Shown piece after piece: positions 1-47,974 of a DNA stretch of 47,974 nt. The position numbers and the translations under genes are program-made. The notes under the pieces were generated by a model. It made no database searches, was not told the origin of the DNA, and saw only the letters and a program-made list of their open reading frames with translations. Within the stretch, counting starts at the first letter, position 1; each line of letters starts with the position of its first letter. The stretch spans positions 1 to 47,974 of the IMG/VR virus record IMGVR_UViG_3300047673_000348; one strand, 5' to 3'. The stretch is from a virus.

Positions 1-128
1 AATATCGTGCGCGAACGGTATTCTCGTCCCAGGAGCAGCAAGACCACGGAAAAGAAGCCGCCATAAGGGCCTGGTTCCGTGCGCTCAAAAAGCCCCTGAC
101 CAGCACTGACCGAAGGAAGCACCGACTA

Positions 129-1403
129 ATGGCCGTCTCCAAGCGCCTCCGCTACGAGATCCTCCGGCGGGACTCGAACACCTGCCGCTACTGCGGCGCC
201 AAGGCGCCGGACGTCCCGCTGCGCGTCGATCATGTGACGCCGGTGGCACTCGGCGGGGGTGACGACCCGACGAACCTCGCCACGTCGTGCGAGCCCTGCA
301 ATGCGGGCAAGAGCAGTGCCACCGTCGATTCCGCGGTCGTCGCGGACGTCGCGGAGGACGCGCTGCGCTGGTCCGCAGCGATGAAGCAGGCCGCCAACGA
401 CCTGCGCGCACAGATGCAGCCCAAGCTCGCCTACCGCGCCGCCTTCGAGGCTGTATGGAACGAGTGGACCTGGGAGCACGGCGGCAAGAGGAAGCCCTTC
501 GACCTGCCCATCAACTGGAAGAGCAGCATCGACACCTTCCGCGAAGCCGAGCTGCCCGTCGAGGTGTGGCCCGACATCGTCGAGAAGGCCATGACCAACA
601 AGACCGTCAGGGCCGACAACACCTTCCGCTACTGCTGCGGCATCGCCTGGCGAATGGTGCGCGAACTGCAGGACCGCGCGAGGGCGATCACCGGCGTTGA
701 ACGCGCGCAGCCGGCTCCGGTCGACTCGGTGGTCGCCGCGGCGGTCGAGGTCTGGCTAAACGAACAGTTCGGCGACATCGACAGTGCGGCGCGAGAGGCG
801 TTCCAAGCCAGTGCGATAGCCGCGCGCAAGCACGAGGACGCTCATCGGATCGTCGAGGCAGGTCAATACGCCGCCTGGTACGGCGAGAGCAACGTAGGCG
901 CTGCGCTGGCCCAGCTTGATCGCGAGAACGCGCTGCAGGCCTGGCAGTTCGCATGGCTCACCAAGTCCGGCGAGTGGCCTAGCGACGAAGCGATGGAGAC
1001 CGTTCGGAAGAAATGTGACGCCCTCCTCACCGCTGACGTCCACATGAGTCGAGTCGTGCGAGCCGCCATCTACGCGGGATCCCGACAGTCCGTGCGGCTC
1101 TACTTCGGGCTCAGCGAGACGGAGTTGGCCGAGATCAAAGAATCGGACTTCATCGCGAAGGCGGTCGAGGCGTGGGCTGAGGCATTCCGCGCCTCGGCGG
1201 ATCGCTGGCCGACCCAAGCGGAGATCTCTGCCTTCTTCGACAGCCTCCAGCGGGTCGGCTCCGATGTCGAGGGGTTCTGGCTGGTGGACATCTATCAGGC
1301 CGCCGCCTCCGCTGGCGCCTACCAAGACCCGGACATGACCTCCTGCCTGACTCGACATCTCTCCGTGTTCGAGGCCGCGGCGTCCCCGCTGCTCGCCGCC
1401 TGA
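129..1403 (+). CDS. HNH endonuclease-domain protein (424 aa)
   Basis: The N-terminal 65 residues form a classical HNH/zinc module: C19xxC22, the D34-H35 metal/catalytic pair, N49, and C54xxC57-N58. This is the fold of phage HNH nucleases of the McrA type. The remaining 350 residues are helical and not recognised; they have no obvious second catalytic motif and may be a replication- or DNA-binding part. ATG at 129 is chosen because GAAGGAAG (112-119) is a good ribosome binding site 9 nt upstream and the HNH module starts directly after it. The frame is open back to the left edge, so a longer form cannot be excluded. The gene precedes the replication initiator and helicase and is probably co-transcribed with them. 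Nuclease activity is likely from the intact motif; the biological role is not known. Confidence 0.85.
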   Translation: MAVSKRLRYEILRRDSNTCRYCGAKAPDVPLRVDHVTPVALGGGDDPTNLATSCEPCNAGKSSATVDSAVVADVAEDALRWSAAMKQAANDLRAQMQPKLAYRAAFEAVWNEWTWEHGGKRKPFDLPINWKSSIDTFREAELPVEVWPDIVEKAMTNKTVRADNTFRYCCGIAWRMVRELQDRARAITGVERAQPAPVDSVVAAAVEVWLNEQFGDIDSAAREAFQASAIAARKHEDAHRIVEAGQYAAWYGESNVGAALAQLDRENALQAWQFAWLTKSGEWPSDEAMETVRKKCDALLTADVHMSRVVRAAIYAGSRQSVRLYFGLSETELAEIKESDFIAKAVEAWAEAFRASADRWPTQAEISAFFDSLQRVGSDVEGFWLVDIYQAAASAGAYQDPDMTSCLTRHLSVFEAAASPLLAA

Positions 1404-1437
1404 CGAGTCCTGTCCCTGTGTACCGAGAAGAGAACCC

Positions 1438-2358
1438 GTGACCCTCGACGCCATGCACTGGGTGTGGAACCACTCCCGGTCAAAGGGAAACACCCGGCTC
1501 GCACTGCTATGCGCTGCGGACCGGGTGCGAACTTCGGCATGCGAGGTGCGCCTCAGCTACGCGGACTTCATGACCGCGCTGAACGCCGGCCGACCGGCCG
1601 TGCGGGACGCGCTCCGCGCCGCGGAGAAGCTCGGGGAGCTGGAGATCGTAGAGGCGGGCAAGGGGACGCGTGCCGCTCTCTACCGACTGTCGAAGGCCGT
1701 CGGGTACGTCCGCCCCGCCTCTTCTAGTGGTTCGAATTTCAAACCACTAGAGGGGAGTGAAGATCGCTCTAGTGGTTCGGAGAACGAACCGCAAGGCCCC
1801 AACTCGGCCACTGCTAGTGGTTCGAATTTCAAACCGCAAGCGAGCGCTAGCGGTTCGAATTTCGACGCTAGCGGTTCGAATTTCAAACCACATCACCAGA
1901 ACCACAACAACAATCCATCAACTGACGAGGGACGGACCGGCGGTCAGCGGGATGCCCTGCGTGAAGCCCAGCCGCTCATCGATGCCATGACTGACGCTGG
2001 CTTGATCGTGTCCTGGACGATGCGCACCGAAGAGTGGCGAGAGCTACTCGACCTGCTGGACCGAGTCGACGTCTCCGTCCTAGTGCAACGCGCCGCCGAG
2101 ACCCGGCGCCCCGGCCAGCGGATCCAGTACGCCACCTACTTCCTCCGGGGCACCTGGCGCGGTCTGCCCACCACGAAGGGCCGCAAGACCCCCCGCCCCT
2201 CGTCGAAGCCGGACCCGCGCGCCGACTGGCCGGAGTGGTGCAAGGACCCGGACTGCGACGAGGTCACCCGCCGCCGCCAGGTCGAGGACGACAACGGCAT
2301 CCGCACCCTCGTGCGCTGCCCGCAATGCCACCCCACACGCAAGGAGTCCGCAGCATGA
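1438..2358 (+). CDS. Replication initiator-like winged-helix protein with internal iterons (306 aa)
   Basis: Residues about 15-90 form a winged-helix DNA-binding domain, followed by a low-complexity linker in which SGSNFKP-type peptides repeat because the DNA beneath carries iterons. The C-terminal 140 residues are helical and end with a probable zinc ribbon (CKDPDC ... CPQC). The order initiator with internal iterons, then DnaB-type helicase, is that of lambda O-P and of actinophage replication modules, so the likely job is to bind the embedded repeats and load the helicase encoded next. GTG at 1438 is preceded by GAGAAG at 1425-1430; ATG 1453 is an alternative. The stop overlaps the helicase start (ATGA). 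Function is inferred from architecture and position, not from a recognised named family. Confidence 0.75.
   Translation: MTLDAMHWVWNHSRSKGNTRLALLCAADRVRTSACEVRLSYADFMTALNAGRPAVRDALRAAEKLGELEIVEAGKGTRAALYRLSKAVGYVRPASSSGSNFKPLEGSEDRSSGSENEPQGPNSATASGSNFKPQASASGSNFDASGSNFKPHHQNHNNNPSTDEGRTGGQRDALREAQPLIDAMTDAGLIVSWTMRTEEWRELLDLLDRVDVSVLVQRAAETRRPGQRIQYATYFLRGTWRGLPTTKGRKTPRPSSKPDPRADWPEWCKDPDCDEVTRRRQVEDDNGIRTLVRCPQCHPTRKESAA
1724..1892. repeat. Five iteron-like repeats inside the initiator gene (candidate replication origin)
   Basis: Five copies of a 20-27 bp repeat with core CTAGYGGTTCGAATTTCAAA start at 1724, 1769, 1814, 1847 and 1868. The first is a near-perfect palindrome with 9-bp arms CTAGTGGTT/AACCACTAG around CGAATTTCA. 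The second is degenerate in the middle but keeps GGTTCG/CGAACC arms. The fourth lacks its right half. Start-to-start spacings are 45, 45, 33 and 21 bp, all multiples of three because they are read as SGSNFKP-like peptides. A comparatively A/T-rich CA-repeat stretch follows (1891-1926), a candidate unwinding element. Iterons within an initiator gene are the lambda ori arrangement. Confidence 0.75.
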
Positions 2359-3707
2359 CCGACCCGTATGACGACCCCGAGAGCCTCGAGCGCACCCCGC
2401 CGCAGGACGTGAACGCCGAGCAGGCGGTGCTGGGTTCGATGCTGCTGAACCCCGGCGTCATCGACCGGGTGATCGCGATCCTCGAGGTCGACGACTTCTA
2501 CCGGCCCGCGCATCAGACGGTGTTCACGACGATCTGTGACCTGTACGGCCGGTCCCGCACGCCCAAGGTCGACCCGATCACCGTCGCCGATGAGTTGGCG
2601 AAGAGCGGAGAACTGGCGAAGGTCGGCGGTTCGCACTACCTGCACCACCTCGTCAATGCAGTGCCGACAACGGCGAACGCCGACCACTACGCCGAGATCG
2701 TGCGCGGCAAGGCCACGCTGCGGCGCGTCATCGAGGCCGCGACCCGGGCCGCGCAGCGTGCGTACACCGCACAGGGTGACGCCGACGAGATCCTCGACGA
2801 CGCGATGGCCGAGTTCCAGTCCGCCGCGACGGGCACCTCGGCGCTCGAGGTGAAGCTGTCCGTCGGCGACCGGTGGGCCGCGTTCCTCGACGAGCTGCAC
2901 GCCGGCAAGGACCCGCGGGCCCTGGACACGCCGTGGCCGGACCTGAACGCCGTGATCGAGTTGAAGCCCGGCCAGCTCGTCACCGTCGGCGGCGCCACCG
3001 GCGGGGGCAAGTCGCTCCTCGGGATGGGCCTCGCCTCCCACGTCGCCCTCACCCGGGCCCGGCCGGTGCTGGTCGCCTCGATGGAGATGGGCGGCTCCGA
3101 GCTCATGTCGCGGCTCACCGCGGCCGAGGCTTCCGTGAACCTCGAGCACCTGGTCCGCCGGAAGCTCACCGATGACGACTGGGTGAAGATCCTCAAGTCC
3201 TCGGACCGGTTGCAGAACGCCGGGAACTTCATCCTCGACGACTCCCCGAACCTCACCCTGTCCAAGATCCGCGCCCGCATCCGGTGGATGTGCTCCCGCG
3301 GCGAAGCCCCCGCAATGGTCGTCGCCGACTACCTGCAGCTGATGACCCCGGAGGGCTCGAGCTCCACCACCAACCGGGCGCAGGAAGTCGCCACGCTCAG
3401 CCGCGGCCTGAAGCTGCTGGCGATGGAGTTCGAGATCCCCGTGATCGCCCTCGCCCAGTTCAACCGCGGCGCGGCCGGACGACAGCCCGTCGTCACCGAC
3501 TTCAAGGACTCGAGCGCAATCGAGCAGGACTCGAACGTGATCGTCCTCATGCACCGGCCGCTCGCCGAAGACGGCTCCGACACCGGGCCCCGCGCCGGCG
3601 AGATCGACCTGATCGTCGCGAAGAACCGCAACGGGGCCTCCGGCCGCGTCGTCCCCCTGATCTTCCAAGGGCACTACGCCCGCCTGCAGTCATTCGGCCG
3701 CGACTAA
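2355..3707 (+). CDS. dnaB: DnaB-type replicative DNA helicase (450 aa)
   Basis: This is a full-length replicative helicase that would unwind the fork 5' to 3' as a hexamer. The N-terminal primase-interacting domain begins PQDVNAEQAVLGSML (residues about 16-30). The RecA-like ATPase domain holds Walker A GGATGGGKS (212-220, K219), Walker B with D325 in VVADYLQLM, and the C-terminal AQFNR and ARAGEIDLIVAKNRNG segments typical of DnaB. Length matches bacterial DnaB. ATG 2355 is set by AAGGAG at 2341-2346 and by a 4-bp overlap with the initiator stop, which implies coupled translation. Upstream in-frame codons read out of frame through the initiator and are not real. The gene makes the element largely independent of host helicase recruitment. 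Confidence 0.95.
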   Translation: MTDPYDDPESLERTPPQDVNAEQAVLGSMLLNPGVIDRVIAILEVDDFYRPAHQTVFTTICDLYGRSRTPKVDPITVADELAKSGELAKVGGSHYLHHLVNAVPTTANADHYAEIVRGKATLRRVIEAATRAAQRAYTAQGDADEILDDAMAEFQSAATGTSALEVKLSVGDRWAAFLDELHAGKDPRALDTPWPDLNAVIELKPGQLVTVGGATGGGKSLLGMGLASHVALTRARPVLVASMEMGGSELMSRLTAAEASVNLEHLVRRKLTDDDWVKILKSSDRLQNAGNFILDDSPNLTLSKIRARIRWMCSRGEAPAMVVADYLQLMTPEGSSSTTNRAQEVATLSRGLKLLAMEFEIPVIALAQFNRGAAGRQPVVTDFKDSSAIEQDSNVIVLMHRPLAEDGSDTGPRAGEIDLIVAKNRNGASGRVVPLIFQGHYARLQSFGRD

Positions 3708-3718
3708 GGAGGCCCATC

Positions 3719-3991
3719 GTGATCACCTGGACTGAACTCACCGCCGCCGAACCGCGGCTCATCGACCTCGAGCAGGAAGTCCTCGCCGAAGCCAAGACGG
3801 CAGACGGCGACCCGATGTGGTCGTTCTCGCAGTACTGGAGTTGGACCCTGCGGCCCGCCATCCGGCCGCTCGTCGGCTGGGGCCGAGAGACCGGCGCCCG
3901 GCCCGAGCTGCACACCGAGGAAGCCTGGCACGCCACCATCAGCCACCTCATCGGCCTGCTTCCCGCAGGCGAAGGGCTGTGGGCGTCATGA
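3719..3991 (+). CDS. Small hypothetical protein (90 aa)
   Basis: The gene starts at GTG 3719, behind an excellent AAGGAGG at 3706-3712 that overlaps the helicase stop region, so it is co-transcribed with dnaB. The product is tryptophan-rich (WSFSQYWSWTLRP) and mostly helical, without cysteines, signal peptide or membrane segment. Its stop overlaps the next start (ATGA). No family recognised; position suggests an accessory replication or early-phage role. Confidence 0.7.
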   Translation: MITWTELTAAEPRLIDLEQEVLAEAKTADGDPMWSFSQYWSWTLRPAIRPLVGWGRETGARPELHTEEAWHATISHLIGLLPAGEGLWAS

Positions 3992-4314
3992 CGACCGCGA
4001 CCGCAGAAGACATCGCGGAGATGCGGCGGGACGGCTCCTTCCAGGAGTTCCTGCGCCACCAGCTCGCCGCCGGCCGCAAGGTGCCCGCGGCCGTCCAGGC
4101 CCCGGCTCCCGTGGTCCGCGAAACCGGCCACCGCCCCGGTGCATGGCCGACCGGAACGCGACCGCCGACCGCGTCGACGGCCGGGACTCCCGAGGAGTGG
4201 CAGCAAGCCGTTCACGACTACCGCGCCTGGCTCGCCGCCGGAAGCCCGCAAGGCGACTTCACGTGCCAGTGCGGCTGCACCCCGAATGCCCGAATCCGAC
4301 GGGAGGCGTCATGA
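3988..4314 (+). CDS. Hypothetical protein with C-terminal Cys cluster (108 aa)
   Basis: The product has a charged N-terminal helix (AEDIAEMRRDGSFQEFLRHQ), a proline/alanine linker, then a segment PEEWQQAVHDYRAWLAAG and a C-terminal CQCGC motif that could bind a metal. The start overlaps the preceding stop by 4 bp and the stop overlaps the next small start in the same way, so this is part of a translationally coupled run. Family not recognised. Confidence 0.65.
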   Translation: MTTATAEDIAEMRRDGSFQEFLRHQLAAGRKVPAAVQAPAPVVRETGHRPGAWPTGTRPPTASTAGTPEEWQQAVHDYRAWLAAGSPQGDFTCQCGCTPNARIRREAS

Positions 4315-4403
4315 CCACCCCCCACCCCCCGCACCTCACCGTGCGACGGGCCCCCGACCAGGGCGTTTGCCAGCCCGCACGCGACGCCAGGAAGGCCAGC
4401 TGA
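4311..4403 (+). CDS. Possible 30-aa mini-protein
   Basis: A 30-codon frame begins at an ATG overlapping the preceding stop (ATGA) with GGGAGG just upstream, and ends two bases before the next gene. Peptide features are limited to a proline/histidine-rich start. Real translation is plausible because of the coupling geometry, but the size makes it uncertain. Confidence 0.35.
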   Translation: MTTPHPPHLTVRRAPDQGVCQPARDARKAS

Positions 4404-4404
4404 C

Positions 4405-5241
4405 ATGACCGAACGCCCGCACGGTTACGCCCGCTACAAGCTCGATGGCTGCCGCTGCTACACCTGCGGCTGGGCGGTTGCCTCGTACCGGGACGCCCGG
4501 GAGTACGCGATCCGCCGCGGCCAGTGGCAGCCCTGGACCGACGCCGAGCCGGTACGCGATCACATCCGTGCGCTGCAGGCGTGCGGTCTCGGTTTGCGCC
4601 GGATCGCCGACATGGCGGGCGTTGACCGCAAGCGACTGCAGGCCGTCATCGGCGGACGGCCCGAGCGCGGCACCGGCCCGCAGGAGAAGGTCCGCCCCGC
4701 GTTCGCGGCCGCCGTCCTGGCCGTCGAGCCGACGCTCGACAACCTCGGCTCCGCGACGGTCATCGCCGCCACCGGCACGCACCGCCGCCTGCAGGCGCTG
4801 GTCGCGGCGGGATGGCCGCAGCATCACCTCGCGCTGCGGCTGGGCATGACCGATTCGAACTTCGGCGACGCCCTGCGCCGGGACCGGACCATCGTCCGCA
4901 CCGCGCGGGCTGTCCGCGGCCTGTACGACGACCTGTGGCGTGCGGGCCCGTCCGAACATGGCGCCAGCCCGGCCGGAGTCACCCGTGCCCGCCGTCACGC
5001 CGCCGCTCAAGGCTGGGCGCCCGTTGGGGCGTGGGACGACGACACGATCGACGATCCGGCCGCCGAGCCCTGCGTGGGTGACAAGACCACGCGGCAGGAC
5101 GCCGTCGTCGAGGACGTCACCTGGCTGATCGAGACGCAGGGCTACACCCGTGAGCAGGCCGGCGCCCGCATCGGCGCGACGAAAAGCATGGTGAACGCCT
5201 CGTTCTCCCGGGCCAACAAAGCCAACCCGACCGCTGCCTGA
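4405..5241 (+). CDS. Zinc/HTH DNA-binding protein (278 aa)
   Basis: The first 25 residues contain H6, C16, C18 and C21 (HGYARYKLDGCRCYTC), a compact zinc-binding head seen in many actinophage regulators. Three HTH-like segments follow: LGLRRIADMAGVDRKRLQAV (about 64-83), a central helix-rich part with ALRLGMTDSNFGDALRR, and a C-terminal YTREQAGARIGATKSMVNAS. Together these suggest a sequence-specific DNA-binding protein with several helix-turn-helix units, probably a regulator of the early region. ATG 4405 follows GGAAGG at 4390-4395. Precise role unknown. Confidence 0.75.
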   Translation: MTERPHGYARYKLDGCRCYTCGWAVASYRDAREYAIRRGQWQPWTDAEPVRDHIRALQACGLGLRRIADMAGVDRKRLQAVIGGRPERGTGPQEKVRPAFAAAVLAVEPTLDNLGSATVIAATGTHRRLQALVAAGWPQHHLALRLGMTDSNFGDALRRDRTIVRTARAVRGLYDDLWRAGPSEHGASPAGVTRARRHAAAQGWAPVGAWDDDTIDDPAAEPCVGDKTTRQDAVVEDVTWLIETQGYTREQAGARIGATKSMVNASFSRANKANPTAA

Positions 5242-5286
5242 CCACCCGCCTGACCCCCGCCCATCCCGACAGACCGGAGTGACCCG

Positions 5287-6267
5287 ATGTCCGAACCCAG
5301 CAAGCCCGCCTACCGCCAGCGCCCTCTCGAAGCCGAAGCTGTCCAGTGGACCGGCACCAACCCCGACCAGCTCCGCGCATTCGCCGGATCCGACTTCGAC
5401 ACCATCGAGCCGCAGGACCGCATCGAGGACCCCGACCAGGCCGCGCAACTGCTCGTCGAGGACAGCCACTGGGTGGGCATCGGCCCCGGCGACTGGGTGC
5501 TCAAGTTCGAGGGCTACTTCGTGGCGAAGTCGGATGCGGCGTTCCGTGCGGTGTGGGAGCCCGCCGTCTCGTCGCCTGCGCCCGCCGACCGTGGCGCACT
5601 CCGCGACCGCGACCGTGCCCTCGCCCTCCTCGAAGCCGCCGACTTCCTGCGCGACGCCCACTTCCGCGACGGCCTCAGCGTGCAGGAGATCGGTACCGCC
5701 CTACGTCACGCCGTCGACGCCGCAGACCCCATGGTCGGCAGCCTCGCCCGTGACGGGTTCGGGCTGGGCGAGATCGCCGCCATGCCCGACACTGCCGCGC
5801 TGCCCGCCGTCGACCTGGCCGCCGCCCCCGACCCGACGCCCCTGCGCTGGGGCCTGAACGACACCCTGTGGGGCGATGACGACACCGTGACCGTCCTCCT
5901 GTCCGGCCCGGCCGGTGAGCCGTACTGGCTGGAGTTGGACCCGGAGCGGGCGGCGGTGTTGCGGGAGGACCTGGCCGGGCCGGACGGGGGGCGGGCCGTG
6001 GACCGTGCCGCCGTGCTCCGGGAAGCCGCCGAGGTCGTCGAGGCGATGAACGAGGGATGCGGCCAGCGCAAGCCGTGCGCATCGTGCGACGCCCGCGAAG
6101 ACGCCGCCGACGCGCTGCGCCGTCTGGCTGGCGAGGCCCGTGACGAACGGGAGGCGCAGGCCGCCCAGCCCAAGCGCCCGCCGATGGACCCCGTGCACAT
6201 CCTCGGCATCGGAGTCCCGGCCGACGAGGCGCAGCAGCCTGAGGCCGCTGAGGGGGCGCAGCAGTGA
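5287..6267 (+). CDS. Hypothetical modular protein (326 aa)
   Basis: Three parts can be seen: residues 1-95 with PLEAEAVQWTGTN and WVLKFEGYFVAKSDAAFRAVWEP, a module that recurs in phage proteins; a helical middle; and a later segment VTVLLSGPAGEPYWLELDPERA (cut here to its visible core) followed by a Cys pair region CGQRKPCASC. No catalytic motif is evident and no membrane segment. The start follows CGGAGTG. Its stop overlaps the GTG of the LuxR-like gene, implying co-translation. Function not recognised. Confidence 0.7.
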   Translation: MSEPSKPAYRQRPLEAEAVQWTGTNPDQLRAFAGSDFDTIEPQDRIEDPDQAAQLLVEDSHWVGIGPGDWVLKFEGYFVAKSDAAFRAVWEPAVSSPAPADRGALRDRDRALALLEAADFLRDAHFRDGLSVQEIGTALRHAVDAADPMVGSLARDGFGLGEIAAMPDTAALPAVDLAAAPDPTPLRWGLNDTLWGDDDTVTVLLSGPAGEPYWLELDPERAAVLREDLAGPDGGRAVDRAAVLREAAEVVEAMNEGCGQRKPCASCDAREDAADALRRLAGEARDEREAQAAQPKRPPMDPVHILGIGVPADEAQQPEAAEGAQQ

Positions 6268-6782
6268 GCGCCGAGACGCCAGCCGCCGTGCTGGTCCGCC
6301 CGGCCGCCCCGCCCCCGCTGCTCACTGCCCGCCAGTTGGCCGTGCTCCGCCTGACCGCGAACGGCCACACGATCCGCTCCGCCGCCCGGGTGCTGGGCAA
6401 GTCGGAGCATGGGGTGGCCGATCTGATGCATCGGGTGCATGAGCGGCTGGGGGTGCGGTCGTCGGCGCACGGGGTGGCGGTGGCGCTGGCGCTCGGGTTG
6501 ATCGGGCTGGACGAGATCCGGATGCCGGAGCGCCAGGGCGGGGCTGTGGGGCTCTCAGGGGGCGCGGAGGCTCCCAGGCCCCGTCGAGGCGCTGCGGGGC
6601 GCTCTGGTGGCGACGGGGCGGGCTTCAACGGGGCCGGGAGGGCGTCGGGTGCCGGAGCCGAAGCCGCAGAGCGCCCCGTGAGGCCCTCGCGGACCCCCGA
6701 AGCTCCCGAGCCCCACCGAGACGCCCAGAAGCCGCCACAGGCCCGTACAGCCCCTCAGGAGACCCCGCCATGCCCGAACTGA
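6264..6782 (+). CDS. LuxR/GerE-type HTH protein with disordered tail (172 aa)
   Basis: Residues about 18-70 carry a GerE/LuxR helix-turn-helix (LTARQLAVLRLTANGHTIRSA, then VLGKSEHGVADLMHRVHERLGV and AHGVAVALALGLI), the DNA-binding half of response-regulator-like activators. There is no receiver or ligand domain; instead a Gly/Ala/Pro-rich, probably disordered tail of about 90 residues follows. GTG 6264 overlaps the preceding stop (GTGA). Such stand-alone LuxR heads in phages usually act as small transcriptional regulators; target unknown. Confidence 0.75.
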   Translation: MSAETPAAVLVRPAAPPPLLTARQLAVLRLTANGHTIRSAARVLGKSEHGVADLMHRVHERLGVRSSAHGVAVALALGLIGLDEIRMPERQGGAVGLSGGAEAPRPRRGAAGRSGGDGAGFNGAGRASGAGAEAAERPVRPSRTPEAPEPHRDAQKPPQARTAPQETPPCPN

Positions 6783-7189
6783 ACCCACCGGCGGGCCTGA
6801 CGCTGGCCGAAGTCCGTCAGGAACTCGCCGAACTCATCGCACTTGCCGACACCGCCGAACGCCCAAAGCCCACCGCCATCAACCCCGTCGACCACTCGAT
6901 GCCCGGCCACGAATGGACCGTCGTCGAGCAGGGCCACCCGTACACGAACCGCGTCTACGGCTGGGTCATCCGCACCGTCGACGACCCGGAGCACGCCGAC
7001 GCCGTGTTCGTGTCGTCGCCGGACTGCGCCAGTCCCGGTGACGATTTCAGCCCGATGTCCCCGACCGACGCCCGCCGTCTCGGGCTCGCTCTCCTCGCCG
7101 CCGCCGACCGCGCTGACCACGTGCACAACGGCGTGCCCCGCCTTGAGGACCGACGCGGGAGCCCCGTCACGGCCCCTGACGGCCACTAG
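6770..7189 (+). CDS. Hypothetical protein (139 aa)
   Basis: The start overlaps the end of the LuxR-like gene by 13 bp in another frame; CAGGAGA at about 6756-6762 is a suitable ribosome binding site. The product has an N-terminal helix (LAEVRQELAELIALAD) and a beta-rich centre (WTVVEQGHPYTNRVYGWVIR), with no cysteine cluster and no membrane segment. Family not recognised. Confidence 0.65.
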   Translation: MPELNPPAGLTLAEVRQELAELIALADTAERPKPTAINPVDHSMPGHEWTVVEQGHPYTNRVYGWVIRTVDDPEHADAVFVSSPDCASPGDDFSPMSPTDARRLGLALLAAADRADHVHNGVPRLEDRRGSPVTAPDGH

Positions 7190-7264
7190 GAGCCCCGTTC
7201 TCGCCGCGCGGGTCCATCGCCCCCACCCGGCCCGCACGGCACCACCACACCCGCCCCGTAGCCC

Positions 7265-7280
7265 CGGGCCTGTGCCCGGC
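7265..7280. other. Small hairpin in the 7190-7320 gap
   Basis: CCGGGC CTGT GCCCGG forms a 6-bp perfect stem. The rest of the 131-bp gap is C-rich with no convincing frame or promoter. The hairpin may be a weak terminator or translation-initiation structure before the GTG at 7321. Confidence 0.35.
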
Positions 7281-7320
7281 TCCTCGACACACCCGACACC
7301 ACCCGGAAGGACCACCACCC

Positions 7321-7545
7321 GTGCGCACCGCGACCGAACTCGCCATCAACGCCCACCTCGGCCTCTGGGACGCGCCGTGGGCCGTCCGCCAGCACCCCAA
7401 CCCCAGTGGCCAGCAGCACCCCTGGCTGTGGACCTGCACCACACCCGGATGCCGAACCGCAGGCGCAGCCGTCAACGAGCTGGACGCCCACGGTCAGGCC
7501 GCCGACCACCACACCCGAAACCACCCGACCGGAGACCCCGCATGA
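7321..7545 (+). CDS. Small possible zinc-finger protein (74 aa)
   Basis: Starts at GTG 7321 behind GGAAGGA. The product contains CTTPGC and a later His cluster (AHGQAADHHTRNH), giving a possible C2H2-like metal site, plus Trp-rich WLWTC. It overlaps the next gene by 4 bp. Similar tiny zinc proteins are frequent in actinophage early regions; specific function unknown. Confidence 0.6.
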   Translation: MRTATELAINAHLGLWDAPWAVRQHPNPSGQQHPWLWTCTTPGCRTAGAAVNELDAHGQAADHHTRNHPTGDPA

Positions 7546-7946
7546 TCCGCGAAGACCACTTCCTCATCAGCCGCAAGCCATTCGCCATCGACCTGGCCAC
7601 TGTCACCGGCAGCCAGCAGCCACGCGGTGACCTGACCGCCTTCAGCGGCTCCGCCAATGCGCTGTGGTTCCGCCGCAAGGACGGCGTCACCCGGGCGTGC
7701 ATTGGCTCGCTGGGGCTGTGGAGCCACTACCTGCCCGCCCCGCTCGACCTCGACGACCCGCACGCGATCCTTGCTGCCGACCTCGACGGCCGCTATGGCG
7801 GCGACTGCCACGGGCGGTGGGACGGCACCTCGCACTGGGGCAACGTCACGCTCGAACAGCAGGCCCAGCACCTTGCGATCCTGCGCCCCATGCTCGCCAA
7901 CAATCCGGAGATCCCCGACGGCTACGACGGATGGTGGCGGTTCTGA
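7542..7946 (+). CDS. Hypothetical protein (134 aa)
   Basis: ATG 7542 overlaps the preceding stop, and the stop (7944-7946) overlaps the methyltransferase start, so the three genes are coupled. The product is compact and mixed alpha/beta with a C-terminal PEIPDGYDGWWRF. Upstream in-frame sequence belongs to other genes. Context suggests a methylation-associated accessory but no family is recognised. Confidence 0.65.
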   Translation: MIREDHFLISRKPFAIDLATVTGSQQPRGDLTAFSGSANALWFRRKDGVTRACIGSLGLWSHYLPAPLDLDDPHAILAADLDGRYGGDCHGRWDGTSHWGNVTLEQQAQHLAILRPMLANNPEIPDGYDGWWRF

Positions 7947-8935
7947 TGAGCGCTATGACCCAGTACTACGCCGATGAATCGGTGACGCTACTGCTCGGTG
8001 ATGCCCGCGAAGTCCTCGCGACGCTGCCCGATAGCTCCGTCGACTGCATCGTCACCAGCCCGCCATATCTCGGGCTCCGCGACTACGGGATCCCCGGCCA
8101 GTACGGGCTTGAGGCCACCCCCGCCCAGTACGTCGAGACGATGCGTGCCGTCTTCGCCGAGGCGCGCCGGGTGCTCGCGGACGACGGGACGCTGTGGCTG
8201 AACCTCGGCGACAGCTACGCCAGTACCACCAAGGGCAGTGGCGGCAAGGGCAAGTCATCGCTTGGTGGTACCCAGCATGAAGGCTCGTACTTCGCACTAC
8301 GCAGGCTAGAGCCAGGCCTGCCCGACAAGAACCTGCTCGGCATCCCGTGGCGTACCGCGTTCGGACTTCAAGACGACGGGTGGATCCTCCGTAACGAGAT
8401 CATCTGGTCGAAGCCCAACGCCATGCCCGAGTCGGTGACCGACCGCCTGTCGACCCGGCACGAGCACCTGTTCCTGTTCTCCAAGAGCCAGCGCTACCAC
8501 TTCGACCTCGACGCCATCCGCGAGCCGCTGACCCGCCCGGAAGCCGTCGGCGAGGGCATCGTGTTCGGCGGCTCCAAGGGACCGGGCGGAAAGCTCGGCG
8601 CGTCCAACCGGCGCTCCGGCGGGAACCCGAGCGTCTACGGGGCCACTGGCGAAGCGAAGGGCCGCAACCCGGGCGACGTGTGGTCGATCACCACGAAGCC
8701 CTACCCGCAGGCGCACTTCGCGGTGTTCCCGATCGACCTGCCGATCCGCTGCATCAAGGCCGGATGCAAGCCGGGTGGGACCGTCCTCGACCCGTTCTCG
8801 GGCAGTGGCACGACCGGCGCAGCAGCCCGCCAGCTCGACCGCCGCTACGTCGGCATAGACCTCAACCCGGAGTACCACGACCTGGCCAAGGCCCGGTTCG
8901 CACAGGGTGCGTTCTTCTTCGACGAGACCGCCTGA
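7946..8935 (+). CDS. Beta-class site-specific DNA methyltransferase (329 aa)
   Basis: An amino-group DNA methyltransferase (N4-cytosine or N6-adenine) using S-adenosylmethionine. The catalytic motif TSPPY is at 37-41 and the AdoMet-binding motif DPFSGSGTT at about 282-290; catalytic motif first, binding motif last is the beta-class order. The SPPY form is more usual for N4-cytosine enzymes, so m4C is the better guess. No restriction endonuclease is adjacent, so it is a solitary enzyme, most likely protecting element DNA from host restriction or marking its own DNA. ATG 7946 overlaps the previous stop (TGATG). Confidence 0.9.
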   Translation: MSAMTQYYADESVTLLLGDAREVLATLPDSSVDCIVTSPPYLGLRDYGIPGQYGLEATPAQYVETMRAVFAEARRVLADDGTLWLNLGDSYASTTKGSGGKGKSSLGGTQHEGSYFALRRLEPGLPDKNLLGIPWRTAFGLQDDGWILRNEIIWSKPNAMPESVTDRLSTRHEHLFLFSKSQRYHFDLDAIREPLTRPEAVGEGIVFGGSKGPGGKLGASNRRSGGNPSVYGATGEAKGRNPGDVWSITTKPYPQAHFAVFPIDLPIRCIKAGCKPGGTVLDPFSGSGTTGAAARQLDRRYVGIDLNPEYHDLAKARFAQGAFFFDETA

Positions 8936-8950
8936 CCACCCCCACCTGTT

Positions 8951-8975
8951 GCCCGGCCGGGACGACCGGCCGGGC
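8951..8975. terminator. 10-bp hairpin after the methyltransferase gene
   Basis: GCCCGGCCGG, loop GACGA, CCGGCCGGGC: a perfect 10-bp stem 16 bases past the methyltransferase stop, without a T-run. Actinobacterial terminators often lack T-runs, so termination or RNA-stabilising function is plausible. Confidence 0.5.
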
Positions 8976-8995
8976 CCAACCGAAAGGCCGACGCC

Positions 8996-9835
8996 ATGAC
9001 CGACCCGACCGCCCCCGACGCCGCCCTGTTCGTCCTCTGGCTCGACGCATCTGACGGCTCCATCGCCACCTGCGACGGCATCCGCTGGCCCGACGGCACC
9101 GCCACCGTCCACCACAGGCACTTCGCGGGCATCACCAGCACCCACCACAGCCCCGAGGCCGCCGCGTGGGCCGCTCACGGCAAGCAAGCACGCATCGTGT
9201 GGCCGGACGCATCGGAACGCCCCGAACCCGCCCCGGCCTGCACCCACCGCTGCTCCTGCGGTCACGACCAGCAGGACCACAGCACCAGCGGCTACTGCAA
9301 CGCCTGCGAAGACCACTGCGACGACAACGACGGGCACTACCCCGACGACTGCGACGCCCGGACAACGCCGGACAACCCGGCGGGCACCTACCCGCACCCC
9401 GACGGCGACGTCACCGTCCTCGGCCCCGAGATCTTCGCCAGCAGCGACGGGGCGGTCATCTCCTGGAAGGGCGAGAACTATGTGCGCCCGGACAACCCGA
9501 CGGCCGAAGACTTGAATTCCGGCCCGCCGAATGCAAGCCGACTGGACATCTGCGAGCTTCCCCACCAGACGATCGCCGAGGAAGACGACTGCCACCGGCG
9601 ACGGGACGCGGGCAGCGACGACGGGCTACGCCTCGCCCTGGCCCGGATCGCATCCGACCGCGCCCACCACGAACACTGCGCCAGCCTCGCCCGCACCAGC
9701 GAAGGCGGCATCGCGCACAGCAGCATCGCCGCCGGACTCCAGATCGCCGAAGCCCACCTGACCGCCGCCCTCGACGGCCCGGCCGACACCACCCCGCCGG
9801 CTGGATCCACCGCCCGGGAGGCCCCCGGTGCCTGA
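8996..9835 (+). CDS. Cys/His-rich hypothetical protein (279 aa)
   Basis: An N-terminal beta-rich module (residues about 10-45, with IRWPDGTATVHHRHFAG) is followed by a dense Cys/His cluster (CTHRCSCGH ... CNACEDHC, about 82-108) that probably binds zinc. An acidic linker and a helical C-terminus (LALARIASDRAHHEHC) follow. The RWPDG-type module recurs in Streptomyces phage proteins, but no activity is known to me. ATG 8996 follows CGAAAGG. The stop overlaps the next gene by 8 bp. Confidence 0.7.
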   Translation: MTDPTAPDAALFVLWLDASDGSIATCDGIRWPDGTATVHHRHFAGITSTHHSPEAAAWAAHGKQARIVWPDASERPEPAPACTHRCSCGHDQQDHSTSGYCNACEDHCDDNDGHYPDDCDARTTPDNPAGTYPHPDGDVTVLGPEIFASSDGAVISWKGENYVRPDNPTAEDLNSGPPNASRLDICELPHQTIAEEDDCHRRRDAGSDDGLRLALARIASDRAHHEHCASLARTSEGGIAHSSIAAGLQIAEAHLTAALDGPADTTPPAGSTAREAPGA

Positions 9836-10373
9836 CCTCCACCCCGGCGACGCGATCACCCAGCATCCGACGGCGATCGGCACGGCCCTGGCCATCGCCG
9901 ACGCGGACCTTCGCGACCGGCATCACGAGACCGGGGTCTCGCCGTGGTTCATGGCACCGATCGGCTCGACCGATCACCTGTACGCCACCTGCCCCGGGCT
10001 GCGGAGGTCCCTGCGGCCCGGCGAGGAGCCCGTGACCGGGCGCGGGGTGCTGTACCCGGAGGCGGGCGACGTGTGCGGTCTCTGCCTGCGCTGGTGGCGG
10101 GCCCGGCGGGCGAAGGCGCTCCGGCCGGCGATCGCTTACCGCCTGGATGTCCCCGAGCTCCATCGCCGTCTCAACATCCAGCGGGCCGCAAGAGGCCTGA
10201 CCTGGCGGCAGGTCGCGGAGATCGTCGGCATCAGCGCGCCCACGTTCTCCCGCATCGCGGCAGGCAGCGCCCCCGACGCTCACGCCCTGGTCAGCCTGCT
10301 GGTGTGGCTGGACCTGGATACCGACATCGCGGTCATGGTCAAGCCGAGGGAGGCGTTGTGGGCCGGACGCTGA
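9828..10373 (+). CDS. XRE-like HTH protein (181 aa)
   Basis: The N-terminal 100 residues contain two Cys pairs (CPGL ... CGLC) and a WW pair. Residues about 113-165 form an XRE-type helix-turn-helix (LNIQRAARGLTWRQVAEIVG then ISAPTFSRIAAG), with a short C-terminal hydrophobic strand. It is probably a DNA-binding regulator. GTG 9828 lies inside the preceding gene (8-bp overlap), and the 3' end overlaps the next small membrane gene. Confidence 0.7.
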   Translation: MPDLHPGDAITQHPTAIGTALAIADADLRDRHHETGVSPWFMAPIGSTDHLYATCPGLRRSLRPGEEPVTGRGVLYPEAGDVCGLCLRWWRARRAKALRPAIAYRLDVPELHRRLNIQRAARGLTWRQVAEIVGISAPTFSRIAAGSAPDAHALVSLLVWLDLDTDIAVMVKPREALWAGR

Positions 10374-10540
10374 TCGCCTTCGCCGCCTGGTTCGCGGTCG
10401 CCATGTCGCCCGCCGTGGTGTGGGTGGTCACCGGCCACGCGCTGCCGCCGTGGTGGGTGATCCTCGCTGTCGGCCTCGCCGTGTTCGCGGCGGTCGAGGT
10501 CGGCGGGCGGGTGCGGGGCAAGGGGCGGGGGCGGAGGTGA
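10358..10540 (+). CDS. Small membrane protein, two TM helices (60 aa)
   Basis: GTG 10358 has a strong AGGGAGG at 10347-10353 and lies within the end of the preceding gene. The product has two hydrophobic helices (IAFAAWFAVAMSPAVVWVVT and WWVILAVGLAVFAAVEV) and a very basic C-terminus (RVRGKGRGRR), giving the positive-inside topology of a small inner-membrane protein. Function unknown; short membrane proteins in phage early regions often act in exclusion. Confidence 0.6.
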   Translation: MGRTLIAFAAWFAVAMSPAVVWVVTGHALPPWWVILAVGLAVFAAVEVGGRVRGKGRGRR

Positions 10541-10545
10541 GCGGG

Positions 10546-10785
10546 TCAGGCGTCGGATTCGGCGGACTGCTTCGCCCGCTCGGCGTCGATGCGGTCGGCG
10601 ATCTGCCGTGCCCACTCCCGGCTGTACGGCGTGTGCTTGGCGATGGTCATCAGCGGCACCCCGGCCGCGCGCGCGTCGGTGACCAGCTCGTCAAGGGCGA
10701 TGCGCGTCTTCTCGTGGGCGGTGGTTGCCCGGTCGAGTTTGCGCAGCCAGGCGGCCAGGGTCTGGGGGTCGGGACGCGGCGTCAT
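10546..10785 (-). CDS. Small HTH-like protein (79 aa), minus strand
   Basis: The helical, charged product has a possible helix-turn-helix at VPLMTIAKHTPYSREWARQI in its second half. It is convergent with the preceding plus-strand run and divergent from the next gene, placing its start in the 168-bp regulatory gap. No good Shine-Dalgarno is seen at ATG 10785, so translation may be leaderless. A small control protein for the divergent promoters is possible. Confidence 0.6.
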   Translation of the reverse strand: MTPRPDPQTLAAWLRKLDRATTAHEKTRIALDELVTDARAAGVPLMTIAKHTPYSREWARQIADRIDAERAKQSAESDA

Positions 10786-10831
10786 GGGCTGATGGTCTCA
10801 CGCCGGGCCGCCAAGTGACTAGGCGGTCGGT

Positions 10832-10918
10832 TGCCAACTCTCTGGGCGAATCTCTCCAGATCCACACTGCCAACTTTGTTGCGATCAAGGGTGCCAGTCT
10901 GTCAGTATCGAAGTGCCA
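10832..10918. repeat. TGCCA-repeat cluster in a divergent promoter region
   Basis: Four same-orientation TGCCA motifs start at 10832, 10868, 10892 and 10914; the first two are extended (TGCCAACT). They sit between divergent genes and flank the candidate plus-strand promoter, as operator repeats do. Confidence 0.45.
10879..10908 (+). promoter_or_regulatory. Candidate promoter TTGCGA-18-CAGTAT
   Basis: A -35-like TTGCGA at 10879-10884 and a -10-like CAGTAT at 10903-10908, 18 bp apart, precede the plus-strand run starting at 10954. Match is moderate. It lies within the TGCCA repeats, so regulation by a repressor is plausible. Confidence 0.4.
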
Positions 10919-10953
10919 AGAGAATGGGCAGTCGAAAACGCAAGGGAGCCGCA

Positions 10954-11337
10954 ATGACCGACGACCAGTACTCCGTGATCGTGACCCGGCCCGGCCACGA
11001 CACCGTCCGCATCGGCCCGTTCGGCTACCACCACCTCGCCGAACACGCCACATGGGACCTGCAGGGCCAGCTGCGCAACACCTGCCACCCCGAGGGCACC
11101 ACGATCGCGGTCGCCCCCTTCGACGAGTCCCTGCCGCACCTGCCGCTCGCCCCGCGCGACGCCATGTCACTGGCCCTCCTGATGGATGACGAGCCCAGCG
11201 GCGGCGGAACGGGCTCGAACTTCCCCGACCTGTACAGCCGACTGCACGCGCAGGTCGGCTACGAGGAGGCCGCTCGGCTCTGGGGCAACGCCTGCTCGCT
11301 GTACGACGCGATGCGCGCCGAACCCACAGACGCCTAA
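10954..11337 (+). CDS. Hypothetical protein (127 aa)
   Basis: ATG 10954 follows AAGGGAG at 10942-10948. The soluble product has a beta-rich start (YSVIVTRPGHDTVRIGPFGY) and a helical C-terminus (LYSRLHAQVGYEEAARLWGN). It is first in a long run of small coupled genes downstream of the candidate promoter. Family not recognised. Confidence 0.7.
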   Translation: MTDDQYSVIVTRPGHDTVRIGPFGYHHLAEHATWDLQGQLRNTCHPEGTTIAVAPFDESLPHLPLAPRDAMSLALLMDDEPSGGGTGSNFPDLYSRLHAQVGYEEAARLWGNACSLYDAMRAEPTDA

Positions 11338-11395
11338 CCCCCGCCCCCACCCGGCCGCGAAGACCGGGTGCCGACGACAGCCCGAGGAGGGCCTG

Positions 11396-11821
11396 ATGCC
11401 GACCGGATACCGCGAGACCACCATCCGCTACGGCGGCATCGAGCAGGTCATCCGCACCGAGCAGACCAAGACCGTCGCCCAGTTGGACCGCGACCACACC
11501 CGGCGCGTGAAGGCGGCGTTGCACGACTTGCACACGCGCATCATCGACCAGCGGGAAGCGGAAGAGATCGCCTGGGCCCACGCCACCGTGCGAGCCGACA
11601 CGCCAGGCTTTCCCGGCTCCGCGCAGCGTGCAGCCGAAAGCGTCTTGGAGCAGATCGCCAAAGTGCATGCCGAGAAGCGCACCCGGAAGTTCACAGCGAT
11701 CAAGTGCAACTGGGACGACGCGCGCAAGGGATGGCCGAAGGTCCAGTTCAACATCCCCGTCACCGACCCCCGAGTCCGCGACTGCCACGAGTACATCCAG
11801 CCCGCAGCCGAAGCAGCATGA
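11396..11821 (+). CDS. Hypothetical protein (141 aa)
   Basis: ATG 11396 follows CGAGGAGG at 11383-11390, a strong ribosome binding site. The product has a basic helical centre (DRDHTRRVKAALHDLHTRII) and a C-terminal IKCNWDDARKGWPKVQFNIP. No metal cluster or membrane segment. Family not recognised. Confidence 0.65.
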   Translation: MPTGYRETTIRYGGIEQVIRTEQTKTVAQLDRDHTRRVKAALHDLHTRIIDQREAEEIAWAHATVRADTPGFPGSAQRAAESVLEQIAKVHAEKRTRKFTAIKCNWDDARKGWPKVQFNIPVTDPRVRDCHEYIQPAAEAA

Positions 11822-11845
11822 CCCCCGACCTGCAAGGAGTGCATC

Positions 11846-12025
11846 GTGACTGAGACCGCCACCACCATGGGCCAGCCGCCCGACGACCTGCCGATCTGGG
11901 CACGCCTGAGGCTGGCCGCCCTCGGCATCAAGTTCCGCCGCGTCACCCACTTCCTCCGCTCCGGCGACGTGATCGGCGCGGCAGTCGACGGCGAGCCCGT
12001 GTGGCTGCGGAAGGAGGAGGCGTGA
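11846..12025 (+). CDS. Small protein (59 aa)
   Basis: GTG 11846 follows AAGGAG at 11834-11839. The frame closes at a TGA that overlaps the next GTG (GTGA). The product contains LPIWARLRLAALGIKFRRVT and a beta-like DVIGAAVDGEPVWLRKEEA. Coupling and RBS quality support translation; function unknown. Confidence 0.6.
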   Translation: MTETATTMGQPPDDLPIWARLRLAALGIKFRRVTHFLRSGDVIGAAVDGEPVWLRKEEA

Positions 12026-12297
12026 GCACCCCCCTGTCCCGCGCCGAGCAGGCCGTGACTGAAGCGCGAGACGACCTGATCGGGTTCGCCCTCGTCGCCC
12101 TGCCGAACGAGCCCGGCTTCGCGGGGGCCGAGCACCGAACCGACGCCCTCGTGGCCGCCGTCCGTGAGCAGGTCGCCTGCGAGATCGAGGCCACGATCCG
12201 CACGTGGGAGGGCATGAGTGCCCTGGTCGAGGCCCGGAACGAGACGCTCGCCAAAGCCGCCCGCATCGCCCGCGCCGGAACCAAGGAGAGCCCGTGA
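12022..12297 (+). CDS. Small helical protein (91 aa)
   Basis: GTG 12022 is directly preceded by AAGGAGGAGG (12011-12020) inside the end of the previous gene. The helical product (EQAVTEARDDLIGFALVALP and a C-terminal helix LVEARNETLAKAARIARAG) has no cysteine cluster. Its stop overlaps the next start. Family not recognised. Confidence 0.65.
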   Translation: MSTPLSRAEQAVTEARDDLIGFALVALPNEPGFAGAEHRTDALVAAVREQVACEIEATIRTWEGMSALVEARNETLAKAARIARAGTKESP

Positions 12298-12512
12298 CGC
12301 CCGAGGCCCGCGCGGACTACATCGTCCGCTGCCTGATCGAAGCCGCCGCCATGTACGAGGACGACGCCAAGGTGTTCCTCGCCGAGCACGACGCCGACGT
12401 ACTGCGCCAGGCCGCCGACGCCTGCCAGTTCCACGGCCCGACCGGCAGCCCGTGCGAGTGCGGGCACGGTCCGACGGCCGACTGCCATCCGAACGCTCGG
12501 AGGACCGCATGA
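12294..12512 (+). CDS. Small Cys-containing protein (72 aa)
   Basis: Coupled to the previous gene (GTGA overlap). An N-terminal helix (ARADYIVRCLIEAAAMYEDD) is followed by a C-terminal cluster C-x8-CECGHG-x5-C able to bind a metal. The stop overlaps the next ATG. Unknown function. Confidence 0.6.
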   Translation: MTPEARADYIVRCLIEAAAMYEDDAKVFLAEHDADVLRQAADACQFHGPTGSPCECGHGPTADCHPNARRTA

Positions 12513-12676
12513 CCCGCGAGGAGTACGAGGCCCGAGAGCGGCGCCTTACCGCCGACATCGACGACGCCTACAAGGCGCTCAATGCCGCCCGCGACCACTG
12601 GGACAGGCTCTGCGTGGAACGCCGCACGCTGCGCTACGACTGGCGCGACCAGTGCCGAGCTGGCGAGCAGTCGTGA
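12509..12676 (+). CDS. Small coiled-coil-like protein (55 aa)
   Basis: ATG overlaps the previous stop (ATGA). Highly charged, continuous helix (REEYEARERRLTADIDDAYK) with coiled-coil character. Stop overlaps the next GTG. Unknown function. Confidence 0.55.
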   Translation: MTREEYEARERRLTADIDDAYKALNAARDHWDRLCVERRTLRYDWRDQCRAGEQS

Positions 12677-12831
12677 CCATCCGCGACCTCTGCCTCGCCA
12701 CCCGCACCGAGGACGGCCGCACCCTCATCTGCCGGAAGTCCCCGAACCACGTCACCAGCAAGAGCGCCATCAACCGCGAGCACTACGACCCCAGCGCCGA
12801 CGTGCGGTGGAGCGACGACAAGGAGCAGTGA
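12673..12831 (+). CDS. Small protein (52 aa)
   Basis: GTG 12673 overlaps the preceding stop and the TGA at 12829-12831 shares its last base with the following ATG (TGATG). Product VTIRDLCLATRTEDGRTLIC then a polar tail with HYDPSADVRW. Its support is the coupling on both sides. Confidence 0.5.
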   Translation: MTIRDLCLATRTEDGRTLICRKSPNHVTSKSAINREHYDPSADVRWSDDKEQ

Positions 12832-13073
12832 TGACCGCCCCCTGCGACCGTGCCGAGCACGACGACCTCACCCCGCGCGCCCACCTGGAAGCCCACGCCC
12901 ACTGGGGCTGCGTCAACGATCGGCAAATGGCGGCGCTCATTGAGGGCGCGATCTGGGAAGCCGTCGAACGCATGGTCGCCGAGGAGGCGCGGCGCTACCC
13001 AGGGCCCATTCTCGGCGCAATCCGCCGGATGCGGGCCGCGTACTACGCCAGCCTCATCAAGGAGTTGCCGTGA
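12831..13073 (+). CDS. Hypothetical protein (80 aa)
   Basis: ATG 12831 follows AAGGAG about 6 nt upstream. A His-rich start (HLEAHAHWGC) precedes a long helix (EGAIWEAVERMVAEEARRYP). The 4-bp overlap with the next gene continues the coupled run. Family not recognised. Confidence 0.6.
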   Translation: MTAPCDRAEHDDLTPRAHLEAHAHWGCVNDRQMAALIEGAIWEAVERMVAEEARRYPGPILGAIRRMRAAYYASLIKELP

Positions 13074-13282
13074 CCGCCCGCACCCCGGCCGAGGCCATCG
13101 CCGCCGTCCAGCGCCACGGGCCGGCCATCACGGCGGAGCAGCGACAGGCAGCTCTTCGGCTGCTGGAGGACATGCTCGCCGCGGCGGCCCGGCACGGCAT
13201 CACCTACGAGGACTTCGCGTGGGTCACGGGACTCGCTGACGCCTGCGTGGACGTGGTCGTTGCCAAGGCCCGCCGCACCTGA
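13070..13282 (+). CDS. Small helical protein (70 aa)
   Basis: GTG overlaps the previous stop (GTGA). All-helical product with QRQAALRLLEDMLAAAARHG and a second helix pair. Last gene of the coupled run, just before the glycosyltransferase. Family not recognised. Confidence 0.6.
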   Translation: MTARTPAEAIAAVQRHGPAITAEQRQAALRLLEDMLAAAARHGITYEDFAWVTGLADACVDVVVAKARRT

Positions 13283-13319
13283 CCAATCACCACTCGAACC
13301 ACACTCAAGGGGGACCCCT

Positions 13320-14666
13320 GTGCACAATCACCTGGGCTGGTACGGCATAGCCGTCGGCAGCCTGCTCGCCATCAAGCTCCTCGCGTCCATGAAGCGGCGC
13401 CGCAGACCCACCGCGCAGCAGCCGGCAGGGCCGACCGGCCATGTCATCCACAGGGTTGTCACGACTTTCAACGAATCGCCTGCCGCGCTCCGTCGCTGCC
13501 TGGAGTCGATCCTCGACCAGACCCGCCGGCCCGACTCGCTGACGGTCATCGACGACTGCTCGAAGGACCGCTCCGCCGCCGGAGTCATCGACAACCTGCG
13601 CCCAGCGTTCGCCGCCGCGGGGATCCGCCTGGACTTCATCCGCTTCCCCGTCAACAGAGGCAAACGCCACGGCCTCGCGGCAGGGTTCAACGCCCGCCGG
13701 GACGCGGACATCTACCTGTGCATCGACTCCGACACCGTGCTGGACGCGCACGCCGTCGAGGAGGCTGCCCGGCCGTTTGCCCGCCGCCGCGTCCATGCGG
13801 TGACAGGCCTCGTCTTGGCGGCGAATCGGTCGAAGAACCTGCTGACCCGGCTGATCGACATGCGGTATCAGAACGCCTTCCTCGGCGAGCGGGTGGCCTA
13901 CTCCAGGCTGGGCTCGGTCCTGTGTGCCTGCGGTTCCCTCGCCCTCTACCGGGGCGCGACGGTCCGGAAGTACCTCGATGACTTCCTGCAGCAGCGCTTC
14001 CTCGGCAAGGAGTGCACGTTCGGCGACGACCGCAGGCTCACGTACTACTGCCTGCTGGAGGGCCAGTCGCTGATCGTACCCACGGCGGTCGCCTGGACCG
14101 ACGTGCCGGAGAATCTTCGGAAGTATCTCGTTCAACAATGCAGGTGGACGAAGTCGTTCATTCGCGAGGGCGTCCTCCTGGCCTTGAAGGTCAGCTCGAT
14201 GGGCCGCGCCTACTGGTGGCTCAACCTCGTCGAGCTCGCCACGTGGGTCGCGTTCACCTCGGCCCTGCTGGTTGCCCTCGCGGTGTTCGCGTCCAACCCG
14301 CACGCCTGGACGGTGTTCGCCTGGTACGCCGTGTACGTGTCGGCTGCCGCATGGTTCCGGTCACTGCACTACCTCCGCTCGGCCGGCCAGGTGCCGCGCG
14401 CCGACCGGCTGCTCACCTTCGCCGCGGCGCCGCTGTACGCGCTGATGAACCTGACGCTCCTCATCCCGCTGCGGCTGTACGCGCTCGCCACACTGCGGCG
14501 CAACGGGTGGGGCACCCGACAGGCCACGGCCGGGCGCATCCCGCAGCAGGCGCCGACCCGGGCCATCCCGCGCCACGAGGCCGTCACCGTGCCGCTGAAG
14601 CTCCTGGACGTCGACGGCGGCCACACCCTGGAGATGCGCCTCCCCGGCCGCGAGAGTGCCGCGTAG
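13320..14666 (+). CDS. Membrane GT2 glycosyltransferase, hyaluronan/chitin synthase type (448 aa)
   Basis: A processive family-2 glycosyltransferase embedded in the membrane. One N-terminal TM helix (WYGIAVGSLLAIKLLAS) precedes the catalytic domain. Key residues are the nucleotide-sugar motif D136-S-D138, the acceptor-site motif G235-D-D-R238 within CTFGDDRRLT, and Q272-Q-C-R-W276 followed by TKSFIRE. The set GDDR(x)LT plus QQxRWxKSxxRE is characteristic of class I hyaluronan synthase/NodC-like enzymes. About four C-terminal TM helices follow (310-400), then a soluble tail. GTG 13320 is favoured over upstream codons because the TM helix follows at once; the GGGGGA stretch upstream is the likely RBS. 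Substrate cannot be read from sequence; a surface polysaccharide made in the lysogen is the reasonable role. Confidence 0.88.
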   Translation: MHNHLGWYGIAVGSLLAIKLLASMKRRRRPTAQQPAGPTGHVIHRVVTTFNESPAALRRCLESILDQTRRPDSLTVIDDCSKDRSAAGVIDNLRPAFAAAGIRLDFIRFPVNRGKRHGLAAGFNARRDADIYLCIDSDTVLDAHAVEEAARPFARRRVHAVTGLVLAANRSKNLLTRLIDMRYQNAFLGERVAYSRLGSVLCACGSLALYRGATVRKYLDDFLQQRFLGKECTFGDDRRLTYYCLLEGQSLIVPTAVAWTDVPENLRKYLVQQCRWTKSFIREGVLLALKVSSMGRAYWWLNLVELATWVAFTSALLVALAVFASNPHAWTVFAWYAVYVSAAAWFRSLHYLRSAGQVPRADRLLTFAAAPLYALMNLTLLIPLRLYALATLRRNGWGTRQATAGRIPQQAPTRAIPRHEAVTVPLKLLDVDGGHTLEMRLPGRESAA

Positions 14667-14681
14667 CCGCACACTGGACGC

Positions 14682-14891
14682 ATGGCCGCCGACGATTCGC
14701 CCCTGCCGCTGGAAGTCCCTCAGCGGCAGGGGCGCCCTCTTGTCACCTGCGCCCTCTGCGATGAGCCACTGACGGCGTCGGAATCCCGACGCTGGAAACT
14801 CGGACCGCGCTGCCGGCGCAAGCTCGGGGTGGGCAGCGGGCCGGGCGTCGGGCGGTTCGACGTGCCGCAGGACGGCATCCCCGGCCTGTGA
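14682..14891 (+). CDS. Small zinc-binding protein, DUF6011-like (69 aa)
   Basis: Pattern C23xxC26, S35, then G41-P42-R43-C44 followed by a basic RKLG is the layout of DUF6011-type proteins, tiny zinc proteins common in actinophages and plasmids. ATG 14682 is 15 bp after the glycosyltransferase stop. Converges on the minus-strand cluster. Function unknown beyond probable metal binding. Confidence 0.65.
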   Translation: MAADDSPLPLEVPQRQGRPLVTCALCDEPLTASESRRWKLGPRCRRKLGVGSGPGVGRFDVPQDGIPGL

Positions 14892-14892
14892 G

Positions 14893-15045
14893 CTACCGGT
14901 GCCGGCGCTGCCTCCCGGACCTGCTCTTGGTGAGCGCCCGAGTCAGTGCCGCGGCCAGCATTCGGGTGACGCTGACCAGCAGCTTCATGAACATCAGGAT
15001 CAGCGTGAACATGAAGCTGATCAGGCTGAAAACCAGGCCAAGCAT
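14893..15045 (-). CDS. Small membrane protein (50 aa), minus strand
   Basis: ATG at 15045 is preceded by GGGAGGG (minus strand, about 15051-15057). The first 30 residues are hydrophobic (MLGLVFSLISFMFTLILMFM) and the tail is strongly basic (SRSGRQRRHR): a single-span membrane peptide with cytoplasmic basic tail. It could be a holin-like or exclusion peptide, but nothing decides this. Confidence 0.5.
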   Translation of the reverse strand: MLGLVFSLISFMFTLILMFMKLLVSVTRMLAAALTRALTKSRSGRQRRHR

Positions 15046-15103
15046 GAGCGCCCTCCCCAGGTGAGGGACCGACCATAGCGGCACGCCGTCCCGCTGACGA
15101 CGA

Positions 15104-15127
15104 AGCCCCCGGTCGACGCCGGGGGCT
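15104..15127. terminator. 9-bp hairpin terminator
   Basis: AGCCCCCGG, loop TCGACG, CCGGGGGCT: perfect 9-bp stem just past the minus-strand gene ending at 15143, separating it from the small membrane gene at 14893-15045. Confidence 0.6.
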
Positions 15128-15142
15128 CTCCGCTGCGTGCGG

Positions 15143-15379
15143 TTACTCGCCAGGTGCTGGCCTCCGCGCGAGATACCGCTGGATCCAGGCGACGGGCCGA
15201 TCATGCCACCGGGCCGCCACGATCCCCAGCGCCACATCGGTGACGGCCAAGGCGGCCAAGCTCCGGTCGGTCGCCGCGTAGACCAGGCAGCAGGCGATGA
15301 CCGTCAGCGGGATGACGGCAGCCGCGTACAGGGTGACGGCGAGGCGGAACGGGAGGAGGCCGGGGCGGTCGGCGTTCAC
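15143..15379 (-). CDS. Small membrane protein (78 aa), minus strand
   Basis: GTG 15379 overlaps the stop of the gene before it on the minus strand. Two hydrophobic helices (FRLAVTLYAAAVIPLTVIAC and LAALAVTDVALGIVAA), then a basic C-terminus. Probably co-translated with the 225-aa gene. Function unknown. Confidence 0.6.
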   Translation of the reverse strand: MNADRPGLLPFRLAVTLYAAAVIPLTVIACCLVYAATDRSLAALAVTDVALGIVAARWHDRPVAWIQRYLARRPAPGE

Positions 15380-16053
15380 AGCTCCTCCTCGGTGCCGTTC
15401 GCGGCCGCGCGGATGTGCCCGATGCCCGCGAGGTACGCCCCATCGAAGTCGGGGCTCGTCGGTTGGGCGCGCACGGCACGCTCGATCCGGTCGCACTCGC
15501 GCAGCACCCGGACCAGGGCGGCGGATGCGGGCGGCTCCGGCTGCTCGGTGTCCAGGATGCCGGCGAGCGCGATCGCCAGGCCGACGTCTCCGCCCGGGCG
15601 GTCCCGCCACATGACCGTCGCCTCGGTGATCGCCTGGATTCGCTTCTCGGCGGCCTCGGCGCGCGCTTCGGCCTGCTGCCGCGCTTCGTGCGGTGTCAGT
15701 ACCCCGGGCCCGTGCCGCTGCACGACGAGGGTGTACAGCTCCGGCGACTCCGCGACCTTGACGTCCATCTCCAGCCGCGTCTCGGTGTAGTTCGTGGCGT
15801 CGCCGAGCATCGACCGGGCGGCGGCCACCCAGTGGGCGAGGAGGTCGCGGGCGGATGCGATGTCCATCTCGACGCCGTTGCGGAAGTCCATGGATCGAAT
15901 GCCCGTCTCGGCCAGTTGCTTGTCGATCCAATGTTCGGCAGCGGCTTCGGCGAGTACGGCCTCGACGACGGGCCGCAGATCCCCGACGGGGCGGTAGTCG
16001 TCGAGTGCGGCTGCGGCGACCTCAGTGAGGGCGGTGAGCGGGTCATCGGGCAT
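15376..16053 (-). CDS. Hypothetical helical protein (225 aa), minus strand
   Basis: ATG 16053 is chosen because GGAGG lies 8 nt upstream on the minus strand; ATG 16059 would leave a spacer of only two bases. The product is helical, with a coiled-coil stretch (ARQQAEARAEAAEKRIQAIT) and a C-terminal helix LVRVLRECDRIERAVRAQ. No metal or membrane motif. The frame stays open far upstream across other genes, which is an artefact of high GC. Family not recognised. Confidence 0.6.
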   Translation of the reverse strand: MPDDPLTALTEVAAAALDDYRPVGDLRPVVEAVLAEAAAEHWIDKQLAETGIRSMDFRNGVEMDIASARDLLAHWVAAARSMLGDATNYTETRLEMDVKVAESPELYTLVVQRHGPGVLTPHEARQQAEARAEAAEKRIQAITEATVMWRDRPGGDVGLAIALAGILDTEQPEPPASAALVRVLRECDRIERAVRAQPTSPDFDGAYLAGIGHIRAAANGTEEEL

Positions 16054-16185
16054 GGTCATTTCCTCCAGGTATGTGATGGTTCTAGTGTCCCGCGAACCGC
16101 CCCCGCGCGCACCCCTGTTGACGGCATCGGTGCAGGTCGGCGGGGTGATGACGGTCACGCGGAAGGGTGTTCGGGGCGGGGCCAC

Positions 16186-16191
16186 TAGGCT
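16186..16191 (+). promoter_or_regulatory. -10 element of a probable leaderless transcript
   Basis: TAGGCT ends 6 bases before the ATG at 16198, which has no Shine-Dalgarno. A TANNNT box 6-7 bp before a start codon is the signature of leaderless mRNAs in actinobacteria. No convincing -35 is visible. Confidence 0.45.
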
Positions 16192-16197
16192 GCCGCG

Positions 16198-16449
16198 ATG
16201 ACGATCAGCGAGAAGCAGTTGAAGATGCCCTACGCCACCGCCGCCCGCGACCGAGCCGAGGCCGGCGGGACCATCTTCGTGTGGCGCGCCCTCGTGCCCG
16301 CCAAGGAACGCCACGAGATGACCGGGCTCGCCGACACCATCGAGGCCATCGAGCACCACGGGTGGCGGCTGGAGCAGGCATGGCCCGGCGGCATGGACTC
16401 GACGCTGCAAGGGGCGTGGCTGCTGATGTTCCGGCGGGTCGGGGCGTAG
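16198..16449 (+). CDS. Hypothetical protein (83 aa), probably leaderless
   Basis: Soluble alpha/beta product with TIFVWRALVPAKERHEMTGL and a C-terminal GWRLEQAWPGG ... WLLMFRRV. It stands alone between divergent genes, with a -10 box immediately before the ATG. Family not recognised. Confidence 0.6.
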   Translation: MTISEKQLKMPYATAARDRAEAGGTIFVWRALVPAKERHEMTGLADTIEAIEHHGWRLEQAWPGGMDSTLQGAWLLMFRRVGA

Positions 16450-16533
16450 GCCATGGCCGGTTCGCGTCCTTGTGGGTAGAAGATCCCTGCCCGGATCCTC
16501 GACGGCAGCGATGCCAATCGGAGGGGGACCCGA

Positions 16534-17406
16534 GTGCCGTTCGTCAGCAACGACGTGCTGCAGCAACTCTTGATCGAGTTCGGCAAGTTCCAGCAACGCC
16601 TCGACGATCAGCAAGAGGCCATCAGGCAACTCGCCCAGACGAACAGCGCCGCCGTCGCCGCCAACCTCAACGAGACGCGCGACATCGTCAGCACCGAACT
16701 CGCCGCCGTCCGCGACACCCTCCGGGGGTTCGACCGGACCAATGGCGACGCCGCGGCCGGCCACCTCAGCGAAGCCCGGGAGGTGGCCCGTCGGGCACTG
16801 GCCGAGCAGCGCGACCTCAACGCTGCGAACCTGGTCGCCACGGTGGCCGCCATCCGCGACGACATCGCGCACCTCACCCGTCCAGCGCAGGAAGCTCCAG
16901 CAGAGGCCGTCAGCGTGCCCACGGCGGTACCGGAGGCACCCGAGGCAGACGAGGGCCACAGCGACCTCCTGCGCGCCGCAGCAGGCATCTCCGCCGCCAC
17001 CCTCAACGTCCACCGCGACACGTGGGCGTTCCTCGTCGAGCACGCCGGCCAGGACCGGCACTTCCATATCCCCGGCGAAGTCATCGCCGACGGCGGCACC
17101 GTGCGGGTCGACGTGTCCGGGCCCAGCCTCGTCGCCGCCCTCATCACCCTTCGCGCCGTCCACACGGCACCCGCCGCCGACCCGGGCACGGCGGCCATCG
17201 CCCGGCAGTTGTACGACCGCATCGCCGGCACCGTCAACGCCGCAACCGAACCGGCCGCTATCGGCAGCGAGCCCGAGGCCGAGCCGGCCGCCGACACCGA
17301 GTCCGCCGTTGCCGAGCCTGATGGTCAGCCCGAACCCGCTCCAGCCGAGACCGCGGACCCGGCCGAGCCCGAAGACGCCGACGGGGCGGCGGAGGACCAG
17401 ACCTGA
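16534..17406 (+). CDS. Coiled-coil protein with acidic C-terminal tail (290 aa)
   Basis: Residues 5-115 form a long helix/coiled coil (LLIEFGKFQQRLDDQQEAIR and following heptads), then a Pro/Ala/Glu linker. A folded helix-strand segment lies at about 145-225 (AGISAATLNVHRDTWAFLVE), and an acidic proline/alanine-rich tail of 60 residues ends the protein. No signal peptide. GTG 16534 follows GGAGGGGG. It may be a scaffolding or membrane-associated structural protein, but I recognise no family. Ends at a strong bidirectional terminator. Confidence 0.65.
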   Translation: MPFVSNDVLQQLLIEFGKFQQRLDDQQEAIRQLAQTNSAAVAANLNETRDIVSTELAAVRDTLRGFDRTNGDAAAGHLSEAREVARRALAEQRDLNAANLVATVAAIRDDIAHLTRPAQEAPAEAVSVPTAVPEAPEADEGHSDLLRAAAGISAATLNVHRDTWAFLVEHAGQDRHFHIPGEVIADGGTVRVDVSGPSLVAALITLRAVHTAPAADPGTAAIARQLYDRIAGTVNAATEPAAIGSEPEAEPAADTESAVAEPDGQPEPAPAETADPAEPEDADGAAEDQT

Positions 17407-17419
17407 TCCAGCCAAGGTG

Positions 17420-17446
17420 CCGCCCCCGCCCAGTCGGCGGGGGCGG
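17420..17446. terminator. Bidirectional terminator, 11-bp stem
   Basis: CCGCCCCCGCC, loop CAGTC, GGCGGGGGCGG, perfect 11-bp stem between two convergent genes (stops at 17406 plus, 17460 minus), followed by CTTCGCTTTG on the plus strand. Confidence 0.75.
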
Positions 17447-17459
17447 CTTCGCTTTGCGC

Positions 17460-18266
17460 TCACCTCGGAAACCGCCGCATCCACACGGGGATGCCCACTG
17501 CGGGCTTATCGATCTTGTAGTAGTGCCGCAATCCGTACATGAAGCTCAGCTCGTCAACGGAGCGCACCGAGTACTCCTCCTTGATGGCCCTCGGGTCACT
17601 GGCCTTCAACTGAGCCAGGGCGCGGCGCCGCGCATCCCTGTACTTCGTCGGCCGTCGGTCCTCGAACTGCAGCAGCAGCCGGCGAAGCCGGTCTTCGTCG
17701 AGCTTCCGCGCCGCCTCGTACAGGTCGGCGAGTTCCGGCGGCAAATCGTTCGCGCCCGCGTGCTGGCCCGCACGAGCGGCAGCGAGTGCGGTGGAATCTT
17801 TGCCCGCTTCTTCTTGCTGCAGGTTCGTCTTGTTAAACCCCGTGTTGTTAAAGAGTTCCTGACCCTCGGGACTACTGAAGTCTGGAGGTACTGAGCCCTG
17901 GAACTCCTGGGAATCCGTACCTCCGGGCTGACCTGCGAAGATGGGCTGATCGCAGATGTACGTCTCCGTCCGCCACTTCTGCTCTCCCGGCTGGGCGTCC
18001 TTGACCTCGATCCGCTCGTGCTTGAGGTAGCCCTTCTTCTCCAGTTCCTGCATCGACTTCCGCATGGCGTCCCGGCCCTCGACGTCCGGATCTCCGGCGC
18101 GCTTGGCCGCATCCATGAGCATCTTGAACGTCATGTGGTAGCCGTCGGGGTAGCTGAGGAGGTCGACGAGCAGGCCTTTGGCGCGCCAACTCAGCCGGCG
18201 GTGCTGTGCGGTGGTGTTCGCCACCGGCACCCAGCCTTCGTCCGGCCTTGTCCGTATGGTCCTCAC
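17460..18266 (-). CDS. Winged-helix DNA-binding protein (268 aa), minus strand
   Basis: Residues about 20-90 form a helix-turn-helix/winged-helix module (RLSWRAKGLLVDLLSYPDGY, DAMRKSMQELEKKGYLKHER) seen in replication-initiator-like and regulator proteins of Streptomyces plasmids and prophages. A Gln/Glu/Pro linker follows, then a C-terminal domain rich in Arg and aromatic residues. GTG 18266 is chosen because GGTGGAG lies just upstream and the HTH begins soon after; the frame remains open further upstream. It could be a second replication protein or a regulator; the fold resemblance to the 1438-2358 initiator N-terminus is general only. Confidence 0.7.
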   Translation of the reverse strand: MRTIRTRPDEGWVPVANTTAQHRRLSWRAKGLLVDLLSYPDGYHMTFKMLMDAAKRAGDPDVEGRDAMRKSMQELEKKGYLKHERIEVKDAQPGEQKWRTETYICDQPIFAGQPGGTDSQEFQGSVPPDFSSPEGQELFNNTGFNKTNLQQEEAGKDSTALAAARAGQHAGANDLPPELADLYEAARKLDEDRLRRLLLQFEDRRPTKYRDARRRALAQLKASDPRAIKEEYSVRSVDELSFMYGLRHYYKIDKPAVGIPVWMRRFPR

Positions 18267-18362
18267 TGGGCTCCACCTGCCGTCTGGCGGGTGCGGGCGC
18301 AGCCATGTACTTTCAAAGGGAACCTCGTTGGATCTGGCGGGCCACAAACCCGCTGATTCCGA

Positions 18363-18392
18363 AACGGCCGGGCCTCCTACAGCCCGGCCGTT
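18363..18392 (-). terminator. 11-bp hairpin terminator
   Basis: AACGGCCGGGC, 8-base loop, GCCCGGCCGTT: perfect 11-bp stem past the minus-strand gene ending at 18404, isolating it from the winged-helix gene. Confidence 0.7.
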
Positions 18393-18403
18393 CGCATGTC
18401 TGG

Positions 18404-18685
18404 CTACGCCTTGGGCAGCGTGATGTACCCAGCGGCTTCCACCTCGGCCAGAAGCTCGTCCAGGTCTTCCGGCTCGCCTCCCCGGGCGCGGCGCTTCATC
18501 TCCGCAGCCTTGGCAGCGTCGAGGTCGAAGTCACCCTTGCGGGCGATCAGTTCGACCAGGAGGGCGCGGCTGGCCATCGACATTCGATGGTTGCGCAGGA
18601 TGGCGTTCGGGATGCCGACATGGCCCTCCTCGACCTCGTCCTGCGGTACGCCCTCGAAGCACGCGGGGCTCAAGATGATCTGCAC
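18404..18685 (-). CDS. Small hypothetical protein (93 aa), minus strand
   Basis: GTG 18685 is preceded by AAAGGAA at a good distance. The product has MQIILSPACFEGVPQDEVEE, then HVGIPNAILRNHRMSMASRA and an acidic helical C-terminus. It lies between two strong hairpins, so it is probably a single-gene unit. Family not recognised. Confidence 0.65.
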   Translation of the reverse strand: MQIILSPACFEGVPQDEVEEGHVGIPNAILRNHRMSMASRALLVELIARKGDFDLDAAKAAEMKRRARGGEPEDLDELLAEVEAAGYITLPKA

Positions 18686-18714
18686 GTTGGTTCCTTTCGG
18701 TCGTCACTGTGAGA

Positions 18715-18746
18715 ACGACCGGGCAGGCCGAAACCCGCCCGGTCGT
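18715..18746 (-). terminator. 10-bp hairpin terminator
   Basis: ACGACCGGGC, 12-base loop, GCCCGGTCGT: perfect stem between the stop of the 18766-19125 gene and the start of the next minus-strand gene. Confidence 0.65.
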
Positions 18747-18765
18747 GGGGTTGTTCAGGGGTGAA

Positions 18766-19125
18766 TCAGGCCATCTGGCGAAGCAGAACGCGCGCGGCGG
18801 TGAGGGTTGCCTCCAGTTGGGCGACAAAGATCTCGGCCTCGTCGCGGCCCATCTCCACGCCGGCCTCCCCGACCACATACAGCCGGGTGTCGCCAGTGCC
18901 CCGCCCCTCGTCCAGACGGAAGAGTTCCATGCGCATCAGCGCGTCGTCACCGGCCACGAGCGACCGCGGGTTCGACAGGCGGTACTCCGGCGACCAGTGC
19001 GCCGACAAGGCATCCACGTGGCGCTCACGGCACCACGACGGGCAGGGGATGGGGCGGGGCAGTGGGGTGACGGCTGCCACGGGGGCGGCGGTGAGGGTAG
19101 ATACACCTTCGGTACGCTGGGGCAT
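18766..19125 (-). CDS. DUF6907-like protein (119 aa), minus strand
   Basis: An N-terminal metal motif C28-P-S-W-C32-x3-H36 is followed by an H/W-containing strand region, MRMELFRLDEGRGTG and a C-terminal DEAEIFVAQLEATLTAARVL. This matches the pattern I know as DUF6907, small zinc proteins frequent in Streptomyces mobile elements. ATG 19125 has AAAGGAGCTC just upstream. No activity is known. Confidence 0.65.
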   Translation of the reverse strand: MPQRTEGVSTLTAAPVAAVTPLPRPIPCPSWCRERHVDALSAHWSPEYRLSNPRSLVAGDDALMRMELFRLDEGRGTGDTRLYVVGEAGVEMGRDEAEIFVAQLEATLTAARVLLRQMA

Positions 19126-19185
19126 GAGAGCTCCTTCTTTGAGGATGGGGATTCTCGGATCAGCGGCGGGAACCGCTGGTTACTG

Positions 19186-19213
19186 CGGCCGGGGTGTTTG
19201 CGCACTCCGGCCG
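19186..19213 (-). terminator. 11-bp hairpin after the PP2C-like gene
   Basis: CGGCCGGGGTG, loop TTTGCG, CACTCCGGCCG (one G-U pair) lies 11 bases past the stop of the phosphatase-like gene on the minus strand. Confidence 0.6.
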
Positions 19214-19223
19214 TTCTGCTGCC

Positions 19224-20051
19224 TCAGATGAAGCGACAGAAGGCTGCTGTGGCGTCGTCGTAGGTCTTCGTCCGAGGCCATTTCGTGCAGGTCGGATCTT
19301 CGTCCTCGGCGGCCCGAACCTGCCGGATCAGTTCGGCCGGCCCGTGGAGATCGAGGGTGTCGAGCAGCTCACCCCAGGTGGCGAGGCCGAAGTCGTGCAG
19401 GCGAGTCGCGCCGTCAGTGAGGACCGCTGCACGCCGGATGTGGCGGACGCGGCCGGTCACGGCGTGCGACGCGGCCTCCGGGTCGGTTGAGGCGATCCAG
19501 TACCCGCCGGGGACGTTCCGGGCCGCGCGCCGTTCGGCGATCATCGCCCGGCGCCGCTCCGCGTGGTTCGCGTCGCTGGTGGCGGTGGCCAGGACTACCT
19601 CCGCCAGCTCGACGGCCGTCGCATCCACGCGCGAATCCTGGATGACCTGCATGCCCTGGAGGGTGTCCAGGATGACCGCCGAGTCCGACAGGACCAGGTA
19701 TTCCACTAGCCCGAACGACCGCAGGATGGCCACGGTGGAGGCCGGCGTGCCCGGGTGGGTGAGGTCGCAGGTGTCGGCGTGCAGGGCGCTCACCTCCGCG
19801 ATGGTCTCGGCCAGCAGGTCGGCGAGCGGGGTACGGTCCTGCGCCTCGGTGCCGACCTTCACCAGCAGGCGCGTCCCCAACTGCTGCACGTACCAAGGCG
19901 TGCCGTGCGCGCACCCCGTCTCCATGCCCGCCGGGACGGAGACGCCGTCGAGGACAACCACGGCGTGCGCCGTGGCGGCCACGAAGTCCTCGCCCAAGAG
20001 TCGGCCACCGCGAGGGCTGGGGCGGGTCGCGAACTGAATATCTTTGAACAT
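19224..20051 (-). CDS. PP2C-like protein phosphatase (275 aa), minus strand
   Basis: The visible signature fits a metal-dependent PP2C/PPM phosphatase: G20-E-D22 and VVLD35-G36-V near the N-terminus, LVLSDS in the middle (about residue 125), VLTDGATR (about 222) and a C-terminal DDATAAF. The spacing and order of these Asp motifs match the family, and length is near the 240-260 residue core. ATG 20051 is selected by GGGAG six bases upstream. It lies two bases from the end of the HTH gene, so the two form an operon. Substrate unknown; Ser/Thr-phosphorylated host or element proteins are the expected target type. Confidence 0.75.
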   Translation of the reverse strand: MFKDIQFATRPSPRGGRLLGEDFVAATAHAVVVLDGVSVPAGMETGCAHGTPWYVQQLGTRLLVKVGTEAQDRTPLADLLAETIAEVSALHADTCDLTHPGTPASTVAILRSFGLVEYLVLSDSAVILDTLQGMQVIQDSRVDATAVELAEVVLATATSDANHAERRRAMIAERRAARNVPGGYWIASTDPEAASHAVTGRVRHIRRAAVLTDGATRLHDFGLATWGELLDTLDLHGPAELIRQVRAAEDEDPTCTKWPRTKTYDDATAAFCRFI

Positions 20052-20053
20052 CC

Positions 20054-20884
20054 TCAGCTCCCGTGGCGATAGATCGGCGAGATCAGGCTGGCTGACGTGA
20101 CACGCAGAGACTCGGCGTCGTAGGTGCATTCGACGAGGGCAGAGAAGCGCTTCGTCTTGACCTCGCGATACAGGTCCGGCAGTGACGTTTCGAGGTAGGT
20201 CACCGCTCCCTGAGTGCCAGTGGCGTGAATCCCCGCGCAGATAAGGAACGTGCCGCGACCGTCGGGGCGGGGCAGTCGGCCGATGTAGCCGATGTCGCGT
20301 GGCTCCCCGTCGTCGCGGAGTGCCCGGTAGTCCACACCGGCGGTGTGGTCGCGCACGTACCAGAGCCCGGCATCGTCCTTGTGGAAGCGCAGGTGTGGGT
20401 CGCCGTCGAGGATCTGGCCGACAAGGGGGAAGAGGCGCGGCCCGGCCAGGATGACCAGGTTCTCCTTGTTGAGCTCGACGATCCCAGGTGGCGGGACGTA
20501 CTCCTCCGTGGAACTCAGTTGGTAGTCGGAGGCCAGTTTGCCCAATCGGTTCGCGGCGATGGTCGTTTCCTGTGCGACTACCGGTCGCCCCCTGCCCTCC
20601 TCGCGCTTCTGCCCGATGACGATCGTCAACAGGCCGTCGCCAAGGAATGCCCGCTCGGGGGACGGGCCCGTCTTGAGGAGTTGACCAATACGCCCACGGG
20701 TGACGCCGAGCAGCTCGGCAACCTCTGTCTGCTTCATGCCTTGCGTGAGTTCAGCCAGGGCCTCGCGGCGAATGCGGGCAAGCTCATCGATCACACCCTG
20801 GCGCACAACCATCAGGCTTATGGCCTTCTTGGCGCGCTTCAGGGGATCGGGCTCGTCGCGCAAGGCCCTGACTTCGGGGTCCAA
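20054..20884 (-). CDS. HTH protein with unrecognised sensor-like domain (276 aa), minus strand
   Basis: Residues 35-80 contain a helix-turn-helix (MKQTEVAELLGVTRGRIGQL), the rest an alpha/beta domain with NLVILAGPRLFPLV, DIGYIGRLPRPDGRGTFLIC and AGIHATGTQGAVTYLE, a pattern suggestive of a small-molecule or protein-sensing fold that I cannot name. TTG 20884 is chosen because GAGGAG (minus strand, 20891-20896) precedes it and the probable promoter -10 (20916-20921) lies upstream; longer TTG starts would fall before the transcription start. It is followed immediately by the PP2C-like gene, so it probably acts with it. Confidence 0.7.
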   Translation of the reverse strand: MDPEVRALRDEPDPLKRAKKAISLMVVRQGVIDELARIRREALAELTQGMKQTEVAELLGVTRGRIGQLLKTGPSPERAFLGDGLLTIVIGQKREEGRGRPVVAQETTIAANRLGKLASDYQLSSTEEYVPPPGIVELNKENLVILAGPRLFPLVGQILDGDPHLRFHKDDAGLWYVRDHTAGVDYRALRDDGEPRDIGYIGRLPRPDGRGTFLICAGIHATGTQGAVTYLETSLPDLYREVKTKRFSALVECTYDAESLRVTSASLISPIYRHGS

Positions 20885-20915
20885 CTTCTTCTCCTCGGTT
20901 GGTGGTTGACATGAC

Positions 20916-20921
20916 GTTATA
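20916..20921 (-). promoter_or_regulatory. Candidate -10 (TATAAC) for the HTH-PP2C operon
   Basis: On the minus strand TATAAC is a near-consensus -10 in otherwise GC-rich DNA, with CTGTAC/TGTACA 15-18 bp upstream and a GACC-5-GGTC inverted repeat (20923-20935) between them that could be an operator. Confidence 0.5.
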
Positions 20922-20977
20922 GGACCTCTACGGTCTTGTACAGTCCCCCTCGACAGATGCCGAGGGAATAACAAAAC

Positions 20978-21011
20978 GGCCTCGTCGGGTGTCTCACCAC
21001 CCGACGAGGCC
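20978..21011. terminator. 14-bp hairpin with TCTCAC loop (first of a tandem pair)
   Basis: GGCCTCGTCGGGTG, loop TCTCAC, CACCCGACGAGGCC: perfect 14-bp stem in the gap between the divergent HTH gene and the transfer operon. It shares its loop and top base pairs with the next hairpin. Confidence 0.65.
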
Positions 21012-21018
21012 TAGGGGT

Positions 21019-21046
21019 CCGGCTCGGTGTCTCACCACCGAGCCGG
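21019..21046. terminator. 11-bp hairpin with TCTCAC loop (second of a tandem pair)
   Basis: CCGGCTCGGTG, loop TCTCAC, CACCGAGCCGG: perfect 11-bp stem 8 bp after the first hairpin and 36 bp before the ATG at 21082. Confidence 0.6.
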
Positions 21047-21081
21047 CCAGCCAGCCACCTGCCAGTAACAGGGAGCCAGCA

Positions 21082-21240
21082 ATGCCGAATGCTATCGGTG
21101 CACCCGTAACGGTGCCCACCACCCCCACGAAGCCGAGCCCTGCGCCGGCCAGTCCCATCGTCGTAGCCTCGGGCCTTTCCGTCTCGGGTCTCGCGGCCCT
21201 CCAGCGGCTCCTCGTCGCGACGGACCGGTGGTCGCAGTGA
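21082..21240 (+). CDS. Small Pro/Ala-rich protein (52 aa)
   Basis: ATG 21082 follows AGGGAG. The product begins with a proline/threonine-rich segment and ends in a hydrophobic-to-amphipathic helix (SGLSVSGLAALQRLLVATDR). First gene of the coupled spd-like run leading to traB; its stop overlaps the next GTG. Function unknown. Confidence 0.55.
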   Translation: MPNAIGAPVTVPTTPTKPSPAPASPIVVASGLSVSGLAALQRLLVATDRWSQ

Positions 21241-21455
21241 CCACCTTCGCCATGAGCCGCGCGGACATCGAGGCCCATGAGGCTGCCAGCTACGTCCGCC
21301 CGCTCCCGAAGCGTGTCCCGGGTGAGGCCAAGAAGGCCAGCGAGGTCGAGGACGCCTACCTGGAGCGCGCGGAGCAGATCGCCGCCAAGCTCGCCACCTG
21401 GGTCGCCTACGACCGCAGCAGCTACGAGCTCGCCGCCGGTGGTGAGGAGCTGTGA
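21237..21455 (+). CDS. Small helical protein (72 aa)
   Basis: GTG 21237 overlaps the preceding stop. Charged helical product with EDAYLERAEQIAAKLATWVA. Stop overlaps the next GTG. Part of the coupled run before the transfer genes; family not recognised. Confidence 0.6.
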   Translation: MTTFAMSRADIEAHEAASYVRPLPKRVPGEAKKASEVEDAYLERAEQIAAKLATWVAYDRSSYELAAGGEEL

Positions 21456-21700
21456 GCGCCGCGACCGAGCAGCCCACCGCCCAGGACTCGCAGGCCGTGG
21501 AGTACCACTACATCATCTCGATCCAGGCCCGTGGCGGGGCCTCGACCGTCCGCGACGGCTTCCTGACGGTCCCGTCCGGGAGTACGCGAGCGGAGTGCTA
21601 CAGGTTCCTGAACAAGCAGTTGCTGGAGGAGTTCGGAACCTTCAGCCTCCTGTTCTTCTCGCTGGAGCCCAACCAACTCGCGGTGGGAGGCGTCCGGTGA
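21452..21700 (+). CDS. Small protein (82 aa)
   Basis: GTG 21452 overlaps the previous stop. Beta-rich product (VEYHYIISIQARGGASTVRD then FSLLFFSLEPNQLAVGG) with a central helix AECYRFLNKQLLEEFG. Coupled on both sides. Family not recognised. Confidence 0.6.
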   Translation: MSAATEQPTAQDSQAVEYHYIISIQARGGASTVRDGFLTVPSGSTRAECYRFLNKQLLEEFGTFSLLFFSLEPNQLAVGGVR

Positions 21701-21894
21701 CCGCCGACCTTCCGTCTCCGGCGTTCGCGGCCGAGGAGCAGAACCGTGCCAACGGTCTGGCCGCGCGGATCGTGGAGATCCAGGCCACGCCCGGTCACCC
21801 GTCGGCCGGGAGTGTCGGCCACTACCAGGCCGCCTACCAGGACGCGTCGGGGAACGCCGCCAAGCACGGCGAGCAGCCCGGGGGTGCGCGATGA
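21697..21894 (+). CDS. Small protein (65 aa)
   Basis: GTG 21697 overlaps the previous stop and the TGA overlaps the next ATG. Helical, Ala/Gly-rich product (AEEQNRANGLAARIVEIQAT; SVGHYQAAYQDASGNAAKHG). Function unknown. Confidence 0.55.
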   Translation: MTADLPSPAFAAEEQNRANGLAARIVEIQATPGHPSAGSVGHYQAAYQDASGNAAKHGEQPGGAR

Positions 21895-21986
21895 GTGGCC
21901 TCCCGCCGATCATCCCGGATCTGCCGCCGAGGTTCGCGTTCGCCAGGGCGCTGCGTCGACTGGCCGCCGCCGTGCGGGGGTGGTGA
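21891..21986 (+). CDS. Mini-protein (31 aa)
   Basis: ATG overlaps the previous stop (ATGA) and the TGA overlaps a GTG. The peptide has LPPIIPDLPPRF followed by a basic amphipathic helix. Supported only by the coupling on both sides. Confidence 0.4.
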   Translation: MSGLPPIIPDLPPRFAFARALRRLAAAVRGW

Positions 21987-22075
21987 CGGTGGCCGCCCTG
22001 ACCGACGCCGAGCGTGCCGAACTGTCCCGGAAGCTCGCCGAGGCCAACCGGCGCAGCGAGAACCGGCCGCGCTGA
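21983..22075 (+). CDS. Mini-protein (30 aa)
   Basis: GTG 21983 overlaps the previous stop; the stop shares a base with the next ATG (TGATG). The product is one charged helix (LTDAERAELSRKLAEANRRS). Supported by coupling and by its regular helix pattern. Confidence 0.45.
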   Translation: MTVAALTDAERAELSRKLAEANRRSENRPR

Positions 22076-22224
22076 TGGACCAGCCCCTCATCCACGACGC
22101 CGACAGCCCCGACGGCCGCCCGGCCACCGACGACGAACTCGCCGCGATCCTCGGCAGGTTCACGGCCGCCGACGGCACCAACTACCTCGACCTGTTCAAC
22201 GCCACCCGAGAGGACCAGCCGTGA
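22075..22224 (+). CDS. Small acidic protein (49 aa)
   Basis: ATG 22075 is coupled to the preceding stop. Acidic product with DDELAAILGRFTAADGTNYL. Stop overlaps the next GTG. Function unknown. Confidence 0.5.
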   Translation: MDQPLIHDADSPDGRPATDDELAAILGRFTAADGTNYLDLFNATREDQP

Positions 22225-22382
22225 TCCGCATCTTCCGCAAGGTCGCCGACATCCTCGGCGGCTACGAGCGCCTCACCTGCCCCCACTGCAACCTGCACAT
22301 CCGCTTCCGGGGCGTGGACGACGCCGAAGCCAAGCGCCTCCGGGCCTCCATGGCCGAGCACATCGAGCAGCACACCCACTAG
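22221..22382 (+). CDS. Small C2H2-like zinc protein (53 aa)
   Basis: Coupled GTG start. CPHC (residues about 20-23) is followed 25-30 residues later by HIEQH, giving a CxxC-H-H zinc finger. Small zinc proteins of this kind accompany spd genes in Streptomyces plasmids. Last of the coupled run before a structured gap. Confidence 0.6.
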   Translation: MIRIFRKVADILGGYERLTCPHCNLHIRFRGVDDAEAKRLRASMAEHIEQHTH

Positions 22383-22385
22383 ACC

Positions 22386-22480
22386 GCCGGGCTTGATGCG
22401 GACCACCGCTTCGACGACCCGCCAAGCCCGGCAAGAACCGCCGTCACCCCGGGGTGTTCCCCCGCGGCCCGGGGTGACGG
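22386..22480. other. Two tandem hairpins upstream of the spd-like membrane gene
   Basis: GCCGGGCTTG (22386-22395) pairs perfectly with CAAGCCCGGC (22423-22432) across a 27-base loop. CCGTCACCCCGGG (22441-22453) pairs with CCCGGGGTGACGG (22468-22480), a 13-bp stem. They fill most of the 147-bp gap between genes and may terminate or attenuate transcription into the transfer genes. Confidence 0.55.
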
Positions 22481-22529
22481 TGCACCACCCCACGCAGCAC
22501 GCCCGCCCCGACCACCGGAAGGAACCCCC

Positions 22530-22805
22530 GTGTCTACTCCCGCCGCCCCGACCGCACCTACCCCGCCGCCCCGGAAGCTCAGCGTGTCGACCGTCGCCCT
22601 GTGGGTGCTGCTGGTCGCCGTCCTCGGGTCAGCGCCGTCCCTGCTGGCCGTGCCCGTATGGATGCTCCACCAGCCGTGGATCACCGTGCCCGCGCTGCTG
22701 ATCGTGGTCATCGCCCGCTTCAACCCGAAGGCCCTGCTGACGGTCGCCCTGCTCGGCCGCCAGTACGTGGTGCAGCAGCGCCAGTCCAAGACCGCCACCG
22801 CCTGA
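22530..22805 (+). CDS. Spd-like small membrane protein (91 aa)
   Basis: A proline-rich N-terminus (PAAPTAPTPPPRK) is followed by two TM helices (ALWVLLVAVLGSAPSLLAVP and WITVPALLIVVIA), then a basic tail. The layout and position ahead of the SpdB2-like and TraB genes match the small SpdD/SpdB3-type membrane proteins that assist spread of plasmid DNA through mycelium. Family assignment is by architecture. Confidence 0.6.
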   Translation: MSTPAAPTAPTPPPRKLSVSTVALWVLLVAVLGSAPSLLAVPVWMLHQPWITVPALLIVVIARFNPKALLTVALLGRQYVVQQRQSKTATA

Positions 22806-22814
22806 GGAGACGTG

Positions 22815-23060
22815 ATGAGAGAGACGTACCGGACCGTCATTCAGGGCCAGATCCTGCACGGCACCACGGTCGCCAAGTGCCCCAACTGCCGCACCGACCG
22901 GGGCCTGACCGTCTACGGCTACCTCGGCGGCGACGCGCGGCTCGCCTGCCCGTGCGGCAACGACTTTCCCGTCCCGCCGCCCTTCGACGCCGAACTGCTG
23001 ATGCGCCAGACCGCGACCGACGCCCGTCGGCGGGTCACCAGCCTCACTTACGTCCGCTGA
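22815..23060 (+). CDS. Small zinc-ribbon protein in transfer operon (81 aa)
   Basis: ATG 22815 is preferred over GTG 22812 because GAGGAG (22803-22808) is then 6 nt away. CPNC (about 24-27) and CPCGN (about 51-55) form a two-knuckle zinc ribbon. Genes of this type sit among spd genes of integrative Streptomyces elements; role unknown. Confidence 0.65.
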   Translation: MRETYRTVIQGQILHGTTVAKCPNCRTDRGLTVYGYLGGDARLACPCGNDFPVPPPFDAELLMRQTATDARRRVTSLTYVR

Positions 23061-23091
23061 ACCGACCACCCGACCAGACAAGGAGAGTCTC

Positions 23092-24495
23092 GTGACCGCC
23101 AGCCCGACCAAGGTGAACGGCACTGCCCGGCCTGCCGTGCCGATCTTCGGCGACTGGCAGAAGATCAGCATCGACGGGCCCGCGACCGTGTGGGAGCGTC
23201 AGCCGGCCCCCGAGGTTCCCGCCGCCTCCGCCGATGTCACCCCCGTGGTGATCGTTGATCCGCGCGCCGAGGCTGAGGCCAAGGCGATCCAGCTCCGTGC
23301 CGAAGCCGAGGCCGAGGCACTGCGGGTCGAGGCCGACAGTAAGGCCGAGGCCGAGCGGATCAAGGCCGAAGAGGAAGCCCGCCGTCAGAAGATCGCCAAC
23401 GACCGCGCGGAGATGAAGCTGGAGCGGGACCAGGCCGACCAGGCCGCCTACCTCGCCAAGAAGGGCGCCGAGGAAGCGGCCTCCAAGGTCGCCAAGGACA
23501 AGGCCGACCAGGCCGCCGCAGACGAGGCCAAGAAGGACGCAGACCGCGAGGCCGAGCAGAAGCGCAGCGAGTCCCTGTGGAAGTGGGGCGCCCGTGGCAT
23601 CTACGCCGTCGGCCTGATCATCGCCGCGCCGGTGCAGTTCCTCGACTTCTGGGACCCCGCCCGCAAGTTCCTCGTCGCCGCCCCGGTCCTGCTGGAAGGT
23701 CTGGCTCTGGTCCTGGCGTGTGGTGCGGCTTGGGCCGTTGCCCACCGGCGCGATGTGCTGCCCTACCGGATCGGCATCATGTTCGGCGCGCTCATCGCGG
23801 CCACGATCAACCTGCGGGGCGGCCTGACCAATCCGACCATCGGCTTCAACGCCGGCCTCATCGGGGCCATCGCCTCCCTCGGCGGCCCGATCGTCCTCAT
23901 GGCCTACGAGCACGGCATCGCACAGAAGGTCGACGGCATCCCATCGTTCCGGGAGCGCCGCGCCGCCACCAAGGAGAAGGAAGCCGAGATCGCCGCGCGA
24001 GACAAGGCGAAGGCCGAGAAGGCCGCGGCGGAGGACAAGGCGAAGGCCGAGAAGACTGCGCAGCAGCTGCACGCCGAGGCTGAGCAGAAGCGCCGGGACG
24101 AGGATCGCCAGAAGCATCACCCGGAGGTGTGGGGGGTCGCCGACGCGCTCCGTTCGGCGCGTGGCTCGGCGACTGTCACGGAGCAGATTTGGAACGAGGC
24201 GTGGCAGCGGGTTACGGGCTCCAGGGTGGTCGGCGTCACGCCCGAGATCGAGGCGTTGAGCCGCGACGCTCAGGCCCGGATGCAGGCCGCCACGGAGATC
24301 ACTCCCGGTGACGCATTGTCACAGGTCGAATCCCAAAAGGTACCCCGCACCAAGAAGGACCCCGACACCCCCGACGGGCGCCGCTTCAACGGCGGCGTTC
24401 CGCCCCTCCGCACGCGCGGCGACGCGCAGCCGAACAGCCCGCTCGCCAAGAAGCAGGCCGCCCTCGAACAGCCCGCCCGAACCACCGCCAACTGA
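23092..24495 (+). CDS. spdB2: SpdB2-like membrane/coiled-coil spread protein (467 aa)
   Basis: Residues 55-155 form a long charged coiled coil (AEAEAKAIQLRAEAEAEALR and repeats). Four hydrophobic helices lie at about 163-285 (IYAVGLIIAAPVQFLDFWDP, VLLEGLALVLACGAAWAVAH, GIMFGALIAATINLRGGLT, LIGAIASLGGPIVLMAYEHG). A second charged coiled coil and a C-terminal region with WNEAWQRVTG follow. Coiled coil plus four-helix core just upstream of traB is the pattern of SpdB2/DUF2637 proteins, which interact with TraB and with DNA during intramycelial plasmid spread. GTG 23092 follows AAGGAGAG. The assignment is by domain order, membrane core and neighbours. Confidence 0.75.
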   Translation: MTASPTKVNGTARPAVPIFGDWQKISIDGPATVWERQPAPEVPAASADVTPVVIVDPRAEAEAKAIQLRAEAEAEALRVEADSKAEAERIKAEEEARRQKIANDRAEMKLERDQADQAAYLAKKGAEEAASKVAKDKADQAAADEAKKDADREAEQKRSESLWKWGARGIYAVGLIIAAPVQFLDFWDPARKFLVAAPVLLEGLALVLACGAAWAVAHRRDVLPYRIGIMFGALIAATINLRGGLTNPTIGFNAGLIGAIASLGGPIVLMAYEHGIAQKVDGIPSFRERRAATKEKEAEIAARDKAKAEKAAAEDKAKAEKTAQQLHAEAEQKRRDEDRQKHHPEVWGVADALRSARGSATVTEQIWNEAWQRVTGSRVVGVTPEIEALSRDAQARMQAATEITPGDALSQVESQKVPRTKKDPDTPDGRRFNGGVPPLRTRGDAQPNSPLAKKQAALEQPARTTAN

Positions 24496-24527
24496 CCCGC
24501 CCAACCCAACCCCGAAAGGTCCCCATC

Positions 24528-25067
24528 ATGTCCCGCCAGTCCATCCGTATCGTCCGCTCCGTGGCCCTGTCGGGTGCTGCTCTGGCGGCGCTCGGGATCG
24601 CCACTCCGGCGGTCGCCGCAGCCACCGAGCAGACCTCCACGGTGCAGTCCGTTCAGGCCGCCACCGACACCACCGTCCGCCTCGCCGACGGCACCCGCAC
24701 CATGACCGTCCGCGGCCTGCCGACCACCCACTACGCGGCCACCGCCGACCACTCCGACGCGGTCATCACCGTGGCTGCCGTCCAGCCGTCCGTGGCCCCC
24801 GTGGTCGACGCGAACGTCACCCCGGCGGTCGACCAGGTCACCCCGGCGAGCGTCAGTGGCGGCACCATCGGCGTTGGCATCGTCGGTCTGATGCTGATCG
24901 GCGTGATCGTGTTCATCGGCATCAAGGGCCGGAAGGTCGCCGCCAGCTGGGCGATCACGCTCGTCGCGCTCGGGGTGCTCCTGGACGGGACGTTCGTCGG
25001 CCCGCTGATCAAGCAGCTCACCAACTCCGCCGTCACCGCTGCCGCCAACACCCTCACCAACTTCTAA
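24528..25067 (+). CDS. Secreted/membrane protein of the transfer operon (179 aa)
   Basis: A clear signal peptide (MSRQSIRIVRSVALSGAALA, hydrophobic core, cleavage near AVAAA at about 30) precedes an extracytoplasmic beta-rich Thr/Val-rich segment. Two C-terminal TM helices follow (IGVGIVGLMLIGVIVFIGI and SWAITLVALGVLLDG). Signal peptide plus two TM helices next to a conjugal translocase is compatible with an Spd cell-wall-crossing component; a pilin-like subunit is a remoter alternative. ATG 24528 follows GAAAGG. Not assigned to a family. Confidence 0.7.
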   Translation: MSRQSIRIVRSVALSGAALAALGIATPAVAAATEQTSTVQSVQAATDTTVRLADGTRTMTVRGLPTTHYAATADHSDAVITVAAVQPSVAPVVDANVTPAVDQVTPASVSGGTIGVGIVGLMLIGVIVFIGIKGRKVAASWAITLVALGVLLDGTFVGPLIKQLTNSAVTAAANTLTNF

Positions 25068-25090
25068 CCCAAGCCTGGAGCCCCGCCGCC

Positions 25091-27313
25091 ATGACCACGC
25101 ACGCCACCCCGCCCGAGACGGCGGGCCCCCAGATACCGGTCCAGAACCCCATCCCGCCCATGCCCGGCCACGCCCCCTGGTTCAAGTCGCCGGTACCCGC
25201 CGACGCGCCCCCGCCGCAGCCCAAGCTGACGGTGTGGGCGCAGACCAAGCGCGGCTGCCACCTCCTCTACCAGCAGGGCCGCGCCTGGGTGCTCCTTGAA
25301 GGTGTCGACGAGGACGCGCTGACCAAGGACGTTGTCCACAAGCGGGCTGCCGAGAATCGCAAGGCCATCCGCCAGCACCACAGCGAAGTCCGGGACCTGC
25401 AGAAGCAGGCCGCCACCGCCGCCAACCAGGGGCACCCCGGGACGGCAGACCGCTTCAACCAGGCATTCGCAACTCGCGTCACCGTCGGCCCCGTACTCCC
25501 GCACGCGGACGACGACGTCACCGAGAAGGACATCAAACGCCACAAGCTCACCCAGCAGGCCAGCCGGTGCGCCATGGTGGCTGCGGGCGTGGTGGCCGGC
25601 TGGATGATGCTGGGGAAGATGCAGCACCCCATCCTCGGCGTCCTCGCCGCGCTGCTCGGCGGGTTCGGTGCGGCGTGGTGGGCGGGGCGGAACCGCGAGG
25701 CCGACGACAAGGAGTCGTCTCCGGTAACGCTGGCCGCTGAGTCACCCGCCACCATCGCCGCCGCAGCCTCCGCAAGCGCTGCGGGTCCGGTCGCGCTCAC
25801 GAAGTCCGAGGACGTACAGGTGCGGGGCGCGAACGACCTGGTCACCGCGCTCATCAAAGCGAAGATCATCGAAGAGGCCGACCGCGAAGAGACCAGCGTG
25901 CTCGGACTCCGCACCGACGGCCCCGGCTGGACCGCCACCATCGAACTGCCCGGCGGACGCACCGCTGAGCAGGCCATCGCCCGCCTCGTACCGCTCGCCG
26001 GCGCACTGCGCGTCAAGGCGTCGCGCATCGAACTGAAGAAGGACACCAGCGCCGAGGGGCATGAGGGTCGGTTCACCATCTGGGTCGCCGACGCCGACAA
26101 CCCGTTCGGCACCGGCAAGACCACGTCACCCCTGATCAACGCCCCGGAGTGGAACTTCTGGCAGCACGGCGTACCGCTCGGCCAGGACGCCCGGCATGAC
26201 CGGCAGGCACTGCACCTGCTGTGGTCGTCGCTGCTGATCGGTGGTCTGCAGGACTACGGCAAGTCGTACCTGGCACGGCTGATCGCCTCCGCTGGCGCCC
26301 TTGATCCCTACGTGCGGATCATCGTTATCACCGGCAAGTCCGGGCCGGACTGGGCGGCCCTCAAGAAGATCGCCCACGCCTACATTTCCGGCTCCAAGCC
26401 GGACACCCTCGTCGAAGTCCACGAGGTGCTGGACGACCTGATCGGCAGCATGCAGAACCTCGGCGAGCAGTTGGAGAGCCTGTCCGAGACCGACCCCCAG
26501 CAGTGCCCCGAAGGCAAGCTCACCCCGGCGCTCGCCCGGCAGCCGGACAAGAGGCTCACCCTCCTCATCGTCGACGAGCTCCAGGAACTCCTTGACGCCG
26601 CCGCGAACACCCGCGTCAAGGTCGTCGAGGAGGACGAGGACGGCAAGGGTGCGAAGCACCGCAACGGCAAGGACGTGCTGGTCGAGACCCTCGCCCGGTA
26701 CGTGCGCGTGGCCCGGTTCGTCGGCGGCATGGGCGTGTTCATCACCCAGCGCCCCGACTCCGACAGCGTCCCGACCAAGCTGCGCGGGGTGTGCGTGAAG
26801 CGCGCCTGCTTCCGGGTCAAGGGCGACGCCTCCGCGCGGATGGTCCTCGGTGACGATGCGGTGCAGGCCGGCGCGGCGCCGCACAAGCTGCTGGAGCACC
26901 ACAAGGGTGTCGTGGTCCTGGATCAGGGTGCGGAGTCGGGTCACATCACGCAGAAGTCCGATGTGATCGAGCTGCCGGAGTTCCGGGAGATCGTGGAGCG
27001 CGGCTACGACCTGCGGGTGAAGGCCGGGACGCTGACGGGTCAGGCGGCGTCGCGTAGTCGTGTCGATGAGGCGGTGGCGCGTGCGGCGGAGATGCGCCGG
27101 GATGCGGTGGCGGTGTTCGATCGGCTGGGGGTTCCGGAGACGCAGGGGCTGACGGCTGAGTCGCTGGCCGAGGAGGTGGGCGTTGATGTGGATGCTCTGC
27201 GGGAGCGTCTGCGCCGGGATGGGATCACAACAACGAACATCGTGACGTTCGGGGATCGCAAGCGCCTGAAGGGCTTCAAGCGGGACCAGTTCACTGCCCC
27301 GGAGGCGGCCTGA
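25091..27313 (+). CDS. traB: TraB-type FtsK/SpoIIIE DNA translocase (740 aa)
   Basis: This is the septal DNA pump of Streptomyces conjugation, which moves double-stranded plasmid DNA between cells as a hexamer. A proline-rich N-terminus and coiled-coil stretch precede two TM helices at about 160-200 (CAMVAAGVVAGWMMLG; LGVLAALLGGFGAAWWAG). The FtsK-like motor follows, with Walker A G385-L-Q-D-Y-G-K391-S and Walker B LLIVD495-E496-L. A C-terminal winged helix (about 680-735; ESLAEEVGVDVDALRERLRR) would read cis-acting transfer repeats. Presence of spd-like genes upstream and a repeat region directly downstream fits TraB rather than a chromosomal FtsK. The Walker residues are intact, so it should be functional. 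Confidence 0.88.
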   Translation: MTTHATPPETAGPQIPVQNPIPPMPGHAPWFKSPVPADAPPPQPKLTVWAQTKRGCHLLYQQGRAWVLLEGVDEDALTKDVVHKRAAENRKAIRQHHSEVRDLQKQAATAANQGHPGTADRFNQAFATRVTVGPVLPHADDDVTEKDIKRHKLTQQASRCAMVAAGVVAGWMMLGKMQHPILGVLAALLGGFGAAWWAGRNREADDKESSPVTLAAESPATIAAAASASAAGPVALTKSEDVQVRGANDLVTALIKAKIIEEADREETSVLGLRTDGPGWTATIELPGGRTAEQAIARLVPLAGALRVKASRIELKKDTSAEGHEGRFTIWVADADNPFGTGKTTSPLINAPEWNFWQHGVPLGQDARHDRQALHLLWSSLLIGGLQDYGKSYLARLIASAGALDPYVRIIVITGKSGPDWAALKKIAHAYISGSKPDTLVEVHEVLDDLIGSMQNLGEQLESLSETDPQQCPEGKLTPALARQPDKRLTLLIVDELQELLDAAANTRVKVVEEDEDGKGAKHRNGKDVLVETLARYVRVARFVGGMGVFITQRPDSDSVPTKLRGVCVKRACFRVKGDASARMVLGDDAVQAGAAPHKLLEHHKGVVVLDQGAESGHITQKSDVIELPEFREIVERGYDLRVKAGTLTGQAASRSRVDEAVARAAEMRRDAVAVFDRLGVPETQGLTAESLAEEVGVDVDALRERLRRDGITTTNIVTFGDRKRLKGFKRDQFTAPEAA

Positions 27314-27317
27314 TAGG

Positions 27318-27484
27318 CCGTACACCCCCCGCACAGGGCGACTGTTTGCCCAGGTAGATGCTGGTATGTGACCCGTACACCCCCCGCTCACCGGCCTCCT
27401 GGGGCCGTCCACCTGTACGGCTGATGGCCCCGACTGTACGCCCCGCATACCGGCACATAGCGGTCACTGCACGGGGGGTGTACG
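27318..27484. repeat. CGTACACCCCCCG repeat array downstream of traB (candidate clt/operator)
   Basis: CCGTACACCCCCCGC occurs exactly twice (27318-27332 and 27373-27387) and its 13-bp core once inverted (27472-27484). Shortened versions lie at 27414 (CTGTACGG) and 27434-27446 (CTGTACGCCCCGC). The shared core CGTACA/TGTACG thus appears five times, at 27319, 27374, 27414, 27435 and 27479. The array fills the non-coding gap right after the translocase gene, where TraB recognition repeats (clt) or a Kor-type operator would be expected. No open frame crosses this 268-bp gap convincingly. Confidence 0.65.
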
Positions 27485-27508
27485 CCCCACAAATCAACAC
27501 AAACCACC

Positions 27509-27523
27509 GCCCCCGACGGGGGC
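27509..27523 (+). terminator. Small hairpin after the traB repeat region
   Basis: GCCCCC, loop GAC, GGGGGC followed by TTCCCTC; a weak candidate terminator between traB and the next gene. Confidence 0.4.
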
Positions 27524-27581
27524 TTCCCTCAGCACACCCAAAAACCGGGACCACCCCGGACCAACCCGAAAGGAGCCCGTC

Positions 27582-27980
27582 ATGGGCACTTGGTACCGCG
27601 CCACCGACTGGATCGACGGAAAGCTCACCGACGCCATCCACAAGACCGGCGCCAGCAACGAAGCCAAGCGCTTCGCCAAGAAGGTCGTGATCGGCAAGAC
27701 CTACTACACGATCAAGACGGACAACGGACCGGGCGCCCGGCAGTACCTCGACGAGCACGTCTTCATGAAGATCTCGACCTTCACCGGCCTGCCCGAAGGC
27801 GCCCCCGACGTGTGGGCGTGCGCCGGCCCCGTCTACGACAACCGCAACGCCCCCGGCTGCAAGGGCCTCATGACCCTGCGCGAGTACCGCGAGTGGCTCA
27901 ACGAAGACGACGGACCGGACATCAGCCGCAACCTCAACGACTACGCCGACAAGCCCAAGCGCGGACGCCGCGCCGCCTGA
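27582..27980 (+). CDS. Hypothetical protein (132 aa)
   Basis: ATG 27582 follows GAAAGGAG at 27569-27576. Product has a helical start (MGTWYRATDWIDGKLTDAIH), a beta-rich centre and a basic C-terminus (DKPKRGRRAA). No metal or membrane motif. First gene after the transfer module; family not recognised. Confidence 0.7.
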   Translation: MGTWYRATDWIDGKLTDAIHKTGASNEAKRFAKKVVIGKTYYTIKTDNGPGARQYLDEHVFMKISTFTGLPEGAPDVWACAGPVYDNRNAPGCKGLMTLREYREWLNEDDGPDISRNLNDYADKPKRGRRAA

Positions 27981-27994
27981 CAAGGAGATCCGCC

Positions 27995-28183
27995 ATGCCC
28001 AAGCGTCCCAGTGCCCGGTCCGCGTACACCACCGAGCCCGGCTTCGACCCCGAGGACGGCACCCCCGTCATCAACATCCGCAGCCAAATGACCGGCGGCC
28101 ACATCGTCACCAGCCGCGACACCCAGCGGGAGGCCGACGCCGAATGCGACCGCCTCGCCGCCATGTGGGACGCCCTCCGCTGA
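27995..28183 (+). CDS. Small protein (62 aa)
   Basis: ATG 27995 follows AAGGAGA. Basic N-terminus, a beta pair (TPVINIRSQMTGGHIVTSRD) and a C-terminal helix (AECDRLAAMWDALR). Unknown function. Confidence 0.6.
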   Translation: MPKRPSARSAYTTEPGFDPEDGTPVINIRSQMTGGHIVTSRDTQREADAECDRLAAMWDALR

Positions 28184-28210
28184 CCTGCCCGCTCATATAG
28201 AGGAGACCCC

Positions 28211-28438
28211 ATGTCATTCCAGCCCGGCGACAGTGTCGGCTTCGAGCCCGGCGATTGCGTCGTGATCACCCATCCACACCCTGAGCACAAAGCCCTAGAA
28301 GGCAAGACGGCCACCGTCCACACGATCTATCGCGGGTTCGTCGTCCTCAAGGGCGTCGGAGACGGCATCGGTGAGCGACTCCGTGAGGCGCTCATCAGCA
28401 AACCCGCCTTTTGGCCCGATGAACTCACCAAGTCCTGA
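28211..28438 (+). CDS. Small beta-barrel-like protein (75 aa), paralogue of 28716-28892
   Basis: Starts MSFQPGDSVGFEPGDCVVIT with GDxV-type strands and ends FWPDELTKS; the 58-aa product at 28716-28892 starts MQFQPGDRVTV and ends FYPEELTKA, with GxGxRIREAxxx in common (LREALIS versus IREAVMG). The GDxVxV strand pattern suggests an SH3/KOW-like fold. The two are tandem duplicates separated by one gene. AGAGGAGA precedes the ATG. Confidence 0.65.
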   Translation: MSFQPGDSVGFEPGDCVVITHPHPEHKALEGKTATVHTIYRGFVVLKGVGDGIGERLREALISKPAFWPDELTKS

Positions 28439-28449
28439 CCTGCCCGACC

Positions 28450-28487
28450 GCCGTGCTCCACACGCCACGACCGGTGTGGGGTGCGGC
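28450..28487. other. 14-bp hairpin with G-U pairs
   Basis: GCCGTGCTCCACAC (28450-28463) can pair with GTGTGGGGTGCGGC (28474-28487) with three G-U pairs in the RNA. Lies between two small genes; a terminator or processing site. Confidence 0.4.
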
Positions 28488-28521
28488 GGCCGGACAGCCC
28501 GGCCAAGCGAAGGAGAACCCC

Positions 28522-28701
28522 ATGGACAAGAAGACCGTCGCCACCAAGCTCGACGCCGCCGCGCAGAAGCTCCACGACACCGGCACCCGCATCGGCGGCG
28601 AGACCGGCGGACGCGTCGGCGACGCCATCGCCAACACCACCCTGGCCCGCCTCCGCAACTTCTGCGACGTCGACTGCACCAACCCCAACTGCGACCACTG
28701 A
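28522..28701 (+). CDS. Small protein with C-terminal Cys cluster (59 aa)
   Basis: ATG 28522 follows AAGGAGA. A helical Ala/Lys-rich N-terminus and C-terminal CDVDCTNPNCDH, a CxxxC-x4-C-x-H cluster likely to hold zinc. Unknown function. Confidence 0.6.
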   Translation: MDKKTVATKLDAAAQKLHDTGTRIGGETGGRVGDAIANTTLARLRNFCDVDCTNPNCDH

Positions 28702-28715
28702 CCCAAGGAGACCTC

Positions 28716-28892
28716 ATGCAGTTCCAGCCCGGTGACCGCGTCACCGTCAGCCGCCCCAACCTGGACAACCTCGCCTACCACGGCAAGACCGGCCCCGACG
28801 AACTGATCGCCGTCAAGGGCCTCGAAGGCCGCATCCGCGAGGCCGTCATGGGCCGCCGCGGCTTCTACCCCGAAGAACTGACGAAGGCTTAG
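28716..28892 (+). CDS. Small beta-barrel-like protein (58 aa), paralogue of 28211-28438
   Basis: ATG 28716 follows AAGGAGA. MQFQPGDRVTVSRPNLDNL and EGRIREAVMGRRGFYPEELT align with the 75-aa neighbour except for a shorter first loop, so this is a tandem duplicate. Probable small SH3/KOW-like fold. Function unknown. Confidence 0.65.
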   Translation: MQFQPGDRVTVSRPNLDNLAYHGKTGPDELIAVKGLEGRIREAVMGRRGFYPEELTKA

Positions 28893-28904
28893 GAGAACCC
28901 GCTC

Positions 28905-29090
28905 ATGACCAGTCAGCACCAGTCCGTCAACGACTACATCGCCGCCCGCCAGCGCGGCGACAACGCCGCCTGTGACCGCCTCGTCGCCAAGGTCAACGCC
29001 CGCTTCGCCACCCGCACCACCGACGGCAGCGAGATCGCCGAAATGGCCGAGGCCAGCATGACCGTGCCGTTCAACGGCGTAAGGCGGTAG
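28905..29090 (+). CDS. Small helical protein (61 aa)
   Basis: ATG 28905 follows AGGAGAA. Helical product with NDYIAARQRGDNAACDRLVA; related in pattern (small AxRxGD helix, then DRLV) to the next product. Unknown function. Confidence 0.6.
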   Translation: MTSQHQSVNDYIAARQRGDNAACDRLVAKVNARFATRTTDGSEIAEMAEASMTVPFNGVRR

Positions 29091-29095
29091 GCGCC

Positions 29096-29266
29096 ATGGA
29101 CATCGCCATGACCGATCGCACGCTCGACGCCTACAGCGCCGCTATGCGCGGCGACCTCGACACCGCCCAGCAGATCGCCAACCAACTCAGCCCCGACGAG
29201 TACGAGGTGCTGAAGGCAGCCGCATTCCGAGCCGCCATCAACGGCACCGCACCCAAGGCGGGCTGA
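29096..29266 (+). CDS. Small helical protein (56 aa)
   Basis: ATG 29096 (ATG 29108 possible). Product contains LDAYSAAMRGDLDTAQQIAN, resembling the YIAARQRGDNAACDRLV helix of the preceding gene, so the two may be diverged duplicates. No strong RBS; GGCGGTAGG lies upstream. Unknown function. Confidence 0.5.
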   Translation: MDIAMTDRTLDAYSAAMRGDLDTAQQIANQLSPDEYEVLKAAAFRAAINGTAPKAG

Positions 29267-29270
29267 CCCC

Positions 29271-29813
29271 ATGCCCGCCACGACCGTCCTCCCTGCCGCC
29301 CAGGTCCAGCCCGCGGCCCGCACCACCCCCGCCCCGGAGCTGAGCCTGGAAGCGCGGATGGCGGCCGTGGACGCGGCCATGACCATCCGCCTCGAAGAAG
29401 CCAGCCTCGCCAACGACATCAACACCGCCCACATCGCAACCGAGCCCGTCGACTCAGCCGACATCATCCGCGGCCCCGTCGACACTCCCCGCACGCCAGT
29501 CGACCTGTACCCGACACCGGTCGCCAACCTCCTCCAGCGGGCACATCAGCGCCTCACCCGCGACGGATGGTGCGGCCACACCCCGACGACCAGCGTGCCG
29601 GGGCCCGACTGCCTGCAATCCGCGATCTACAAGGAAGCCCGCGGCGACTACGGGCTGGCGAGCGAGGGGCTGGACGTTCTGCTGGACGCCATCCGCCGGC
29701 AGTTCACCAACGCCGACAGCGTGCCCGGATTCAACGACGCGTGGGGCAGGCCGACCGTGCCCCTACGGCTGCTCGGCGCGGCTGCTGACGCGGCTGACGC
29801 CCGCGGCATCTGA
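29271..29813 (+). CDS. DUF6197-like protein (180 aa)
   Basis: After a low-complexity N-terminus (about 60 residues), the C-terminal half has RAHQRLTRDGWCGHTPTTSV, DCLQSAIYKEARGDYG and VPGFNDAWGR, the pattern I know as DUF6197, common in Streptomyces and its phages. No enzymatic role is known. Follows the small genes closely, so probably co-transcribed. Confidence 0.65.
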   Translation: MPATTVLPAAQVQPAARTTPAPELSLEARMAAVDAAMTIRLEEASLANDINTAHIATEPVDSADIIRGPVDTPRTPVDLYPTPVANLLQRAHQRLTRDGWCGHTPTTSVPGPDCLQSAIYKEARGDYGLASEGLDVLLDAIRRQFTNADSVPGFNDAWGRPTVPLRLLGAAADAADARGI

Positions 29814-29851
29814 ACACCATCAACCGCAACCCAACCCAAGGAGAAATTCCT

Positions 29852-30034
29852 ATGCGATCCGAAAGCAGCCTCGACCGAGCCCTTCGCCGCCACAGCGAGG
29901 CAGTCCGCGAAGAGCGGACCCAGACCGAGAACGACAGCCGCCTGGCGCAGGGCATCCCCCCGAAGCACTGCGGGGTCAAGATGTCCCTGAATGAGTACGG
30001 CGACTGGGCGTGCACTAGGTGCGGCGAGGTCTGA
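29852..30034 (+). CDS. Small zinc protein (60 aa)
   Basis: ATG 29852 follows AAGGAGA. Charged helical N-terminus, then KHCGVKMSLNEYGDWACTRC, a C-x-n-CxxC zinc knuckle at the end. Last gene before a strong terminator. Function unknown. Confidence 0.6.
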   Translation: MRSESSLDRALRRHSEAVREERTQTENDSRLAQGIPPKHCGVKMSLNEYGDWACTRCGEV

Positions 30035-30050
30035 GCCCCGCCCAACCACG

Positions 30051-30078
30051 AAGGCCACCCCGCATGCGGGGTGGCCTT
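30051..30078. terminator. Strong 13-bp palindromic terminator
   Basis: AAGGCCACCCCGC AT GCGGGGTGGCCTT, a 28-bp perfect palindrome directly after the last gene of the 27.6-30.0 kb run. The A/T ends give a short U-stretch on either strand, so it can act in both directions. Confidence 0.8.
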
Positions 30079-30148
30079 CCGTGCGTTCACCGTCCGCCTC
30101 GTCGACGGCTTCGGCGCGCTGCATGAACCGAGCCCGCCCCGCCACATC

Positions 30149-30175
30149 GAGGCCCCCGCTTTCGGCGGGGGCCTC
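30149..30175 (-). terminator. 10-bp hairpin at the end of a minus-strand gene
   Basis: GAGGCCCCCG ... CGGGGGCCTC with a 7-base loop, overlapping the stop of the 30174-30407 gene; with the upstream palindrome it separates convergent genes. Confidence 0.65.
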
Positions 30176-30407
30176 AGCCGTCGGTGGGCTCAGCCTCGCC
30201 GCCCCGTGGCTCGCAGCGCTGCATCAGGCGGGCCCGTGCCGTGATCCCGTGCACCGGTTGCCCCACCGGCAGCATGCCGTGAGCAGCCAGCCACTCAGCC
30301 AACTCCGCCTCGTCATCACCCAACGCCCACAGTGCGACCGCCATGGGGTCGAGTGTGGCGGGCTGAACCGGCGCAGGGTGGGGAGATTGTGCAATCTGTG
30401 CAGCCAT
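30174..30407 (-). CDS. Small hypothetical protein (77 aa), minus strand
   Basis: ATG 30407 is taken; a GTG at 30422 is an alternative, and neither has a strong Shine-Dalgarno. Product has MAVALWALGDDEAELAEWLA and a C-terminal basic/acidic tail. Flanked by a terminator at its 3' end and divergent from the plus-strand gene at 30492. Family not recognised. Confidence 0.5.
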   Translation of the reverse strand: MAAQIAQSPHPAPVQPATLDPMAVALWALGDDEAELAEWLAAHGMLPVGQPVHGITARARLMQRCEPRGGEAEPTDG

Positions 30408-30491
30408 TGGCCCGGATGTCACCCAGAGTGTGCATGATTACAGTCAGAGACTGAGCACCTCGTACCGCCCGCACCCGAGGAGCACCCGCCC

Positions 30492-30836
30492 GTGATCCGC
30501 GCCTACGTTCACGAACCAGACCGCCTCATGGCCCGCATCGACATCTCAATCGTCGATCACCAGGGTGAGCAGCCCGAACGCATCATGCGTCTGGGTGACG
30601 ACGGCCAGCCCGTCTGGGAGGCCATCGACCGGGACGGCCCGAGCATCGAACCGACCCTGACGCTTCCGCCCGTCGCTGGCCGGGCATTGCTGGACGCATT
30701 GGCCTTGCACTACAAGGGGGCCGAAGATTCACGGCAGTTGAGGAGGGACTACGACGCCGCGCTGATCCGGCTCGATGCCCAGGCGCTCGTCATCGCCGAT
30801 GTGGTGCGCGCACTCGCCATCGGGAGGCAGGTGTGA
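30492..30836 (+). CDS. Hypothetical protein (114 aa)
   Basis: GTG 30492 follows CGAGGAG. Beta-rich first half (ARIDISIVDHQGEQPERIMR) and a helical second half (GRALLDALALHYKGAEDSRQ; ALVIADVVRALAIG). Stop overlaps the next GTG. First gene of a coupled run. Family not recognised. Confidence 0.7.
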   Translation: MIRAYVHEPDRLMARIDISIVDHQGEQPERIMRLGDDGQPVWEAIDRDGPSIEPTLTLPPVAGRALLDALALHYKGAEDSRQLRRDYDAALIRLDAQALVIADVVRALAIGRQV

Positions 30837-31180
30837 CCGCCTCAACTTCGACGACCATCACCCACTTCAAGGCCGAGACGGAAGCCATCGCCGAGGTGAT
30901 GTGCGAGCAACTGGACGGCCAGCCCGAGCGAGCCCAACTCTTCATCGCCGGAATGCTCTTCGGCCTCGTGGTCGGTGGCCGCATCCTCAAAGGCGGCAGC
31001 GCCGAGGACGCCCTCGATGAGATGGAAACCCACCTCCACGCAGCCATCGGCAAGGCCTACCTGAGCGGTGCGATGGCCGCCGACGGGCCGTCGGAACTGC
31101 TGGCCTGCACTTGTGGCGACTCCAGTGCCGAACGCGACCCCTACTGGAAGCACTCCCGCGACTGCCCCGCCGGAACCTGA
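30833..31180 (+). CDS. Hypothetical protein with C-terminal Cys motif (115 aa)
   Basis: Coupled GTG start (GTGA). Helical N-terminal domain (ETEAIAEVMCEQLDGQPERA; IAGMLFGLVVGGRILKGG), and a C-terminal CTCGDSSAERDPYWKHSRDC that may bind zinc. Family not recognised. Confidence 0.65.
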   Translation: MTASTSTTITHFKAETEAIAEVMCEQLDGQPERAQLFIAGMLFGLVVGGRILKGGSAEDALDEMETHLHAAIGKAYLSGAMAADGPSELLACTCGDSSAERDPYWKHSRDCPAGT

Positions 31181-31219
31181 ACGACCTGAGCCCGCCGCAC
31201 CACCGCAAGGAGACCCGCC

Positions 31220-31915
31220 GTGCACGACCTTGCTACCGCCGAAGACTCCAGCTACGAGTGGCCGAAGTGCGTCGCCTGCAGCAAAGACCTGTGGGCCGAT
31301 GAGGTTGATCGGTGGGCGTGTCGCCCCTGTCAGGACCGGACGGGGAAGCGACTGGCCGAACTCCCCGCCCTGTTCGCCCGCGTGAACACCACCGCCGCCC
31401 TCGTGCGCGGCTCCCGGCGCGGCACCGGCATGCCCACCGGCTCACGCGTCCCGCCGATCCCTGCCAACGCCGAAGTCCTCAACCTCGCCGCAGCCGGCGG
31501 TGTCGCCACCCGCCTGCAGGTCATCGAGGACGCGTGGCGGCAGACCCTCGGCTGGACCGTCACCCCGTGGCGCGGCAACGCCGGCCAGTCCCTGCCCAGG
31601 CAGGTCGAGTTCCTGGCCAACAACTTGGGCTGGGCGTGCGAGCGGTACGAGGAGGTCGGGCAGGACGTTGAGGAGGTGCGACGGCTGCACGCGGAGTGCA
31701 CGGGCGCGCTGTCGCCGGACTCGAAGCCGGGGCGGGTGCGGATCGGCCTGTGCCCCGTCGTCTTTGACTCCGGACGGTGTGCGGCACAGCTCACCGCGAC
31801 CACCGCCAACCACAAGGTCCGCTGCCCGAAGTGCCTCACCGAATGGCCCGACCTCGGGGCGTGGCGGGAGTTGCGGCGGGCGCAGGAAGCGGTCGACGGG
31901 ATGATTGCGGCATGA
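31220..31915 (+). CDS. Zinc-ribbon protein (231 aa)
   Basis: Two zinc knuckles: CVACSKDLWADEVDRWACRP (CxxC...CxxC, residues 17-37) at the start and CPVVFDSGRC ... CPKCL near the end (about 178-205). The middle is helical with WRQTLGWTVTPWRGNAGQS and a long helix LARQ-like segment. Proteins of this build recur in Streptomyces phages without known activity. GTG 31220 follows AAGGAGA. Stop overlaps the next ATG. Confidence 0.7.
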   Translation: MHDLATAEDSSYEWPKCVACSKDLWADEVDRWACRPCQDRTGKRLAELPALFARVNTTAALVRGSRRGTGMPTGSRVPPIPANAEVLNLAAAGGVATRLQVIEDAWRQTLGWTVTPWRGNAGQSLPRQVEFLANNLGWACERYEEVGQDVEEVRRLHAECTGALSPDSKPGRVRIGLCPVVFDSGRCAAQLTATTANHKVRCPKCLTEWPDLGAWRELRRAQEAVDGMIAA

Positions 31916-32244
31916 GTGGAGGCGGCTACAACTACCTGTGCTGGGCGGAAGACCTCGAAGAGATCAACGGCAAGCGCCACGCCCTCCGCGAGATGGCAGA
32001 CCGGCTCGCCGGACTCGGATACGCGCAAGACGCAGCAGCCGAGACCGAGGAACTGCTGGTGATGCTCCAGCAGTGGCAGACCCGGGCTCAGGTCCGCATG
32101 CAACGCCTCGCCGACGTTTGGAAGGCCGTCGAATGGTGGGACTCCAACGACGGCAGCGAGGACGGCGTGCGGGAAGCCCTCGCCGAATACCGAGACGAAC
32201 ACGGTCAGCCCGAGCAGGACCCCGATCCGAGGAGCAGAGCATGA
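31912..32244 (+). CDS. Helical hypothetical protein (110 aa)
   Basis: ATGA overlap with the zinc-ribbon gene. Long charged helices (HALREMADRLAGLGYAQDAA; LLVMLQQWQTRAQVRMQRLA) suggest a coiled-coil or helical bundle. Stop overlaps the next ATG. Unknown function. Confidence 0.65.
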   Translation: MSGGGYNYLCWAEDLEEINGKRHALREMADRLAGLGYAQDAAAETEELLVMLQQWQTRAQVRMQRLADVWKAVEWWDSNDGSEDGVREALAEYRDEHGQPEQDPDPRSRA

Positions 32245-32468
32245 GAGTGTCCGCACGGTGGGCAGACGGGTCCACGGAGCCCCTGCCCGATGATGTCCAG
32301 ACGTGGGTGGACGAAGTGAACGCCGGACTCCGGGAATGGAATCAGCCTCTGGCGTTCGAGCCCACCGACACGACGATCGTGCTCACATTCGACGGTGGTG
32401 AGTCGGGCCCGAGGCAGCAGCACTGGGCGCCTCGCATCGACCTCATCGACCCGCAGGTGATCATGTGA
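32241..32468 (+). CDS. Small hypothetical protein (75 aa)
   Basis: ATGA coupling at both ends. Product with VQTWVDEVNAGLREWNQPLA and a hydrophobic strand TTIVLTFDGG. Unknown function. Confidence 0.6.
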   Translation: MRVSARWADGSTEPLPDDVQTWVDEVNAGLREWNQPLAFEPTDTTIVLTFDGGESGPRQQHWAPRIDLIDPQVIM

Positions 32469-32875
32469 CCGAACTCGCCGACTTCCTCAGAGCCCGATTG
32501 CTGGAACGCCGCGCCGTCGCCGAAGCCGCGTCCAACTTGCAGGACGACCCGGAGCACGGCTGGGGAATCAGCGACAGTGGCGGCGAGTACGCCCCAACGG
32601 AGAAGCGCCGCTGGATCACTCCGCACATCGGAGTGCTCTACGAGCCCGAGTCCGCCGATCACGTCGTTGCGAACAACCCGGCCGTCATTCTCGCCGACAT
32701 CGACGCCAAGGTGGCCATCGTGGACGCCTATGTGAGTGCGGAGAAGATCTTGGACGCGTGGGCATGTCCGGACGACCGGGACATCGGACGCTCAGACGGC
32801 ATAGAAGAAGCGATTCGGTACCTTGCACTGCCGTTCGCCGAGCACCCGGGGTACAAGGAAGACTGGCGGCCATGA
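32465..32875 (+). CDS. DUF6221-like protein (136 aa), first of a tandem pair
   Basis: Begins LADFLRARLLERRAVAEAAS, has HVVANNPAVILADIDAKVAI in the middle and ends ALPFAEHPGYKEDWRP. The neighbour at 32872-33393 has the same anchors (LVAFLRARLDEDALWATEAS; HVVRHDPARVLADVAAKLAV; AAPYREHPDYKAEW). The pattern is DUF6221, widespread in actinobacteria and their phages; no activity known. Coupled to both neighbours by 4-bp overlaps. Confidence 0.75.
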   Translation: MTELADFLRARLLERRAVAEAASNLQDDPEHGWGISDSGGEYAPTEKRRWITPHIGVLYEPESADHVVANNPAVILADIDAKVAIVDAYVSAEKILDAWACPDDRDIGRSDGIEEAIRYLALPFAEHPGYKEDWRP

Positions 32876-33393
32876 GCGACGATCTGGTGGCGTTCCTCCG
32901 GGCGCGACTCGACGAGGACGCCCTGTGGGCCACGGAGGCGAGCCGCAGAGACGACCACCCCGTCCCCGAGGGTGGTGTGCACTGGGAGTGGGTCGAGCCG
33001 GAGACGGACACGCCCGTGACGCCCGACCCTTCCCGGGGCGAGGATCTGACGGACGACGCTGACAACTTCCGGTTCTCGCTGCGCAGCGTGGAGGAGTTCC
33101 CCACCGGGAGCGGTGTCGGGCCGCTGCCGCAGTTCGCGATTCCGTATGCCGAGGAGATCCCGGCCGCTGTGGCAGGCCACGTTGTGCGTCACGATCCGGC
33201 GCGGGTCCTCGCTGACGTCGCAGCCAAGCTGGCCGTGCTCGACCACTACGCCAGGCTCGTGCACTACGCCGAGGTGGAGCAACGGGAGCCGTACATCCTC
33301 GCCGAAGGGGCTGGGTTCGTCGTCCTCAAGCTCTTGGCCGCGCCGTACCGCGAGCACCCCGACTACAAGGCCGAGTGGGCGCCGAGCATGTGA
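32872..33393 (+). CDS. DUF6221-like protein (173 aa), second of a tandem pair
   Basis: Same domain anchors as the preceding gene with an extra acidic insertion (residues about 45-80), so a diverged tandem duplicate. ATG 32872 overlaps the previous stop. The frame extends upstream through the first gene only in a shadow reading. Function unknown. Confidence 0.75.
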   Translation: MSDDLVAFLRARLDEDALWATEASRRDDHPVPEGGVHWEWVEPETDTPVTPDPSRGEDLTDDADNFRFSLRSVEEFPTGSGVGPLPQFAIPYAEEIPAAVAGHVVRHDPARVLADVAAKLAVLDHYARLVHYAEVEQREPYILAEGAGFVVLKLLAAPYREHPDYKAEWAPSM

Positions 33394-33434
33394 CCTGACC
33401 TGCGGAAACGGCGACTTGAGCGGGCGATTCGCAG

Positions 33435-33440
33435 TAGAAT
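33435..33440 (+). promoter_or_regulatory. Candidate -10 (TAGAAT) before the GIY-YIG-type gene
   Basis: TAGAAT stands out in GC-rich DNA in the 117-bp gap before the GTG at 33511; the -35 side (about GACTTG) is weak. Suggests the following gene has its own promoter. Confidence 0.4.
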
Positions 33441-33510
33441 TGGGGCAGTTGAGACCCCGGCGACGGATGCGAGCCGCCCCGGGCGTGGCCGACCCGAGCA
33501 GGAGATCGAC

Positions 33511-34098
33511 GTGCAGGAACTTACCGTCCAGTGCGGGTGTGGACGAACGATGAACCCGGAGAATCGCCGAGGCCCCGGCAACTACCGATGTGGCTGCGGC
33601 GCGCGCATCAAGGTTGCGGCCAGGCCGATCACCCATCGCGTGTGCTGGTACGCCGACTGCAATGTCGCCCCGACGACACCCGAGCCATTGAGCCTTTGCG
33701 CCGAACACGAACACGATGTGGCCGCGAGGGTCGCTCATATCGTCGCCAACGGCGCCATGCACCGGTGGGCAGATGCGCGTCGCACAGCCGGAGAGGAGTG
33801 GTACCGGCCCCTCGACAGCTACCAGAAGGTTCCAGATCCGGTCCCCAGTTGGGTCTATTTCATGCGCCGAGAGCGCCTCATCAAGATCGGCTTCACGGTC
33901 GACCTTCGCCGCAGGGCGGAGACGCTGAATGCCACCGTGCTCGCAAAGACACCAGGCGGCCTCGCCGAAGAGCGCCAGATGCACACCCGCTTCGCCCACC
34001 TCCGCCGCCACGGCGAGTGGTTCGAGCCAGACCCCGAGCTACTGGAGTACGTCAACGGACTGCGGCGAGGGGAGCATCTGTCGCCCCTCGCTGCTTGA
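33511..34098 (+). CDS. GIY-YIG-superfamily (MUG113/T5orf172-like) nuclease-domain protein (195 aa)
   Basis: An N-terminal zinc-rich head (CGCGRTMNPENRRGPGNYRC, then a CGCG knuckle and C/H residues to about 65) precedes a C-terminal domain with WVYFMRRERLIKIGFTVDLR, AERRAETLN-like and EERQMHTRFAHLRRHGEWFE segments. WVYFM/IKIGFT ... EWF is the signature of the MUG113/T5orf172 branch of GIY-YIG nucleases, in which the GIY-YIG tripeptides are relaxed to VYF/KIG. It is probably a DNA-binding nuclease or homing-type gene with its own promoter; activity depends on the weak family signature. Confidence 0.75.
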   Translation: MQELTVQCGCGRTMNPENRRGPGNYRCGCGARIKVAARPITHRVCWYADCNVAPTTPEPLSLCAEHEHDVAARVAHIVANGAMHRWADARRTAGEEWYRPLDSYQKVPDPVPSWVYFMRRERLIKIGFTVDLRRRAETLNATVLAKTPGGLAEERQMHTRFAHLRRHGEWFEPDPELLEYVNGLRRGEHLSPLAA

Positions 34099-34112
34099 CC
34101 TGCGCGTCCTGC

Positions 34113-34141
34113 TTGTGTCAAGGGGTGGTGCGCTGTAATCT
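34113..34141 (+). promoter_or_regulatory. Strong sigma-70-type promoter TTGTGT-17-TAATCT
   Basis: -35 TTGTGT (34113-34118), 17-bp spacer, -10 TAATCT (34136-34141): the best promoter match seen in the window. It points at the tail/packaging half. Transcription would start near 34148 and meet a terminator at 34180-34212. Confidence 0.65.
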
Positions 34142-34147
34142 TCAAAA

Positions 34148-34216
34148 CGCACCTAGGACACGTGTCCCCTCAGCCACTCAGACCCCCACCGTGAACACTC
34201 CGGCGGGGGTCTTTGC
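34148..34216 (+). ncRNA. Candidate short leader/small RNA between promoter and terminator
   Basis: About 70 nt from the predicted start to the end of an intrinsic terminator, containing the palindrome GGACACGTGTCC (34156-34167) and no open frame. Could be an attenuated leader of the downstream genes, an anti-termination target, or an independent small RNA. Confidence 0.4.
34180..34214 (+). terminator. Intrinsic terminator AGACCCCC...GGGGGTCTTT
   Basis: AGACCCCC (34180-34187) pairs with GGGGGTCT (34205-34212), followed by TT. It lies upstream of, not behind, the gene it precedes, so it would attenuate transcription from the strong promoter. Confidence 0.65.
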
Positions 34217-34232
34217 GTACCCGGGAGGCGGC

Positions 34233-34538
34233 ATGAGCGACTCTCTCGAAACCCAGTGGGCCGCCTTCCGTGAAGTCCAGCAGGAACCGGATAACCGCCA
34301 GCTCGTCGGCGACATCTGGAAGGCCGCCGAAGCCGCAGGGATCATGCCCGGCACCATCCGCGTCTGGATGAGCCGAGGCAAGATCAAGCCCCTGTTCGGG
34401 GAGCGCGGACACGAGGTCTTCCACATCCCCACGGTCATCGCCGTCGCCGAAGCCGGGCGGACGAAGAACATCCCACGCGACCCGGCCGCTAACGCCCGAG
34501 GCCCGCATGCCCGACGCGTCGCCTTACAGGCCGCGTAA
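34233..34538 (+). CDS. HTH protein, MerR/excisionase-like (101 aa)
   Basis: ATG 34233 follows GGGAGGCGG. Residues 25-70 form a helix-turn-helix with wing (IWKAAEAAGIMPGTIRVWMS, RGKIKPLF ... EVFHIPTVIAVAEAG), the pattern of MerR-type heads and phage excisionase/small-terminase-like HTH proteins. C-terminus short and basic. The position after the strong promoter suggests a regulator of the late half. Confidence 0.65.
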   Translation: MSDSLETQWAAFREVQQEPDNRQLVGDIWKAAEAAGIMPGTIRVWMSRGKIKPLFGERGHEVFHIPTVIAVAEAGRTKNIPRDPAANARGPHARRVALQAA

Positions 34539-34552
34539 CCCCACACTCCTCG

Positions 34553-34673
34553 CGGTCCGGTTGAGTGCTTGCGGGGCGCTCCCGGACCGTGAGGACACAA
34601 CCCCGGCGCTCGCACCCCGAGCGGGCGCCGGAACCCCGCTGCCCGGTCATCACTACGCCCGCCGGGCAGCGGG
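34553..34673. other. Cluster of three hairpins in a 158-bp gap
   Basis: CGGTCCGG/CCGGACCG (34553-34560/34582-34589), a CGGCGCTCG/CGAGCGGGCGCCG bulged stem (about 34604-34632), and CCCGCTGCCCGG/CCGGGCAGCGGG (34635-34646/34662-34673, perfect 12 bp). The gap holds no convincing gene. Confidence 0.5.
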
Positions 34674-34696
34674 CCCCCCACGTCAGGAGGCGGCCG

Positions 34697-34933
34697 ATGG
34701 CAGGGATGGACGCCGCCGACCAGAAGTTCCTGAGCGACATGATCGAACACCATCAGGCCGCGCTGACCATGTCGCAGCAGTACCTCGACAAGACCAGCCC
34801 CCGCCTCCGGCAAGCCCGCATCGCCGACCTCGCCCGCGCCGTCATCACCGCACAGACCGGTGAGATCGCCAAGATGCAGAGCTGGTTGAAGCAGGCGGGC
34901 GTCACCCCGACCAGTGGCGGCATGGATATGTGA
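34697..34933 (+). CDS. DUF305-like small protein (78 aa)
   Basis: DQKFLSDMIEHHQAALTMSQ at the start and AVITAQTGEIAKMQSWLKQA near the end are the two hallmark helices of DUF305 (DxxFxxxMIxHHxxAxxM and QxxEIxxMxxWL), including the HH pair. Host DUF305 proteins are longer, usually exported and linked to copper; this one has no signal peptide and a Met-rich end (GGMDM). AGGAGG at 34685-34690 precedes ATG 34697. Role in a phage unknown. Confidence 0.75.
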   Translation: MAGMDAADQKFLSDMIEHHQAALTMSQQYLDKTSPRLRQARIADLARAVITAQTGEIAKMQSWLKQAGVTPTSGGMDM

Positions 34934-35136
34934 ACCGCGAATGGGAGGGCGACGTGGACGACGAGACGCCCATCGCCGCAACCACAGCACCGATCACAGC
35001 CGATGCCGCCCTCGGCAATGCGGCCAGGCTTCTCCAAAACGCCGAGATGATCACCGACCTCGCGTTGATGGAACGCCTCGAACGGCTCGCCGACTCCTGG
35101 ATCGCCATCGCCCGCACCGTCGCCGAACGGGAGTGA
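34930..35136 (+). CDS. Small helical protein (68 aa)
   Basis: GTG 34930 overlaps the DUF305-like stop. Helical product (LGNAARLLQNAEMITDLALM; RLADSWIAIARTVAERE). Stop overlaps the next GTG. Unknown function. Confidence 0.55.
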   Translation: MNREWEGDVDDETPIAATTAPITADAALGNAARLLQNAEMITDLALMERLERLADSWIAIARTVAERE

Positions 35137-35297
35137 CCGTGCTCGAACTGATCTGCTACCTGCTCGCCGTGGTCCTGGCCGGTCTCGCCTCGATCGCGCC
35201 CAATGGTGCCGCACCCTTCGACCGCACCCGGCTTCTCGCCGCCGCGTTCTGCGCGTTCGCCGTGCCGTTCGTCATCCACGCCGGCCAGCACCTGTAA
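35133..35297 (+). CDS. Small membrane protein (54 aa)
   Basis: Coupled GTG start. Two hydrophobic helices (LELICYLLAVVLAGLASIAP and LLAAAFCAFAVPFVIHAG) separated by a short polar turn, a hairpin topology. A holin-like role is possible by shape and position near late genes, but no endolysin gene is visible in the window. Confidence 0.55.
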   Translation: MTVLELICYLLAVVLAGLASIAPNGAAPFDRTRLLAAAFCAFAVPFVIHAGQHL

Positions 35298-35327
35298 GCG
35301 CCACAGCCAAAGGCGGGAGGTGACGCA

Positions 35328-36629
35328 GTGGGCTTCCCGACCGGTGCCACCACGATCGCGGTCACCATTAACCGGCCCGTCCCGGCCGGTGGCGCAGCAA
35401 ACACCGGCAGTGTGGTCTTCACGCCATCCACGATCCTGGTCGACTCCACCCACAAGGCGATCTACTCCGGCTCCGGGGCAGCCGTCCTCGACAACGGCGG
35501 CGCCGCCAGCATCGTTCTCCTCACCAACGACTCCGCAGGCGTCCTGCCCGCCGGATGGCGATGGCAAGTCGACGAGCAGATACCCGGAGCCCGCCGCACC
35601 TACTGGATCGACCTGCCGTCCACGCTCGGCTCCACCATCGACCTGTCCGCCCTGTCGCCGGTCTCCGGGCCGGACGGCTCCGGCGGCAGCCTCCCGCCCA
35701 CCGGGCCAGCAGGCGGAGTCCTCTCCGGCGCCTACCCCAACCCCGGGCTGTCAGCGGCCACCGTGGCGCTGTTCGACGCGGCAGGGGCGGCAGCGACCGC
35801 CCAAGCCGATGCCGTAACGGCCGCGGCGGCGGACGCCACGGCGAAAGTCGCCGCACACCGGACCGCCACCGACCCACACGGCGACCGCGCCTACACGGAC
35901 ACGGCCATCGCAGCCCGGCCGGCATTCCTCACCACCAGCGGACAGCCCGACAACGCCCTCGGCATCAACGGCGACTGGGCCATCGACCCCGGTGCGCGCC
36001 GCCTCTACGGGCCGAAGACCGCAGGCGCATGGGCGACCTGGTCGCAGATCACAGCCCCCACCGGTGCGACCTGGCAGCTCAACGGCCAAGCCGCCCTGAC
36101 CGGCAGCGACCTGTACCTCACGCACGCCACCGACGGCTTCGGTGCCGGAACCTGCTGGAACACCACCCTCCAGCCCACCGACGGCCTCGACGTCACCTTC
36201 GAAGTGGAGATGTCCGGCGGAACCGGGGCCGACGGCGTCACCTTCGCACTCGCCGATCCGGCGACCGCAGCCACGTTTGTCGGCGGAGGCGGCGGTGACC
36301 TCGGGCTCGTCGGCTGCACCGCCGTAGCGCTCGCCCTGGACACCGGAGCCGGTTCGAGAGCCCGCCTCGTCACCACCGACGCGACCACCATGACGGCCCT
36401 CGTCACCTACGGCGGCGCGCTCACCCTGCGGCCCGCGCCGGTTCAAGCCCGGATCCGGTACCTGAGCGGCGCGTTCACCGCATGGATCGACGACGTACAG
36501 ATCGTCAACCAGGCCGTGGTCGCGGCGGCGAGCGCCCGCATCGGCTGGACGGGATCCAACGGCGGCGCCAACGACAACCACATCGTTCGCAACGTCGCCT
36601 TCACGCCCCGCGGCGGACTGCCGCTCTGA
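35328..36629 (+). CDS. Tail fibre/minor tail protein with L-type lectin-like domain (433 aa)
   Basis: N-terminal beta-rich domain (about 1-115), a flexible linker PTGPAGGVLSGAYPNPGLS typical of tail fibres, an Ala-rich coiled-coil stalk, a segment GDWAIDPGARRLYGPKTAGA, and a C-terminal legume-lectin-like jelly roll (about 240-433: GADGVTFALADP, GGGGDLGLVG, VALALDTG, FTAWIDDVQIVN). The L-type lectin fold suggests binding of host surface glycans. GTG 35328 follows GGGAGG. Probably the receptor-binding fibre, acting with the downstream spike. Confidence 0.8.
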   Translation: MGFPTGATTIAVTINRPVPAGGAANTGSVVFTPSTILVDSTHKAIYSGSGAAVLDNGGAASIVLLTNDSAGVLPAGWRWQVDEQIPGARRTYWIDLPSTLGSTIDLSALSPVSGPDGSGGSLPPTGPAGGVLSGAYPNPGLSAATVALFDAAGAAATAQADAVTAAAADATAKVAAHRTATDPHGDRAYTDTAIAARPAFLTTSGQPDNALGINGDWAIDPGARRLYGPKTAGAWATWSQITAPTGATWQLNGQAALTGSDLYLTHATDGFGAGTCWNTTLQPTDGLDVTFEVEMSGGTGADGVTFALADPATAATFVGGGGGDLGLVGCTAVALALDTGAGSRARLVTTDATTMTALVTYGGALTLRPAPVQARIRYLSGAFTAWIDDVQIVNQAVVAAASARIGWTGSNGGANDNHIVRNVAFTPRGGLPL

Positions 36630-36663
36630 ACGCCACATAGATCACAGACGGAGGTGAGCGGCT

Positions 36664-36960
36664 ATGGCCACCTACGCCGGCAGCCGCATCCAGCACCAGA
36701 CCCTCACCGCCTCCACCGTCGACACCGTCACCTTCGACGCCGACTACACCTTCGTAGAGATCGTCAACCGGGACGGCGCGGCAGAGATCTACGCCACCGT
36801 CGACTCCGGCATCACCCCCACCGTCGGCGGTGCCGGCTGCGACGTCCTGCCCGCAGGTATGAGTTCGCTCATCGTCAACGCGTCCGGCTACGGCTCGCCC
36901 ACCAGCATCAAGCTCATCAGCGCCGGGACGCCCGCCTACACCGTCAAGGGCCTGCTGTGA
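36664..36960 (+). CDS. Small tail-associated protein (98 aa)
   Basis: All-beta product (TVDTVTFDADYTFVEIVNRD; PAGMSSLIVNASGYGSPTSI) between two tail genes; the beta-sandwich pattern is that of small tail-fibre accessory or head-tail decoration proteins. GGAGGTGAG precedes ATG 36664. Stop overlaps the spike GTG. Confidence 0.65.
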   Translation: MATYAGSRIQHQTLTASTVDTVTFDADYTFVEIVNRDGAAEIYATVDSGITPTVGGAGCDVLPAGMSSLIVNASGYGSPTSIKLISAGTPAYTVKGLL

Positions 36961-38627
36961 CGGCCGCGACCCAGCAGCGGGTCTTCCTCGGCGGCGGAAG
37001 CGGCAGCCGTAGCACGCCCTGGGTGTTCGACGTCACCGCCCCGGCATACGGGGCGGTCGGTGATGCGCAGGTCGTCGGCGACGGGGCAATGTCGTCCGGC
37101 GTCGCGGTCCTCACCAGCGCAACCGCTAACTGGCCCACGAGCATCGTCGGCAAGTCCATCTCCGTCAAAGGCGCAGCGGCGACCGGCGTCACAACGCTGG
37201 TCACGACCGTCGCGAGCCGACAGAGCGCCACGCAGATCACGCTCAACGCGGTGAACGCCTCCGCGGGCGCCGTGTCCAATGCGGTCGTCATCTGGGGCAC
37301 CAACGACCAAGCCGCGATCCAGGCCGCAGTCGACGCCGCCGAGGCCTACCTCGCCGCCGGTCACACCTACGCGCAGGTCTACTTCCCCCCGAGGGCGTTC
37401 ATCGTCGCCGGGGCCCTGAACGCCAGCAAGAGCGGCAACGGGCAGATCGTTTTCGGGCCCCAGGCCACCACGGGCGTGAAGCGCATCCTGGAATTCCGGG
37501 GCCAGAGCAGCGGCGCGGCAGCGGTGAGGCACTGGCAGCAGGTGGTGCCCCAGTTCGCGGGGTCCTGCATCATCAGCTTCGGCGTGTACGCGTCCACCGC
37601 CGCACAGATCACGAGCATCAACGCGGCCGGGAACCCCGCCGTGATCTGCGGGCCCAACGAGGGCAGCGGGTACGGCGTGGCCGCCGCCTACAGCAACACC
37701 ATGGCCGTGCTGGAGAACCTGGCGATCCTGACCACGCACTCCTCCTTCGGGCTCACCTACGGGGCGTTCAACTTCTACGGGATCGCCAACGCCCGCGTCG
37801 CCCACGTCGGATATGGCACAGCGGGCACCGTGGCATCCCCGTCCACCGACTACACCTCCCCAGGACTGTTCGGCACCGGGCTGAGCTTCGGCGCACTGAT
37901 GCCGGCGCCGGGGAACAACGACTACTCCATCGCCGAAGACCTGAGCTGCGGAGGCGGCTACACCTACGCGATCGCCTTCACCGAGCACGGCGTGATGCTC
38001 CGGCTCATGGTGCTGTACTGCTGGGCAGCCATCTGCGCCGTGGGCACCTACTTCGGCAGCGTCGGCTCCGTACACGCAATGAAGGTGATCTCCGCCTCGG
38101 TGGAGGCATGCGTCCATGAGCTGTACATCATCGGTGCCGGGTCGGAAGGCGTGGGCCCGACCATCCACGTGGACCAGCTGTCGACGGAGTCCAGCACCCC
38201 GAACATCGACGGCAACTCCGCCAACGCGGTGAAGTTCGCCCTGGGATACGCCATCCTGACGGGCCTGTTCACCGAAGCCGGGGTGAGCACATCCGGACCC
38301 TGCGGGATCGAACTGCGCAACGGCCAGGTGCCCCGGGCCATCAAGCGGAAAACCGGGGCGTTCACCGCGTCACCGATCGACCGCACCCTCACCTGCGACA
38401 CGACCAGCGCCGGATTCACCGGAACGCTGCCCGCCGCCGACTTCAACCCGGTGCGGTATGTCTTCCACAACGTGGGCGCCAACGTGCTCGCTGTCGCGAC
38501 TGGCACCGCGCAGACCATCACCACGGGAGCGGTACCTGGCGCCACCAGCGTGAATGTGGCCTCCGGTGCGATCTTGCGCCTGGAAGCGATGTTCGACGGC
38601 AGCGCATGGGGATGGTTCGCCGTCTGA
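36957..38627 (+). CDS. Tailspike with pectate-lyase-like beta-helix (556 aa)
   Basis: Opens with a short head-binding segment and then FDVTAPAYGAVGDAQVVGDG followed by WGTNDQAAIQAAVDAAEAYL, the recognised entry of the Pectate_lyase_3 right-handed beta-helix of phage tailspikes. Repeating beta coils run to about 470, and a C-terminal domain (DRTLTCDTTSAGFTGTLPAA) forms a beta-sandwich end. Likely cleaves or binds host surface polysaccharide. GTG 36957 overlaps the previous stop; sequence further upstream in this frame is not the gene. Confidence 0.82.
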   Translation: MTAATQQRVFLGGGSGSRSTPWVFDVTAPAYGAVGDAQVVGDGAMSSGVAVLTSATANWPTSIVGKSISVKGAAATGVTTLVTTVASRQSATQITLNAVNASAGAVSNAVVIWGTNDQAAIQAAVDAAEAYLAAGHTYAQVYFPPRAFIVAGALNASKSGNGQIVFGPQATTGVKRILEFRGQSSGAAAVRHWQQVVPQFAGSCIISFGVYASTAAQITSINAAGNPAVICGPNEGSGYGVAAAYSNTMAVLENLAILTTHSSFGLTYGAFNFYGIANARVAHVGYGTAGTVASPSTDYTSPGLFGTGLSFGALMPAPGNNDYSIAEDLSCGGGYTYAIAFTEHGVMLRLMVLYCWAAICAVGTYFGSVGSVHAMKVISASVEACVHELYIIGAGSEGVGPTIHVDQLSTESSTPNIDGNSANAVKFALGYAILTGLFTEAGVSTSGPCGIELRNGQVPRAIKRKTGAFTASPIDRTLTCDTTSAGFTGTLPAADFNPVRYVFHNVGANVLAVATGTAQTITTGAVPGATSVNVASGAILRLEAMFDGSAWGWFAV

Positions 38628-38655
38628 CCCTGTCCCGGCCGAAAAGGACCCGCTC

Positions 38656-38835
38656 ATGATCCGATGCCCCGCGACCGCCACGCTCACCATCGACGGTCAG
38701 CCCCTCGAACTCCGCTGCGTTCACTGGGGCGACGAACCCGACGGCCGCCACCAAGGCGACCACCTCATCCACACGTCGCCCGCCATGGGCGACGACCCCA
38801 CCTGGACCAACGACGATCCGCTGAACGCGGAGTAG
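38656..38835 (+). CDS. Small protein (59 aa)
   Basis: ATG 38656 follows AAAAGGA. Beta-type product (CPATATLTIDGQPLELRCVH) with a Cys pair and a His-rich end (HQGDHLIHTSP). Sits behind the spike gene. Unknown function. Confidence 0.6.
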   Translation: MIRCPATATLTIDGQPLELRCVHWGDEPDGRHQGDHLIHTSPAMGDDPTWTNDDPLNAE

Positions 38836-38856
38836 CGCGCCCGAGGGAGAGCCCGC

Positions 38857-39138
38857 ATGCCCACGCCGAGGGTCGGCAGCATCGTGCACTACGTCAGCTA
38901 CGGGACCCCGGGCGGCGAGTACACCTCGCAGTGCCGCGCGGCGATCGTCACCGCAGTCCCCGACATCCTGTCCGGCGGCCTGTACGGCAAGGTCCCCGAT
39001 GTGCACCTGTGCGTCCTCAACCCCGAAGGTTTCTTCTTCAATCAGAACGTGCAGTACGACGACCCCGCAGACCACGACCCCGGCAACGGCGAAGGGCCGC
39101 GCGGTGGCACCTGGCACTGGCCGGAGATCGTCGGGTAG
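38857..39138 (+). CDS. Small beta-rich protein (93 aa)
   Basis: ATG 38857 follows GAGGGAGAG. Begins VGSIVHYVSYGTPGGEYTSQ and has VHLCVLNPEGFFFNQNVQYD: an SH3-like small beta protein that recurs next to tail genes in Streptomyces phages. Function unknown. Confidence 0.65.
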   Translation: MPTPRVGSIVHYVSYGTPGGEYTSQCRAAIVTAVPDILSGGLYGKVPDVHLCVLNPEGFFFNQNVQYDDPADHDPGNGEGPRGGTWHWPEIVG

Positions 39139-39152
39139 TGGAGGCTGGACGC

Positions 39153-39449
39153 ATGAAGTTCCGCCGTTGCAAGCCCGAGCCGCCAGCGCCACGAGCCAAT
39201 CCGACGCGCATTGCGGTCCTCGAATGCGACCTGCTCGGCATCCAGCCCGAGCCCGGAACGGCGGCTTGGGTGGTCGTCGCGCTGCGCCAGTTCGGCAACT
39301 GCCTGGCCCATCAGCCCGCTGACGTCACCATATGCGGCGGAGCGCATCACGCACGGTGTATCCGCTGTGGACGCAGCATGATCCAGGGAGACGACGGGGT
39401 ATGGCAGGTCGCGCGAACTACCGAACCCGCGAGGAATGTGTCGACCTGA
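39153..39449 (+). CDS. Hypothetical protein (98 aa)
   Basis: ATG 39153 follows GGAGGC. Helical middle (GTAAWVVVALRQFGNCLAHQ) and a C-terminal HHARCIRCGRSMIQGDDGVW with a CxxC motif. The 3' end overlaps the next gene by 49 bp in another frame, so one of the two may start later than given. Confidence 0.55.
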   Translation: MKFRRCKPEPPAPRANPTRIAVLECDLLGIQPEPGTAAWVVVALRQFGNCLAHQPADVTICGGAHHARCIRCGRSMIQGDDGVWQVARTTEPARNVST

Positions 39450-39694
39450 TCTGCCGCCTCACCCCGCCCCTCGTGCACCCCATCGTGATGCTCGCCGGGG
39501 GCAGGCAGATCCTCCAAGCGGCAGTCTGCGAAGAGACCTACTACGTCTCCGCTCAGGCTGTCGGCATCCCTGAGGGCGAAGCGCACGAGCTGCTGCAGCA
39601 GATGACAGACCGAGGCATGCGCCCCACCACGCCGCGCGACTACCGCAACGCATGGAGTTGGCTCCTCGAACGCTATTTCGCGGACAAGGCGTAG
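39401..39694 (+). CDS. Hypothetical helical protein (97 aa)
   Basis: ATG 39401 (GGGAG about 10 nt upstream). Product NYRTREECVDLICRLTPPLV, ILQAAVCEETYYVSAQAVGI and AWSWLLERYFADK is helical with two Cys. Overlap with the preceding gene is longer than usual here. Family not recognised. Confidence 0.55.
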   Translation: MAGRANYRTREECVDLICRLTPPLVHPIVMLAGGRQILQAAVCEETYYVSAQAVGIPEGEAHELLQQMTDRGMRPTTPRDYRNAWSWLLERYFADKA

Positions 39695-39724
39695 CCGCCA
39701 ACGCAGAGCGATGCGGCGACCAGG

Positions 39725-39955
39725 TCAGACCGTAGGGCCACCCTCGCCCCGCCGCCACGGCCGATCCTTCCCGCCCGGCCGAAGCGTCACCTCCGGATCC
39801 GGCCCCGTCCGCCGCTGACGCGCCGTCGCCGCCACCGAGCCCAGCATCAACAGGCCACCGACCACCAGCCAGACGACCGTGAACTCGGCGATCACGCCGA
39901 ACATCAGCACAGCCAGACCCACCACGAACACACCCAGCGCAGCATCGCTCCGCAC
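39725..39955 (-). CDS. Small membrane protein (76 aa), minus strand
   Basis: GTG 39955 is preceded by GAGGGGG on the minus strand. Two TM helices (ALGVFVVGLAVLMFGVIAEF, VVWLVVGGLLMLGSVAA) and a highly basic C-terminal half (ARQRRTGPDPEVTLRPGGKD). Divergent from the XRE regulator at 40097. An exclusion or regulatory membrane peptide is possible. Confidence 0.55.
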   Translation of the reverse strand: MRSDAALGVFVVGLAVLMFGVIAEFTVVWLVVGGLLMLGSVAATARQRRTGPDPEVTLRPGGKDRPWRRGEGGPTV

Positions 39956-40046
39956 GGCACACCCCCTCGCCCTTTGAGGCGACCAAGGTACGGCAGGAAT
40001 CGCCGACCACACCCCATACGCCCGCAGATTGGTCCCTGCGGGAAGG

Positions 40047-40079
40047 AAGGCCCGACGTTCCAGGCGTCGGGCCTTCCGC
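40047..40079. terminator. 13-bp hairpin upstream of the XRE regulator
   Basis: GGAAGGCCCGACG, loop TTCCAGG, CGTCGGGCCTTCC: perfect 13-bp stem ending 17 bases before the ATG at 40097, in a divergent gap; it would insulate or attenuate. Confidence 0.6.
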
Positions 40080-40096
40080 GCTCCCTGGAGGCGAAC

Positions 40097-40531
40097 ATGG
40101 CCAAGACTGCAATCCAAACCGGTGACACCGGGCAGCATGTGGCGCGGAACATCCTGCGCCTTCGCAAGGCTCGGGCCCTTACGGTGCGTGGGCTTTCGGA
40201 GCTACTCGCTACGGCCGGAAGGTTCGTCCCAGCTTCCGGCATCACCAAGATGGAGCAAGGCGAGCGGCGCATAGATGTGGACGACCTCACCGCCCTCGCC
40301 GGGGTCTTCGGCGTCTCGCCCTCCGCTCTACTACTGCCACTCACCGACGACCCCGGCACCACAGTCGAGATCACCGGAGTCGGGTCAGTGCCTGCCGATG
40401 AGGCGTGGGACTGGGTGGACGGCCGCCGTCGGCTTGACCAGCCCTGCCCCAACCTGGACACGGCCTGTCTGGAGTACGCGCTGCACTCCCGGCCGCCAAT
40501 CCGCCGGACGAAGGAACTCGGTCGTGGCTAG
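40097..40531 (+). CDS. XRE-family transcriptional regulator (144 aa)
   Basis: Residues 12-75 form a Cro/C1-type helix-turn-helix (HVARNILRLRKARALTVRGL, ASGITKMEQGERRIDVDDLT, ALAGVFGVSPSALL). The C-terminal 60 residues may be a dimer or effector part (TVEITGVGSVPADEAWDWVD). ATG 40097 follows GGAGGCGA. It sits at the entry of the packaging module and may control it, or act as an immunity-type repressor. Overlaps the HNH gene by 8 bp. Confidence 0.75.
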   Translation: MAKTAIQTGDTGQHVARNILRLRKARALTVRGLSELLATAGRFVPASGITKMEQGERRIDVDDLTALAGVFGVSPSALLLPLTDDPGTTVEITGVGSVPADEAWDWVDGRRRLDQPCPNLDTACLEYALHSRPPIRRTKELGRG

Positions 40532-40910
40532 GCGCGGAGGCTGGCGAGTTTGTTCGAAACCCGGCTGCCCCGAGTTCTCGCAGGGCGGTCGCTGCGACGG
40601 CTGCAAGGCCGAAGCCGAGAAGACGCGTGGCACCGCCAAGCAGCGCGGCTACGGCGGCACCCGATGGCGGACCGCGCGACGTACCGTCCTCGACCGTGAC
40701 CCCCGATGCGTCTGTACCGACGAAGGACACGGCCACAACGGACAGTGCCCCGAGCCATCCACCGTGGCCGACCACTACCCCGACGAACGCCGCGACCTCG
40801 TCGCAACTGGCGTACCCGACCCCGACGCACCCCACCGCATGCGAGGCGTGTGCGCCGACTGCCACAACCGCAAAACAGCCGCCACGGTGCCCGGAGGATT
40901 TTGCGCATGA
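40524..40910 (+). CDS. HNH endonuclease, packaging type (128 aa)
   Basis: C10, C15, C24, C27 form an N-terminal zinc site. D83-H84 and C110xxC113-H114-N115 complete a small HNH nuclease, with RGYGGTRWRTARRTVLDRD before it. Small HNH proteins of this type next to terminase genes assist cos cleavage in HK97-like phages, and here the terminase genes follow within 2 kb. GTG 40524 follows AAGGA and lies in the end of the regulator gene. Active-site residues are intact. Confidence 0.85.
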   Translation: MARRGGWRVCSKPGCPEFSQGGRCDGCKAEAEKTRGTAKQRGYGGTRWRTARRTVLDRDPRCVCTDEGHGHNGQCPEPSTVADHYPDERRDLVATGVPDPDAPHRMRGVCADCHNRKTAATVPGGFCA

Positions 40911-41176
40911 GCAAGGACGGCCACCGCACCCACGCCGTGCAGATCAGCAGCAACGGATGGCGGCACCGGATCACAGTGGACGGCGTCGACCTGTCGCACG
41001 GACTGAGAGGCGCCGTCCTCACCATCGCGCCTGGTGAACTACCCACGCTCGCGATCGACCCGGTCATCTACGAACTCGACGCCACCGAACTCCAGCCCGC
41101 CCGCGTCATCGTCGACGACCACGCAGCCAAGGCCCTCATCGCACTCGGCTGGACACCACCCAAGGAGGCAACGTGA
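40907..41176 (+). CDS. Hypothetical protein (89 aa)
   Basis: ATGA coupling to the HNH gene. Beta-rich product (HAVQISSNGWRHRITVDGVD; YELDATELQPARVIVDDHAA) of the sort found in phage head/packaging clusters. Stop overlaps the next GTG. Family not recognised. Confidence 0.65.
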   Translation: MSKDGHRTHAVQISSNGWRHRITVDGVDLSHGLRGAVLTIAPGELPTLAIDPVIYELDATELQPARVIVDDHAAKALIALGWTPPKEAT

Positions 41177-41418
41177 CCACCAAGGCCAAGCCGGAGCCCA
41201 CAGTCGACGAGCAGGCCGAGGCAGAGCAGGCAGTCCAGCCCGAGCCGGCGGCCGTCGAGCAGACAGTCGTCGAAGGCCCGCGCTGCGGCGCACCGCACTT
41301 CCTGCCCGTCCTCGCCGGACACGTCGCCTGCCAACTGGACGCCCAATACCTGGAGCCCGGCGAGGCCGGACACGAGCACCGGTACCAGGACGGCGACGCG
41401 CTCTACACCTGGACGTGA
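41173..41418 (+). CDS. Small protein with acidic N-terminus (81 aa)
   Basis: Coupled GTG. An acidic Glu/Gln/Ala-rich leader (about 35 residues) precedes CGAPHFLPVLAGHVACQLDA and HEHRYQDGDALYTW, with C/H residues that could bind metal. Unknown function. Confidence 0.6.
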   Translation: MTTKAKPEPTVDEQAEAEQAVQPEPAAVEQTVVEGPRCGAPHFLPVLAGHVACQLDAQYLEPGEAGHEHRYQDGDALYTWT

Positions 41419-41494
41419 GTGACCATCAACACCCCAGCGTGACACGGCAATTCAGCGCCGCGCGCATGCTGACCTGGGACAATGGAACGAAGAA

Positions 41495-41524
41495 CCCCGG
41501 CGAGTGCTGGTAACACTCCCGGGG
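41495..41524. other. Bulged hairpin before the second HNH gene
   Basis: CCCCGG-C-GAGTG pairs with CACTC-CCGGGG around CTGGTAA; the 136-bp gap otherwise shows nothing firm. Confidence 0.4.
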
Positions 41525-41554
41525 CCGTGGTCCACCTGATGAAGGCAGGTCGAC

Positions 41555-42292
41555 GTGGTCGATCGTATATGCACGCTGCCCGAATGTTCCAAGCCGCATC
41601 GAGCCAAGGGCCTGTGCTCTACGCACTACAACCAGCTCAAGCCCGACCGGCACCCGAAGACCACGGTCCCATGCACGCAGTGCAAGACGCCGTGCGTGAA
41701 GGAAGTGGGGCGCGACCGCCGGTATGGCGGGCTGTTCTGCTCGATGGCCTGTCGGGACGCGTGGCGCCAAGCGACAGGCAACAACCCGGCGCCGAGCCCC
41801 GAGGCTAGAGCGGCCGGACGGACGGCATTGCGGGCGATCCAGGCGACCCGACGCTGGAAGGCCCGAGCCAAGGTGAGGCGAGCCGCACGCGGTACGCGCG
41901 GCACGCGGTGGGTAGGCGGCAACTGCGAGCGGTGCGGCAGCTTGTTCGTGGCGCCAGACAAGGGGGCCGACGGGGCGCGCTATTGCAGCGACCGTTGCGC
42001 CCTTCGCTCATCTTCATCGCGACGCCGCGCGCGCCTGCGAAGCGCCAAAGTCGAACGGTATTCACGGCACGGGATCTTCGAGCGCGACGGATGGCGCTGC
42101 CACATATGCCAGCGCAAGACGCGCAAGGCGGAGGTCGTGCCGCATCCCCTGGCACCCACCATCGACCACCTCATCCCGCTTGCTCGGGGTGGAAGTGATA
42201 CGCCGGCCAATGTGGCGACGGCACACTTCATCTGCAACTCGATCAAGGGCGATGGCGCCGGCGGGCGTGGCGATCAACTCGCGATTATGTGA
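41555..42292 (+). CDS. HNH endonuclease with zinc fingers, homing-like (245 aa)
   Basis: Three Cys/His-rich units (CTLPECSKPHRAKGLCSTHY; CTQCKTPC ... CSMAC; CERCGSLF ... CSDRC) precede a C-terminal HNH core (about 178-232): FERDGWRCHICQRKT, then TIDHLIPLARGGSDTPANVA and FICNSIKGD. The zinc fingers would give sequence specificity, the layout of free-standing homing endonucleases of phages. It is a second HNH beside the packaging-type one and stands alone between gaps of 136 and 200 bp, as an inserted gene would. GTG 41555 follows AAGGCAGG. Confidence 0.8.
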   Translation: MVDRICTLPECSKPHRAKGLCSTHYNQLKPDRHPKTTVPCTQCKTPCVKEVGRDRRYGGLFCSMACRDAWRQATGNNPAPSPEARAAGRTALRAIQATRRWKARAKVRRAARGTRGTRWVGGNCERCGSLFVAPDKGADGARYCSDRCALRSSSSRRRARLRSAKVERYSRHGIFERDGWRCHICQRKTRKAEVVPHPLAPTIDHLIPLARGGSDTPANVATAHFICNSIKGDGAGGRGDQLAIM

Positions 42293-42321
42293 TCGTCTGG
42301 CATCACGCACCGTGACACCCC

Positions 42322-42403
42322 TGGGGACCTTCCCTGAATCGGACATAAGGGACGGACCGTCGGGGAGGTAGTTCGCGGTGCATACGGGTCCCCAAAATCG
42401 GAC
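42322..42403. promoter_or_regulatory. Repeat-containing gap before terS (candidate cos/pac region)
   Basis: The 200-bp gap upstream of the small terminase gene holds an inverted pair TGGGGACC (42322-42329)/GGTCCCCA (42387-42394) and a direct pair AATCGGAC (42337-42344, 42396-42403), the second of each 59-65 bp after the first. Terminase recognition and cutting sites usually lie here. Confidence 0.45.
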
Positions 42404-42437
42404 GATCTTGAACGTGTAGCTCTGTGTAACTGACGCT

Positions 42438-42475
42438 CCGCCGCAACGGCGGGCGCCGGCGTGCCGCAACGGCAC
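42438..42475. other. Two tandem hairpins with CAA loops
   Basis: CCGCCG-CAA-CGGCGG (42438-42452) and GTGCCG-CAA-CGGCAC (42461-42475) directly before the terS ribosome binding site AAGGAG. Same loop, different stems. Possible translational control or terminator pair. Confidence 0.5.
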
Positions 42476-42492
42476 CAAGGAGAGTGATCAGC

Positions 42493-42945
42493 ATGGGTGC
42501 AGGACCCCTGCCCAAGGACCCCTCGCAGCGGCGCCGGCGCAACGCCGACACGGTGACGACGACCGTCCTACCGGCCGACGGACCTGATGGAGAGACCCCG
42601 GGGCTTCCCGGCGGTCACGACTACGACAGTCGCACGCTGTCCTGGTACGAGACGTGGCGAACCTCGCCGCAGGCTGCAACGTTCCTTATGACGGACTGGC
42701 AGCGGCTGCACATGCTCGCCGAGTTGGTTGAACAGTATTGGCAGGAGCCGCGAAAGGACCTCCTGTCGGAGATCCGACTCAACGAGGCCGCTCTGGGTGG
42801 CACAGCTGCGGATCGAATCCGGATGAGGTGGGTTGTCGCCGATCCGGAGCCCGCCGCGGCTGCAAAGACGCCACGGGCTGGCCGAGGCGCCACTTCTCGC
42901 CGTGACCGAATCCTGAAGGCTGTCGATGACCAGGCAGACGCCTGA
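42493..42945 (+). CDS. terS: Phage terminase small subunit (150 aa)
   Basis: Basic N-terminus (GPLPKDPSQRRRRNADTV), a linker, then WYETWRTSPQAATFLMTDWQ, the helical core common to actinophage small terminases, and EIRLNEAALGGTAADRIRMR. The C-terminal tail is Ala/Arg/Lys-rich. The protein would bind the packaging site and recruit the large subunit. ATG 42493 is 10 nt from AAGGAG; the gene overlaps terL by 20 bp. Confidence 0.82.
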   Translation: MGAGPLPKDPSQRRRRNADTVTTTVLPADGPDGETPGLPGGHDYDSRTLSWYETWRTSPQAATFLMTDWQRLHMLAELVEQYWQEPRKDLLSEIRLNEAALGGTAADRIRMRWVVADPEPAAAAKTPRAGRGATSRRDRILKAVDDQADA

Positions 42946-44545
42946 TCCCGACCGGTTCGTCTCCCTGGGCTTTACCGCGGTCGAATGGATCGAGACCTAC
43001 CTGTGTCACGGCCCAGGTGACGTGCAGGGCGATGATCTGGAAATCGACGACGAGATGCACGCCTTCATCGTCAAGGCTTACAGACTCGACGCAGCGACAG
43101 GTCGCCGGAAGGTCAATCGGGCCTTCTTGTCTCGTCCCAAGGGCCGCGCAAAGAGCGAACTCGCCGGCGCACTGGTCTGCTTTGAGGCGCTTGGGCCTTG
43201 CCGTTTCGACGGCTGGGATGCCAATGGTGAGCCGGTAGGCCGTGAGCAGGTGTATCCGTTCATCCGTTGCCTGGCGACGGAGGAGAACCAGTCGGGCAAC
43301 ACCTACGACAACGTCACGGCGATGCTGGAGCACCTTGTTGAGAACTTCGGCGATGAGTTCCCTGGTATCGACCTGGGACGGTCGGCGCAGTCATCGAGCC
43401 GCATCTTCATCGAGGGCGGCGGGGAGATCGTTCCGTCAACGTCGAGCGGTGCTGCGAAGGACGGCGGCAAGGAGACGTTCTCGGTCTTCGATGAAACGCA
43501 CCTGTATGTGCTGCCCGAGCTGAAGGCTATGCACAAGACGGTGCGCCGTAACCTGACCAAGCGGAAGCGCGCCGAGCCGTGGTCGCTGGAAACATCGACG
43601 ATGTACGCGCTTGGCGAGGAGTCTGTGGCCGAGGCGACGCACGAGTACGCGAAGGCCGTGAAGGCGGGCCGAGTAAGGGACGGCGGCCTGCTTTTCGACC
43701 ATCGTGAGGCCCCGCACGTCGAGGATCTACACGATGACGAGCAGCTGCTGCCAGCCCTGGAGTTCGTCTATGGCGACGCTGCGCCCTGGATGGATCTGGA
43801 GCGGATCGCGTCGGACATGCGGGAGCCGGATACGGACCCGGCGGACGCGCGCCGCTACTTCCTGAATCAGCCAGGAACGGCGTCGGCGAAAGCATTCGAC
43901 AAGGCCCAGTGGGCGACGTTGGCGAACTCCGAGTTCGTGGTGCCCGCGAAAGAGCCGATCGTCATTGGCTTCGATGGGGCGAAGTGGCGGGATGCCACCG
44001 GGTTTGTGGCTACGCACCTGGAGACCGGCTTCCAGTGGCCGTTGGGGGTGTGGGAGGCGCCGCTGAACAAGCAGGAGGCCGAGGAGTGGGAGGTACCGGA
44101 GGTCGAGGTCAACCTGACACTCGCCGAGGCCTTCGACACCTGGACCGTGGTGCGCGTCTATGCCGATCCGCCCTGGTACGAGGAGACGGTCGCGGCATGG
44201 CAAGGCAAGTACGGGGAGAAGGTCGTCTCCGAGTGGTGGACTCACCGCGACCGAGCGATGGCTTTCGCGCTTCGGGGCTACAAGACGGCGCAGACGGCCG
44301 GGGACCTAACGCACGACGGTGACGAGGCGTTCGCTCGGCACATAGCGAATGCCGTAAAGCGCAACGCGCGTGCTCGGGATGACGAGGGCAAGCCGATGTG
44401 GACGATCCAGAAGGACCGCCACGACTCGCCCCGAAAGATCGACATTGCCATGGCCGGCTGCCTTTCGTGGGAAGCCCGGCGGGACGCGATCGCTGCAGGC
44501 CAGAACAAGCCCAAGAAGAAGTCGAAGATGCTGATTCTGCGCTAG
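42926..44545 (+). CDS. terL: Phage terminase large subunit (539 aa)
   Basis: The packaging motor and headful/cos nuclease. A deviant Walker A R70-P-K-G-R-A-K76-S77 follows VNRAFLS, and Walker B F188-D-E190 appears in FSVFDETH. A coupling region and a C-terminal RNase H-like nuclease domain begin at VIGFDGAKWRDATGF (first catalytic Asp), with VYADPPWYEE and a final DSPRKIDIAMAGCLSWEARR. Length is typical. The start overlaps terS, as usual for paired terminase genes. All expected motifs are present, so it should be functional. Confidence 0.92.
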   Translation: MTRQTPDPDRFVSLGFTAVEWIETYLCHGPGDVQGDDLEIDDEMHAFIVKAYRLDAATGRRKVNRAFLSRPKGRAKSELAGALVCFEALGPCRFDGWDANGEPVGREQVYPFIRCLATEENQSGNTYDNVTAMLEHLVENFGDEFPGIDLGRSAQSSSRIFIEGGGEIVPSTSSGAAKDGGKETFSVFDETHLYVLPELKAMHKTVRRNLTKRKRAEPWSLETSTMYALGEESVAEATHEYAKAVKAGRVRDGGLLFDHREAPHVEDLHDDEQLLPALEFVYGDAAPWMDLERIASDMREPDTDPADARRYFLNQPGTASAKAFDKAQWATLANSEFVVPAKEPIVIGFDGAKWRDATGFVATHLETGFQWPLGVWEAPLNKQEAEEWEVPEVEVNLTLAEAFDTWTVVRVYADPPWYEETVAAWQGKYGEKVVSEWWTHRDRAMAFALRGYKTAQTAGDLTHDGDEAFARHIANAVKRNARARDDEGKPMWTIQKDRHDSPRKIDIAMAGCLSWEARRDAIAAGQNKPKKKSKMLILR

Positions 44546-44554
44546 GGGGTGCCT

Positions 44555-45982
44555 GTGGAGCGCTCCGAGCTGCAGTGGTTGACTCATCTGATCTCCTGCC
44601 ACGACAAGGAGCTGAACGAGCTCAAGCGCCTGAACTCGTACTACGAGGGCTCTCAGCCGCTGTCGTACATGGCGCCCGAGCTTCAGGTCGAGTTGCAGGA
44701 GACGGTGCGGCAGGTGGTCATCAACTGGCCGCGCCTGATCGTCGACAGCATCGAGGAGCGCCTTGACGTCGAGGGCTTCCGTTTCCCCGGCGTGGCGGAT
44801 GCGGATGACGAGCTGTGGCGGATCTGGCAGGCCAATGACATGGACGAGCAGTCGCAGATGGGGCATCTGGATGCCCTGGCGATGCGGCGCTCGTACATCG
44901 TGGTGGGCGCGAACGAGGATGACGACTCGACTCCTCTGATCACCGTCGAGAGCGCCCTGGACATGTTCGCGGAGTTCGATCCTCGGACGCGTCGGGTGGC
45001 TGCGGCGGTGAAGCGCTGGCAGGAGGACGGTGAGGGTGACCGGAAGGTCGATCACGCGACGCTGTATCTGCCGGATGTCACGGTGTGGTGGGTGAAGGAG
45101 TCCGGCCATTGGGTCGAGGACCCGGAGTATCCGCGGGATGAGCACGAGACGGGGGAGGTTCTCGTCGAGGTGCTGCCGAACCGCCCGCGCCTGAAGTGCC
45201 CGGGCGGCGTGTCGGAGTTGCAGGACGTGATCCCGCTGTCCGACGCGGCCTGCAAGATCGCCACGGACATGATGGTGTCCGCCGAGTATCACGCGACACC
45301 GCGGCGTGTGGCGTTCGGGTTCGGCGAGGAGGACTTCGTCGACGAGTCCGGGCGGCGGGTGTCGGCGTTCAGTCGGATCATCGGCCGGATGTGGGCGACG
45401 GAGCGCTCCAAGCAGGATGGCGCGGATGTCGTCCAGTTCCCGGAGGCGTCGCTCAGCAACTTCCACAACACGCTGAATCAGCTCGCCCAGCTCGTCAGTT
45501 CCCTGTCCGGCCTCCCGCCGCAGTTCCTCGGCTACTCGACCCAGAACCCGGCATCGGCCGACGCTATCCGTTCCAGCGAGACGCGGCTGGTGAAGCGCGC
45601 GGAGCGCAAGCAGCGGGCATGGGGCGGCTCGTGGGAGCGCGTCATGCGGCTGGTCCTGCGCGTCAAGGACGGCGAGTGGGATCCGGCGGCCCGGTCGCTG
45701 GAGACGATCTGGCGGGACGCTTCGACCCCGACCGTGGCGCAGGTCGCGGACGCTTCGGTGAAGAAGTTCCAGGCGAAGATCGTGCCTCTCCGGCAGACGC
45801 GCGAGGACCTGCGGTACACGCAGGCGCAGATCGAGCGCATGGAGGAAGAGGACGAGGCCGCAGCCCAGGACGCCATGCAGCGCATCATGGCCGGCGACCT
45901 GTCCGCACTAGAGGCCGGCCCGAAGCCTCCGCCCGATCCCGTCATGCCTGAGGCTGACCCCGAACCCGCGGAGGTGGCCTGA
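44555..45982 (+). CDS. Phage portal protein, SPP1 gp6-like (475 aa)
   Basis: The dodecameric vertex ring through which DNA enters. Typical segments are LKRLNSYYEGSQPLSYMAPE at the start, RLIVDSIEERLDVEGFRF, LSGLPPQFLGYSTQNPASAD and AIRSSETRLVKRAERKQ in the C-terminal half, then an acidic tail. Order terS-terL-portal-MuF is the standard head module. GTG 44555 is preferred because AGGGGG lies 5 nt before it; GTG 44549 is possible. The last codon overlaps the MuF start (TGATGG). Confidence 0.9.
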   Translation: MERSELQWLTHLISCHDKELNELKRLNSYYEGSQPLSYMAPELQVELQETVRQVVINWPRLIVDSIEERLDVEGFRFPGVADADDELWRIWQANDMDEQSQMGHLDALAMRRSYIVVGANEDDDSTPLITVESALDMFAEFDPRTRRVAAAVKRWQEDGEGDRKVDHATLYLPDVTVWWVKESGHWVEDPEYPRDEHETGEVLVEVLPNRPRLKCPGGVSELQDVIPLSDAACKIATDMMVSAEYHATPRRVAFGFGEEDFVDESGRRVSAFSRIIGRMWATERSKQDGADVVQFPEASLSNFHNTLNQLAQLVSSLSGLPPQFLGYSTQNPASADAIRSSETRLVKRAERKQRAWGGSWERVMRLVLRVKDGEWDPAARSLETIWRDASTPTVAQVADASVKKFQAKIVPLRQTREDLRYTQAQIERMEEEDEAAAQDAMQRIMAGDLSALEAGPKPPPDPVMPEADPEPAEVA

Positions 45983-47961
45983 TGGCCACGGGGTCGGTGC
46001 GGGATCTGTCGGCCGAGGAGCTCGCGAATGCCTTCTATGTGGCTCAGCAGTCGCATGCCCGCCGGGTGACGGACCGGGTTCAGCAGTTGTGGCGGGAGAT
46101 CGACCGTCGCGATCTGAGCCGGTCGTGGGCCATCTACATCGGCCCGGAGGTGGTCCGGACCGTAACCGCTGGCCAGTTGGCTACGGCGGCAGCGGCGGAC
46201 GCCTACGTCGAGTCCATCATCGCGGCACGGGGCCTGAGTTCAGATCCCGCGGGCCGTGTCCGTCCAGAGGCTTTCGCTGGGCTTGCCGCTGATGGTCGGT
46301 CGCTGGACACGCTGCTGGATCTGCCGCTCATCACCTCGAAGACGGCCATCGCGGCAGGCGTCGATGAGGTCGAGGCGATGATGACGGGCCTGCAGCAGTT
46401 GCTGCGCATGGCGGCGTCGGAGGTCACGGATGCCGGGAGGGCGGCCACTGGGGTGTCGATCGCGGGGAACCGCACGATCAACGGCTACATCCGGGTGGTC
46501 AATCCGCCCGCGTGCAGTCGGTGCATCATCCTCGCCGGGCGGGAGTACGGCTGGAATACAGGATTTCAACGGCATCCGCGCTGCTTCCCGGCCGGAGTGG
46601 TGGTGTCGGGGCCTAGGTCACAGGCGGCCACGCGGCGGTGGTTCCAAGGGGAACTCATTGTCCTCTCTACCGCGAGCGGCCAGAACCTCGCCCTGACCGG
46701 AAATCACCCGGTACTGACAAGTCGCGGGTGGGTTCCGGCGAACCTCATCCAGGAAGGCGACGAGGTAGTCCGCAGCACCCGCCCCGAGGGCGCTACGCCC
46801 CTCGTAGTCCCAGATCATTACGAGATGCCATCCCTCATCGAGGACGTATGGGGTGCGCTCAGCGTGCACGGTCTTGACCGCATGCCAACCGCCACCGAGG
46901 ACTTCCACGGCGACGGGCAGCAAGGCGAGGTCGACGTTGTATACGCCGATCGCGCGCTGGCGAGTGGCAATCTGGCCACGGTCGGCAAGAAGTTGGTGCA
47001 ACTCGGCCTCGCCGGAGGACTGGGCTTGACCGGCCAGTTCGATGCCGAGCGCGCGTCGATGCTTTTGAATCTGTGGGACGCGACGCAATCGGGCGGCCCG
47101 GTTGGCGGCGGCGGCCTGGGTCTTGCGCTCGCCAGCGCTCAACTTGGCCGCCCTGACAACGCCAGCTTCACTGGCGTCACGCCGCTGTACTCCGGCTTCC
47201 GCGAGGCGGCGCGCGATGACATTTCGGGACACCCCGTACTGCTTGCCGAGCGCGAACTCGCTGGCTCCATTGAGGTAGGCGGACGCGATTTCACTGATGG
47301 GGAGATCGCGGGTCTTCCGCGATGGGATGCCCCGGGAGACTCGTTCTCGGTGGAAACGCGTGACGGATATGCCCGCCAAGGTCGCGATCTCCTGGATCGG
47401 CTTTCCGGACAGGTAGAGCTCGATCGCGTAGTCGAGCTTCGCCGGGGCGAGTGGAGAGGGCACGTTTACAGCCTCACTTCGGTCGAGGGGTGGCACGTTG
47501 CGAACAGTCTCATTGTATCAAACTGTGACTGCACGCATATGCCCGCAAAGCTGATCGCCCGCGACCGTCACATCCCCGGCGCGTTCGATCCGCAGGCCTA
47601 CTTCAAGGGCCTGTCCCGCGCCGAGCAGGACCGCATCTTCACCCAGGCCGGCGCGAACGCGATCCGGGATGGCGCGGACATGAACTCTGTCGTCAACGCC
47701 CGGCGCGGCATGTACACCGCGGCCGACGGCTACGGCGGTCGACTGCGCGCCACCTACGAGGGCACCACCCGCCGCGGCCTGTACTTCCAGATGGAGCGGT
47801 CTCGCGCCTATCGGGCGGGCACGGCTTCGCCCCGGTACCCCAGGCGTTTCCAACTCTCCTCGCCGCGCCTTCTGCCCGAGCAGATTTACCGGCTCGCCGG
47901 TAGCCGTGACGAGGCCATCAGTTTGCTTCGCCAGTACGGCTATCTGGGCTGGAGCGTCTGA
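45982..47961 (+). CDS. MuF-type minor head protein interrupted by an intein (659 aa precursor)
   Basis: Exteins: residues 1-200 are the helical N-terminal head-morphogenesis part, ending INGYIRVVNPPACSRCIILA and FQRHPR, and 515-659 continue CDCTHMPAKLIARDRHIPG and so on. Together they rebuild the MuF metal motif CxxC ... HPxCDC, with 345 aa, normal for the family. Residues 201-514 are an intein inserted exactly before the CDC Cys. It begins at Cys201 (CFPAGVVVSG), has the TxxH block TGNHPVLTSRGWVPA, and ends HVYSLTSVEGWHVANSLIVS-N514 followed by Cys515. The precursor must splice to give a working head protein. Confidence 0.88.
   Translation: MATGSVRDLSAEELANAFYVAQQSHARRVTDRVQQLWREIDRRDLSRSWAIYIGPEVVRTVTAGQLATAAAADAYVESIIAARGLSSDPAGRVRPEAFAGLAADGRSLDTLLDLPLITSKTAIAAGVDEVEAMMTGLQQLLRMAASEVTDAGRAATGVSIAGNRTINGYIRVVNPPACSRCIILAGREYGWNTGFQRHPRCFPAGVVVSGPRSQAATRRWFQGELIVLSTASGQNLALTGNHPVLTSRGWVPANLIQEGDEVVRSTRPEGATPLVVPDHYEMPSLIEDVWGALSVHGLDRMPTATEDFHGDGQQGEVDVVYADRALASGNLATVGKKLVQLGLAGGLGLTGQFDAERASMLLNLWDATQSGGPVGGGGLGLALASAQLGRPDNASFTGVTPLYSGFREAARDDISGHPVLLAERELAGSIEVGGRDFTDGEIAGLPRWDAPGDSFSVETRDGYARQGRDLLDRLSGQVELDRVVELRRGEWRGHVYSLTSVEGWHVANSLIVSNCDCTHMPAKLIARDRHIPGAFDPQAYFKGLSRAEQDRIFTQAGANAIRDGADMNSVVNARRGMYTAADGYGGRLRATYEGTTRRGLYFQMERSRAYRAGTASPRYPRRFQLSSPRLLPEQIYRLAGSRDEAISLLRQYGYLGWSV
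46618..47463 (-). CDS. Antisense homing endonuclease candidate inside the intein, Vsr/EDxHD-like (281 aa)
   Basis: Encoded opposite the intein in exact codon register (each codon is the reverse complement of a sense codon). Two helix-turn-helix units lie at about 10-45 (IELYLSGKPIQEIATLAGIS) and 55-92 (EIASAYLNGASEFALGKQYG). They are followed by a Vsr/DUF559-like nuclease core: E154 in SSGEAELHQLLADRG, D178 in VYNVDLAL, E187 in VAVEVLGGG, W193-H194, and DEGWHLVMIWDYEG (about 209-222). GTG 47463 is favoured because GTGAGG lies 8 nt upstream; GTG 47496 would extend it by 11 residues. The TGA (46618-46620) falls inside the intein N-domain. Length alone means little in GC-rich DNA; the ordered HTH-HTH-nuclease pattern is the evidence. 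Confidence 0.72.
   Translation of the reverse strand: MPSPLAPAKLDYAIELYLSGKPIQEIATLAGISVTRFHRERVSRGIPSRKTRDLPISEIASAYLNGASEFALGKQYGVSRNVIARRLAEAGVQRRDASEAGVVRAAKLSAGERKTQAAAANRAARLRRVPQIQKHRRALGIELAGQAQSSGEAELHQLLADRGQIATRQRAIGVYNVDLALLPVAVEVLGGGWHAVKTVHAERTPYVLDEGWHLVMIWDYEGRSALGAGAADYLVAFLDEVRRNPPATCQYRVISGQGEVLAARGREDNEFPLEPPPRGRL
47512..47517 (-). promoter_or_regulatory. Candidate -10 (TACAAT) for the antisense endonuclease
   Basis: On the minus strand TGATACAAT gives a consensus-like -10, formed by the rare A/T-ending sense codons ATT-GTA-TCA (Ile-Val-Ser) of the intein C-terminal splice block. Transcription would begin near 47505, about 42 nt ahead of the GTG at 47463. The -35 side is weak. 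Confidence 0.5.
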
Positions 47962-47974
47962 GTCTCACTCTTGG

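Follow-up and report, generated by a model that had tools for sequence, protein, structure and literature searches.

The closest described counterparts of the locus analyzed here are the cis-acting transfer loci (clt) of conjugative plasmids. In pWTY27, the clt comprises 159 bp next to traA and another 16 bp within this gene, is needed for transfer and contains TGACACC and CCCGCCC repeats that are footprinted by TraA (PMC3583192). A clt with 8-bp TRS has been described for pSVH1 (Vogelmann 2011, as cited in PMC3583192 and PMC4170104), and TraB is summarized as reading 8-bp repeats via helix alpha-3 of its winged helix (PMC3583192).

Here, we analyzed a viral DNA stretch of 47,974 bp (the window), in which a repeat array occupies the gap behind a TraB-type translocase gene. 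Similar to the pWTY27 clt, the array resides in a non-coding stretch by a tra gene and combines short direct with inverted repeats. It differs from the plasmid locus, which is experimentally proven, in its repeat core, in that 16 bp of the plasmid locus lie inside traA and in its replicon, as pWTY27 is a 14-kb theta plasmid and not a phage. A preliminary description of this DNA had offered two roles for the array, either as clt repeats recognized by TraB through its C-terminal winged helix or as Kor-type operators. Sequence comparison across the TraB family indicates that the array is very probably the clt of the phage TraB, made of TraB-recognition repeats.

A TraB-type translocase in a tailed phage

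The translocase gene encodes a motor of the FtsK/SpoIIIE type (Table 1). Its product matched phrog_1358 (FtsK/SpoIIIE-like) with an E value of 1.5e-24, shared 28% identity with pSVH1 TraB over the motor (E 1e-24) and contained readable Walker A and B motifs (GGLQDYGKS and LLIVDE); Pfam returned no match for the protein. AlphaFold2 modeled the last 101 residues as a helix-helix-helix-strand-strand fold, and for most of it the mean pLDDT was about 84-90. A structure search with this model revealed Rex-family winged helices as the nearest solved folds (Z up to 7.9), and the FtsK gamma domain was not among the matches listed. Neither TraB nor its C-terminus retrieved a meaningful match among the sequences of solved structures. 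On the basis of the model, TraB is predicted to end in a winged helix.

The window is an IMG/VR virus record with a terminase (phrog_9), an SPP1-type portal, a MuF-like protein and a DnaB helicase. The replicon belongs to a tailed phage with a high-G+C actinobacterium as host, an aspect absent from the preliminary description; this host is probably Streptomyces, as the closest TraB relatives in named genomes belong to this genus. Among the viral contigs of the window's TraB clade, 9 out of 12 carry a terminase and 8 out of 12 a portal. On the strand that carries traB, the terminase follows downstream at a distance of about 4 to 19 kb, in one contig (L271) only if that contig is circular. This contig (70,334 bp) has traB near one end and the terminase near the other, on the same strand, and the usual order is restored if it represents a circular or circularly permuted genome. 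A tyrosine integrase was found in seven out of ten relatives (six above the cut-off) and a ParA partition ATPase in none of the ten, so several relatives probably represent temperate phages that integrate; the window itself yielded no integrase. Two further window genes deserve mention. The MuF-like head protein (45982-47961) appears, from its sequence only, to contain a HINT/intein-like insert of about 290 residues, and a glycosyltransferase family 2 membrane protein is encoded at 13260-14666, in the early region of the phage.

Searching annotated phages with the window TraB gave no match. The Streptomyces plasmid-phage ZL12 (NC_013420), as is probably true of the window, is a Streptomyces phage genome; it also lives as a plasmid, but neither an FtsK/SpoIIIE-like (phrog_1358) protein nor a match to the window TraB was found in it. 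Mycobacteriophages such as Baka, Wanda and Courthouse resemble the window in being tailed actinobacterial phages with a TraB/FtsK-type motor. Their FtsK-like proteins share about 27% identity with pSVH1 TraB along part of the motor, but did not match the window TraB at 1e-5, and Baka has neither gap nor array behind its FtsK-like gene.

Table 1. Features of the traB region, in window coordinates
Feature	Position	Strand	Remark
Membrane protein, weak similarity to SpdB2 (spread protein) of pSVH1	23092..24495	+	
Small protein, signal-like and membrane segments	24528..25067	+	Upstream of traB, same operon-like run
TraB-like FtsK/SpoIIIE DNA translocase, 740 aa	25091..27313	+	
TraB C-terminal domain, predicted winged helix	27008..27310	+	Recognition helix about 27188-27217
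Non-coding gap, proposed clt	27314..27581	.	268 bp
Direct repeat copy 1, exact CCGTACACCCCCCGC	27318..27332	+	Relatives extend it ...CCCGTAC
Direct repeat copy 2, exact CCGTACACCCCCCGC	27373..27387	+	55 bp (5 x 11) past copy 1
Short core CTGTACG	27413..27419	+	
Shortened copy CTGTACGCCCC	27434..27444	+	Contains TGTACGCCCC from 27435
Exact inverted copy ACGGGGGGTGTACG	27471..27484	-	
Shortened copy TGTACGCCCC	27479..27488	+	Overlaps inverted copy
GC hairpin GCCCCCGACGGGGGC	27509..27523	.	Separates array from next gene; terminator-like on - strand
Next gene	27582..27980	+	

The array is a local, conserved cluster

Every repeat named in the preliminary description, that is, two exact 15-mers, an exact inverted copy and shortened copies within a 268-bp gap after the translocase gene, was found in its place, with the first repeat only 4 bp past the traB stop. 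That description had not mentioned the spacing, which follows multiples of 11 bp both between the direct copies (Table 1) and in the right-hand GTAC pair (44 bp, 4 x 11). An Rfam search gave no match. Two independent metagenome contigs encode TraB proteins 97% and 95% identical to that of the window and conserve almost every letter of the gap. At the positions where the window reads GCAC next to a full copy, GTAC is present at both places in one of these contigs, L005, and at one place in the other, L004; the restored repeat of the relatives reads GTACACCCCCCGTAC, with GTAC exactly 11 bp apart. The L005 gap differs by single-base indels, which speaks against a coding function.

All three instances of the exact 12-mer GTACACCCCCCG in the 47,974-bp contig lie inside the gap, and the reversed pattern, used as a control, does not occur at all. 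Any 12-mer reached three copies per gap in just 3 out of 2,000 dinucleotide shuffles; elsewhere in the contig, a 12-mer at three copies is confined to a single place, at about 1676-1900. GTAC itself appears five times in the gap versus 0.78 times expected, representing an about six-fold enrichment (P about 0.001). When two mismatches were allowed, the motif was not enriched across the contig (5 found versus 7.6 expected), indicating that the signal is a local cluster. Random scatter of the motif through the genome, which the preliminary description had named as speaking against its proposal, is thus not what the exact 12-mer displays. Among the relatives, core repeats were likewise concentrated next to traB, the exceptions being two non-clt matches in one contig. 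Searching viral contigs with the paired motifs GTACACCCC and GGGGTGTACGCCCC (58 and 119 stretches) revealed TraB in the retrieved DNA of only two already known contigs, and a search with ATGTGACCCGTACACC and CGTACACCCCCCGTAC returned four more contigs with a G+C content of 44-60%, none of which had TraB in the retrieved DNA.

This confinement bears on the second role proposed earlier, in which a phage or Kor-type repressor would sit on the repeats and control traB or the downstream gene. Such an operator array would be in keeping with short repeats, direct and inverted, close to a gene start, and both pSVH1 and related phages indeed carry a divergent GntR gene in their tra operons. However, the array lies behind traB instead of at the tra promoter, and its motif is found at no other promoter and nowhere else in the contig; in L005, the motif recurs outside the array once only, with one mismatch. 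Moreover, the array is intact even though a GntR-type gene could not be detected in the window, a search for sigma-70 promoters gave no match (weak evidence in Streptomyces), and the core tracks the TraB winged helix, as described below. An operator array is, accordingly, quite improbable.

Pooled TraB loci show phasing at about 11 bp

For a family-wide comparison, 102 loci were collected from one scan each of genomes and viral contigs, and six plasmid loci were added. A repeat-bearing gap directly follows traB in phage relatives, Streptomyces plasmids, AICEs and pSVH1. The repeat core varies by lineage, with GTAC(ACC) in the window, CCGGTCG in sister phages and GCTC, GTGTC/GACAC, GGTAG or GGTTC in plasmids and integrative elements. 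We then computed 4-mer self-identity in the first 110 bp after traB for 64 non-redundant TraB loci, alongside shuffle and coding controls. The pooled profile peaked at lags of 11-12, 21-22, 31-34, 43-44 and 54-55. Self-identity amounted to 0.038 at lag 11 (0.012 in shuffles, 0.004 in coding DNA) and 0.043 at lag 22 (0.011 and 0.003, respectively), and the coding DNA of the same traB genes was devoid of peaks at both lags. Tested singly, the window and all nine sister phages reached the shuffle floor (p = 0.003). At the level of individual loci, 36 out of 64 were phased at p<0.05, but so were 15 out of 64 coding controls, in part because several of the lags are multiples of 3; the per-locus test is therefore loose, and the pooled profile represents the better evidence. 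Among the AICEs, the large group that has GGTAG as its core was weakly phased.

The plasmid pSVH1 (NC_007431) provided a positive control. Sites of the type GACCCGGA, which we take to be the letters of its 8-bp TRS, are located directly after the traB stop. They start at 8147, 8158, 8169 (a variant) and 8180, that is 11 bp apart, followed by sites at 8212 and 8233 and an inverted one at 8249. The window shares with pSVH1 the run of sites from the traB stop onward, the partial 11-bp spacing and the single inverted copy, but differs in its core (GTACACC versus GACCCGGA) and in the sequence of its TraB motor, for which the low identity is given above.

Phased direct repeats are also typical of iterons, and the array might in principle belong to a replication origin or, alternatively, act as a phage partition site. 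We consider either assignment highly improbable. A second array in the window, iteron-like and accompanied by a putative initiator gene of its own, occupies 1717-1894, just before dnaB and 24 kb away from the gap, the position after traB is constant across very different kinds of elements, and the lack of ParA in the ten relatives speaks against a partition site. In this second array, a 34-nt repeat (core GCTAGTGGTTCGAATTTCAAACC) is present five times within a reading frame that directly precedes dnaB. These repeats resemble iterons within a lambda-O-like initiator gene and likely mark the phage origin.

The collection of gaps also revealed features outside the phage clade. A second motif, about CTGACCTGCRAAG, is common to clt gaps with quite different repeat cores, including those of AICEs, plasmids and pSVH1 (for example, L289 at about 8288-8300, L192 and L245), and none of this type was seen in the phage clade. 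At least eight out of nine letters of CTGACCTGC were present on the + strand in 35 out of 64 loci and on the - strand in 8. In the AICE group (L182, L190-L260), traB is followed by GGTAG/CTACC arrays, which represent clt candidates in actinobacterial integrative elements; according to a 2022 study, no clt has been described in pSAM2. In AICE-type TraB winged helices (motif QVKI.G.N..AGY), Asn at one wing position goes along with a GTAG core and Ala or Ser with a GTCA core, a pattern seen in L207, L208, L237 and L282. This wing position is a possible specificity residue, but given the exceptions L211, L227, L232 and L240, we do not claim a wing-residue code for this group.

Winged helix and repeat core change together

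We next compared the window with the sister phages (L186-L188, L266-L275). Their loci have the same position before the structural genes as that of the window, an alignable gap and a TraB motor that is 59-62% identical, while the winged helix is only 20-29% identical (0.25), the core is CCGGTCG and the k-mer similarity between window and sister gaps is 0.03. In contrast, 316 other pairs at 54-66% motor identity had winged-helix identities of 0.36-0.69, never falling below 36%, and a mean gap similarity of 0.25 or 0.45. The window and sister gaps can be aligned over their length and have the spacer GGTATGT.ACCCG in common, while their cores are different, which indicates that this is the same locus with its cores replaced. 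The change in winged helix and core is what an exchange of a recognition domain together with its site would leave, and we read it as a natural exchange that, between the window clade and its sisters, counts as one evolutionary event. In a partial Mantel analysis across loci, gap similarity was associated with the winged helix given the motor (0.27, p 0.001; coding control 0.10), but its association with the motor given the winged helix was about as large (0.31), so general relatedness accounts for part of the fit.

Discussion

The comparison favors the first of the two roles offered in the preliminary description. Support for a clt comes from the array and its conservation, from a position behind traB that is the same in plasmids, AICEs and phages, from the common 11-bp phasing together with the pSVH1 control and from the joint change of the predicted winged helix and the repeat core. 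The GTAC(ACC) cores, phased at about 11 bp so as to lie on the same face of the DNA helix and arranged with the direct copies on the left and the inverted copy on the right, would, by analogy to pSVH1 and pWTY27, be contacted by TraB subunits through their C-terminal winged helices. Binding would load the hexameric, membrane-anchored TraB motor onto its own genome beside traB, and only clt-bearing DNA would then be pumped, in double-stranded form, into a neighboring hyphal compartment or recipient.

Alternatively, TraB could be loaded at this site for an intracellular job, carrying the phage genome through septa or into spores, without any cell-to-cell transfer. FtsK-type motors do so for chromosomes, and a phage has its own exit from the cell; the layout of TraB, clt and Spd-like genes, in turn, matches that of conjugative plasmids, and we regard a purely intracellular role as unlikely. 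As it invokes the same site and motor, it is partly contained in the explanation by a clt, and the array would still be a TraB loading site.

Taken further, the clt assignment suggests that a temperate Streptomyces phage lineage carries a full TraB-clt module upstream of its head genes. It would hence have two routes of spread, traveling between colonies in virions and, between hyphae or cells, as a double-stranded genome moved by TraB, and would switch recognition specificity by swapping winged helix and core together. We put this forward tentatively, as a serious possibility that falls somewhat short of an even chance. If true, specificity switching would stop co-resident elements from moving one another. 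The surprise lies in finding a conjugation-type DNA pump and, very probably, its own site together in a tailed Streptomyces phage family instead of a plasmid.

From a practical viewpoint, an array phased at about 11 bp directly after traB provides a sequence rule for clt discovery, which recovers the pSVH1 sites and yields candidate sites for integrative elements. The natural exchange of domain and site, in turn, makes the protein-DNA code of the TraB winged helix testable. Finally, a module generally attributed to conjugation turns out to be a stable part of a tailed-phage lineage, blurring the border between phages and conjugative elements in Streptomyces.
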